Origin: Bacteroidota bacterium
GTDB lineage: Bacteria > Bacteroidota > Ignavibacteria > Ignavibacteriales > Melioribacteraceae
Assembly: GCA_021801605.1 (NCBI GenBank)
Contig: JAJYXU010000033.1
Span: forward strand, 1-39,894
Reading direction: 5' to 3'
Length of the DNA stretch: 39,894 nucleotides
The position numbers and the translations under genes were made by a program. Shown in pieces: positions 1 through 39,894 of this stretch (position 1 is its first letter; every line of letters begins with the position of its first letter). The notes under the pieces are model-generated. The model saw only the letters and a list, made by a program, of their open reading frames with translations, did no database searches and was not told the origin of the DNA.

Positions 1-65
1 GAGCTACTGTAAAACAGATTTCCATTCTGCTCATTTACGTTCAGATTAAAAATCTGAGCTACTGT
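1..65. repeat. Short direct repeat with a small hairpin downstream of rluD
   Basis: GAGCTACTGT occurs at 1-10 and again at 56-65, which includes the rluD stop codon. Between them TCAGATT/AATCTGA (41-47 and 51-57) form a perfect 7-bp stem with a 3-base loop. The layout suggests the start of a tandem repeat with a period of about 55 bases cut by the window edge. No T-run follows the stem on the minus strand, so I do not call it a terminator. Confidence 0.35.
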
Positions 66-1045
66 TTTAACTTTTCTAATAACTGTTTGAAATCTTCCGG
101 TAATTCTGAATCCAAAAATATTTTTTCTTTTGTGTGGGGATGAATGAATCCAAGCGTTTTTGCATGAAGTGCTTGCCGAGGCATAATCTTCAATAAATTA
201 TCAATTCGTGATTTCATTTTTGGCAGAGCAGAGCCATAGACAATCACCCTACCGCCATAAGTCGGATCGCCAAAGATCGGATGTTTTATGTGAGACATAT
301 GAACACGAATCTGATGAGTGCGACCGGTTTTTAATTTTAATTTCAGCAGAGAGGTAAATTCAAACTCTTCAATAACTTCATAAAATGTGTGGGCATGTCT
401 TCCTTCCGTTGCACTTACAGAAAAAATTTTTCTATCTTTTACAGAACGCACAATGTTCCCAATAACTTCCCCTTTACTCTGTTTAAATATACCCCAGCAT
501 ACTGCCCAATATTCCCGGTCTATAGTATGATCAAAAAATTGTTTGGCAAGTTTGGCGTGCGTCCATTCATCTTTTGCAACGATTAATAGTCCGCTCGTTT
601 CTTTATCAATTCGGTGAACAATTCCCGGGCGTCCAGGTATATTTGAATCGCTTAATTTATTCGTATGATGAAGAAGCGCATTAACAAGAGTGCCGGAATA
701 ATTGCCAAACGAGGGATGTGCGACCATTCCCGCCGCTTTATTAACCACCAAAAGATATTCATCTTCATACACGATATTGAGAGGAATATCTTCTGCTTCA
801 GTTTCTTCCGGACGGGGCGAAGTTGGAATTACTAATTCAATTATATCATTTGGGCAGATGATATAGTTTGATTTGACCAAATGACCATTAGCGGTAACAC
901 AATTTGCCTTGATAAGTTTTTGTATTCGTGATCGGGTAGCGTTTTCAACCGAGTTGGCAAGAAAAACATCTATGCGTTCTTTCTTCTTTCCCTCCGAAAC
1001 TTCAACTCTTATTTTCTTCTCTGTAACTATCTTTGCCATCATCAC
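59..1045 (-). CDS. rluD: Large-subunit rRNA pseudouridine synthase, RluD family
   Basis: Converts uridines of 23S rRNA to pseudouridine; RluD-type enzymes act in the helix 69 region, but the exact target here is inferred. The first ~75 residues hold an S4 RNA-binding domain (RIDVFLANS...SRIQKLI). The catalytic motif HRIDKETSGLL follows, with the nucleophile Asp at residue 147, then the LKTGRTHQIRVHM motif near residue 240. The length of 328 residues is normal. The first three codons are GTG ATG ATG (1045-1037), so the start could be any of these. The gene overlaps the 3' end of lspA by 44 bases and is the last gene of the minus-strand run. The homologous position in Bacillus (ylyB after lspA) holds the same family. 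RluC-type specificity cannot be excluded from sequence alone. Confidence 0.93.
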   Translation of the reverse strand: MMMAKIVTEKKIRVEVSEGKKKERIDVFLANSVENATRSRIQKLIKANCVTANGHLVKSNYIICPNDIIELVIPTSPRPEETEAEDIPLNIVYEDEYLLVVNKAAGMVAHPSFGNYSGTLVNALLHHTNKLSDSNIPGRPGIVHRIDKETSGLLIVAKDEWTHAKLAKQFFDHTIDREYWAVCWGIFKQSKGEVIGNIVRSVKDRKIFSVSATEGRHAHTFYEVIEEFEFTSLLKLKLKTGRTHQIRVHMSHIKHPIFGDPTYGGRVIVYGSALPKMKSRIDNLLKIMPRQALHAKTLGFIHPHTKEKIFLDSELPEDFKQLLEKLKQ

Positions 1046-1694
1046 TCAAAGAAGAATTTAAAATTTCCGTTTCTATAACTTCGGTTTGTTTGGCTGAATT
1101 ATCGCTAGTAGATCCTTCCGATAACTTTATAGTTTCAAGATTTTCATTATTTTTTTCAACCGGTGATTTATGAAAGAAAAGAAGAAGCACAACGCCAATT
1201 GTCACAGAAGCATCTGCGATATTAAAAATCGGCCACCGTTCATATGTCCTGCCAAATATAGTGAAGTCGAAAAAATCCACATTAAAAAAATCAACTACAT
1301 GACCGTAAAAAAATCTTTCGTAGCCGTAGAATACACCGTAAAAAGTTCTATCAATCAAATTGCCTATTGCTCCGCCCAGTATGAATGCTAATGCTAATCT
1401 TACAATAAACTTCTGGTCGCGTGATTTCCATAAATAATAGAATATTCCTATGCTGGCAATAAGTGTAAAGATTGATAAAAATAATTTTGAAGTTTCATTC
1501 ACATCAATTCCAAAAGCAATTCCGGGATTTTCAACAAAAGTCAGCTTAAAAAAATCTCCGAAAACTTTTATGCTTTGTCCGTAATGCATTCCTTCAGATC
1601 TTATATTCAATAAAGGAATTGTACCGCCTTTCACTAAAAATTTTGTTACTTGATCAGTGATGACAATAAAAAGTGTTGCGAATAGTACTCTCAA
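1002..1694 (-). CDS. lspA: Lipoprotein signal peptidase (signal peptidase II)
   Basis: Inner-membrane aspartyl protease that cleaves lipidated prolipoproteins before the modified cysteine. Family motifs are present: VENPGIAFG (54-62), GNLIDR with catalytic Asp115, and FNIADAS with catalytic Asp161. Four hydrophobic segments match the usual topology. At 230 residues it is longer than the typical ~160-170. The extra ~55 residues form a hydrophilic, acidic C-terminal tail that overlaps the start of rluD. The start is TTG at 1694, preceded on the minus strand by a GAGAG-type ribosome site; no ATG gives a complete first membrane segment. It lies 30 bases downstream of the DksA-family gene. An Fn3 lipoprotein elsewhere in the window (22372) would be a substrate. 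Confidence 0.95.
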   Translation of the reverse strand: MRVLFATLFIVITDQVTKFLVKGGTIPLLNIRSEGMHYGQSIKVFGDFFKLTFVENPGIAFGIDVNETSKLFLSIFTLIASIGIFYYLWKSRDQKFIVRLALAFILGGAIGNLIDRTFYGVFYGYERFFYGHVVDFFNVDFFDFTIFGRTYERWPIFNIADASVTIGVVLLLFFHKSPVEKNNENLETIKLSEGSTSDNSAKQTEVIETEILNSSLSDDGKDSYREENKS

Positions 1695-1724
1695 TATTTT
1701 CTCTCAAATCTGAATTAGGATTAA

Positions 1725-2342
1725 TTATTTCATGTTTTGTTTTACTTGCAAACAGTGCTGAGTATGAGGAACTGCCGCAAGCCGGTCTTTTGGAACTAAA
1801 GGGCAAGTTGGGCAAAGGTGCTGCGGTTCATCAATGCATTCTATGCAAATGCCGTATGTTCCATGATCAATTCGCTGAAGAGCGTCATCAAGATACCCAA
1901 GAAATTTATTTTCGCGCTGAGCCCATAAGTAAAGTTTTTCGCGCTCCATTGCGTCTGTTCCCTGTTCTGCCATATGCAATGAATAAGGAGAATTTTCATT
2001 TACATACTGACCAGTTGTAGTATCCATCATCTGATCTTTTAATGCCTGGAGCTGCTCAATAATTTCATTTCTCTTATCAAGGATGATTTTCTTAAATTCG
2101 TCTAATTCTTTCTTCGAATATCCTTGAATCTTTTTTACTTTTTTTGTTGGAGAGATAATTTCCACATGTTTACGCGATTTAGAAATCTTAGTAACTTTTA
2201 TATTCTTTTTTGCCGTTACTTTCTGTTTTGGTTTTACACTCTTCACTTTGTTAACTTTTTTTGGTTTGCTCACCACTTTTTTAGTTGCCTTGCTTTTAGC
2301 AGCAGTTTTTTTAACTATTTTTTTTACAGGTTTTTTTGCCAT
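1725..2342 (-). CDS. TraR/DksA-family protein with Lys-rich N-terminus and altered zinc finger
   Basis: Probable RNA-polymerase-binding or transcription-modulating protein of the TraR/DksA family. Residues 1-~72 are very rich in lysine, alanine and valine, like a histone or nucleic-acid tail. Residues 77-160 form the helical coiled-coil portion, and residues 164-200 the zinc-finger portion. The cysteines are C166, C169, C177, C180 and C197. The second pair (CPTC) sits in an insertion of about ten residues and the usual final CxxC has only C197. The PKDRLAAVPH signature after the insertion confirms the family. It sits between ileS and lspA, the place occupied by the DksA-like ylyA in Bacillus. 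The acidic tip that defines true DksA is not obvious, so I give no dksA symbol. Confidence 0.85.
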   Translation of the reverse strand: MAKKPVKKIVKKTAAKSKATKKVVSKPKKVNKVKSVKPKQKVTAKKNIKVTKISKSRKHVEIISPTKKVKKIQGYSKKELDEFKKIILDKRNEIIEQLQALKDQMMDTTTGQYVNENSPYSLHMAEQGTDAMEREKLYLWAQRENKFLGYLDDALQRIDHGTYGICIECIDEPQHLCPTCPLVPKDRLAAVPHTQHCLQVKQNMK

Positions 2343-2354
2343 AGATGCCTCCGT

Positions 2355-5300
2355 TTACAATATTGTTACTTTAGCAACTGCAATCGTACAATCGTAATCG
2401 CCAATTTTAAACTCTTGTTTTAGTCCATTAACAAGACTTTCATGTTTAAGAGAATCTGCAAGGACTTCTCTGGAAATATACTCAGAAAACTTATAAACAT
2501 AATCAATCATTTTTTGTTCGCCGGTGAAGGAAACAACTATGCGATCCACTACATCAAAGCCGGCATCTTTTCTCAAATTCTGCACACGGTTAACAAACTC
2601 GCGAGCATAACCTTCGGCAATTAAATCTTCGTTCAGTTCGGTATCGATTGCTACCGTTACTCCTTCTTCACTTTCAACAATCCGGCCTTCAATTTCGTGA
2701 CTAACAATTTCAACATCTTCACGAGAAATCTTTACAACTTGACCATCAATTGAAAGCTCATACTCACCGGTTTTTTCAAGTGCAAGAACAGCATTTTTAT
2801 CTAATTCTTTTATAGCATTTGTAAGCTGCTTCACTAGTTTGCCGTATTTAGGTCCGACAACTTTAAAATTTGGCTTTGCAGATTTATTCACGATTGCCGA
2901 GTCATCTTCAAGAACAATCAATTCTTTGATATTCACTTCTTCCAAAATAACTTCACTCATTTTTTGAAGCGATTCTCTTTTAGATTTATCAACTGCAATC
3001 ATCATTTTCAAAAGGGGTTGTCGGACTTTCAAATTATTTTTTGCACGAATTGAGCGTGTGAGAGATACAACCCGCTGAGCAACATCCATTTTTTCTTCAA
3101 GCTCCGGTTCGAAATATGTTGTTGCGGGATAATCTGCAAGATGAACAGATTCATACTCCTCATTTTTTGTTGCAAGATTTAGATTCTGATATAACTCCTC
3201 GGATATAAAAGGTGCAAACGGAGAAATTAATTTTGTAATAGTAACTAAACACTCATACAAAGTTTGATAAGCAGAAATTTTGCTGTTATTCATTTCCGAT
3301 TTCCAAAAGCGTCTTCTGCTTCTACGAATATACCAGTTTGATAACTGATCAATTGTGAAACTTGAAACTAGACGAGCAGCTTTAGTAACATCATAGTTCG
3401 CCATCAGCTCATCGTATTCTTTAACTAGTGAATTTAGTTTGGAAATGATCCACCGGTCAATTTCCTGTCTCTCTTTATAGGCAATTGGTTTTTCGGAAAA
3501 ATCAAATTTGTCTATGTTGGCATAAAGAACAAAAAAGTTATAAGTGTTTACCAAAGTGCCGAAGAATTTTCTTTGAACCTCAGCGATTCCCTCTTCATCA
3601 AAGAGTGTCGGTTTCCATGGCGGACTTGTAGTTACCAGATACCACCGGGTTGCATCAACGCCATATTTATCAAAAAGAATAAACGGATCAACAGTATTAC
3701 TGCGGCTCTTGGACATTTTGAGTCCTTGTTTATCAAGGATCAATTCATTGACAATTAAATTCTTAAAAGATACCTGATCGAACAGCATTGTGCCTATTGC
3801 GTGAAGAGTATAAAACCAACCGCGCGTTTGATCAATTCCTTCGCATATAAAGTCTGCCGGATAATTTTCTTTAAAGTATTCCTGGTTTTCAAATGGATAA
3901 TGGTATTGAGCAAAAGGCATTGCACCGCTGTCAAACCAAACATCAATTAATTCCGGTGTGCGTTTGAAAATTTTTTCATCACGCTCAAATTTAACATCAT
4001 CAACAAAAGGTTTGTGCAAATCAATTTCTTCTGCAGGCAAATCTTTTACCAAAATTCTTTTCCCGTCACGTTCAACAAACCCTTCTTTCAATTCTGCAAT
4101 AGAGCCGATAACAAACATATCGCCATTATCGTTCATCCAAATTGGAAGCGGTGTGCCCCAATAACGATCTCTTGATAGTGACCAATCTTTATTTTCTTCG
4201 AGCCAATTTCCAAAGCGACCGGAACCAACTTCAGGAGGACACCAATTTATCGTACTATTGAGTTCAATCATTCGTTTGGCAACATCCGTTGTGCGAATGT
4301 ACCAGCTATCGCGAGCATAATAGATTAATGGATTGTCACATCGCCAGCAGTGCGGATATGAATGGAGATAATCATTGCCGGCTTTGTAGATAAGGTTACG
4401 TTCTTTTAGATTGCGAATGATATCCGGATCAACTCCTTTTTCTTCGCGGTCTTCAAATTTTATGGTTTTAACAAGACGACCGGCAAAATCTTTTACTTCG
4501 TCTGTAAATCTTCCGCTTTTAGTTACCGGCTGAACAAATGGTAAATTATATTTTTTTGAAACTTCATAATCATCCGCGCCAAATGCCGGTGCTATATGGA
4601 CGACGCCTGAGCCATCTTCCGTGCTTACAAATTCACCAGGAATGATATACCATGCGCGTTTATCAACCGGTACAAATGAATAGAGCGGTTCGTAATCTTT
4701 GCCAAGAAGTTCTTCACCTTTCAATTTAGAAAGGAGTTCGTATTCTTCTTTGATAACAGAAAGTCTTGCTTTGGCAAGATACATAACGCCATGTTTTTCG
4801 ATTTTGATTTTTACATAATCAATTTGAGGACCAACCGCTAATGCGACGTTTGAAATCAAAGTCCAGGGAGTAGTTGTCCAAACAAGAATTGAGGCGTCTT
4901 CATTTTTCAATTTGAATTTCACATATACACTCGGATCCTGTACATCGGCATAGCCAAGAGCAAGTTCGTGAGAAGAGAGAGGAGTTTCACAATGAGGACA
5001 TTGCGGAACAATTTTGAATCCTTTATAAATAAGACCTTTTTTGAAATATTCAGAAAGAGCCCACCAGACAGATTCAATGTAATCGTTTGTACAAGTAATG
5101 TATGGATCATCGAGATTAATCCAGTAGCCCATTCTTTCAGTAAGAGTGCGCCATCCTTCTTTCATTTCGATATGATGGTAAACTAGATCTTTCGCTTTTT
5201 TATTGAATGCACCGACTCCATATTTTTCAATATCGGATTTTTGTGCAAAGCCAAGTTCTTTTTCAAGCGCTATTTCAACCGGAAGTCCATGAGTATCCCA

Positions 5301-5552
5301 GCCCGCTTTACGATGAACTTGAAATCCTTTCAACGTTTTATACCGGCAGACTAAATCTTTTAGAGTTCTTGCCATCACGTGATGAATTCCCGGGCGCCCG
5401 TTTACGGTTGGTGGTCCTTCATAAAATGTAAATGTTTTTGATTTTGGACGTGAGGTTATACTCTTTTCAAAAATCTGATTCTTTTCCCAAAATTTGAGAA
5501 CTTCTTCTTCGATCTTTGGATAATTTATTTTTTCATCAAACTGCTTAAACAT
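2355..5552 (-). CDS. ileS: Isoleucyl-tRNA synthetase
   Basis: Charges tRNA-Ile in the cytoplasm. The class I signature is GIHH (55-58) after PPTVNGRP, the form seen in Bacteroidota-type IleS. The second signature KMSKS is at 612-616. A CPHC cluster and the long CP1 editing insertion lie between them, followed by the WCRCDNP motif. The C-terminal third (about 700-1065) holds the anticodon-binding helices and an extended domain (VNRVQNLRKDAGFDV). At 1065 residues it belongs to the long, eukaryote-like IleS2 class, which is often naturally tolerant of mupirocin; that property is inferred. The start ATG at 5552 follows an AGAG-type ribosome site. It is followed 12 bases later by the DksA-family gene. 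Confidence 0.97.
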   Translation of the reverse strand: MFKQFDEKINYPKIEEEVLKFWEKNQIFEKSITSRPKSKTFTFYEGPPTVNGRPGIHHVMARTLKDLVCRYKTLKGFQVHRKAGWDTHGLPVEIALEKELGFAQKSDIEKYGVGAFNKKAKDLVYHHIEMKEGWRTLTERMGYWINLDDPYITCTNDYIESVWWALSEYFKKGLIYKGFKIVPQCPHCETPLSSHELALGYADVQDPSVYVKFKLKNEDASILVWTTTPWTLISNVALAVGPQIDYVKIKIEKHGVMYLAKARLSVIKEEYELLSKLKGEELLGKDYEPLYSFVPVDKRAWYIIPGEFVSTEDGSGVVHIAPAFGADDYEVSKKYNLPFVQPVTKSGRFTDEVKDFAGRLVKTIKFEDREEKGVDPDIIRNLKERNLIYKAGNDYLHSYPHCWRCDNPLIYYARDSWYIRTTDVAKRMIELNSTINWCPPEVGSGRFGNWLEENKDWSLSRDRYWGTPLPIWMNDNGDMFVIGSIAELKEGFVERDGKRILVKDLPAEEIDLHKPFVDDVKFERDEKIFKRTPELIDVWFDSGAMPFAQYHYPFENQEYFKENYPADFICEGIDQTRGWFYTLHAIGTMLFDQVSFKNLIVNELILDKQGLKMSKSRSNTVDPFILFDKYGVDATRWYLVTTSPPWKPTLFDEEGIAEVQRKFFGTLVNTYNFFVLYANIDKFDFSEKPIAYKERQEIDRWIISKLNSLVKEYDELMANYDVTKAARLVSSFTIDQLSNWYIRRSRRRFWKSEMNNSKISAYQTLYECLVTITKLISPFAPFISEELYQNLNLATKNEEYESVHLADYPATTYFEPELEEKMDVAQRVVSLTRSIRAKNNLKVRQPLLKMMIAVDKSKRESLQKMSEVILEEVNIKELIVLEDDSAIVNKSAKPNFKVVGPKYGKLVKQLTNAIKELDKNAVLALEKTGEYELSIDGQVVKISREDVEIVSHEIEGRIVESEEGVTVAIDTELNEDLIAEGYAREFVNRVQNLRKDAGFDVVDRIVVSFTGEQKMIDYVYKFSEYISREVLADSLKHESLVNGLKQEFKIGDYDCTIAVAKVTIL

Positions 5553-5588
5553 TATTTTACTCTATAAATTGAATTATTGAAAAGAAAT

Positions 5589-6203
5589 TTATTCTTCTTC
5601 CGATTCATATTTTTTAATTAATTCTCTCTCCGCTGCAATGAATTCTTTCAGCCGTCTTTCAATTTGATTTTTTCTTTCAACCATATCATTAACGCCTTGC
5701 TGAACTTGATAAATCATTTTATCTGCTTTTAATTTTGCTTCTTCAACTAAAAGATGAGCTTCCTTCTGTGCATTGATCAATATTTTTTTTGAATCTTCTT
5801 CTTTGGATTTTGAAGGACCGCCCAGTCTCTGCAGAATTATTACTTCAGAAATTGCCATACCGCAAAATGCCATAGCGCCAAGCATAATGTTGCGCAAGAT
5901 ATAGAGAATCATATTTTCTACCAGCAAATCGCTCAGTCCGAAATACCCGCTGAAAAATGAAATTAGCAGAACACTGATGAATGTTGAGGCAACAATTACC
6001 GCGAAGACTACTTTGCCGCCGTGATTATAACCGAGTGTTTTGTTCATCAGCCACCCGCATGCAAAAGAGAAAAGTGAAAGAACAAACCAAACGGAAAAAT
6101 TTTGAAAACCCGCTTTGAACAGATCGGTGCTTAAAAAATTGGATGCAAAAATTATTACAGCAAGCAGCGCCGGTGTTGAGTAATATATTTTTTTCTTTTC
6201 CAT
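5589..6203 (-). CDS. Four-TM membrane protein with DivIVA-like coiled-coil tail
   Basis: I do not recognise this as a named family. The first ~125 residues contain four hydrophobic segments (about 12-30, 38-55, 65-88 and 101-124). After a short linker (GGPSKSKEED), residues 138-204 form a charged coiled coil. The segment AQKEAHLLVEEAKLKADKMI resembles AKKQTALMIKEAELKSLQII of the DivIVA protein encoded two genes upstream. The stop of punA and this start overlap by one base (TAATG), so the two are translationally linked. It lies between punA and ileS in a run containing divIVA. A membrane-anchored partner of DivIVA at poles or septa is an inference. An ATP-synthase-b-like or general scaffold protein is the alternative. 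Confidence 0.7.
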   Translation of the reverse strand: MEKKKIYYSTPALLAVIIFASNFLSTDLFKAGFQNFSVWFVLSLFSFACGWLMNKTLGYNHGGKVVFAVIVASTFISVLLISFFSGYFGLSDLLVENMILYILRNIMLGAMAFCGMAISEVIILQRLGGPSKSKEEDSKKILINAQKEAHLLVEEAKLKADKMIYQVQQGVNDMVERKNQIERRLKEFIAAERELIKKYESEEE

Positions 6204-7024
6204 TATAATTTTTTTATTACTTCTTTCATTATTAAAGTCATTTTCGGTTCAGCCTGCATTGCCGTCGCAATTATCTCTTCAACTTTGGCGGGTTTCAATG
6301 AATCCGGAAAACATTCATCAGTTATAATACTTACGCCAAGAACTTTCATACCCATTTGGTTCGCAACAATATTTTCAGGAATTGTTGACATTCCGACTAC
6401 ATCAGCGCCGATAGCGCGTAGAAATCTATACTCAGCTTTTGTTTCAAGATTTGGACCGGGTACAGCAACGTAAACTCCTTTTTGAACTTTCACCTTATTA
6501 TCAAGAGCAACATCTTCCGCAATTTTGATAAGTTCTAAATTGTAAGGTTCACTCATATCCGGAAAACGCGGACCTAAATGATCTTCGTTTTTCCCGATAA
6601 GGGGATTATCACCCAGCATATTAATATGATCAACCATCAGCATAATATCTCCGCGCCGGTAAATTGGGTTCATACCACCGCATGCATTAGATACAATCAA
6701 AGTTTTTACACCAAGATATTTCATTAAACGAACCGGATATGTGATTTGCTTCATCGTATATCCTTCGTAAAAATGAAACCGCCCCTGCATTGCAACTACA
6801 TCTTTACCGCCTATCTTTCCAAAAATTAATTTACCGTGGTGAGACTCAACTGTAGAAAGCGGAAAGTGAGGCAGATCTGCATAATCAATTTCATGTTCTA
6901 CAGAAATTTCTTTTACTAATCCGCCAAGACCGGTGCCCAATATAATTCCAACTTCATAATTTTTGTTAGTCTTCTTACGTATAACTGCAAGAGTTTCATT
7001 AATCATTTCCAGAAGATTACTCAT
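6203..7024 (-). CDS. punA: Purine nucleoside phosphorylase, trimeric (PNP-I/PunA) family
   Basis: Phosphorolysis of purine nucleosides to base plus ribose-1-phosphate in salvage. Family motifs: GTGLGGL (30-36), HHG (62-64), GRFHFYEG (81-88), SNACGG (112-117), the Glu of NLETKAE (E194), and GMSTIPE (211-217). At 273 residues it has family length. The base-specificity position aligned with human Asn243 (ITN) reads ITD here (Asp236), so 6-amino purines may be accepted as well as 6-oxo; see findings. Its start overlaps the divIVA stop (ATGA at 7021-7024) and its stop overlaps the next start by one base, so it sits firmly inside the operon. The link between salvage and a divIVA neighbourhood is not explained. 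Confidence 0.93.
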   Translation of the reverse strand: MSNLLEMINETLAVIRKKTNKNYEVGIILGTGLGGLVKEISVEHEIDYADLPHFPLSTVESHHGKLIFGKIGGKDVVAMQGRFHFYEGYTMKQITYPVRLMKYLGVKTLIVSNACGGMNPIYRRGDIMLMVDHINMLGDNPLIGKNEDHLGPRFPDMSEPYNLELIKIAEDVALDNKVKVQKGVYVAVPGPNLETKAEYRFLRAIGADVVGMSTIPENIVANQMGMKVLGVSIITDECFPDSLKPAKVEEIIATAMQAEPKMTLIMKEVIKKL

Positions 7025-7569
7025 AAAAGTTTCTCCAATATATCATCAACATTAATTTCAGTTTGATCGTCTTGACCTATATGTTCTTTTACAACTTCTT
7101 TTTTCTTAGGACGGGTCTCAATGTTCTGCATATTCATTTCAAGAAAACTCGATTGAGTATCGAGCATTGCTTTTAATCGAGCTAACAATAATTTTTTCTC
7201 TTCACGCAATCTAAGAACCGAATCGCGAATTGAGTTTGCAGTCTCTTTTGCTTTTTCAATTATCTGAAGAGATTTAAGTTCTGCTTCTTTAATCATCAGT
7301 GCAGTCTGCTTCTTTGCAGATTCAACCGTCTTACTTGTAGATTCAGTTTGATTCAACATTGCCTGTTGCAGACTTTTTTCGATCCGCTTAAATTCTTTTA
7401 ACTGATCTTCCTGGCGATCGAGATCAATCTTCAGCTTCTCATTTTCGTTTTGAAGGATTTCAAATTCATCGGATAGTTTTTCTAAAAAAGCTTTTACTTC
7501 ATCGCGATCGAAACCGCGGACGGTCCGGTTGAATTCTTGATTCTTAATGCCAAACGGTGTGAACTTCAT
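7021..7569 (-). CDS. divIVA: DivIVA domain-containing protein
   Basis: Cytoplasmic coiled-coil scaffold. The N-terminal 60 residues match the DivIVA lipid-binding domain (FTPFGIKNQEFNR, then VRGFDRDEVKAFLEKL). A long coiled coil follows (about 30-150). The last ~35 residues are a less ordered polar tail. In Gram-positive bacteria such proteins sense negative membrane curvature and organise poles and division; the role in this lineage is inferred. It lies 33 bases after yggS and overlaps punA by four bases. yggS, divIVA, ileS, a DksA-like gene, lspA and rluD appear in the same order as in Bacillus. The start ATG has only a weak ribosome site (GAAG), consistent with coupled translation. Confidence 0.9.
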   Translation of the reverse strand: MKFTPFGIKNQEFNRTVRGFDRDEVKAFLEKLSDEFEILQNENEKLKIDLDRQEDQLKEFKRIEKSLQQAMLNQTESTSKTVESAKKQTALMIKEAELKSLQIIEKAKETANSIRDSVLRLREEKKLLLARLKAMLDTQSSFLEMNMQNIETRPKKKEVVKEHIGQDDQTEINVDDILEKLL

Positions 7570-7602
7570 TTCTTCACGAATTTATTAATAATTTCTAACT
7601 GC

Positions 7603-8277
7603 CTACCTGCTGCCAAAGATTGCTGTTCCAATTCTAAGCATAGTTGCACCTTCTTCAATTGCTATATCGTAATCGTTAGTCATCCCCATCGAAAGTTCAG
7701 TTAGCATGTAACCATTCTGAGTTAACTTTTCTTTAATCTCTCTTAATTTGATGAAACAACTCCGGACAACATTAACATCGTCTGTGTACGGTGCCATCGT
7801 CATCAATCCCGTCAAGTTCAAATTAGAACTACTCTTGCAAAACTCAGCAACTTTAAAAATTTCTTTTTCGTTATTAAGACCGAGTTTAGCGGTCTCGCTG
7901 GAAGTCTTTATTTCAAGCAGAACTTTTTGTGTTTTGTTTATCTGTTCAGCTTTACGATTAATTTCATCAGCTAATTTAATTGAATCAACGGCATGAATAT
8001 AATCTGCCGCATTTATTACATATTTTATTTTGTTCGTTTGAAGATGACCGATAAAATGCCAGCGGAAATCTCCTTTAATCAGCTCTGATTTGTCCCGAAG
8101 TTCTTGAGCTTTATTCTCTCCAAGCTCTTTAATCCCGGAATTTAGAACTTCTTTAATAACTTCAACGGGTTGAGTTTTACTCACCGCAATCAATTTAATT
8201 TCAGAACGATTCCTTCCGCATTTATAGCAGATTTCTTCAATCCTACCTTCAAGTTTTTTAAGATTTTCTGAAATCAT
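7603..8277 (-). CDS. yggS: YggS/PROSC-family pyridoxal-phosphate homeostasis protein
   Basis: PLP-binding alanine-racemase-like barrel without a second domain. Members keep PLP and amino-acid pools in balance and have no strong enzymatic activity. PLP lysine is K34 in AVSKTQP. Other motifs are HFIGHLQTNK, LLEIKTSSETAKLGL, GLMTMAP and the phosphate-binding SMGMTNDYDIAIEEGAT. The usual SMGMSxD is slightly changed to SMGMTND. At 224 residues it has family length. It is the first gene of the minus-strand run, downstream of a sigma70-like promoter. The ATG at 8277 has only a weak Shine-Dalgarno sequence. Confidence 0.94.
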   Translation of the reverse strand: MISENLKKLEGRIEEICYKCGRNRSEIKLIAVSKTQPVEVIKEVLNSGIKELGENKAQELRDKSELIKGDFRWHFIGHLQTNKIKYVINAADYIHAVDSIKLADEINRKAEQINKTQKVLLEIKTSSETAKLGLNNEKEIFKVAEFCKSSSNLNLTGLMTMAPYTDDVNVVRSCFIKLREIKEKLTQNGYMLTELSMGMTNDYDIAIEEGATMLRIGTAIFGSR

Positions 8278-8296
8278 CGCTAAAAATTAGGGTGAA

Positions 8297-8325
8297 AATG
8301 TATCCTATTGGGTTATAAAAGTCAA
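8297..8325 (-). promoter_or_regulatory. Sigma70-like promoter for the yggS-to-rluD run
   Basis: On the minus strand TTGACT (8325-8320) is separated by exactly 17 bases from TACATT (8302-8297). It lies about 20 bases before the yggS ATG, giving a very short leader. This is the only promoter-like pair seen ahead of the run. Confidence 0.5.
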
Positions 8326-8349
8326 CGTATTCACATCTCAAATATAACG

Positions 8350-8373
8350 AAAAAGAGACTAAGCTTTAGTCCC
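8350..8373 (-). terminator. Intrinsic terminator of the Phd-like gene
   Basis: Read on the minus strand, GGGACTAAAGCTTAGTCTC forms a stem (8373-8355) followed directly by TTTTT (8354-8350). It lies about 30 bases after the stop of the antitoxin-like gene and before the yggS promoter, isolating the two transcripts. Confidence 0.7.
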
Positions 8374-8401
8374 TTTCTTAATTTGAACAATGAAAGGCAT
8401 A

Positions 8402-8644
8402 CTAAGATTTAATTTTATGCTTCATTTTTCGGGTTTGTTTTTTCGAGATAAACTCTTCTAATGTAATAGAATTACCGGATTTCAAATCCAATTCGTTTTT
8501 TCTTTTTGCCTGGTCGTAACCTAACGCGCAATTTAATTCATCAATTTCATCTATTAATTTCTCATAGATTTTCATGTCTAAGATTACAGCCGTTTTCTTT
8601 CCGTTAGAATCTATTACATATTTCTTTTTTATCGGTTCAGTCAT
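8402..8644 (-). CDS. Small Phd/YefM-like antitoxin, no toxin adjacent
   Basis: Eighty residues. The N-terminal half (KKYVIDSNGKKTAVILDMKIYEKLIDEIDEL) has the pattern of Phd/YefM-type or related antitoxin N-termini, a beta hairpin followed by YEKLIDE helix. The C-terminal part is charged and ends with a basic tail (KKQTRKMKHKIKS). An AAGG-type ribosome site precedes ATG 8644 and an intrinsic terminator follows the gene. No toxin gene lies on the same strand: downstream is yggS, and upstream is a divergent nucleotidyltransferase. It may be an orphan antitoxin or a small regulator. The assignment rests on pattern similarity only. Confidence 0.6.
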   Translation of the reverse strand: MTEPIKKKYVIDSNGKKTAVILDMKIYEKLIDEIDELNCALGYDQAKRKNELDLKSGNSITLEEFISKKQTRKMKHKIKS

Positions 8645-8810
8645 TGATTTACCTTATGAATTTTATTACTCTCTGCTAAAAGATAAGAATTTTTTTTGTT
8701 GCTCTCCTCAGAGTTATTAAAGTCAACGAATTCTCAATCCAAACATAATGAATAGATACTCTATAGAAAAAAAATTATATTTTGACAGCATTTATAAGGG
8801 AAAAAAGAAA
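8645..8810. promoter_or_regulatory. Divergent control region between the antitoxin-like and MNT genes
   Basis: About 160 bases between the two start codons. A 40-base segment at 8712-8752 is a near copy (about 75-80% by eye) of 8311-8351, including GTCAACG and CATAA/TATAA words; the upstream copy overlaps the yggS promoter. The recurring AAAGTCAAC is TTGACTT on the minus strand, a -35-like word. Confidence 0.4.
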
Positions 8811-9128
8811 ATGACTGTTGAGCAAATAACAAACGAGCTGAAACTTAGTCTGATACAATTACTGCCGGATAGAATTAATAAAATGATTCTATATGGTTCT
8901 TATGCAAGAAAGGAAGCTACAAGCGATTCCGATATTGATATTCTTGTTATTTGCAACGGTGCGGTTGATTCACAACTAAGAGAGCAGATTTATAATGAGT
9001 GTTACAAAATAAATTCCCAACACGATGTTTGGATAGATATAAGTTTGTTAGGTGAAGATGACTTAAAAACGATTCGAGGTAAACAGCCATATATTCAGAA
9101 TGCTCTTTACGAAGGAATAGCTCTGTGA
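8811..9128 (+). CDS. MNT-type nucleotidyltransferase domain protein
   Basis: A minimal nucleotidyltransferase, 105 residues from the chosen start. The family signature GSYARKEATSDSDIDILV carries the GS pair and two metal-binding Asp residues, and the C-terminal YIQNALYEGIAL matches the typical family end, so the protein looks complete. The open frame begins upstream at 8748, but ATG 8811 has an AAGGGAAAA ribosome site at good distance and gives the normal family N-terminus. MNT proteins usually pair with a HEPN RNase; some such MNTs AMPylate the HEPN toxin to silence it. Here a GTGA overlap at 9125-9128 opens a second frame that resembles a degraded HEPN start. Confidence 0.85.
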   Translation: MTVEQITNELKLSLIQLLPDRINKMILYGSYARKEATSDSDIDILVICNGAVDSQLREQIYNECYKINSQHDVWIDISLLGEDDLKTIRGKQPYIQNALYEGIAL

Positions 9129-9250
9129 TTGACCAAGACAAAAAAATATTATTAATCAACCTTCGAGATTACAACAGCGCAATAATTCACACCAACCCTG
9201 TTTGCCAACAGAGTCTGTTGCACAACTCTAATTCTGTAAGACACAACCTT
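9125..9250 (+). pseudogene. Possible decayed HEPN partner of the MNT gene
   Basis: GTG at 9125 overlaps the MNT stop (GTGA), the usual junction of MNT-HEPN pairs. The frame reads VIDQDKKILLINLRDYNSAII and then runs into repeat sequence, without the ~110-residue helical domain or the catalytic RxxxxH motif. The short N-terminal resemblance is weak, so this could also be chance sequence. Confidence 0.3.
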
Positions 9251-9311
9251 CAAGGTTGACACATCGTTGGTGGTATTACAACCTTGAAGGTTTTTTCCCG
9301 ACTTGTGCAAC
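9217..9311. repeat. Nested inverted repeats between MNT and nrdJ
   Basis: Outer arms GTTGCACAA (9217-9225) and TTGTGCAAC (9303-9311) are perfect inverted copies. Inside lie AACCTTCAAGGTT (9245-9257) and AACCTTGAAGGTT (9280-9292). These are near-palindromes by themselves and exact reverse complements of each other. The whole could fold either as one long cruciform or as two small hairpins. Confidence 0.7.
9280..9296 (+). terminator. Intrinsic terminator after the MNT gene
   Basis: AACCTTGAAGGTT stem followed by a run of T (to 9296) on the plus strand, in the gap before the convergent nrdJ gene. Confidence 0.5.
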
Positions 9312-9347
9312 ACGCTCGAAAGGCAGGCTCGAAGGTTTTTTAATTTA

Positions 9348-12300
9348 TCAACTACACCCCGTCGTCGCTCCGCATGTTGTACACTTCAAACAAGTACCGT
9401 TGCGAACCATGGTCATACTTTGGCACTCGGGACAAATATCACCTGTATAACCGCGTTCTCGTGCTTTCATAACACTCTTATGAAGAGTGATGGCTTTGGC
9501 TCTAATATCTTTCGAAGTTTCAACAGAAGATTTTTCAACAAGTTCTTGACGGTTATCCAACTCAATCATTCGTTCGCTGATTATCTCTTCGCTTTCAAAA
9601 TCCGGCTCTACTACAGAACGATGGTCAATCTTTTTGATGATCTCAGCTTCTTCGACGTGTGATAGATCATTCCTTCCAAGGTAAGTAACGGCAAGTTCTC
9701 TGAAGATATAATCAATTACCGAAGTAGCCATTTTAATTCTACTGTGACCCGATACAACACCGCTCGGTTCAAAACGCGTAAATACGAAAGCGTCAACAAA
9801 TTCTTCGAGCGGAACACCATGCTGCAAACCAAGTGAAATAGAAATTGCAAAACAGTTTAGCAAACTTCTGAATGCTGCACCTTCTTTATGCATATCAATA
9901 AATACTTCACCGATTTGACCGTTTTCATATTCACCGGTTCGAACGTAAACTGTTTGACCATTGATTTTAACTTTTTGGGTATAGCCGGTTCTGCGGTCCG
10001 GCAATCTTCTTCTCTTTGCGATATATCTATGAATAATTCTTTCTGCAATTTTTAAAATATCGTTCTCTTCCTTCTTCTCCATCAAGTCTTCAACTTCTTC
10101 ATCCGTCATAGTATTTAAAGGTTGAGAAAGTTTGGACCCGTCACGGTATAAGGCATTGGCTTTTGTTCCTAACTTCCATGATTGCAGGTATGCATACTTA
10201 ATATCTTCAATCGTTGCGTTGTTTGGCAAATTGATTGTCTTAGATATAGCGCCGGAGATGAATGGTTGTGCGGAAGCCATCATATAAATGTGTGCATCTG
10301 CTTTGATAAAGCGAGAACCTTTCTTTCCGCATTTGTTAGCGCAATCAAAAACCGGATAGTGCTCGTGTTTCAGGAATGGCGCGCCTTCAATTGTCATTGT
10401 TCCGCAGACATAATCATTTGCAGAAGCAATTTCTTCTTTTGAAAATCCGAGTTCGGAGAGGACATCAAAATTAAAGTCGTTAATTTGTTCATCTGTAAAA
10501 CCGAGATTACTTTTCAAAAACCGATCACCGAGAGTAAATTTGTTGAATGCAAAACTCAATTCGAAGACGGCAGGCAGAATTGTTTCAAGCTTGTTAAGAA
10601 CCTCTTCATTAAAACCTTTTACCTTAAGCGATTCATGATTAATGTGTGGACAACCGATCAACGTTCCGGCGCCTTTTGCGTACTTGATTATTTCCCGGCT
10701 TTGATCTTCGTTGTAACCTAATCTCTTAAGTGCGGGCGGAATTGACTGGTTAATAATTTTGAAGTAACCGCCACCGGCAAGCTTTTTAAATTTCACAAGT
10801 GCAAAGTCGGGTTCTATTCCAGTTGTATCGCAATCCATCACAAGTCCAATTGTTCCTGTCGGAGCTATTACGGTAACCTGAGCATTTCTGAAACCAAATT
10901 GTTCACCAAGTTCAAGCGCTATATCTGCATCTTCACGTGCAGCTTTCAATAAATCAGATGGACAAAATTCCGGATTTATTCCCATCGGATAGATTGATAA
11001 TCCTTCATACTCTTCTTTAGGCACATTATAAGATGCACGTTTATGATTACGAATTACACGTAACATCGCTTCTTCATTTTCTTTATAACGAGGAAATGAA
11101 CCAAGCTCTTTGGACATTTCTGCAGACGTTGCATAAGAACGCATATGCATAATTCCTGTAAGGGCGCCACATATTGCGTATGCTTCTTTACTTTCATATG
11201 GAATACCTTGACGCATCAACAATGAACCAAGATTTGCATAACCGAGACCGAGAGTTCTATACTCGTAACTTTTTTGAGCAATTTCTTTACTGGGATACTG
11301 AGCCATCAATACACTTATCTCTAAAACGACTGTCCATAATCTTGTTGCATGACGGTATGCCTTGATATTAAATTCTTGAGTCTCATCGTTATAAAATTTT
11401 ACAAGATTGAGAGATGCAAGATTACAAGCAGTATCATCCAGAAACATATATTCACTGCAAGGATTTGAAGCACGTATAGAACCCTCTGCCGGACATGTAT
11501 GCCATTCATTAATAGTTGTGTCGTATTGAAGTCCGGGATCTGCACTTGACCAGGCTGCATAAGCGATATCATCCCAAAGATCTTTCGCGTTTAAAGACTT
11601 AGACGGCTTCGGTGCGCGTCCATTTTTTTTTGCTTTTTTCTTTTCTGTTCTCCAATACAAATTCCAATTGCTGTCATTTAATACTGCCTGCATAAAATCA
11701 TTTGTGACCCGCACAGAATTGTTTGAATTTTGCCCGGAGACAGTTAGATATGCTTCGGAGTTCCAATCTTCATCATAAACCGGAACTTCGATTGAATGAA
11801 AACCGAGCTTTGCAAGTTTGATTACACGGTCAATGTAATTTTCCGGAACGTTCATCTTGCGTGCTTCAATGATGGCTTTACGCAATCTCAAATTTGTTTT
11901 TTTACTGAAGCGGTCGTTTTCCGGATGTTCATCAAAACATGCTTTGATAATATTATTGAGATGGAAATTAAGAATCTTAGAACCGGCAACAAGAGCTGCT
12001 ACTTTTTGTTCTTCAACAACTTTCCAATTAATAAATTCTTCAATATCAGGATGGTCAATATCTAACGTTACCATTTTAGCGGCACGTCGAGTTGTTCCGC
12101 CGGATTTAATTGCACCGGCAGAGCGGTCTCCAATTTTTAAGAACGACATTAGTCCGGAAGATTTTCCTCCACCGCTCAAAGGTTCGTTAAGTCCGCGCAA
12201 TTCTGAAAAGTTTGATCCTGTTCCTGACCCATACTTAAATAAACGGGCTTCGCGAACCCACAGATCCATTATTCCGCCTTCATTAACAAGATCATCTCGA

Positions 12301-12908
12301 ACCGATTGAATGAAGCATGCATGAGGCTGCGGATGAGTGTATGCATCATCTGAAAAGGTAAGTTGACCGGTTTGATAATCTACATAATAATGCCCTTGTG
12401 AAGGTCCATTAATTCCGTATGCCCAATTTAATCCTGTGTTAAACCATTGAGGGGAATTAGGCGCTGCATACTGAGCGGCAAGCATGTAAACGTGTTCATC
12501 ATAAAATGTTTTTGCATCTTCTTCGGTATCAAAATATTTTGCTTTCCATCCCCAGTAAGTCCATGTTCCGGCAAGACGATAAAAAACTTGACGTGCATCT
12601 GTCTCTGAACCATATCTTTCTTTTTCAGAAAGCTCTTCTAACTTCTTGTCTGCAGCAGATGGCTGAAGCCAAACCGGGACTCCCTCTTCCTCCACTTTTG
12701 TTAAAAGTTTAGGAACACCTGCTTTGCGAAAATATTTTTGTGCGAGAACATCAGTGGCAACTTGCGACCACTCTTTTGGAACATGCACGTCTTCCATTCT
12801 AAATACAATTGAGCCATCCGGATTTTTTATCTCTGATGTTCTTTTAACAAACTCAATTGATTCGAGCGGATCTTTATCCGCTGAAGTGAAAAGACGATTT
12901 ATTTTCAT
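9348..12908 (-). CDS. nrdJ: Adenosylcobalamin-dependent (class II) ribonucleotide reductase
   Basis: Reduces ribonucleotides to deoxyribonucleotides with B12 radical chemistry. Residues ~1-200 include the RNR N-terminal part. The ten-stranded barrel follows with SNPCSEY (Cys484), ACNLASLNL (Cys495), and [19 protein letters not shown]. The C-terminal region carries CPEC...[14 protein letters not shown], a zinc ribbon plus redox cysteines typical of the long NrdJ type. At 1186 residues it has family length. It is transcribed alone and divergently from malQ. No cobalamin riboswitch or NrdR box is visible in the 278-base upstream gap. No class I or III genes are in the window, so this may be a main source of DNA precursors, but that cannot be decided here. 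Confidence 0.96.
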
Positions 12909-13186
12909 TCAAAGCTCCGATCTTAAAAAAGCATTTAAAAAAATTTGTCTATTTTAAAGTTGCAAATGATTTTAGATTTAGAGGATTTTTTTCGTCCCTT
13001 GTTGAGGACAAAACAACATAACCAAAAAAAATTGTTTAAGCAATTAGTTGAATAATATTTTTATAATTACTCAAATGATGTATCACTTGTTCATTTGCAA
13101 GTTAACGAAATATTGTTCTAAGTAAATATTGTTTTTTTGTTTTATTTTTTTATAAGCGATTTAAATCACAATCATTCGAGGAATAA
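12909..13186. other. Divergent intergenic region nrdJ/malQ
   Basis: AT-rich spacer of 278 bases. It has a small hairpin GTCC...GGAC at 12994-13009 and a clear GAGGAAT ribosome site before malQ. I see no B12 riboswitch elements, no NrdR-type palindrome and no coding sequence. Confidence 0.5.
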
Positions 13187-14725
13187 ATGAAAATTGAACG
13201 ATCGGCTGGAATTCTGTTGCATCCTACTTCCCTTCCGGGAAAATTCGGGATTGGAGATCTCGGGCCAAATGCTTTTGAATTTGTAGAATTCTTAAAAAAT
13301 GCTGGGCAGACCCTATGGCAGGTGTTTCCGCTTGGTCCTACGGGGTATGGTGATTCTCCTTACCAGTGTTTCTCTGCCTTCGCCGGAAACCCGCTTCTGA
13401 TCAGTCCGGAATTATTACATAAAGATGGTTTGTTGGATGACAAAGAACTACAAGACGGCATACCGTCTTACGATTCTCATAAAATTGATTTTGGCTCGGT
13501 CATTAATTACAAATATAATTTACTACGTAAAGCATTTATTAATTTTAAAAAGAAGCATGTGCAATTTGAAAATGAATGCGGTGACTTCTGTGAAAAAAAT
13601 AATTATTGGTTAGATGATTACTCACTATTCATGGCGGCAAAACAATTTCATGGCGGAATTTTATGGACTCAATGGGATCCAACAATCGCCTTCAGAAAAA
13701 ATATTCCGGAATGGAAGAATAAATTGAAAGATGAAATTGAATTTCAAAAATTTCTTCAATTCACTTTTGATAAACAATGGACCAACGTGCGAGTATTTGC
13801 TAACAAGAACGGAATAAAAATTATTGGCGATATGCCAATCTTTATCGCTTATGATAGCGCTGACTTATGGGCAAACAAAGAATTGTTCACAGTGCGTGAA
13901 GATGGATTGCTGGAATTTGTTGCCGGCGTTCCACCGGATTACTTTAGTGAAACGGGACAACTTTGGGGAAATCCGCTTTACAAATGGAAAGAGATGGAAA
14001 AAGATAATTTTGCATGGTGGCGAAAAAGAATATCAAAACTTCTAGAGATGGCTGATTTTCTAAGAATAGATCACTTCCGCGGTTTTGATGCTTACTGGGA
14101 AATACCAGGCGATGCGAAAACGGCTATTGAAGGAAGATGGGTTAAAGCTCCGGGTGAAAAATTATTTAATTCAATAAGAAAGTCTCTGGGAGATCTTCCA
14201 ATTATCGCTGAAGATCTTGGAGTAATTACAGATTCTGTAGAAGCACTTCGTGATCATTTTGATTTCCCCGGAATAAAAATTTTACAATTCGGTCTTGGTG
14301 TTGACGGGGATAAAAAATTCCTACCGCATAACCATATTAAGAATTGTGTTGTTCATACCGGCTCACATGATAATGAAACTACACTCGGTTTTCTTACGAC
14401 CGAAAAGAATAAAAACTCCGGCATCTATGAGTGGACGCAGAAATATTTCAATTATTACGGCGATAACCTAACATATGAATTGATCAGAACCGCGTATGCA
14501 TCCGTTGCAAATATTTGTGTTATACCGATGCAGGACATTTTGAATCTGAATAATGAAGCTCGCATGAACTTACCGGGTACGTTGGGAGGCAATTGGACTT
14601 GGAGGTTTACATGGGATCAAATTTCAGATGGACTCGCCCATCATTATAAAGAAATGTGTGTGATGTTTGAACGTCCTCCGTTAAAGAAAAATGAGAACGC
14701 AGATATTGAAGTTGACGATGAATAA
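13187..14725 (+). CDS. malQ: 4-alpha-glucanotransferase (amylomaltase, GH77)
   Basis: Transfers alpha-1,4-glucan segments in glycogen or maltodextrin metabolism in the cytoplasm. GH77 catalytic residues are all visible: the nucleophile Asp295 in LRIDHFRGF, acid/base Glu342 in IIAEDLG and Asp395 in TGSHDNET. These positions nearly coincide with the Thermus enzyme (293/340/395). The N-terminal SAGILLHPTSLPGKFGIGDLG is the family start. It has 512 residues, the compact bacterial form without extra starch-binding domains. A GAGGAAT ribosome site precedes ATG 13187. No glycogen genes flank it. Its stop codon abuts the left arm of a long inverted repeat. Confidence 0.97.
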   Translation: MKIERSAGILLHPTSLPGKFGIGDLGPNAFEFVEFLKNAGQTLWQVFPLGPTGYGDSPYQCFSAFAGNPLLISPELLHKDGLLDDKELQDGIPSYDSHKIDFGSVINYKYNLLRKAFINFKKKHVQFENECGDFCEKNNYWLDDYSLFMAAKQFHGGILWTQWDPTIAFRKNIPEWKNKLKDEIEFQKFLQFTFDKQWTNVRVFANKNGIKIIGDMPIFIAYDSADLWANKELFTVREDGLLEFVAGVPPDYFSETGQLWGNPLYKWKEMEKDNFAWWRKRISKLLEMADFLRIDHFRGFDAYWEIPGDAKTAIEGRWVKAPGEKLFNSIRKSLGDLPIIAEDLGVITDSVEALRDHFDFPGIKILQFGLGVDGDKKFLPHNHIKNCVVHTGSHDNETTLGFLTTEKNKNSGIYEWTQKYFNYYGDNLTYELIRTAYASVANICVIPMQDILNLNNEARMNLPGTLGGNWTWRFTWDQISDGLAHHYKEMCVMFERPPLKKNENADIEVDDE

Positions 14726-14934
14726 GCCCCCATCCTAACTCAATACTGTCAGGTTAAGGAAAATTGAAGAAGTAGAGCAAAAAAAAATGGAACGCAGATA
14801 ACACGGATCCACCCCGTGGAATAAATTAAGAACCAAATTTTTTCAAAAAAACAAATGCTATTCCACGGGGTGGATCCGTGTCATCAGTGTTCTATCAAAG
14901 GTTAACCTGACAGCATTGAGGGTTATGGATGGGC
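14726..14934. repeat. Nested long palindrome filling the malQ-gpx gap
   Basis: Three layers of inverted repeat are centred near 14840. The outer arms 14726-14757 and 14902-14934 are about 32 bases and nearly perfect; they begin immediately after the malQ stop and include the last codons of the peroxidase gene. The middle layer GAACGCAGATAACAC (14790-) and GTGTCATCAGTGTTC (to 14892) is imperfect. The inner layer is a perfect 23-base pair of arms (14801-14823 and 14859-14881). The middle half-sites resemble those of the repeat at 18539-18622, so this is probably a dispersed palindromic element with one element inserted in another. It may also serve as a terminator for both convergent genes. Confidence 0.85.
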
Positions 14935-15501
14935 TAATTCCTTTTCAATTGCTTTTGTCATCTCTTCACTTTCAGGTGTAACTTTACTTCTGAAACGAGA
15001 AACAATGTTTCCATCTTTATCAATCAAGAACTTCTCGAAGTTCCATTTTACATCGCCCTTCTCTGTAACATCGTTGTTAATCAGCCGGGCATATAGAGGC
15101 GATCTTTCATCACCAAGGACTTTGATTTTGTCGAAAAGTTTGAAAGTCACATTATATTTTGAACTGCAAAATGTTTTAATCTCTTCGTTTGTACCTGGTT
15201 CTTGCCCGCCAAAATCATTACACGGAAATGCCAAAATTTCAAATCCTTTTTCTTTATACTTATTATAGATTGCTTCAAGTCCCCCATACTGAGGCGTGTA
15301 TCCACATTTACTTGCAACATTAACAATCAACAAAACCTTTCCTTTGTAATCGGAAAGATTCACATCTTTACCATTCATATCCCTTACAACTAAATCCTTA
15401 ATATTATCACTTGAAGAACCACCGCCACTATTCTTAGCTGATGAATTGAGTGATAAACCAAGTAAAAACAATAAATATGATACATATCGAAATATTTTCA
15501 T
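14923..15501 (-). CDS. Exported glutathione-peroxidase family protein (Cys type)
   Basis: Thiol peroxidase of the GPx fold, probably reducing lipid or organic hydroperoxides with thioredoxin-like donors. An N-terminal signal peptide (about 1-22, ending LNSSA) and a Gly/Ser linker (26-32) predict export to the periplasm. The active-site motif is NVASKCGYTPQY with peroxidatic Cys66. Gln100 lies in FGGQEPG and Trp in KWNFEKF completes the triad. Cys112 is a candidate resolving cysteine, and C94 is also present. There are 192 residues. The ribosome site AAAGGGAA precedes the ATG. The final codons lie in the right arm of the long inverted repeat, so its C-terminus (ELAHP) may have been modified by that repeat. 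Confidence 0.93.
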   Translation of the reverse strand: MKIFRYVSYLLFLLGLSLNSSAKNSGGGSSSDNIKDLVVRDMNGKDVNLSDYKGKVLLIVNVASKCGYTPQYGGLEAIYNKYKEKGFEILAFPCNDFGGQEPGTNEEIKTFCSSKYNVTFKLFDKIKVLGDERSPLYARLINNDVTEKGDVKWNFEKFLIDKDGNIVSRFRSKVTPESEEMTKAIEKELAHP

Positions 15502-15599
15502 TGATTCCCTTTCTTTGTTTATGTGTAAAACTAATTTTGGCGGGAATTAGTTCAAATAATTATTGCAATACAATAGATTATTTTTTTACAACGAAAATC

Positions 15600-15833
15600 T
15601 TAAAGCAGCTTCTTCAATTCTTCGAGACTGATATCAACATCTTTACAAATTGATCTGATCGTTTTTCTTTTTAATGATTTATTACCATGAACTGGAATAG
15701 TGGTCCGTCGTTTATCACTGACTCGATAGTAAATTGCATGACTACTTCCGCTTTGCCGAATAAATTCAAAACCAAGTTGTTCAATAACTTTTACTATCTG
15801 TTTTGAATTAACGTCCGGGAATACGCTTGTCAT
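15600..15833 (-). CDS. hicA: HicA-type mRNA interferase toxin
   Basis: Seventy-seven residues with the HicA double-stranded-RNA-binding-like fold. The motif FIRQSGSSHAIYYR contains the catalytic His in the G-S-S-H context, followed by IPVHGNKSLKRKTIRSI. Toxin expression would cleave mRNA. Its start ATG overlaps the stop of the upstream hicB (ATGA at 15830-15833), giving the antitoxin-first gene order. It appears intact. Confidence 0.9.
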   Translation of the reverse strand: MTSVFPDVNSKQIVKVIEQLGFEFIRQSGSSHAIYYRVSDKRRTTIPVHGNKSLKRKTIRSICKDVDISLEELKKLL

Positions 15834-16054
15834 ACCGCTATTTGAATTGACGTTACTAAGAAATTATCGGAAGGAAATTCTTCATTTCTCGATCTATAAT
15901 CTTCTATGAAATTTTTTACAGCTTCTTTCATCTCTTTCATAGTTTCCTCGTAAGTTTCTCCTTCAACATGGCAACCCGGTAAAGCAGGGCATTCCGCATA
16001 AAAGCCGCCTTCTTCGCATTCTTCTATTATCACTTTATAATTATATAATTTCAT
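15830..16054 (-). CDS. hicB: HicB-family antitoxin
   Basis: Antitoxin of the HicAB pair. From ATG 16054 it has 74 residues: MKLYNYKVIIEECEEGG, then the HicB signature YAECPALPGCHVEGETYEE. The open frame extends upstream to 16105, but ATG 16054 has an AAAGAGG ribosome site seven bases ahead and matches the normal family N-terminus. The short C-terminus has no obvious ribbon-helix-helix or HTH domain, so autoregulation may depend on the HicB fold alone or be absent. It is cotranscribed with hicA. Confidence 0.9.
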   Translation of the reverse strand: MKLYNYKVIIEECEEGGFYAECPALPGCHVEGETYEETMKEMKEAVKNFIEDYRSRNEEFPSDNFLVTSIQIAV

Positions 16055-16126
16055 ATATGCCTCTTTGTTTGATATAAAGTTATAATCATTATTAATAACT
16101 ATCAATTACATTTATTTTTCAAACAT

Positions 16127-16156
16127 AAAAAAACCCGATCCGTTTGAACCGGGTTT
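16127..16156 (-). terminator. Intrinsic terminator left from a decayed secreted-protein gene
   Basis: On the minus strand AAACCCG...CGGGTTT (16156-16131) forms a stem and is followed by seven T (16133-16127). The nearest upstream minus-strand coding sequence is the T9SS sorting-domain fragment ending at 16228. The terminator most likely belonged to that lost gene; it would also shield hicB from upstream transcription. Confidence 0.7.
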
Positions 16157-16227
16157 ATTATTTTCAACGCACCTACCTGTGTGGCGTGCCTATTCTTTAT
16201 ACTATATACATTAAACTGAACTCTTAC

Positions 16228-16352
16228 CTACTTCATTAAAATAAATTTCTTTGTATTGCTGAATGAACCTGCATGTATACACCAGAGGTAAATCCCAGTC
16301 CGGCCCATTGTTTCATAATAAAATCTAACCATGGATAGACCGACCCGGAGTA
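16228..16352 (-). pseudogene. T9SS type A C-terminal sorting domain remnant
   Basis: The minus strand encodes ...YETMGRTGIYLWCIHAGSFSNTKK... and ends FILMK-stop at 16228. The pattern GIY-x5-AGSFSxTKKFILMK is the C-terminal sorting signal of type IX secretion substrates. Only about 40 codons remain in frame with this end; nothing recognisable of a mature domain precedes it, and the plus-strand toxin-antitoxin genes begin just upstream. This is the tail of a lost secreted protein. Confidence 0.75.
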
Positions 16353-16421
16353 TGACCTCGATATTTGTTTTTGTCAACAAGACTTATTAGTTTTTATAAG
16401 TATAATTCGAAAGGAACTTTT

Positions 16422-16628
16422 ATGGCAACAGGAACCATTAACATATCCGAAGAACAGCTTGCGAAACTTATCGATGCCTACAAGACTATTCAAGAGTTCC
16501 TCACCACTACACTTTCGCTTAATGAATTGTATTATGAGGAATTCTTAGCAGGACTTCGTGAGTCCGATGATGATATCCGAAACAAAAAAATGAACGAGGT
16601 ACGCTCGTTCGATGACTTCGTTGCGTAA
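16422..16628 (+). CDS. Small antitoxin of a RelE-type toxin-antitoxin pair
   Basis: Sixty-eight residues from ATG 16422, which follows an AAAGGAAC ribosome site; the longer frame from 16365 has no such site. The N-terminal half (ISEEQLAKLIDAYKTIQEFL) is helical. The C-terminal half is acidic and flexible-looking (LRESDDDIRNKKMNEVRSFDDFV), as expected for the toxin-wrapping part of an antitoxin. I cannot assign a named antitoxin family. It overlaps the next gene by 17 bases, supporting a bicistronic pair. Confidence 0.75.
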   Translation: MATGTINISEEQLAKLIDAYKTIQEFLTTTLSLNELYYEEFLAGLRESDDDIRNKKMNEVRSFDDFVA

Positions 16629-16896
16629 GAGAGTTCTTCAGCGCACAAATCGATTTGCACGTGATCTCAAATCCTTACCAGAACACGTAAAAGCAGAATC
16701 TTTTGAATCGGCACAAAAACTCTGTGAGAACGTGTTTCATCCCGAATTGAATGTGCGTCCTCTGACTGGATTAAAAGGATATTATAGAGTCGTGGTGGCA
16801 AAAGGTTACAGAATGATTTTTTCATACGATGACGAGGCAGTTTATCTTCGGCGGATAGCACATCGTAAAGAAATCTACCGAAATTTAGAGCTTTGA
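16612..16896 (+). CDS. RelE/ParE-superfamily toxin
   Basis: Ninety-four residues with the compact RelE-type arrangement: N-terminal helices (NRFARDLKSLPEHVKAESFE), then the strands LTGLKGYYRVVVAKGYRMIFSYDDEAVYLRRIAHRKEIYRNL. The conserved R-V-...-YR-F and terminal RxxxHRKEIY elements suggest a ribosome-dependent or related mRNA interferase. It overlaps its antitoxin by 17 bases. A short perfect hairpin (16923-16939) follows. The reading frame is intact, although it sits among gene remnants. Confidence 0.85.
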   Translation: MTSLRKRVLQRTNRFARDLKSLPEHVKAESFESAQKLCENVFHPELNVRPLTGLKGYYRVVVAKGYRMIFSYDDEAVYLRRIAHRKEIYRNLEL

Positions 16897-16988
16897 TCGC
16901 GTCTCAAATTTTAGAACAAGATAAAAGATGACATCTTTTCCCGAAGTGACGGTTTCGCCGCAAAAAGATACAATCGCCCGTAGTAACC

Positions 16989-17131
16989 TTATTTGAGCAA
17001 AATAAATTTCTTTGTATCACTGATGAACACGCAGACAAATTATAAAAATACACTCCACATGATAGAACGATTCTTGATGGATCATAATCGCAAGCAAAAC
17101 GATTTTTATAAACCAAGTTGAAAACCCCCAT
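16989..17131 (-). pseudogene. Second T9SS sorting-domain remnant, frameshifted
   Basis: On the minus strand GVYFYNLSACSS reads in one frame, then a shift of one base gives SDTKKFILLK and a stop at 16989. Joined, these form a typical type IX secretion C-terminal signal. In the unshifted frame the translation continues through unrelated sequence to 16904. The 3' part shares a near-identical stretch with the remnant at 16228-16260, so both come from the same class of substrate. No mature domain survives upstream. Confidence 0.75.
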
Positions 17132-17260
17132 TTTTAACCTCTTGTTTATTAAATCAGGTACTTATATAAACTAAAAGTTGAGTAAGAGATGGTTAAATAA
17201 TTAGCAATTAATTTTGTAATTAAAAGAGTGACGATTAACAAGCTATCACTACATAGTAAA
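17132..17260. other. Non-coding spacer
   Basis: AT-rich stretch between the second sorting-domain remnant and the pta tail. I see no gene, repeat or clear signal in it. Confidence 0.4.
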
Positions 17261-17345
17261 TCATTCGGCAGCAAGACAAGCAATAGTAGCCGTGTTAACA
17301 ATGTCATCAACGCTACAACCGCGTCTAAAATCTATGCTCTCAAAT
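17261..17345 (-). pseudogene. Orphan copy of the 3' end of pta
   Basis: The minus strand reads RRGCSVDDIVNTATIACL followed by AAE and a stop at 17261. This matches the end of the intact pta at 18709 (SRGCSVDDIVNTAAIACL, then AAD) at protein level. At DNA level the two differ at many silent positions, so this is an old divergent copy and not a recent duplication. A stop codon lies only about eight codons upstream of the conserved stretch, so no functional gene remains. Confidence 0.8.
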
Positions 17346-17366
17346 TACTTTAGAACTTCAGGTCTT

Positions 17367-18404
17367 TCACTCCCGTCCTTTTGTTTGAGGGTCACTATTT
17401 TTTTCAAATCCGGTTGAAAATACTCTTTGGGGCGAAGCACCCTCAATAGCTTTTAGTGCAATCGTCTGGACTTGCTGCCCGGATTCATTGACTTTTAGAA
17501 CAAGCTGCTTTATTTGTTCGGTTTGTTCTTTAATTTTATTCTCAAGGGATTGGACAAGTTGTTTATGCAAATTACGTTCCCCTTCTATTTCTTTCTGGCT
17601 AAGTTCAGATTGATGTCTAAATTTAAACTCAATCTTTTCTAATACAGATTTTTCAGTTTCTTTAACGGCATTTTCCAATTCCTTGGGAAAGTTTTCAACT
17701 TTTGCATTAAGCTCGACTAATTCTTTTTCCTTTAATGCAATTGCTTTCTCTCGTTCGGTTAATTCTTTTTCAACGGTACTCCTTTTATCAACAAGCTCTT
17801 TTTCAAGAAGCGCCTTCTGCTCTAAATATGTGTCTGAATCCTTCTTTCTTTTAAGTTGAAGATTATAACCATATTCCTCTTCCTCCCTCTGCCGTTCCTT
17901 TTTTAACAGAACATCTCTTTCTTTTTTGGAGTTCTCATAATTATCTTGTTCTTGCTTCCATTGTAATTTCTTCTGAAACATTTCTTCTTCGAACGATGCT
18001 TTTTTATTTTCAATTTCAGCTTTAAAGTTCGCTTCTTTTTCTTTCTGTGCTAAAATCATGGCAGAAAGAGTATCCGCATTAACTTTTATCTCGTAAATAT
18101 CTTCAAGATATTTTTGTTCGATCTCGATTGCCGATTTAATTTCTTCTAACTTTTTATATTCCGAGGAAAGATGGTCGCCTACTTCATCCAGCGCATTTAT
18201 TATTTCGATTTTCGTCTGTCCAACGCTGTTAACAATTTTTTCAAGAGAATTCTCGGAGGCCTGTTTAACAATTTTTTGCTCATCTTCTTTTTTCTTTTCA
18301 GATTTTCTATCCTCCTGTCTCTGCTCTTTTAGCTTTGCAAGAGCTTCGTCATATGCTTGTAAGATTTGACTCTTAGTACTTTTTTCTGTTATCTGCGTCT
18401 GCAT
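17367..18404 (-). CDS. Long coiled-coil protein of unknown function
   Basis: There are 345 residues with no signal peptide or membrane segment, so it is probably cytoplasmic. Residues ~15-50 are strongly charged, ~55-110 helical (SLEKIVNSVGQTKIEIINALDEVGDHLS), and ~110-310 an almost unbroken coiled coil rich in Glu and Lys. A distinct C-terminal motif follows (QQVQTIALKAIEGASPQ) and then a polar tail. I recall similar QxxxIAxKAIEGAS endings in other coiled-coil proteins of unknown role, so the family may be broad. It is transcribed towards the pta tail remnant and is separated from intact pta by a palindromic repeat. A structural or tethering role is possible but not shown. Confidence 0.75.
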   Translation of the reverse strand: MQTQITEKSTKSQILQAYDEALAKLKEQRQEDRKSEKKKEDEQKIVKQASENSLEKIVNSVGQTKIEIINALDEVGDHLSSEYKKLEEIKSAIEIEQKYLEDIYEIKVNADTLSAMILAQKEKEANFKAEIENKKASFEEEMFQKKLQWKQEQDNYENSKKERDVLLKKERQREEEEYGYNLQLKRKKDSDTYLEQKALLEKELVDKRSTVEKELTEREKAIALKEKELVELNAKVENFPKELENAVKETEKSVLEKIEFKFRHQSELSQKEIEGERNLHKQLVQSLENKIKEQTEQIKQLVLKVNESGQQVQTIALKAIEGASPQRVFSTGFEKNSDPQTKGRE

Positions 18405-18708
18405 ATTTTACCTCTTAAAATTTTTACGAATAAATTTAGCTAAAACAGTTATCGAATTGCAATGATATCTGCTTGTGAAATGAAATACATTTCCTCATTT
18501 GAATTAGTAAAAAGAGACTTCTGAAAAAATAAAGAATAGCACGCTGATGAACACTGATTAAACAGATTTACACAGATAATAATCCGCGAAAATCCGTCAA
18601 ATCCGTGTTATCCGCGTTCTATTTATTATTTTGTCGTTGTACGTTATCCAATTTTTCAGAGGTCTCTAAAAAAAAGATGAATGTGTTCAGTCCTCTTTAA
18701 CGGAAAAT
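18405..18708. repeat. Intergenic region with dispersed palindromic repeat (18539-18622)
   Basis: No gene. Bases 18539-18622 form an imperfect inverted repeat: the left half has AACACTGATTAAACAGATTT and the right half AATCCGTCAAATCCGTGTTA followed by TCCGCGTTCT. The same half-site words (GCGTTCT, CGTGTTATC) occur in the palindrome between malQ and gpx. The rest of the gap is AT-rich with nothing further recognisable. Confidence 0.7.
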
Positions 18709-19692
18709 CTAATCTGCTGCCAAACAAGCTATCGCGGCAGTATTTACAATGTCATCCACACTGCAGCCGCGGCTTAGATCGAAGAACGGTTTTTTCAATC
18801 CTTGACTGATTGGACCAACTGCTTCTGCACCGCCGAGTCGTTGAGCAATTTTGTAACCGATATTGCCTGCATTCAAATCCGGAAAAACTAAAACATTAGC
18901 CCGACCAGCCACTTTGCTATCCGGCGCTTTTTTCTTACCAACTCCAGCAACAACTGCGGCGTCGAACTGAAGCTCACCATCAACATTTAAGTCGGGTCGT
19001 TTTTGCTGAACAAACTTTGTTGCTTCACGGACTTTATCAACCAGTTCATGTTCGGCGCTCCCTTTTGTTGAGAACGAAAGCATTGCAATGTAAGGTTCTT
19101 CACCGGTAAGTTTTTTATGATTATCTGCTGTAGATATTGCAATATCAGCGAGTTGTTTTGCATCCGGATTTGGATTAACAGCGCAGTCTGCAAAACTGTA
19201 AACTACATCAGGGAATACCATTAAAAAGAAACTTGAGACAATGGAGATGCCTTCTTTCATTCCGACACAGAAGATTGATGCACGCATAACATCTGCAGTT
19301 GTTGCAAAAGAGCCGGAGACACTTCCATCAGCCATTCCTTGACTAACCATCATCCCGCCGAAGAAAATATCACGGCGCATAGTTTCTCGTGCTTGTTCAA
19401 TAGTAACGCCTTTGTGTTTGCGTAGATTGAAGAAGTAGTTAGTAAAGTCGCTTAATTTATCACTTTTATCCGGATCAATTATTCTTATGCCTTGAAGATC
19501 AACTCCGGTTTTTTTTGCATCGTTTCTAATCTTATCTTCATTGCCAAGCGTAATAACAGAAGCGATTTTTTCTTTAGTTAAAATCTCAGCCGCTTTCAAA
19601 ACTCTTTCATCGTGAGACTCAGGAAGTACAATTGTCTTTTTCCGTTGAGCAGCTTTAGATCTGATCTGATTAAGTAATTCCATCTCTGCCAT
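18709..19692 (-). CDS. pta: Phosphate acetyltransferase (phosphotransacetylase)
   Basis: Interconverts acetyl-CoA and acetyl phosphate. It is the short (class I, 327-residue) form, without the N-terminal DRTGG/AAA part. Family sequences include KTIVLPESHDERVLKAAEI at the start, the MVSQGMADGSVSGSFATTADV substrate loop, FADCAVNPNPDA, and ANVLVFPDLNAGNIGYK with a GGAEAVGPISQGLKKP end. A GGAA ribosome site precedes the ATG. Acetate kinase is not adjacent. A second, orphan copy of its last ~20 codons lies 1.4 kb downstream (17261). Confidence 0.95.
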   Translation of the reverse strand: MAEMELLNQIRSKAAQRKKTIVLPESHDERVLKAAEILTKEKIASVITLGNEDKIRNDAKKTGVDLQGIRIIDPDKSDKLSDFTNYFFNLRKHKGVTIEQARETMRRDIFFGGMMVSQGMADGSVSGSFATTADVMRASIFCVGMKEGISIVSSFFLMVFPDVVYSFADCAVNPNPDAKQLADIAISTADNHKKLTGEEPYIAMLSFSTKGSAEHELVDKVREATKFVQQKRPDLNVDGELQFDAAVVAGVGKKKAPDSKVAGRANVLVFPDLNAGNIGYKIAQRLGGAEAVGPISQGLKKPFFDLSRGCSVDDIVNTAAIACLAAD

Positions 19693-19832
19693 AATAATAT
19701 TCCAATATTGTTAATAAAATTCATTGCAAATATATGCAATTCCTCAAACGCAGTTCATCGAAAATTTTTAAACTAATTACGATTCAAATTGAATTTTTCA
19801 TACGAAATAGGAATATTGAAGTGGAGATAATT

Positions 19833-20906
19833 ATGATTAAGCAAATTATGCCTCTAACCGAACTTCAGCTAAAGAAAAGTAAAACCTATTTTTTTATTTT
19901 ACTTTCGTTTTGTGCGCTTGCCTATCTCTCCTATATTTTTGCAGATATTCTTGCAATGCTTGCAATATCAATATTGCTATCATTGCTTTTCAACCCTATA
20001 GTTGGTTTTCTTGAACGGAGAAGATTAGGCAGACTACTTGCGGTGTTAACTGTTTTTGCATTAGTGGTTCTTTTAATAGTCGCCAGTTTTTCTTTCTTGA
20101 TCCCCAGAGTAATTAATCAATTCAACAATTTATCGGTTACGTTAACCCAAGAAAATTTACAATTCTTTTTTCAACAATTTGAAAAATCTTTGAAGTCAAC
20201 TTTTCCGTTTTTAAACTCTATAAACATTGTAGAAAAATTTACAAATTTTTCACAGAATGTAATTAGTAATTGGGTCAGCAATATCAGTGATTTAGTGTAC
20301 AGTATAGTCTCTCTCATTGCAATATTAGTCATTGTTCCGTTTATGACTTTCTTTTTACTAAAAGATAACAAACACTTAATGCGCGGAATAATAAATATTA
20401 TGCCGAATAAATATTTTGAAGTTTCTTATTCCGTACTTGATAAAATTGCTGTTCAGCTCGGTCGTTTTGTAAGAGGTTGGATTTTAGATGCTTTCCTTGT
20501 TGGTTTATTAAGCGGTATCGGATTGAAAATTTTAGGAATAGACAATGCAATATCGATTGGATTTGTCGCCGGAGTTGGTCATCTTATTCCCTACTTCGGG
20601 CCAATCATAGGCGGAATTCCGGCAATAATTATTTCAATTATTCAGTACGGAAATTTTTCTATGCTGCCAAGCATTATTATTATGTTCTTAACTGTTTATG
20701 CAATTGATAACGGCTTCATCCAACCAAATGTTTTTTCTAAAGCAACCGATATGCACCCGCTTGTTATAATTATTCTTATCATTGCCGGAAGCCAATTACT
20801 CGGCGTATTAGGAATGCTTTTAGCTGTTCCTACTGCAACCGTAATAAAAACCGCCTCCCGTGAAATTTATCTTGGTTACAAAAACTATAAAATTATACAC
20901 ATTTGA
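19833..20906 (+). CDS. AI-2E family transporter (PerM/TqsA-like permease)
   Basis: Polytopic inner-membrane protein of the AI-2E family. Members export the autoinducer AI-2 or exchange ions; the substrate here is unknown. Eight or so hydrophobic segments are visible, with the long amphipathic region between the third and fourth (FNNLSVTL...NWVSNISDL) and the family motif GHLIPYFGPIIGGIPAI. From ATG 19833, preceded by GTGGAGATAA, it has 357 residues; the open frame extends back to 19734 but without a ribosome site and with a basic N-terminus untypical for the family. It is divergent from pta. Confidence 0.9.
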   Translation: MIKQIMPLTELQLKKSKTYFFILLSFCALAYLSYIFADILAMLAISILLSLLFNPIVGFLERRRLGRLLAVLTVFALVVLLIVASFSFLIPRVINQFNNLSVTLTQENLQFFFQQFEKSLKSTFPFLNSINIVEKFTNFSQNVISNWVSNISDLVYSIVSLIAILVIVPFMTFFLLKDNKHLMRGIINIMPNKYFEVSYSVLDKIAVQLGRFVRGWILDAFLVGLLSGIGLKILGIDNAISIGFVAGVGHLIPYFGPIIGGIPAIIISIIQYGNFSMLPSIIIMFLTVYAIDNGFIQPNVFSKATDMHPLVIIILIIAGSQLLGVLGMLLAVPTATVIKTASREIYLGYKNYKIIHI

Positions 20907-20990
20907 TCTTGTATATATGCTCTCCTCAATTGATTAGATTGAATCTCACTCTTTCTTTGAATAGTTTGCTTCAAAATTTTTAGGAATAAT

Positions 20991-22388
20991 ATGCAAATCC
21001 AATTTATCGGCGCGGCGCAAACCGTTACGGGTTCAATGCATTTCATAAAAACAAAACAAGCAAAATTTCTTCTCGATTGCGGTTTGTATCAAGGTAAACG
21101 GAAAGAAGCATTTGAAATGAACCGTACATTTAATTATTTCAATCCGGCGGAAATTGATTTTGTGATTCTCTCGCACGCTCACATTGATCATGCAGGCAAT
21201 CTGCCTTCTTTGGTTAAAAAAGGATTTAAGGGAAAAATATTTTCAACATTTGCAACACGCGATCTTTCGGTTGTTATACTCCAAGACAGCGCACATATTC
21301 AAGAAAAAGATGTTGAGTTTGTTAACAAAAGAAGAAAGAGGCAGGGCAAAAATCTTTTTGAACCTCTTTACCTTCAAAAAGATGCTTTGGAAACTTTGAA
21401 ACATTTTATTGGAATCAATTATCATCAGTCTTACCAAATATCTGATGGAATTACACTAACGTTTTATGATGCCGGTCATATTCTTGGTTCAACCATAGTT
21501 CATCTTACCATAAAGGAAGACGAGAAGATTTATAATTTAGCGTTCTCCGGAGATCTTGGCAGACCAAATCTTCCAATACTTAAAGACCCGGAACGAATTC
21601 CCAACGTTGATTATTTTATTTGTGAAAGTACTTATGGCGGAAGAATGCACCAGAATCCTTTGAGCTCGGAAGATACTTTGGCAAGTGTTGTTAGGAAAGC
21701 AATTTCGAATAAATCAAAAATTATTATACCGGCATTCAGCGTGGGAAGAACACAAGAAATTGTTTATGCTCTTCACAGAATATTTGACAATAATAAAGCC
21801 CCAAGAATTCCCGTTTACGTAGATAGTCCTCTTGCTGTAAACGCAACAGATGTATTCCGTTTACATCCGGAATGCTTCGATACCGAAACAAATGAATTTT
21901 TACAAAAGAATGAAGATCCATTTGGCTTCAGCCGTTTAACTTATATTATTAGTTCCGATGAATCCAAAAAACTTAACAGCATTAATGGTCCATGTATTAT
22001 TATCTCAAGCAGTGGTATGTGCGAAGCAGGACGCGTTCTTCACCACCTCGCTAACAATATTGAGAATCCAAACAGTATAATTCTTATGGTTGGTTATTCC
22101 GCAGAAAATACTCTTGGTAGAAAGCTTATAGATGGTGAGAAGAAAGTCTCTATCTTCGGCGAAGAATATAACGTAGAGGCAGAGGTAATAGTAATGCAGT
22201 CGTACAGCGCCCACGCAGATGAAAATGAACTGATTGCTTATACATCTCAACTTGATAAAAATCAGATGCAGCAAATTTTTCTCGTCCATGGAGAAATTGA
22301 TCAGCAGGAAATCTTCAAAAAACATCTTGAGGCAAGCGGATTCAAAAAAATATTAATACCGAATCGTGGTTATGAGGTTACAATTTAA
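20991..22388 (+). CDS. MBL-fold/beta-CASP ribonuclease
   Basis: Zinc-dependent RNase of the metallo-beta-lactamase/beta-CASP group (CPSF73/TTHA0252-like). The HxHxDH motif SHAHIDHAGN (H62, H64, D66, H67) is followed by a beta-CASP domain with FICESTYGG, IIPAFSVGRTQEI, and YVDSPLA, then SSSGMCEAGR, MQSYSAHAD and LVHGE. There are 465 residues. An AGGAATA ribosome site precedes ATG 20991. Such enzymes mature or degrade RNA; the specific substrate is unknown. Its 3' end overlaps the next gene by 17 bases. Confidence 0.94.
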   Translation: MQIQFIGAAQTVTGSMHFIKTKQAKFLLDCGLYQGKRKEAFEMNRTFNYFNPAEIDFVILSHAHIDHAGNLPSLVKKGFKGKIFSTFATRDLSVVILQDSAHIQEKDVEFVNKRRKRQGKNLFEPLYLQKDALETLKHFIGINYHQSYQISDGITLTFYDAGHILGSTIVHLTIKEDEKIYNLAFSGDLGRPNLPILKDPERIPNVDYFICESTYGGRMHQNPLSSEDTLASVVRKAISNKSKIIIPAFSVGRTQEIVYALHRIFDNNKAPRIPVYVDSPLAVNATDVFRLHPECFDTETNEFLQKNEDPFGFSRLTYIISSDESKKLNSINGPCIIISSSGMCEAGRVLHHLANNIENPNSIILMVGYSAENTLGRKLIDGEKKVSIFGEEYNVEAEVIVMQSYSAHADENELIAYTSQLDKNQMQQIFLVHGEIDQQEIFKKHLEASGFKKILIPNRGYEVTI

Positions 22389-23355
22389 GAATATTGTAAT
22401 ATTTTTTGCATTACTATTGATATGGGGATGCGGTCGGGAAAAAATTACAGATCCTGTTGACGACTCCATTCCGCCCTTGACTCCGAGCAATCTAAATGTC
22501 TATGCTGCATTTGATGGACAAATCGGTTTAGAGTGGAAAAGTAATAATGAACCTAACTTAAAAGGATATTTTATTTACAGAAGTATGAATCTATCCGGTC
22601 AGTTTAAGCAACATGCGTTTACAATCAATAATTATTTCATAGATGATTCACTCTTCTATGATTCAACATACTATTACAAGATTAGCGCTGTAAATAATAT
22701 TGGAATTGAGAGCCCTTTAACTTCATCTGTTTCCGGCAAACCGAAAAATTTTTATGCTCCGCTTGCACCATTAAATTTGAATATCAATGCACGAAATTGG
22801 ACTAACTCAGTCGGAATCAATTTATTTTGGAATCCATCTCCGGATAACGACATTAAAGGTTACGAAATTTATAGAAGTGAAACACCCGCCTTCACAGCAG
22901 ATTCAAATCACTATCTGGATTTCACTCCTAATATTTTTTATTTCGATACGAAGCAGGCAAAGCTGTTAACCGACTATTATTACAAAATTAAAGCCGTTGA
23001 TAAGGGTGATCTAAAAAGTCCGGCTACAGCTGAAGTTTCCGATATTATTTTAGATTCACCGAGGTTAGTTTATCCAACTGATAATTCTACTGTAAATTCA
23101 TTAACAGAATTCCGCATCAAAACAATTTCAAGAGCAGCAAGATATAAGTTAATTATTCAGGCGAACGAAATATACGGGACGGTTCGCGAAATAGATTTTT
23201 CATCGGATAAGATTAATGAAGAAATAAAAATTGATGTAACCGGCTTGCAATTAGATCAACATAGAACATATAAGTGGCGTATTTATACTTATACCGCAAA
23301 CGATTTGGACCCGAATAGTTACAGTCCATTTTTTACCTTTACATATAATCCTTGA
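22372..23355 (+). CDS. Lipoprotein with tandem fibronectin type III domains
   Basis: From ATG 22372 the protein starts with a signal sequence (MRLQFKNIVIFFALLLIWGC) with lipobox cysteine Cys20. Two Fn3-like domains follow: about residues 35-120 (PLTPSNLNVYAAFDGQIGLEW, KGYFIYRS, YYYKISAVNNIGIES) and about 130-220 (LNLFWNPSPDNDIKGYEIYRS, YYYKIKAVDKG). The last ~100 residues look like another beta domain (VYPTDNSTVNS...YKWRIYTY). A GTG six bases earlier is an alternative start. It overlaps the RNase gene and is followed 14 bases later by a probable outer-membrane barrel, so the two may act together at the cell surface. Function unknown. Confidence 0.85.
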   Translation: MRLQFKNIVIFFALLLIWGCGREKITDPVDDSIPPLTPSNLNVYAAFDGQIGLEWKSNNEPNLKGYFIYRSMNLSGQFKQHAFTINNYFIDDSLFYDSTYYYKISAVNNIGIESPLTSSVSGKPKNFYAPLAPLNLNINARNWTNSVGINLFWNPSPDNDIKGYEIYRSETPAFTADSNHYLDFTPNIFYFDTKQAKLLTDYYYKIKAVDKGDLKSPATAEVSDIILDSPRLVYPTDNSTVNSLTEFRIKTISRAARYKLIIQANEIYGTVREIDFSSDKINEEIKIDVTGLQLDQHRTYKWRIYTYTANDLDPNSYSPFFTFTYNP

Positions 23356-23369
23356 ACTGAGAATCTTAT

Positions 23370-25277
23370 TTGGAAAAAATCACTCAAATATTTCTTCTGA
23401 TTATAATTTTAACAAGTCATATTTCAGCTCAATTAGGCAGAGACAGTCTGAATTTTTCCACGCAAAGTTTTAACAATCGCCAGCTGATGAATAATTTTGA
23501 CAAGCAGCTTAACACTTACAACTTGAGCACGATGGCAAAATATTTTATTGATTCGGACAAAATATTTTTCGGAATTAAAGAAAATTTCAACTCCACAGTA
23601 ACAAAATCATCAACTGTGAATGTAAAAGATGAACAATTTCTTTGGGCTATCGGTCAATACGGAATGACCGATAATCTGAAATTTGGAATTCTTTTCAACA
23701 ATAATTTTTATACTGATGATAGGCAGATCGCAATCAATAAAGCTTCTCTCTTCACAACTTCTTTGTTCGCAAAATTTATTCCCCGCAAAAATATAGAGAT
23801 TACTCCGTTCGGCGGATTTACACAGAACAACCAAATTGGTGTAAAAGATAACGGATATAACTACGGTGCTGAGGCAAGCTTGGACAAATTTAATCTTGGT
23901 GATTTCGATTTATCCTCACTAATGAAATTTCAGAATGAAGATATATCGCCGCGGAAAAATACGCTCCGTTTGATGAACTTTGATATCAACAGTTTATTTG
24001 AAGATAATTTTAACAACACAATTTCAGCATACTTTTCTGAACAAAGAAAAGATTTTTATTTTATCGCAGATCCTTTAACCGCTTCCGAATTTAATATTAC
24101 TAATAATATTCAAAGCAGAATTGAATCGAATTATTTTCTTCAGGAGAGAATTAAATTCGCACAGCCCAACTCACCGCTCTCATTAGATATGCAAGGACGT
24201 GTAGCGTGGAGGGATATCAACAGAAATACAAGATTCATTTCACTTTCCAATATTGCGAATACAAATTACGATACTCGCATCGAAGAATTCCGAATGGATT
24301 TTTCTTCTTCTGCCGATTATATCACCGATGATTTCAATCTATCTTTTCGTTTTTCATATTCGGAAAAGAACGAGAAGCATCAACCAAACCGTTCCGATGC
24401 GATCAACAATATTATTTTTACAGAACGCGAAAGTCTGGAAGAGCAAAAAAATAATACTTCACAACTTGCGAACATTTCAATATTAAGTAAGATCAACATC
24501 TCTAGAAGCGACCGCATCACATTTAGCATATTTCATCGCAAATTAAAATATGATACGCCGAGCGATTTGAATTTTGACGATCGCGATGAGTTGCTCTCTA
24601 TTGGAAGAGTCATGTTCGAAAAAGAATTCAATCCGTTCTTCAAGATATTCCTTAATCTAGAGGGAAGCTTAAATAAGATTGTCTACATTTTTGCGGAGAG
24701 AAGTTCAAACAATAATTTACAAAGGATACTAAAATTTTCTTCCGGCGGAATGTTCAGTGCTGGAAACTTTACATCATCTAACTCTGCTGAAGTTTCTGCC
24801 AACTACACAGTATTTGATTACGAAGAACTCAATCCCAATTTTAGAAGCTATTCATTCAGGCAATTTGTTTTTCGCGATTCTTCCAATTATAAACTAACCG
24901 GCACAATGCGTTTATTCCTTTCTGCGTATATCAAGTTATCCGAACAGGGAGATTTTAAGTGGGCTGATTTTTCCAACAAACCGCTCCGTTATATAAATGA
25001 GCAATACGCCGAGCCAAAAATATTTTACGAATTCCATGCGCTTAGTTTGGGCATCGGCATCCGCTACTTCTCACTTTCTACATTTAACATCAGTAATGGT
25101 ATTGATAAAATATTGGCTTCAGATTATACAAGCATCGGTCCCCTCTCAGAGATAAGTTATGCCGTTGATGATAGAATTAACATGAAATTTTATGGCTGGT
25201 ATGAGTTCATCAAGTCGGAAGATAATTTGAAAAGAGAAATGGCAAACTTTAGTCTTAAGGTTAATTATAGATTTTGA
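23370..25277 (+). CDS. Probable outer-membrane beta-barrel protein
   Basis: There are 635 residues. A signal peptide is clear (about 1-20, ending ILTSHISA). The remainder consists of alternating polar/hydrophobic strands with many aromatic residues, and repeated strand-turn patterns such as NLKFGILFNNNFY, DFNLSFRFSYSEK, and FFKIFLNLEGSLNK. It ends with an aromatic residue (NFSLKVNYRF), the usual barrel end signal. The start is TTG at 23370. It has no recognisable plug or TonB box, so it is not a typical TonB receptor. It probably forms an operon with the preceding lipoprotein. The assignment is by sequence character only; no family name is recognised. Confidence 0.75.
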   Translation: MEKITQIFLLIIILTSHISAQLGRDSLNFSTQSFNNRQLMNNFDKQLNTYNLSTMAKYFIDSDKIFFGIKENFNSTVTKSSTVNVKDEQFLWAIGQYGMTDNLKFGILFNNNFYTDDRQIAINKASLFTTSLFAKFIPRKNIEITPFGGFTQNNQIGVKDNGYNYGAEASLDKFNLGDFDLSSLMKFQNEDISPRKNTLRLMNFDINSLFEDNFNNTISAYFSEQRKDFYFIADPLTASEFNITNNIQSRIESNYFLQERIKFAQPNSPLSLDMQGRVAWRDINRNTRFISLSNIANTNYDTRIEEFRMDFSSSADYITDDFNLSFRFSYSEKNEKHQPNRSDAINNIIFTERESLEEQKNNTSQLANISILSKINISRSDRITFSIFHRKLKYDTPSDLNFDDRDELLSIGRVMFEKEFNPFFKIFLNLEGSLNKIVYIFAERSSNNNLQRILKFSSGGMFSAGNFTSSNSAEVSANYTVFDYEELNPNFRSYSFRQFVFRDSSNYKLTGTMRLFLSAYIKLSEQGDFKWADFSNKPLRYINEQYAEPKIFYEFHALSLGIGIRYFSLSTFNISNGIDKILASDYTSIGPLSEISYAVDDRINMKFYGWYEFIKSEDNLKREMANFSLKVNYRF

Positions 25278-25346
25278 GAATTATCACGGGACCGGGAAAT
25301 ACTATTGCACGATTGCCGAAGTAGTTATATTTTTCGGCACACTTGA

Positions 25347-25778
25347 ATGATTTTTAACGGAGAGAACTTGCCGGAAAATGTTTACGTAAAAGAAGTTCCC
25401 AGCGATCCTGATCTTCTGCCGCAGCTTGAGGAATTTATTATGGAGTTAGCAATAAAATCACATCTTAGCGATGATAAATTAAACAGCTTAGCCCTTTCCT
25501 TCTCAGAAGCTGCCTCTAACAGCATCGTTCACGGAAATAAACTCGATAAAAATAAAAAAGTTAGAATTACTGTTCTTGTAAATGAAAAAAGTATGACGGT
25601 AATTATAAAAGATGAAGGAAAAGGTTTTAATATTAATACCGTTCCGGATCCAACAAAACCAGAAAATATATTGAAAGACAGCGGCAGAGGAATTCATATC
25701 ATGCGTTCCTTTCTTGACGATCTCCGGTACAACTTCACGCCTACAGGCACAGAAACCATTTTAGAAATTAGTCTGTAA
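25347..25778 (+). CDS. RsbW-type ATPase/anti-sigma-like kinase domain protein
   Basis: Small GHKL-fold protein of the RsbW/SpoIIAB class (HATPase_c_2), 143 residues. The N-box is FSEAASNSIVHGN (E54, N58), G1 is KDEGKGFN, and G2 is SGRGIHIMRSF. Such proteins bind ATP and act as serine kinases and anti-sigma factors or partners of STAS proteins. ATG 25347 is the outer start; TTG 25368 with a GGAGAG site is a plausible alternative. No anti-anti-sigma (STAS) or phosphatase gene is adjacent. It may control the surrounding envelope genes, but that is inference. Confidence 0.88.
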   Translation: MIFNGENLPENVYVKEVPSDPDLLPQLEEFIMELAIKSHLSDDKLNSLALSFSEAASNSIVHGNKLDKNKKVRITVLVNEKSMTVIIKDEGKGFNINTVPDPTKPENILKDSGRGIHIMRSFLDDLRYNFTPTGTETILEISL

Positions 25779-25880
25779 TAATTATTTCTAAAAATTTATC
25801 TCAAATTTGATTTATGAAATTTGAGTCCAATCCTATATATTTTGTATGAGAAACTTTTAACAAACTCATTAGGAGGAATA

Positions 25881-26846
25881 ATGGCTCGAAAAAAAATCGC
25901 TTTAATCGGCGGCGGACAGATAGGCGGTGTTCTTGTTCAGCTTATCGCACAAAAACGACTGGGAGATGTTGTATTATTTGATATTGTTGAGGATTTACCA
26001 CAAGGCAAAACTCTGGATATTGCTGAAGCTTCACGTGTTGATATGTTTGATGTGAATATCAAAGGCACAAATTCTTATGAAGATATTAAAGATGCCGACT
26101 TAGTAATCATCACCGCAGGTTTACCTCGCAAACCCGGCATGAGCCGTGACGATCTTCTTGTAACAAATGCTAAGATTATGCAGACTGTTGCCGAGAATGT
26201 AAAAAAATATGCACCTAATTCAATCGTTATTGTTATTTCCAATCCACTTGATGCAATGGTAACCCTTTTCCAGAAGATTACGGGATTCCCAACAAATCGT
26301 GTTATTGGTCAAGCTGGAGTTCTAGATTCTTCACGCTTCGCTACATTTATTGCATGGGAACTTGGTGTTTCAGTGAAAGATGTTAACGCTTTAGTTCTAG
26401 GTGGTCACGGAGATACGATGGTTCCAATCGTTCGTTACTCAAACGTAAATGGAATTCCGGTTATGGAATTGCTCGAAAGAAAGTATAATGATAAAGCCAA
26501 AGCAAAAGAAGTGATGGATGCGATGGTTAACAGAACTAAAATGGCAGGCGGAGAAGTTATAAAATTATTGAAAACCGGTTCCGCATTTTATTCACCCGCA
26601 GCTTCCGCTATTGCAATGGCAGAAGCAATCTTGTTTGATGAGAAAAGAATTCTTCCTACTTGTGCTTTCTTAAACGGCGAATTTGGAATCAAAGGTTATT
26701 ACGTTGGAGTTCCGGCTGTGCTTGGAGCAAATGGCGCCGAACGCGTAATTGAGTTTGCACTTGATGCTGAGGAAAAAACAGCATTAGACAATTCAGTTAA
26801 CGCAGTTAAAGGATTGGTTGAAGATATGACGAGACTTGGATTTTAA
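25881..26846 (+). CDS. mdh: Malate dehydrogenase
   Basis: NAD-dependent malate/oxaloacetate interconversion (TCA cycle). From ATG 25881, which follows a perfect AGGAGG, it has 321 residues; the longer frame from 25821 adds an untypical N-terminus. Features: GGGQIGG nucleotide-binding loop, Asp34 that selects NAD, the substrate-loop arginines R83 and R89 ([11 protein letters not shown]), SNPLD, and catalytic His176 (LGGHGDTM). This is the LDH-like MDH subtype; Arg83 at the specificity position supports malate over lactate. A strong terminator follows. Confidence 0.97.
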
Positions 26847-26872
26847 ACTAGTTGATGATTTCTATAAATAAG

Positions 26873-26902
26873 AAAATCCCGCCAAGGCGGGATTTTTCTT
26901 TT
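26873..26902. terminator. Bidirectional intrinsic terminator between mdh and rpmA
   Basis: AAAATCCCGCC paired with GGCGGGATTTT (26873-26896) forms a GC-rich stem with T-rich tail on the plus strand and an A/T-rich tail on the minus strand. It serves the convergent mdh and rpmA transcripts. Confidence 0.9.
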
Positions 26903-26920
26903 TTAAACCTAATAAATTAT

Positions 26921-27190
26921 TTATGCAGCAACTTCGCTAGCTTCGTAAACACTAATGAACTGTCTATCGTTCTTTTTCCTTTCGAATTTTACAACTCCAT
27001 TTATAGTTGCAAACAAAGAATGATCTCCGGCTTTCATTACATTTTTACCGGGATGAAAATTTGTTCCTTTTTGACGGACAAGTATTGAACCCGCTGTAAC
27101 TTTTTCGCCGCCGAATGCTTTAACACCGAGGTATTGCGGATTACTATCGCGACCGTTTCTGGATGAACCTTGACCTTTTTTATGTGCCAT
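26921..27190 (-). CDS. rpmA: 50S ribosomal protein L27
   Basis: Eighty-nine residues starting [19 protein letters not shown] with the usual [20 protein letters not shown] and [10 protein letters not shown] motifs. The N-terminal tail reaches the peptidyl-transferase centre. The protein starts directly with MAHKKG, so no Firmicutes-type cleaved extension is present. It lies 17 bases after rplU. Confidence 0.97.
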
Positions 27191-27207
27191 TATTAAATCC
27201 TCCGTTA

Positions 27208-27516
27208 CTAAGAGATCTTAGTAACTTCAATTCTTGTTAATAATTGTCTGTGTCCGTTCTTACGTTTATAAGAAATTCTTCTTTTCTTTTTGAACACAAT
27301 TACTTTTTCATCTTTAAGATGCTCTAAAACTTTAGCTTGAACTGTAGCGCCTTTTATAGTTGGTGTTCCAACTTTTGTTGCTTTATCATCGCCTAAAACC
27401 AATACAGAATCAAACGTGATTTCGGCATTAGGTTCAGCTTTTAAGCGCGGAACATAATACTTATTGTTTTCCAGAACCTTAAATTGTTGTCCAGCGATAT
27501 CAACCACTGCAAACAT
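27208..27516 (-). CDS. rplU: 50S ribosomal protein L21
   Basis: From ATG 27516 it has 102 residues: [23 protein letters not shown], with the YKRKNGHRQ signature near the end. Two adjacent ATG codons exist (27519 and 27516); GGAGGA directly precedes the first, so the second has the better spacing. It is the first gene of the rplU-rpmA operon, with a sigma70-type promoter just upstream. Confidence 0.96.
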
Positions 27517-27548
27517 CATTCCTCCAAATACTCGATTTTTGAGCTGTA

Positions 27549-27578
27549 AATATAATAGAAAGACCTTATCCTTGTCAA
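27549..27578 (-). promoter_or_regulatory. Sigma70-type promoter of rplU-rpmA
   Basis: On the minus strand consensus TTGACA (27578-27573) is followed 17 bases later by TTATAT (27555-27550), or 18 bases later by TATATT. A leader of about 25 bases carrying GGAGG leads to rplU. The near-consensus -35 helps define the promoter style of this organism. Confidence 0.75.
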
Positions 27579-27792
27579 TAAATAGATGAATTAAAATTCA
27601 TTAGTGGAATTTGACCGGAAAGGTTGCGATTAAAAAAAAGTTATCTCAATATTGGCATAGAAATACTCAATATTACCTCTTTACCCATAAAAGAGAGTAT
27701 GTCTTTGTAGGTAAAAGTGGATAAATCAATTTAATCCCAAAAACTGATCTCAAATTTTTAGTTTTTTTTACGATAATTAGATTATAGGTGAG

Positions 27793-30700
27793 ATGGCAAT
27801 TCAAATGAATTTAGTATGCAAATGTTATAGACTTAATCTGGTATTGGGGTTATTCCTCGTGGAATTATTTTTCATTCTTCAGATCCCAACCTATTCTCAA
27901 AGTTTCCCGGTCAAAACATATACTTTAGCTAACGGTCTGAACACAAATTTTATTCATGACGTTACACAGGACAAGCAAGGTCGTATGTGGTTCGCTACAG
28001 AATTCGGAGTCTCTGTTTATGATGGCTACTCATGGAAAAATTACATGGAAGAAGACGGATTACCTCGAACAGAATATTTTCAAATAAAAGTAGATAGCAA
28101 TAATAATATAATTGCAGTTCCCTGCTGGAGTAATCAGCGCATAGCAATTTTTACAAACAATAAATGGCAGTTGATAAATAATTTACCATCCTTAAAAGGA
28201 AATATTAAATATTATACTTCTTTCGATTTAATCTATGAAAAGAATAAATTGATTTTGTTTTTAGGCACCCTAGAAGGTGTTTATAAATACGAAGATAACA
28301 AGTGGACCAATATTTCAGTAAAAGAAGGATTAATTAACAACCAAGTTAATACAATAAAAAATATCAATAATAAGTTATATGTCTGCACAGAAAATGGGCT
28401 GTCAATAATTGAAAATGGAAAAGTAGATAACAGTCTAAACTCAATTCTAAAAGCGCCATCAAAAAAAATCAAGTCAATAGAATTTGAAGACCATAGTAGT
28501 GCGAACATCACATTGTGGTTACTCGGGAAAGAATGGATCGGAACCATCCAGAGAGGAAAATTCACATTAGTAACTTCAAACAATCGTATGAGAGTTGTTT
28601 CACCGGAACAAAGACAAACTCATGTATTTATGACGTACGATAAAAAGGATAGAATCTATTATGGTACAGACCTAAACAAATTCTATCTGGAAAAATCAAC
28701 AAACAAAATTACATCTATAGGGCAAGAAAACGGATTTACAGATTCTGGCAACTCTGCAGCTTTTCTCGACCGAGAGTCGAATCTTTGGTTCACCAGTTAC
28801 CGCGGTATTGATAAAATCAGCAATATGCCTTTTCTTAATTATTTCAAAGAGAATGGTTTACTTGAAAATGAAGTGGTGTCAATTCTTGAAGTCGAGCCTG
28901 GCTATCTTATTTTCGGTCACAATTATGGTTTGACTTTTCTAAAGAAAGGTAAATTCACTACTGTTGATTTAACTAATCTATCCCATAACCGTTTATACGA
29001 ATCGCGTATCATGGATCTATGCAAGGATTCGATAGGAAATGTTTGGATTGCCGGGTCTGAACTGGGCGTGGGTAAAATCATCAATGGCAAAGAAATCGTA
29101 TGGATTAATGAAAAGAAAATTATTCAAGCCAGGTCTGTAAAAACAGATACACATGGAATAGTTTGGGTTGGGGCTGAAGAAGGTCTCTTCAAAGTTTCCG
29201 AAGATCGTTCAAAACTAGTCTTGGTTAACAATAAAGAATTTAGAAAAATTCGAAAATTATTTTGTGATAGTGATGGCTCCGTATTTGGAGCCACTGCGCA
29301 AGGTTTAGCGCTTTATAAAAACGGTCATTTTAAGAAAATATCAGATGTTAGATTACAACTAGGTAATAGCTCTTATGCTATTGATGATTACACCGATAAT
29401 AAAAAACTTCTCGGAACGGCTGCAGGCTTATTCATTCTTGAGAACGGATTCATAAAAAAATTCCAAGAGAACAATTTCAGCATAGATAGAAAAATCTTTT
29501 TAATTACACACGATAGAAATAATCATTACTGGTTTGGAACTGATAATGGTGTAGTCAAATGGGATGGTAAAGAATCACGAAGATTCAGTGTTGAAAATGG
29601 ACTTGCAGGAACAGAAACTAACCGCTCTGCCTGCATTATAAATTCATTTGGAGAAGTATGGATTGGAACCGACCGCGGTTTATCTTGCTATATTCCACTA
29701 TATGATACCGGTATAAAACCGCCAATTATAAATTCAGTTCAAATAGAGGATTCAAAAGGAATTTTTGATTACCTAGACAAGCCGATTGAGAAAAGTCATG
29801 ACGAGAATTCCATTTTTTTCCACTTTAGAGCAACATCATTGATCAACGAAAAATTTATGCAATATAGAGTAAAGCTGGAGGGACTTGATAAAGATTGGAC
29901 AAACGTTGGATACAATAATAATATCAGATATACTCACCTTCCGCCCGGTCATTACCGATTATATATTCAAACAAAGAATTTGGGAAGTGAATGGAGCCAA
30001 CCGCTTATATCCAACATACTGACTATTGATAATCCATACTATGTCCAATGGTGGTTCATATTACTTTCTTTTTCGATTATAATTTTATTTCTCTTTTTCG
30101 GATATACTTATTTTTTACAAAGAAAATACAACTCCAAACTTGAGCAAGAAGTAAAAACAAGAACCAAATCTTTGCAGGAATCTGAAGGCAAGTTAAGAAC
30201 AATTTTGGAAAACGCTCCAAATACTATTTCATCTATCAACAATAAAGGGGAAATACTTTTTATCAATCAACCGGATGAGGAATTTCCAAATACAGAAAGT
30301 AATTTCAAAAGTATATTGGATAATATCCCGAAAGAGAAAATAATTTATGTCCAGAATATTCTTTCAGAAGTTTTCAAAGATAAAAAAACAGTTAGGTACG
30401 AGATAAATTACAAAGATCAAAATAATATTGAACATTGGCTGGAAAACAGTATTAGTCCTGTAATTTCCGATCACGGGGTGACAGAAGCAATTACCATTTC
30501 TAACGATGTAACAGAGCGAAAATTATACGGAGCTGTAAAGGAGGAAATTGAAGAGAGACAAAGCGCGATTTTTAAGGTTATTCCTCTTGTCTTGTATAAC
30601 TGTGTCGCTGGAAGTAGATTTGCAGCGCTTTGGATGACCGAAAATGTTTCTACCATTACAGGTTTTGATCCGGATAAATTTCTTTATGAAGAATATTTCT

Positions 30701-32025
30701 GGGAATCACGGATTCATCCTGATGATAAAGGAAATGTTCTACAAGAATTTAATAAACTTAAATCCGGCAGTTCCGTTAAAGTTGAGTACCGTTTTCTATG
30801 CGCCGATGGTTCATACAAATGGTTTTTAGACTATACGGTTCCAAAAAAAATAGAGAATCCGGATCATATAGAATATATCGGAATCTGGCTAGAAATTACT
30901 GAGAGAAAACAGATGCAGGAAAGATTAGTTAAACTCAATGAGTGCCTTTTAAGTTTTGGAGTTGACCCGGTTCAAAATATAAATAGTTTAGTAGCGCTTT
31001 GCTACCATGAGCTAAATGCCGCCGGTGCTTATTACAATTCTATTAAAAATGGGAAATCTTTTTCTGCGGGTAAATTGAGTACTCTAATTGGTTATAAAGA
31101 TATAGATGAGCATGGGAATCAAATTTGCAACTATATTGTCAATGGAGAAAAATCTTTTGTACGTTTGATCCGAGATTTTCATGAAACAGAATACGCTAAG
31201 AAGGACCCCAATGTTATTAAATACAATTTGAAAACATTACTTGGCATACCGGTAACCTTTGGCGAATCGATAAAAGGTTCTTTATGCGTAGTTTATCAGG
31301 AAGACAGAACGCCAACTGAAGATGATCAGAAACTTCTAAGCATCATTAGTTCTGCAATCGCAATCGAGGAAGAACGTCTCTCCTCACAAGAAGTAATTCA
31401 AAATTCTCTTCAAGAAAAAGAGATACTTCTTAAAGAACTCCATCATAGAGTTAAAAATAACTTGCAGGTTATATCTTCCCTACTTTATCTCCAGTCCGCT
31501 GATATTGAAGACGAAAAAATACAATCTCTATTTCAAGACAGCACAAGCCGCATTAGATCTATGTCGTTAGTTTATGAAAAATTATTCCTGTCGGCAGACT
31601 TTACAAACCTCAATTTTGTCGACTACGTAAACAACCTAATAAGTTACCTTATCGATACCTATTCCACAAAAACCTATATTTCAAAAAAAATAGAGATAGA
31701 TGATATTTTCATGTCCATTGATACCGTAGTTCCTTGCGGTTTAATTATAAATGAATTGGTAACTAATTCTCTTAAATATGCTTTCCCGAACGATTTTGTA
31801 AAGACTCCGGAGATAAAAATTTCTCTTCAACTGAACGAGAAAAGATTTGTTCTTATCGTTGCAGATAATGGAATAGGGTTGCCCGATGATATTAGTCTTG
31901 AAAATGAACAAAAAACTTTGGGATTAAAATTAATAAATATGCTAACAGCTCAACTTTATGGTACAATTCAGTTAGAAAGGAATAATGGAACTGAATACCA
32001 AATCACTTTTAATGAAAAGATCTGA
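27793..32025 (+). CDS. Periplasmic-propeller sensor histidine kinase (Reg_prop/Y_Y_Y-PAS-GAF-HisKA_2)
   Basis: There are 1410 residues. A signal/anchor segment (about 14-34) precedes a periplasmic beta-propeller with Reg_prop repeats, for example GRMWFATEFGVSVYDG, NLWFTSYRGID, HYWFGTDNGVVKWDG and EVWIGTDRGL. A Y_Y_Y domain follows at about 680-750 (LEGLDKDWTNVG, LPPGHYRLYIQ), then a single membrane helix (about 752-776). The cytoplasmic part has two PAS domains (about 795-905 and 930-1035), a GAF-like domain (about 1050-1190), HisKA_2 with the His pair 1217-1218 (ELHHRVKNNLQ), and a HATPase domain (INELVTNSLKYAF, DNGIGLPDD). The ATG at 27793 has AGGTGAG close by; ATG 27805 is the alternative. 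Five bases separate it from the next kinase. Ligand unknown; Bacteroidota relatives often sense glycans. Confidence 0.93.
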   Translation: MAIQMNLVCKCYRLNLVLGLFLVELFFILQIPTYSQSFPVKTYTLANGLNTNFIHDVTQDKQGRMWFATEFGVSVYDGYSWKNYMEEDGLPRTEYFQIKVDSNNNIIAVPCWSNQRIAIFTNNKWQLINNLPSLKGNIKYYTSFDLIYEKNKLILFLGTLEGVYKYEDNKWTNISVKEGLINNQVNTIKNINNKLYVCTENGLSIIENGKVDNSLNSILKAPSKKIKSIEFEDHSSANITLWLLGKEWIGTIQRGKFTLVTSNNRMRVVSPEQRQTHVFMTYDKKDRIYYGTDLNKFYLEKSTNKITSIGQENGFTDSGNSAAFLDRESNLWFTSYRGIDKISNMPFLNYFKENGLLENEVVSILEVEPGYLIFGHNYGLTFLKKGKFTTVDLTNLSHNRLYESRIMDLCKDSIGNVWIAGSELGVGKIINGKEIVWINEKKIIQARSVKTDTHGIVWVGAEEGLFKVSEDRSKLVLVNNKEFRKIRKLFCDSDGSVFGATAQGLALYKNGHFKKISDVRLQLGNSSYAIDDYTDNKKLLGTAAGLFILENGFIKKFQENNFSIDRKIFLITHDRNNHYWFGTDNGVVKWDGKESRRFSVENGLAGTETNRSACIINSFGEVWIGTDRGLSCYIPLYDTGIKPPIINSVQIEDSKGIFDYLDKPIEKSHDENSIFFHFRATSLINEKFMQYRVKLEGLDKDWTNVGYNNNIRYTHLPPGHYRLYIQTKNLGSEWSQPLISNILTIDNPYYVQWWFILLSFSIIILFLFFGYTYFLQRKYNSKLEQEVKTRTKSLQESEGKLRTILENAPNTISSINNKGEILFINQPDEEFPNTESNFKSILDNIPKEKIIYVQNILSEVFKDKKTVRYEINYKDQNNIEHWLENSISPVISDHGVTEAITISNDVTERKLYGAVKEEIEERQSAIFKVIPLVLYNCVAGSRFAALWMTENVSTITGFDPDKFLYEEYFWESRIHPDDKGNVLQEFNKLKSGSSVKVEYRFLCADGSYKWFLDYTVPKKIENPDHIEYIGIWLEITERKQMQERLVKLNECLLSFGVDPVQNINSLVALCYHELNAAGAYYNSIKNGKSFSAGKLSTLIGYKDIDEHGNQICNYIVNGEKSFVRLIRDFHETEYAKKDPNVIKYNLKTLLGIPVTFGESIKGSLCVVYQEDRTPTEDDQKLLSIISSAIAIEEERLSSQEVIQNSLQEKEILLKELHHRVKNNLQVISSLLYLQSADIEDEKIQSLFQDSTSRIRSMSLVYEKLFLSADFTNLNFVDYVNNLISYLIDTYSTKTYISKKIEIDDIFMSIDTVVPCGLIINELVTNSLKYAFPNDFVKTPEIKISLQLNEKRFVLIVADNGIGLPDDISLENEQKTLGLKLINMLTAQLYGTIQLERNNGTEYQITFNEKI

Positions 32026-32030
32026 TTCTT

Positions 32031-34304
32031 ATGAAGTCGAAACATAAAATATTAATAGTGGAAGACGAGACAATAATTGCAATGGAGTTATCGCATCGTC
32101 TGAAACGCGCAGGATATGATGTAGTAGCAGCAGTTGCCTCCGGCAAAGAAGCAATTAAGGAAACTGCCGAGCTGTTACCGGACCTGATCTTGATGGATAT
32201 TCATATCAGCGGAAGTTTAGACGGGATTGAAACAGCAGAAATCATCCATTCAGCACAAGACATTCCAATTATTTATCTAACTGCTTTCTCGGATGACAAG
32301 ACTTTAGAAAGAGCAAAACTTACAGAACCATATGGATTTTTGATAAAGCCGTTTGAAGAGAGAGAATTAGAAACTACAATAGAAGTTGCATTATACAAAC
32401 GTGCCGTTGGACTGAGACAGCGCGAGAATGAATTGTGGTTAGATGCTACCTTAAAAAATATCAACGATGGAATAATAACAACAGACATTGACGGAAATAT
32501 CAATTTTGTAAATAATGCCGCTATTGAAATTTTGTCTACGAGTAGAGCAAATATATTAGCGCAGACTGTGAAAAATGTTTTACGTGTCCATGATTATGAG
32601 ACAAAGACCGAGCTGGAAAATCCGGTTTTAATGTTGCTGGAAAACCGTTCGGCAGAGATTAAGAATAAAGAGATGATCCTGCAACGAATTGATTCTTACC
32701 CAATCATCATTGAAGCTACTACATCAGTCATCAAAGATGAATATGAAGCAATTTCCGGGGCTGTTTTGGTTTTCAGAGATATCTCTGTTAAAAAAAATGC
32801 CGATGAAGCTCTTAGGAAAAGTGAAGAGCGTTACCGCGCTGTTGTTGAACAGAGTACAGACGGAATAATTCTTTTCGAAATTGATACCCTTAAGGTCATT
32901 AAATCAAATCTCGCCTACCAAAAAATGTTCGACTATTCTGAAGATGAATTGTTAAACCTAACAGCATTTGATTTGATGGCAAATAATGTAAATAACATAG
33001 GCGATTCACTTAACAAAGCTGTAAGGTCTAGAAATATTTCGATAGGAGAAAGAAGAGACAGACGTAAGGATGGATCTTTTATAGATGTCGAAGTAACCAT
33101 TAGTATTATAAGCTATTTAAATAGAGAAGTTCTATGCGTTATAGCACGCGATATCAGCGAGAAGAAAAAAATTGAGAAAATAATTAGAGAGTCCGAGCAA
33201 ACCTACAGAACTTTATTTGAATCTATGACGCAAGGCATTATTTATCAAGATAAAGAAGGAAATATAATTTCTGCCAATCCCGCTGCTTTTAGAATTTTGG
33301 GACTTTCTATGGATGGAATGATCGGTCAATTATCTATAGACCCGAAATGGAGAAACATCCACAAGAGCGATACTGAATTTAGAGGCGAAGAGCACCCATC
33401 CATTACTGCATTAAGAACTGGGCAAAAAGTTACTGATGTTCATATAAAAATATATAACCCAAAAGAAAAAGTTCATAAATGGATACTTCTTGATGCCATT
33501 CCTGAATTTAGAGAAGGTGAATCAAAACCATACCGAATCTTTACAATATTTTCAGATATAACCGAACAGAAAAATCTTCTTGATGAATTGGAAAAATCTC
33601 AAGAAAGATTAAAGGAAATGAACGCTACAAAAGATAAATTTTTTTCCATTGTTGCTCACGACCTCAAATCTCCGTTCCAGGGCATATTAGGCTTTTCAAG
33701 TATCTTGGCGGAAAACACCGATGACCTGACTAATGAAGAAGTAAAACGAATTTCTACAAACATCCATAAAGCGACAAAAAATCTCTACCTATTAATAGAT
33801 CACCTATTAAGTTGGTCCCGGCTTCAGACGAACCGGATGGAATGCATATTGGAGAAGTTGGTACTGCAAGAGGTGGTTATTTATGCAATAAATCTTGTCA
33901 CTCCTAACGCAATGGGAAAATCAGTTACAATCGAGGGAACAATCAATAAAGATGTTTCTGTTCGAGCAGATGAAAGAATGCTCGCCTCTATCTGTGAAAA
34001 TTTACTTTCCAATGCTATCAAGTTTAGCCAAAGAGGCGGAATGATTACCGTCTCCAGTAAATTTGTTGGCGACTTTGTGGAAGTATGTGTGAGCGATAAT
34101 GGAGTGGGAATTAATAAAGATGATATGGATAAACTTTTCAAGATTGAGTATAGCCACACATCCAAAGGGACGGAGGGAGAAGCAGGCACGGGACTTGGTT
34201 TAATACTCTGTCATGAAATGGTCAATAAACTTGGCGGTAGAATTTGGGTGGAAAGTGAAATTGGAAAAGGTTCCTCTTTCTACTTTACACTGCCAAAAGC
34301 TTGA
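32031..34304 (+). CDS. Receiver-PAS-PAS-PAS-histidine kinase hybrid
   Basis: There are 757 residues, cytoplasmic, without membrane segments. An N-terminal receiver domain (1-~118) has acidic residues E11-D12, phospho-acceptor Asp56 (LILMDIH), Thr84 and Lys107 (LIKPF). Three PAS domains follow (about 136-250, 262-382 and 386-510), then HisKA with His543 (FSIVAHDLKSPFQG) and a HATPase domain (NLLSNAIKFS, DNGVGINK, GTGLGLILCHEM). It lies five bases after the propeller kinase and is surely cotranscribed. The receiver is the logical phosphate acceptor from the upstream HisKA_2 kinase, and the kinase then signals onwards, but no DNA-binding output regulator is nearby. The partner is therefore unknown. 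Confidence 0.93.
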   Translation: MKSKHKILIVEDETIIAMELSHRLKRAGYDVVAAVASGKEAIKETAELLPDLILMDIHISGSLDGIETAEIIHSAQDIPIIYLTAFSDDKTLERAKLTEPYGFLIKPFEERELETTIEVALYKRAVGLRQRENELWLDATLKNINDGIITTDIDGNINFVNNAAIEILSTSRANILAQTVKNVLRVHDYETKTELENPVLMLLENRSAEIKNKEMILQRIDSYPIIIEATTSVIKDEYEAISGAVLVFRDISVKKNADEALRKSEERYRAVVEQSTDGIILFEIDTLKVIKSNLAYQKMFDYSEDELLNLTAFDLMANNVNNIGDSLNKAVRSRNISIGERRDRRKDGSFIDVEVTISIISYLNREVLCVIARDISEKKKIEKIIRESEQTYRTLFESMTQGIIYQDKEGNIISANPAAFRILGLSMDGMIGQLSIDPKWRNIHKSDTEFRGEEHPSITALRTGQKVTDVHIKIYNPKEKVHKWILLDAIPEFREGESKPYRIFTIFSDITEQKNLLDELEKSQERLKEMNATKDKFFSIVAHDLKSPFQGILGFSSILAENTDDLTNEEVKRISTNIHKATKNLYLLIDHLLSWSRLQTNRMECILEKLVLQEVVIYAINLVTPNAMGKSVTIEGTINKDVSVRADERMLASICENLLSNAIKFSQRGGMITVSSKFVGDFVEVCVSDNGVGINKDDMDKLFKIEYSHTSKGTEGEAGTGLGLILCHEMVNKLGGRIWVESEIGKGSSFYFTLPKA

Positions 34305-34327
34305 TTATTATTTTAGATACGATTCCG

Positions 34328-35893
34328 TTAGACATGATGAATTTCTAACGATATTTTTTTAGAAAAGACTTCTTCAAATAAACCTTTCCTTCGCTCAAAA
34401 TTCCACAACTCAATTTCCGCATTTTTAGTCTTATCAACATTCAGTTCTAATATTACCCGCTGCTTCGTAACGTTTAAGTTAACACCGAGAATTACTTTAG
34501 AATGAGTTCGGTCTAAAGCATCTACCAAACGCAGTATAGCAGAAAGTTTTTTAATGATCATCTGAGTTTTTTCCGTTAGCTGAGAAAAATCATCATGACT
34601 TTGCTTTGGATGGCTTTTTCTATGATAACGGGATACATAGGCAATTATACTGATCTCTGTTTCATTAAATCCCAGGAGGTCACTGTTCTTAATTATATAA
34701 TAACTATGATGATGATGATTCGTATGGGAAATGTGATAACCAATATCGTGAAGAGTTGCTGCGGCATATAGATATTCTCGGCATTCATCATCAAGCCCGT
34801 GTAAAGTTTTAAGCTGATCGTAAACTTGAAGAGAGAGTGCCGCTACATGCTTGCAATGGTCATGGTCATAGAGACAAGATTCGGATAAATGTTTTATGCT
34901 GTCATTTCTTATATCGGCAAAAGTTGGTTTAGTTTCGTCCGGGTGTTCTTTCTGCAGCGTGTCGATAATAACTCCTTCCCGCAGAGCGTATGCAGAAATG
35001 GTCATCCGCTCCAATTCGAACAACTTAAAAATTTCATCAAGGATTATTATTCCCGCTGGAATTATATCGGCACGTTTATCATCGAGTCCGGGAATTTTCC
35101 TTCTCTTCTCCTCTGTTCTCCTCTTCATTATTTCATCCCGGACCTGGGAGAATTCAGACTTAGTAAATTCATAATTATTCAGAATATTGTTCTGAGATTT
35201 TTTCCCTTTAACCAGAGCTTCTACCATAACTCCGGTTGCCATGATAGTACCTGAAGAACCCACGCAAAGATCAAACCCAATACGTTTTGCAGTTTCGGCA
35301 ACGTTAAATAATTCACCATGCACCCAATTGCGGCATTCTATAATCGAAGCAGAGGTAAGTTCATAATTATCAAAAAATTTCTGTGCAAGGCGGACAGCGC
35401 CTAATTTTAAGCTGACGGAAAAATGTGTTTTCCCTCTTTGACCGATTAAAAATTCTGTACTACCTCCACCTATATCAATCACCAAAGTTTTTTTATTGAA
35501 CACCGGCACAGATTTTAAAATGCCAAGATAAATCAAACGCGCTTCCTCATATCCGCTGATTACTTCAATTTCAACTCCGGTTTCAACAAATACTTTTTTT
35601 ATCAGTTCATTCTTATTAAAAGATTCTCTAACTGCGCTTGTTGCAACCGCTCTTAATGAAGCGTTGTGTGAATCAGCAATCAACTTGAATCGTTTAAGCG
35701 CTTTGACAGCGCGTTCCATTGCATCGGGAATTATTAATTTTATGTCGTCTGTGTTTCCTTCTCCAAGCCGGATTACTTCCCGTTCGCGGTCTACTATTTC
35801 AAAATTTCCATCCGGTTTGGCTCGAACAATAATAAGATGGAAAGAGTTTGTTCCAACGTCAACCGCAGCAATATTTTTAATATTTTTTTCCAT
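34328..35893 (-). CDS. Ppx/GppA phosphatase with C-terminal HD domain
   Basis: Exopolyphosphatase or pppGpp phosphatase. Residues 1-~310 hold the actin-like ASKHA fold: AAVDVGTNSFHLIIV, RAVATSAVRES, VIDIGGGSTEFLIG, GSSGTIMATG. Residues ~335-450 are an HD-type domain with HCKHVAA and LHDIGYHISHTNHHHHSYYII, and the rest is the C-terminal RNA-binding-like part. The length of 521 is normal for the long Ppx. Substrate preference between polyphosphate and pppGpp is not decided by sequence. It follows the glycosyltransferase by two bases and ends the seven-gene minus-strand run. Confidence 0.92.
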   Translation of the reverse strand: MEKNIKNIAAVDVGTNSFHLIIVRAKPDGNFEIVDREREVIRLGEGNTDDIKLIIPDAMERAVKALKRFKLIADSHNASLRAVATSAVRESFNKNELIKKVFVETGVEIEVISGYEEARLIYLGILKSVPVFNKKTLVIDIGGGSTEFLIGQRGKTHFSVSLKLGAVRLAQKFFDNYELTSASIIECRNWVHGELFNVAETAKRIGFDLCVGSSGTIMATGVMVEALVKGKKSQNNILNNYEFTKSEFSQVRDEIMKRRTEEKRRKIPGLDDKRADIIPAGIIILDEIFKLFELERMTISAYALREGVIIDTLQKEHPDETKPTFADIRNDSIKHLSESCLYDHDHCKHVAALSLQVYDQLKTLHGLDDECREYLYAAATLHDIGYHISHTNHHHHSYYIIKNSDLLGFNETEISIIAYVSRYHRKSHPKQSHDDFSQLTEKTQMIIKKLSAILRLVDALDRTHSKVILGVNLNVTKQRVILELNVDKTKNAEIELWNFERRKGLFEEVFSKKISLEIHHV

Positions 35894-35895
35894 CT

Positions 35896-36990
35896 TTAGA
35901 TTTTTTGCTTATTCAAAATGAGTTCGAACAAATTATAAACATCATTTACCGAAACATCATCAATCAATTCGGATTTACGAATAAAATATTTTTCTTCGCC
36001 AACCGGCGCCCAATTGAACGGATTTGTCTGACCAAAAATGGAAATTTGTGGAGTTTTTGTTGCGCCGGCAACGTGCATAACTCCAGTATCGTTTGTAATA
36101 AAGAAATCACTTTTTGTTATAAGAGCCGCAAGCTGAGATATTGTTCTATTCAAAAAATAACCGCATGTATCATCAAAGTAATTTCTCATATAATTTAGTT
36201 CTTCAAAATCTGCATTACTGCCGGTAAAATAAAATTTGAGTTTATTCTTTGACTGAATCAGCTTAATCAATTCCACATATTTTTTCAAAGACCATCTGTT
36301 CTGCTTTTTCCCCGCTCCAACATGGAAACCAATTAACAAATTATATTCATCCGGCAAAAATGAATTTAGAAATTCCTCTGCTGTGTTATTATCATTTTCG
36401 TCGAATGAAATACTCGATTTATAATTTTTTGTTCTTATTCCGAAAGGACGAACAATGTCTAAAATAAAATCCGATACATGGGCATCCGGGCATTTTGCCC
36501 AGTTCATTTCTATTCTATGATTAAAAACGAATGAAAGATTATTTTTGTCCCCATTCAAAATACGGGGACCAATTTTTATTCCTGCTTTTGAAAATCCGGC
36601 AAGTATACAACTTGTCAAAGAAACTGCAACTGTAACCGGGACTACCGCAAGGTCATAATTATTTCGCAGTATATTTTTCACTTTGAATAAGTAGGAAAAA
36701 TTCCAGAGTTTTTTCCTATCATAAATAAAAAGCTCGTCAATAAATTCATTTTTAAGAACCCCATAATAATTTCCCGGGCTGGCAATTAATGTTAAATGGG
36801 AACTTGGAAAAGTTTCTTTGATTGCGCGGAAAAGAGAAACGCTGGCAAGCAAATCGCCAAATTGATTGTGCTGACGGATAACCAAAATCTTTTTTGGAAT
36901 ACCAATTGATTTATCAGAAAGTTCTGTAACAGCTAAGAATTTTTCAAGCAGATGAGAAACAATTTTTCTAAAATGATCTTTTAAGGACAT
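35896..36990 (-). CDS. Glycosyltransferase family 9 (heptosyltransferase-like)
   Basis: Sugar transferase of the GT9 family, related to the ADP-heptose LPS heptosyltransferases. N-terminal half: KKILVIRQHNQFGDLLASVSLFRAIKETFP. C-terminal half: IGFHVGAGKKQNRW at about 221 and FFITNDTGVMHVAGATKTPQISIFGQT at about 293, which bind the nucleotide sugar. There are 364 residues. It acts on envelope glycans at the inner face of the membrane; the sugar donor is not known. TAATG links it to the small membrane protein upstream. Confidence 0.9.
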   Translation of the reverse strand: MSLKDHFRKIVSHLLEKFLAVTELSDKSIGIPKKILVIRQHNQFGDLLASVSLFRAIKETFPSSHLTLIASPGNYYGVLKNEFIDELFIYDRKKLWNFSYLFKVKNILRNNYDLAVVPVTVAVSLTSCILAGFSKAGIKIGPRILNGDKNNLSFVFNHRIEMNWAKCPDAHVSDFILDIVRPFGIRTKNYKSSISFDENDNNTAEEFLNSFLPDEYNLLIGFHVGAGKKQNRWSLKKYVELIKLIQSKNKLKFYFTGSNADFEELNYMRNYFDDTCGYFLNRTISQLAALITKSDFFITNDTGVMHVAGATKTPQISIFGQTNPFNWAPVGEEKYFIRKSELIDDVSVNDVYNLFELILNKQKI

Positions 36991-37214
36991 TAAGAATTTT
37001 CTTTTTGTTTATCTGATTTCTCTTGATCAATTTCTTCAAAGTGAGCATCAATAACATCTTCTTTTTCAATTTTATATTTGCCTTGCTTCTGCTGCTTAAC
37101 CTCGTCTGGATTTTTTTGAGTTCTATTCGACGAAAGAAATCTTAGAACATTTCTTGCAGTGTTGAAGATTAGATAAAAAATTAATGACCAAAGAATTAGT
37201 CTCAGCAAACTCAT
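36990..37214 (-). CDS. Small single-TM protein
   Basis: Seventy-four residues: a membrane segment at about 4-22 (LRLILWSLIFYLIFNTARNV), then a charged cytoplasmic tail with VIDAHFEEID. Such small DUF4834-like proteins are common in the lineage but have no known role. It overlaps the next gene by one base (TAATG) and follows the deoxynucleoside kinase by three bases. The ATG at 37214 gives the complete membrane segment. Confidence 0.7.
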   Translation of the reverse strand: MSLLRLILWSLIFYLIFNTARNVLRFLSSNRTQKNPDEVKQQKQGKYKIEKEDVIDAHFEEIDQEKSDKQKENS

Positions 37215-37217
37215 CGC

Positions 37218-37862
37218 TTATCCTTTCGATTCGGGGTTGAAGTATTCAATAAATCCTCTGTCTTCTCTGAATACTTGCGCGTAGAGTTCATCAAAGTCTT
37301 CTTCACGGTTTACAAAATCTATTTCAGATGTATTCACTATTAAGAGTGGAGTGTTGTTGTATTTAAAGAAAAAGTTGTTGTACGCTTCAGACAGTTCTGT
37401 TAAGTAAGCGCGCGTCAAGTTATGTTCATACTTTCTTCCGCGCGTTTTAATATTTTCCGACAAACGGTCAAGACTCGATTGAAGAAAAATCACAAGATCA
37501 GGTTTAGGAATATCCCGTTCGAGGAGCGGAAAAATAGTTTCGTAAAGTTTTAATTCTTCACCGGTAAGATTAAGATAAGCGAAGATTTTATCTTTCTGAA
37601 AGATGTAATCCGAAACCATATAGTTTGAGAAAAGCTCTTGCTGATTAAGCTGCTGTTGCTGTTTAAAACGATTAATCAAAAAAAACATCTGAGTTTGAAA
37701 CGCGTATCTTTTTCTATCATCATAAAATTTTTCGAGAAAAGGATTCTCCTCAAACTCTTCCATGATTAAGTTTGCACTCAGTTTATCGGCAAGCTTTCTT
37801 GCAAGCGATGATTTGCCAGCACCGATTACCCCTTCTATTGATATGTATCTTAGTTCTGCCAA
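37218..37862 (-). CDS. Deoxynucleoside kinase
   Basis: Phosphorylates deoxynucleosides in salvage; most similar in pattern to the bacterial deoxyadenosine/deoxyguanosine kinase group. P-loop GVIGAGKSS at 11-19, EEFEENPFLEKFYDD substrate region, DRLSENIKTRGRKYE (LID-like Arg residues), and ending LIVNTSEIDFV. There are 214 residues. Together with punA and nrdJ in the same window it gives a purine and deoxynucleotide supply theme. It follows folK by six bases; the folK-dNK pairing is typical for this phylum group. Confidence 0.9.
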   Translation of the reverse strand: MAELRYISIEGVIGAGKSSLARKLADKLSANLIMEEFEENPFLEKFYDDRKRYAFQTQMFFLINRFKQQQQLNQQELFSNYMVSDYIFQKDKIFAYLNLTGEELKLYETIFPLLERDIPKPDLVIFLQSSLDRLSENIKTRGRKYEHNLTRAYLTELSEAYNNFFFKYNNTPLLIVNTSEIDFVNREEDFDELYAQVFREDRGFIEYFNPESKG

Positions 37863-37868
37863 TTTGAT

Positions 37869-38375
37869 TTATATATTAATTGCAAAATCTGATTTATGAA
37901 TAATATAGTTCTCAAGTGAAGAAAGATCGAACTCACTTATTTTTTTTTGCACGCCCGGGTAAATAAAATTGGGTGCAATTTCCAATAAAGGAATCATAAC
38001 AAAATCCCGTTTCAAACATTCCGGATGTGGAATAATTATCTTATCGCCGGTATAAATTACGTCATTATAGAAAATAATATCAACATCAATTTCGCGTTGC
38101 CCCCACTTTTCTGTTGCTTCAGATCTGCCAATAATTATTTCCAGATTCTTTACAAACCGTAGCAGTTCATGAATATTATAGTCCGAACATATTTCAATTA
38201 CAGCATTTAGAAAGTTTGGCTGATTGACTTTACCGTATGGAGTTGTTTCATAAATTGAAGAACATTTAAGAACCTTACACGAATCATCTCCATGAATTTT
38301 ATTGATTGCTGCCCGAATGAATTCTAATCTGTTCCCTTTATTAGAGCCGAGTGCGAGGAAAATATTATTTACCAT
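37869..38375 (-). CDS. folK: 6-hydroxymethyl-7,8-dihydropterin pyrophosphokinase
   Basis: Folate biosynthesis: transfers pyrophosphate from ATP to hydroxymethyl-dihydropterin. Motifs: FLALGSNKGNR at the start, YETTPYGKVNQPNFLNAV, and WGQREIDVDIIFYND holding the metal-binding Asp pair. There are 168 residues. It overlaps folB by 11 bases, so the two consecutive folate steps are translationally linked. Confidence 0.95.
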   Translation of the reverse strand: MVNNIFLALGSNKGNRLEFIRAAINKIHGDDSCKVLKCSSIYETTPYGKVNQPNFLNAVIEICSDYNIHELLRFVKNLEIIIGRSEATEKWGQREIDVDIIFYNDVIYTGDKIIIPHPECLKRDFVMIPLLEIAPNFIYPGVQKKISEFDLSSLENYIIHKSDFAINI

Positions 38376-38733
38376 TTTCTTTAATCACTTCAGCTTCAAC
38401 ATAATCAAGAACACCTCCAACAGGAACGCTATGTTTGCGAACCCGGACGGCAATTTTTTTAATATTAGAATATTTTTTCAAAAGTTCGTCTGCAATTATT
38501 AAGGCAAGTGTTTCAATCAAGTAATATTTTTTTTCGTGAACCAGTTTGTGAATAAACTTATAGACATCATGATAGTTGATAGTTAATCTCAAGTCATCTT
38601 TAACCGCGGCTTCGGAAAAATCAGTATAGATATCTACATCGGTTTCAAACTTACCGCCCATGCTTTGTTCTTCTTCCAATGCGCCGTGATAAGCATAAAA
38701 AGATGCGTTCTTAATACGAATTATGTTTGTCAT
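38365..38733 (-). CDS. folB: Dihydroneopterin aldolase
   Basis: Converts dihydroneopterin to hydroxymethyl-dihydropterin, the substrate of FolK. Motifs: NASFYAYHGALEEEQ with the YHG-x3-E signature, INYHDVYKFIH, and the late VRVRKHSVPVGG holding the catalytic lysine. There are 122 residues. Its start overlaps the stop of the DMT permease by four bases. Confidence 0.94.
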   Translation of the reverse strand: MTNIIRIKNASFYAYHGALEEEQSMGGKFETDVDIYTDFSEAAVKDDLRLTINYHDVYKFIHKLVHEKKYYLIETLALIIADELLKKYSNIKKIAVRVRKHSVPVGGVLDYVEAEVIKENGK

Positions 38734-39647
38734 TTTACCACTAAAGTTTTTGAGTTGTAATGCCTTAAAAGCCCACGAAAGTTAGCAAATAATATTCCTA
38801 TTAACACGAAAGCACTTCCAATAAGAGTTTGAAGCGAAAAATCTTCATGCAAAATAATCCATCCCAAAATAACTGCAACAATTGGCGTAATAAAAGAAGA
38901 GAGTGAAAGGATTACTATATTTATTCTTTTTAACAGCCAATAATATGTTGTAAATGCGACAAGCGTTCCAACAGAAGCAAGATACACAATGGATGATACC
39001 GCAGTAAAATTAAAATCCCATGTGGAACGATTTTCTAAAAGTAATGATGCAATTATTAAAATTAGTCCGGCAAAAAATAGCGGGACGAAATTCATTGAGA
39101 GCGGATTAAGATGGTAACCATATTTTTTAACTATTACACCAATAGCTGCCTGCATTGTAGAACTGACTAACACAGCGAGTATTCCAAAGAGTTGTTGCGA
39201 AAGATCAAGCGATAAATGTTCTGAAAAAATAACGACTATTCCGCTGAATCCTAGAATCACACCGAATATTTGATCAAAAGAAATTTTTTCATTCGGAAAA
39301 GAAATTTTGGAAAAAATAACTACACTAAACGGCATCACTGCAAAAACGATTGATGCAAGTCCAGATGGAATAAATTGTTCTGCCCAATAAACTAATGCAA
39401 AAGGAATGACAAATGAAAAGAGTGACAAAACCATATATAGTTTAATTGAGATAGGATCCGTTTGAAGCTGAATATTTCTGTGACGCATGAATACAAAAAC
39501 AAAAAATGATGCAAGTGAAAATCTTAAACCCGATGAAATTAACGGCGTGAGCGAGTCCAAACCGAGCCGTATTGCGAGCCATGTTGAACCCCAGATTAGA
39601 CAAATTAAAACATATCCCACAGCTATTTTAAATTTTTCAGTACTCAA
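38730..39647 (-). CDS. EamA-family (DMT superfamily) permease
   Basis: Inner-membrane metabolite exporter with two EamA repeats (about 10-140 and 150-290), ten predicted membrane helices, starting FKIAVGYVLICLIWGSTWLAIR. Substrate unknown. The start is TTG at 39647, with an AAAGGAA ribosome site seven bases ahead; no nearby ATG has one. It is the first intact gene of the run that continues through folB to Ppx/GppA, overlapping folB by four bases. Confidence 0.9.
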   Translation of the reverse strand: MSTEKFKIAVGYVLICLIWGSTWLAIRLGLDSLTPLISSGLRFSLASFFVFVFMRHRNIQLQTDPISIKLYMVLSLFSFVIPFALVYWAEQFIPSGLASIVFAVMPFSVVIFSKISFPNEKISFDQIFGVILGFSGIVVIFSEHLSLDLSQQLFGILAVLVSSTMQAAIGVIVKKYGYHLNPLSMNFVPLFFAGLILIIASLLLENRSTWDFNFTAVSSIVYLASVGTLVAFTTYYWLLKRINIVILSLSSFITPIVAVILGWIILHEDFSLQTLIGSAFVLIGILFANFRGLLRHYNSKTLVVK

Positions 39648-39692
39648 TTAAATTCCTTTCATAGCAATTACACCAAGTGAACGACCGGTAAT

Positions 39693-39851
39693 TTACCGTC
39701 TCTTCTGTAAGAATACAGTATCCGGATTATCGCCAACCGTTAGCGATAAATTAAAATAAAATGGAGAAGTACGGTTCAAACCAATTTTGGTACTTAAACC
39801 AAATATGTTTTCTTGAAAGTTTTGCAAGAGTGCGCTTTTAATGATTTGCAT
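39693..39851 (-). pseudogene. Truncated PgeF/YfiH (laccase-domain) fragment
   Basis: Fifty-two codons from ATG 39851 that read MQIIKSALLQNFQENIFGLS, then KIGLNRTSPFYFNLSLTVGD with NPD following. This is the N-terminus of the YfiH/PgeF family (FGFSTRxGG...NLSxxVGD). It stops at 39693 after QKRR, only 46 bases before the next gene, so the remaining ~180 residues, with the His/Cys metal-site residues, are missing. No ribosome site is obvious. I read it as a decayed or truncated copy. PgeF acts in peptidoglycan-precursor quality control. Confidence 0.7.
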
Positions 39852-39894
39852 AGTATATTAAGAGTATCTCTAAAAACTATTATTTAAAAAATAG

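Follow-up and report, generated by a model that had tools for sequence, protein, structure and literature searches.

A four-helix membrane protein with a DivIVA-like tail, encoded beside divIVA in Ignavibacteriales, is a probable membrane partner of DivIVA

Introduction

DivIVA is a well-studied scaffold of the cell pole and septum in Gram-positive bacteria. Excerpts of one article describe how it binds membranes by its N-terminal domain, with F17/R18-type loop residues, and how its dimers join into tetramers via a four-helix bundle of their conserved C-terminal ends (PMC3924036). The same excerpts present MinJ of Bacillus subtilis as a six-TM protein that bridges DivIVA and MinD (PMC3924036). 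In Corynebacterium glutamicum, the membrane protein GlpR binds Wag31, the DivIVA homologue; it occurs at the septum together with FtsZ and Glp, and is described as having two disordered regions besides its three predicted TM helices (PMC10522489).

Here we describe a 204-aa protein, labelled MEMC throughout, which is encoded on the minus strand at positions 5589-6203 of a 39,894-nucleotide stretch of DNA (the window) from a Bacteroidota bacterium of the order Ignavibacteriales. An earlier note on this DNA had read the protein as four TM helices ending in a coiled coil, and had proposed that it may be an anchor or partner of DivIVA.

Results

MEMC is embedded in a conserved gene cluster

The genes on the minus strand follow the order yggS, divIVA, punA, MEMC, ileS, dksA-like, lspA, rluD. 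Of these, divIVA, punA and yggS were assigned by Pfam; the names dksA-like, lspA and rluD are our assumption from the look of the sequences, as are the gene names yggS and ileS. The features around MEMC are as follows.

2355..5552, minus strand: presumably ileS, adjoining MEMC downstream (synteny)
6203..7024, minus strand: punA, which shares 1 base with MEMC and 4 bases with divIVA (Pfam PNP_UDP_1, 1.5e-54; sequence)
7021..7569, minus strand: divIVA, the proposed partner of MEMC, with the coiled-coil counterpart of the MEMC tail at about 7135-7326 (Pfam DivIVA, 8.1e-29)
7024..7056, minus strand: INVDDILEKLL, a peptide at the DivIVA C-terminus that recurs within the order (in-order DivIVA alignment A2)
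7603..8277, minus strand: yggS-like gene, head of the conserved cluster (Pfam Ala_racemase_N; synteny)

As the earlier note had stated, divIVA lies two genes from MEMC. The start of MEMC and the end of punA share base 6203 (TAATG), and the divIVA and punA frames overlap at 7021-7024. Overlaps of this kind are usual in relatives, where the spacing from punA to MEMC is -4 or -1 in 40 of 44 cases and the divIVA and punA frames overlap in 30 of 35. The overlapping frames suggest, short of proof, that MEMC is translationally coupled to punA; of the earlier claim of coupling, the overlap stands as fact and the coupling itself as a suggestion.

We inspected 53 in-order loci, all chosen for holding MEMC and including two contigs fetched twice. 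All 53 had ileS downstream; punA was present in 50 of them and divIVA in 49, the contig end or the limit of the fetched stretch cutting off the others. The neighbourhood is therefore nearly constant in the order, contrary to the lack of conservation that the earlier note had named as counting against its proposal. The cluster yggS-divIVA-punA-ileS-dksA-lspA is kept also in many loci without MEMC, and because it is conserved in families that have no MEMC, the neighbourhood alone proves little.

Among 17 fetched MEMC-less loci with both punA and ileS, the interval between the two held no notable ORF in eight, a small two-TM gene alone in six and other genes in three (L115, L223, L228). The two genes were not seen together in four more MEMC-less loci (L124, L221, L222, L225). 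A two-TM protein of about 74-84 aa with an LPGD motif, which we take to resemble DUF2905, sits at MEMC's spot in the punA-ileS interval in loci of other families (L122, L219, L220, L223, L224, L226, L227, L228). A 253-aa four-TM ORF after punA in L223 (alignment A1, E = 6.5e-4) was considered as an orthologue of MEMC and rejected, its sequence being transporter-like; as far as it was read, it has what we assume to be a VUT/YhhQ-type look.

Several other features of these loci were recorded. The gap between MEMC and ileS is about 1.8 kb in two Ignavibacteria bacterium loci, L099 (6618-8434) and L102 (1685-3499). Two adjoining lspA-like genes occur in the clusters of L047, L049, L050, L052, L059, L064, L066, L067, L068 and L072, unlike the window, which has a single one. 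The dksA-like protein of the window (1725-2342, minus strand) carries a lysine-rich N-terminal extension of about 70 residues. In the window, a RelB-like antitoxin ORF (8402-8644, minus strand; Pfam RelB-like, 2.9e-7) stands back to back with an ORF at 8748-9128 (plus strand), presumably a minimal nucleotidyltransferase by its motif GSYARKEATSDSDIDI.

MEMC is predicted to have four TM helices and a long cytoplasmic tail

The predicted segments of MEMC are listed below. The end of its membrane part, at about residue 128, is an estimate, since TM helix 4 runs unbroken into the tail.

5589..6203, minus strand: MEMC, DivIVA-like-tailed membrane protein, 204 aa, ATG start (ORF; relatives in the order; AF2 model)
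6141..6191, minus strand: predicted TM helix 1, residues 5-21 (AF2 helix)
6033..6107, minus strand: predicted TM helix 2, residues 33-57, with conserved W39, G50 and W51 (AF2 helix; conservation)
5955..6029, minus strand: predicted TM helix 3, residues 59-83, with conserved G62-G63 near its start (AF2 helix; conservation)
5820..5924, minus strand: predicted TM helix 4, about residues 94-128, with conserved E96, R104, G109 and G115 (AF2 helix 94-203; conservation)
5592..5780, minus strand: DivIVA-like tail, presumably cytoplasmic, residues 142-204 (hhalign; column comparison with DivIVA; per-protein scores with controls)
5604..5660, minus strand: C-terminal motif ERRLKEFIAAERELIKKYE, residues 182-200 (conservation; counterpart of the DivIVA coiled-coil end)

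The AF2 model, built on a 49-row alignment, had a mean pLDDT of 83.8 and a pTM of 0.57, with helices at residues 5-21, 33-57, 59-83 and 94-203. By prediction, MEMC thus consists of four TM helices, the last one extending into a long tail helix; ORF and model agree with the four-TM protein ending in a coiled coil that had been read from the letters. By hydropathy, the complete relatives that we examined have 3-4 TM helices. Charge at the N-terminus and in loop 2 suggests that both termini are cytoplasmic. Within the C-terminal motif, E192 is invariant in all 49 alignment rows.

The four-TM part was compared with known folds, and the FtsX/LolC/HrtB-type TM domain was considered as its fold class. 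VIA Z scores reached at most 9.9 (7w7c_B, r.m.s.d. 5.3, 127 aligned), in the range of common helical bundles, and the best Foldseek match had an E value of 0.26.

The tail resembles the C-terminal coiled coil of DivIVA

Pfam DivIVA was the best family match of MEMC (residues 136-188, E = 2.7e-4, 21.3 bits, under the cut-off of 28), and it was found at E <= 0.1 in 48 of 49 aligned family members. In a search of its own genome with MEMC, DivIVA ranked second after MEMC itself (E = 0.0016), the next match following at 0.032; a genuine AtpF is encoded elsewhere in that genome (C157).

Comparison of whole alignments by hhalign matched the tail to DivIVA with a probability of 95.5; the match has a 7-residue gap within the tail and a longer one ahead of it. 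For the tail alone, we used three main DivIVA sets. Against 12 outgroup DivIVAs, picked because they matched the tail, the score was 65.0 (P = 1.7e-11, 65 columns), compared with 39.3 for the reversed tail. A second set comprised ten DivIVAs from genomes with a weak or no profile match (G107 among them); six of the ten genomes matched the profile at 7e-5 to 8e-4, which makes the set less selected, not unselected. This set scored 52.5 (P = 4.3e-9) and 41.7 with the reversed tail, its one control. The order's own DivIVA scored 42.4, and since the reversed tail did nearly as well (41.5), that similarity taken alone is weak. Five DivIVAs of f54, a more distant family, scored 35.1 (reversed, 30.7). 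Heptad-block shuffles of the tail (n = 60) reached at most 39.4 against the outgroup and 33.6 against the in-order DivIVAs, and RNase Y and AtpF scored 29.0 and 24.4 with the tail alone.

Reversed tails scored 31-42 overall, which we think reflects a near-palindromic EAxxKA segment. Because these scores are high, the case rests on the 65-column forward match, a register scan and per-protein scores. The consensus of the tail is identical to that of the picked outgroup DivIVAs at 29 of 61 positions with one 7-residue gap, which was imposed as hhalign had found it. In the C-terminal part, 12 of 27 positions were identical at a shift of 7 and five at most at 14 other shifts. A tail HMM gave at least 10 bits for all ten second-set DivIVAs (median 19.9), all five f54 DivIVAs (median 23.5) and 34 of 37 in-order DivIVAs of alignment A2 (median 19.7; 3 of 37 under 10). 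AtpF reached that score in 0 of 28 cases (median -1.4, maximum 9.3) and RNase Y in 1 of 30 (17.1 bits; median -13.5).

By these comparisons, the MEMC tail is homologous to the DivIVA C-terminal coiled coil and one heptad shorter. The EA-x-LK pattern in which the earlier note had seen a likeness is real, extends to the C-terminus and exceeds chance in several controls; the profile comparison it had proposed gave scores of 65.0, 52.5 and 42.4 with the DivIVA sets, the last of them, for the order's own DivIVA, no better than that of the reversed tail. A generic coiled coil, such as that of ATP synthase b or RNase Y, that resembles DivIVA by chance would agree with the weak matches to families of ATP synthase b, V-ATPase and RNase Y and with the match to a presumed YtxH-like protein in family f16. 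Against it, the AtpF and RNase Y controls score below DivIVA, the match keeps to one register, offset by 7 residues, and the C-terminal motif is collinear with that of DivIVA. We regard this explanation as very improbable. As tail identities, ATP synthase b, RNase Y and a generic coil are ruled out as far as the two control families go, and the tail is not the ATP synthase b or generic match that had been named as a possible refutation.

At 13 columns, MEMC shares the state of the outgroup DivIVAs, which were picked by match, and the order's own DivIVA differs; the reverse holds at four. It looks as if the original DivIVA tail now resided in MEMC, to judge by these columns. A clean subfunctionalisation, with the ancestral DivIVA end moved to MEMC, was considered and is not established, given a selected outgroup and variation among other families. 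In a tree of YggS plus PunA, families f52, f15 and f16 were nearest to the order; the f52 DivIVA has Q instead of E at the key site, likewise examples from f8 and f51.

MEMC and DivIVA occur together across the order

A single-sequence search found MEMC in 55 of 57 genomes, its own included, two of them (G043, G050) matching through the tail only. A further single-sequence match in G296 (f8), 27% identical with two stops, was discarded, as neither the window proteins nor the profiles matched anything in that stretch. We then surveyed 391 genomes class-wide with an MEMC profile and the Pfam DivIVA model. Of the 91 genomes searched from the order, which is of Ignavibacteriales/Melioribacter type, 89 matched the MEMC profile and 88 matched Pfam DivIVA: 88 matched both, one MEMC only (G541) and two neither (G013, G572). 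The relatives, as sampled in 13 loci, come from MAGs labelled Bacteroidetes, Ignavibacteriae/Ignavibacteria, Ignavibacteriales bacterium, Stygiobacter and Melioribacter.

Five f54 genomes, which lie outside the order, carry MEMC relatives directly after punA (E = 2.8e-28 to 3.6e-34), so that DivIVA is present in 93 of 94 MEMC-bearing genomes. Among the f54 loci, L107 has ileS following MEMC; the 5-6 kb of downstream sequence fetched for L108, L109 and L110 contained no ileS, and L111 ends too soon to show whether it follows. A sixth f54 genome (G355) matched the MEMC profile at 1.5e-4 only. In the YggS plus PunA tree, f54 lies away from the order with a support of 0.03, a value so low that one gain with losses and two gains of MEMC are indistinguishable. 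Beyond the order and f54, matches in the class begin at about 4e-7; in 13 such loci (L113-L125) the matched protein was DivIVA in 11 and, in two from f16, a protein of 127-128 aa that we take to be YtxH-like (E values reaching 1e-6).

Joint loss of MEMC and divIVA in G013, G031 and G572 was set aside as evidence, because the true punA is missing too and the stretch may be unassembled; only a punA paralogue of 33-35% identity was found in these three. G625 (82% complete) gave no match either. A second purine-nucleoside-phosphorylase-like gene, 32-36% identical to that of the window, was present in all eight genomes searched for it (G013, G031, G541, G553, G563, G572, G603, G505) and was the sole copy found in three.

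The tail seems to follow DivIVA in natural variants

In G541 (same family, 100% complete), yggS ends 13 bases ahead of punA with divIVA missing from between them, and MEMC and ileS come after punA. The cluster is otherwise intact at this locus (L215, 5866-7390; G541:C31). Pfam DivIVA found nothing in G541 at E <= 1e-4 (10 of 14 candidates scored), in a search that was positive in 88 of 91 in-order genomes; profile A2 found no DivIVA at E <= 10 (17 of 17 candidates scored, run without a positive control). The G541 MEMC scored 167.5 bits over its TM part and 4.2 bits over its tail, compared with tail scores of 37.1-90.2 bits in 11 held-out members of the order (best identity to a model row 44-95%; L073 and L074 excluded as identical to rows) and 49-55 bits in f54. 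The tail stretch is still hydrophilic and helix-like, and its EAxLKA and ELIKKYE signatures are lost.

Three genomes of genus g32 show the complementary pattern: the tail is kept (43-48 bits) next to a TM part of 8-13 bits, and DivIVA is present. Their MEMC relatives measure 259-384 aa, and a long acidic linker, as seen in the sequences of L055 and L062, joins the membrane part to the tail. Their positions are as follows.

L055, 5545-6324: g32 MEMC relative
L062, 6061-6840: g32 MEMC relative
L112, 5832-6986: g32 MEMC relative

In G553, one of the 89 in-order genomes with a profile match, a divergent protein occupies the place of MEMC (5.7e-4), its DivIVA is divergent too, and the tail scores 11.3 bits, with little left beyond the terminal motif.

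The membrane and tail modules of MEMC evolve independently of each other, and the tail appears to track DivIVA. Tail decay upon DivIVA loss is a single case (n = 1, G541 alone) and carries no statistic. That the tail signature is lost in the sole MEMC genome without DivIVA supports a partnership between the two proteins. The TM module probably has a DivIVA-independent role as well, because it is intact in that genome. Its persistence there would also suit a protein that is independent of DivIVA altogether, with a tail borrowed for its own oligomerisation and a neighbourhood that is merely inherited gene order, as would the retention of the cluster in many MEMC-less loci. Yet the DivIVA-like signature is precisely what the G541 protein lost, and g32 keeps both tail and DivIVA while the TM part diverges. 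We consider full independence improbable.

Discussion

The best explanation, and in our judgement the probable one, is that MEMC is an integral-membrane partner of DivIVA, joined through DivIVA's tetramerisation end and linked to membrane machinery. Tail homology, neighbourhood and the loss of the tail signature in G541 all support the anchor or partner first proposed for this locus. MEMC lacks the N-terminal membrane-binding domain of DivIVA and carries the C-terminal tetramerisation segment; TM helices stand where that domain would be. The tail contains the segment by which DivIVA dimers are linked, so it should pack with the DivIVA end. A mixed MEMC/DivIVA coiled-coil bundle would be the simplest mechanism. 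Through it, the DivIVA scaffold, itself soluble and curvature-seeking, would gain an arm integral to the membrane at poles or septum; alternatively, DivIVA could recruit the TM module of MEMC to DivIVA sites. We infer co-assembly with DivIVA and a polar or septal location.

PunA-corrected distance correlations over 35 species were 0.45 between the MEMC TM part and the DivIVA N-part, 0.39 between tail and N-part, 0.33 between tail and CTD and 0.25 between TM part and CTD. As the tail/CTD pair is not singled out, they say only that MEMC and DivIVA diverge together. A fuller scheme is conceivable and offered tentatively: a split DivIVA system, in which DivIVA, soluble and curvature-binding, forms mixed coiled-coil networks with an integral-membrane protein related to its tetramerisation end, and these networks tie the four-TM module to pole or septum.

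The main rival to mixed-bundle anchoring is capping of DivIVA assembly, in which MEMC acts as an antagonist: its tail would cap the DivIVA C-terminal end, limit tetramer or network growth and so tune or disassemble DivIVA. MEMC carries the segment that joins DivIVA dimers, as the excerpts of PMC3924036 describe it, and a segment one heptad shorter could give mismatched mixed bundles. Against this, no sequence evidence separates capping from co-assembly, and DivIVA binds the membrane by itself, which leaves both capping and anchoring possible. We think an antagonist unlikely and favour the membrane partner.

Comparison with known systems

MEMC has no named family in Pfam, NCBIfam or the PDB, and the earlier statement that no named family has this architecture holds for these databases and the papers searched. 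In the open-access literature, no paper combining DivIVA and Ignavibacteria was found; among papers on DivIVA and membrane partners, judged by title and abstract opening, none describes such a protein. A word search of the available text of PMC3534657 for five division terms returned none of them.

F-type ATP synthase subunit b and the N-terminal region of RNase Y share with MEMC a TM segment followed by a long helix, and have one N-terminal TM helix. Against the tail, subunit b (PF00430) had an hhalign score of 24.4, below the 65.0, 52.5 and 42.4 of the DivIVA sets. DivIVA itself (PF05103, with its relatives Wag31 and GpsB) has the C-terminal coiled coil, the same segment order and the end motif in common with MEMC. 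Unlike DivIVA, MEMC stays below the Pfam cut-off (21.3 versus 28 bits), is made up of predicted TM helices over residues 1-129 and matches only positions 74-126 of the Pfam profile; by the span of this match and the AF2 model, the lipid-binding N-terminal domain with its F17/R18-type loop is absent from MEMC.

In this group of environmental bacteria, DivIVA probably has in MEMC a membrane protein dedicated to it. If true, MEMC would be a DivIVA anchor or regulator built with DivIVA's own assembly end, and a peripheral scaffold would have reused one of its domains to gain a partner integral to the membrane. MinJ has a PDZ domain, and we know of no DivIVA-type tail in it. As the excerpts describe it, MinJ is transmembrane and DivIVA-linked like MEMC, with six TM helices versus four. 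GlpR differs from MEMC in that the available part of its description mentions no DivIVA-like coil (PMC10522489). Likened by description, MinJ and GlpR may be regarded as functional parallels of MEMC.
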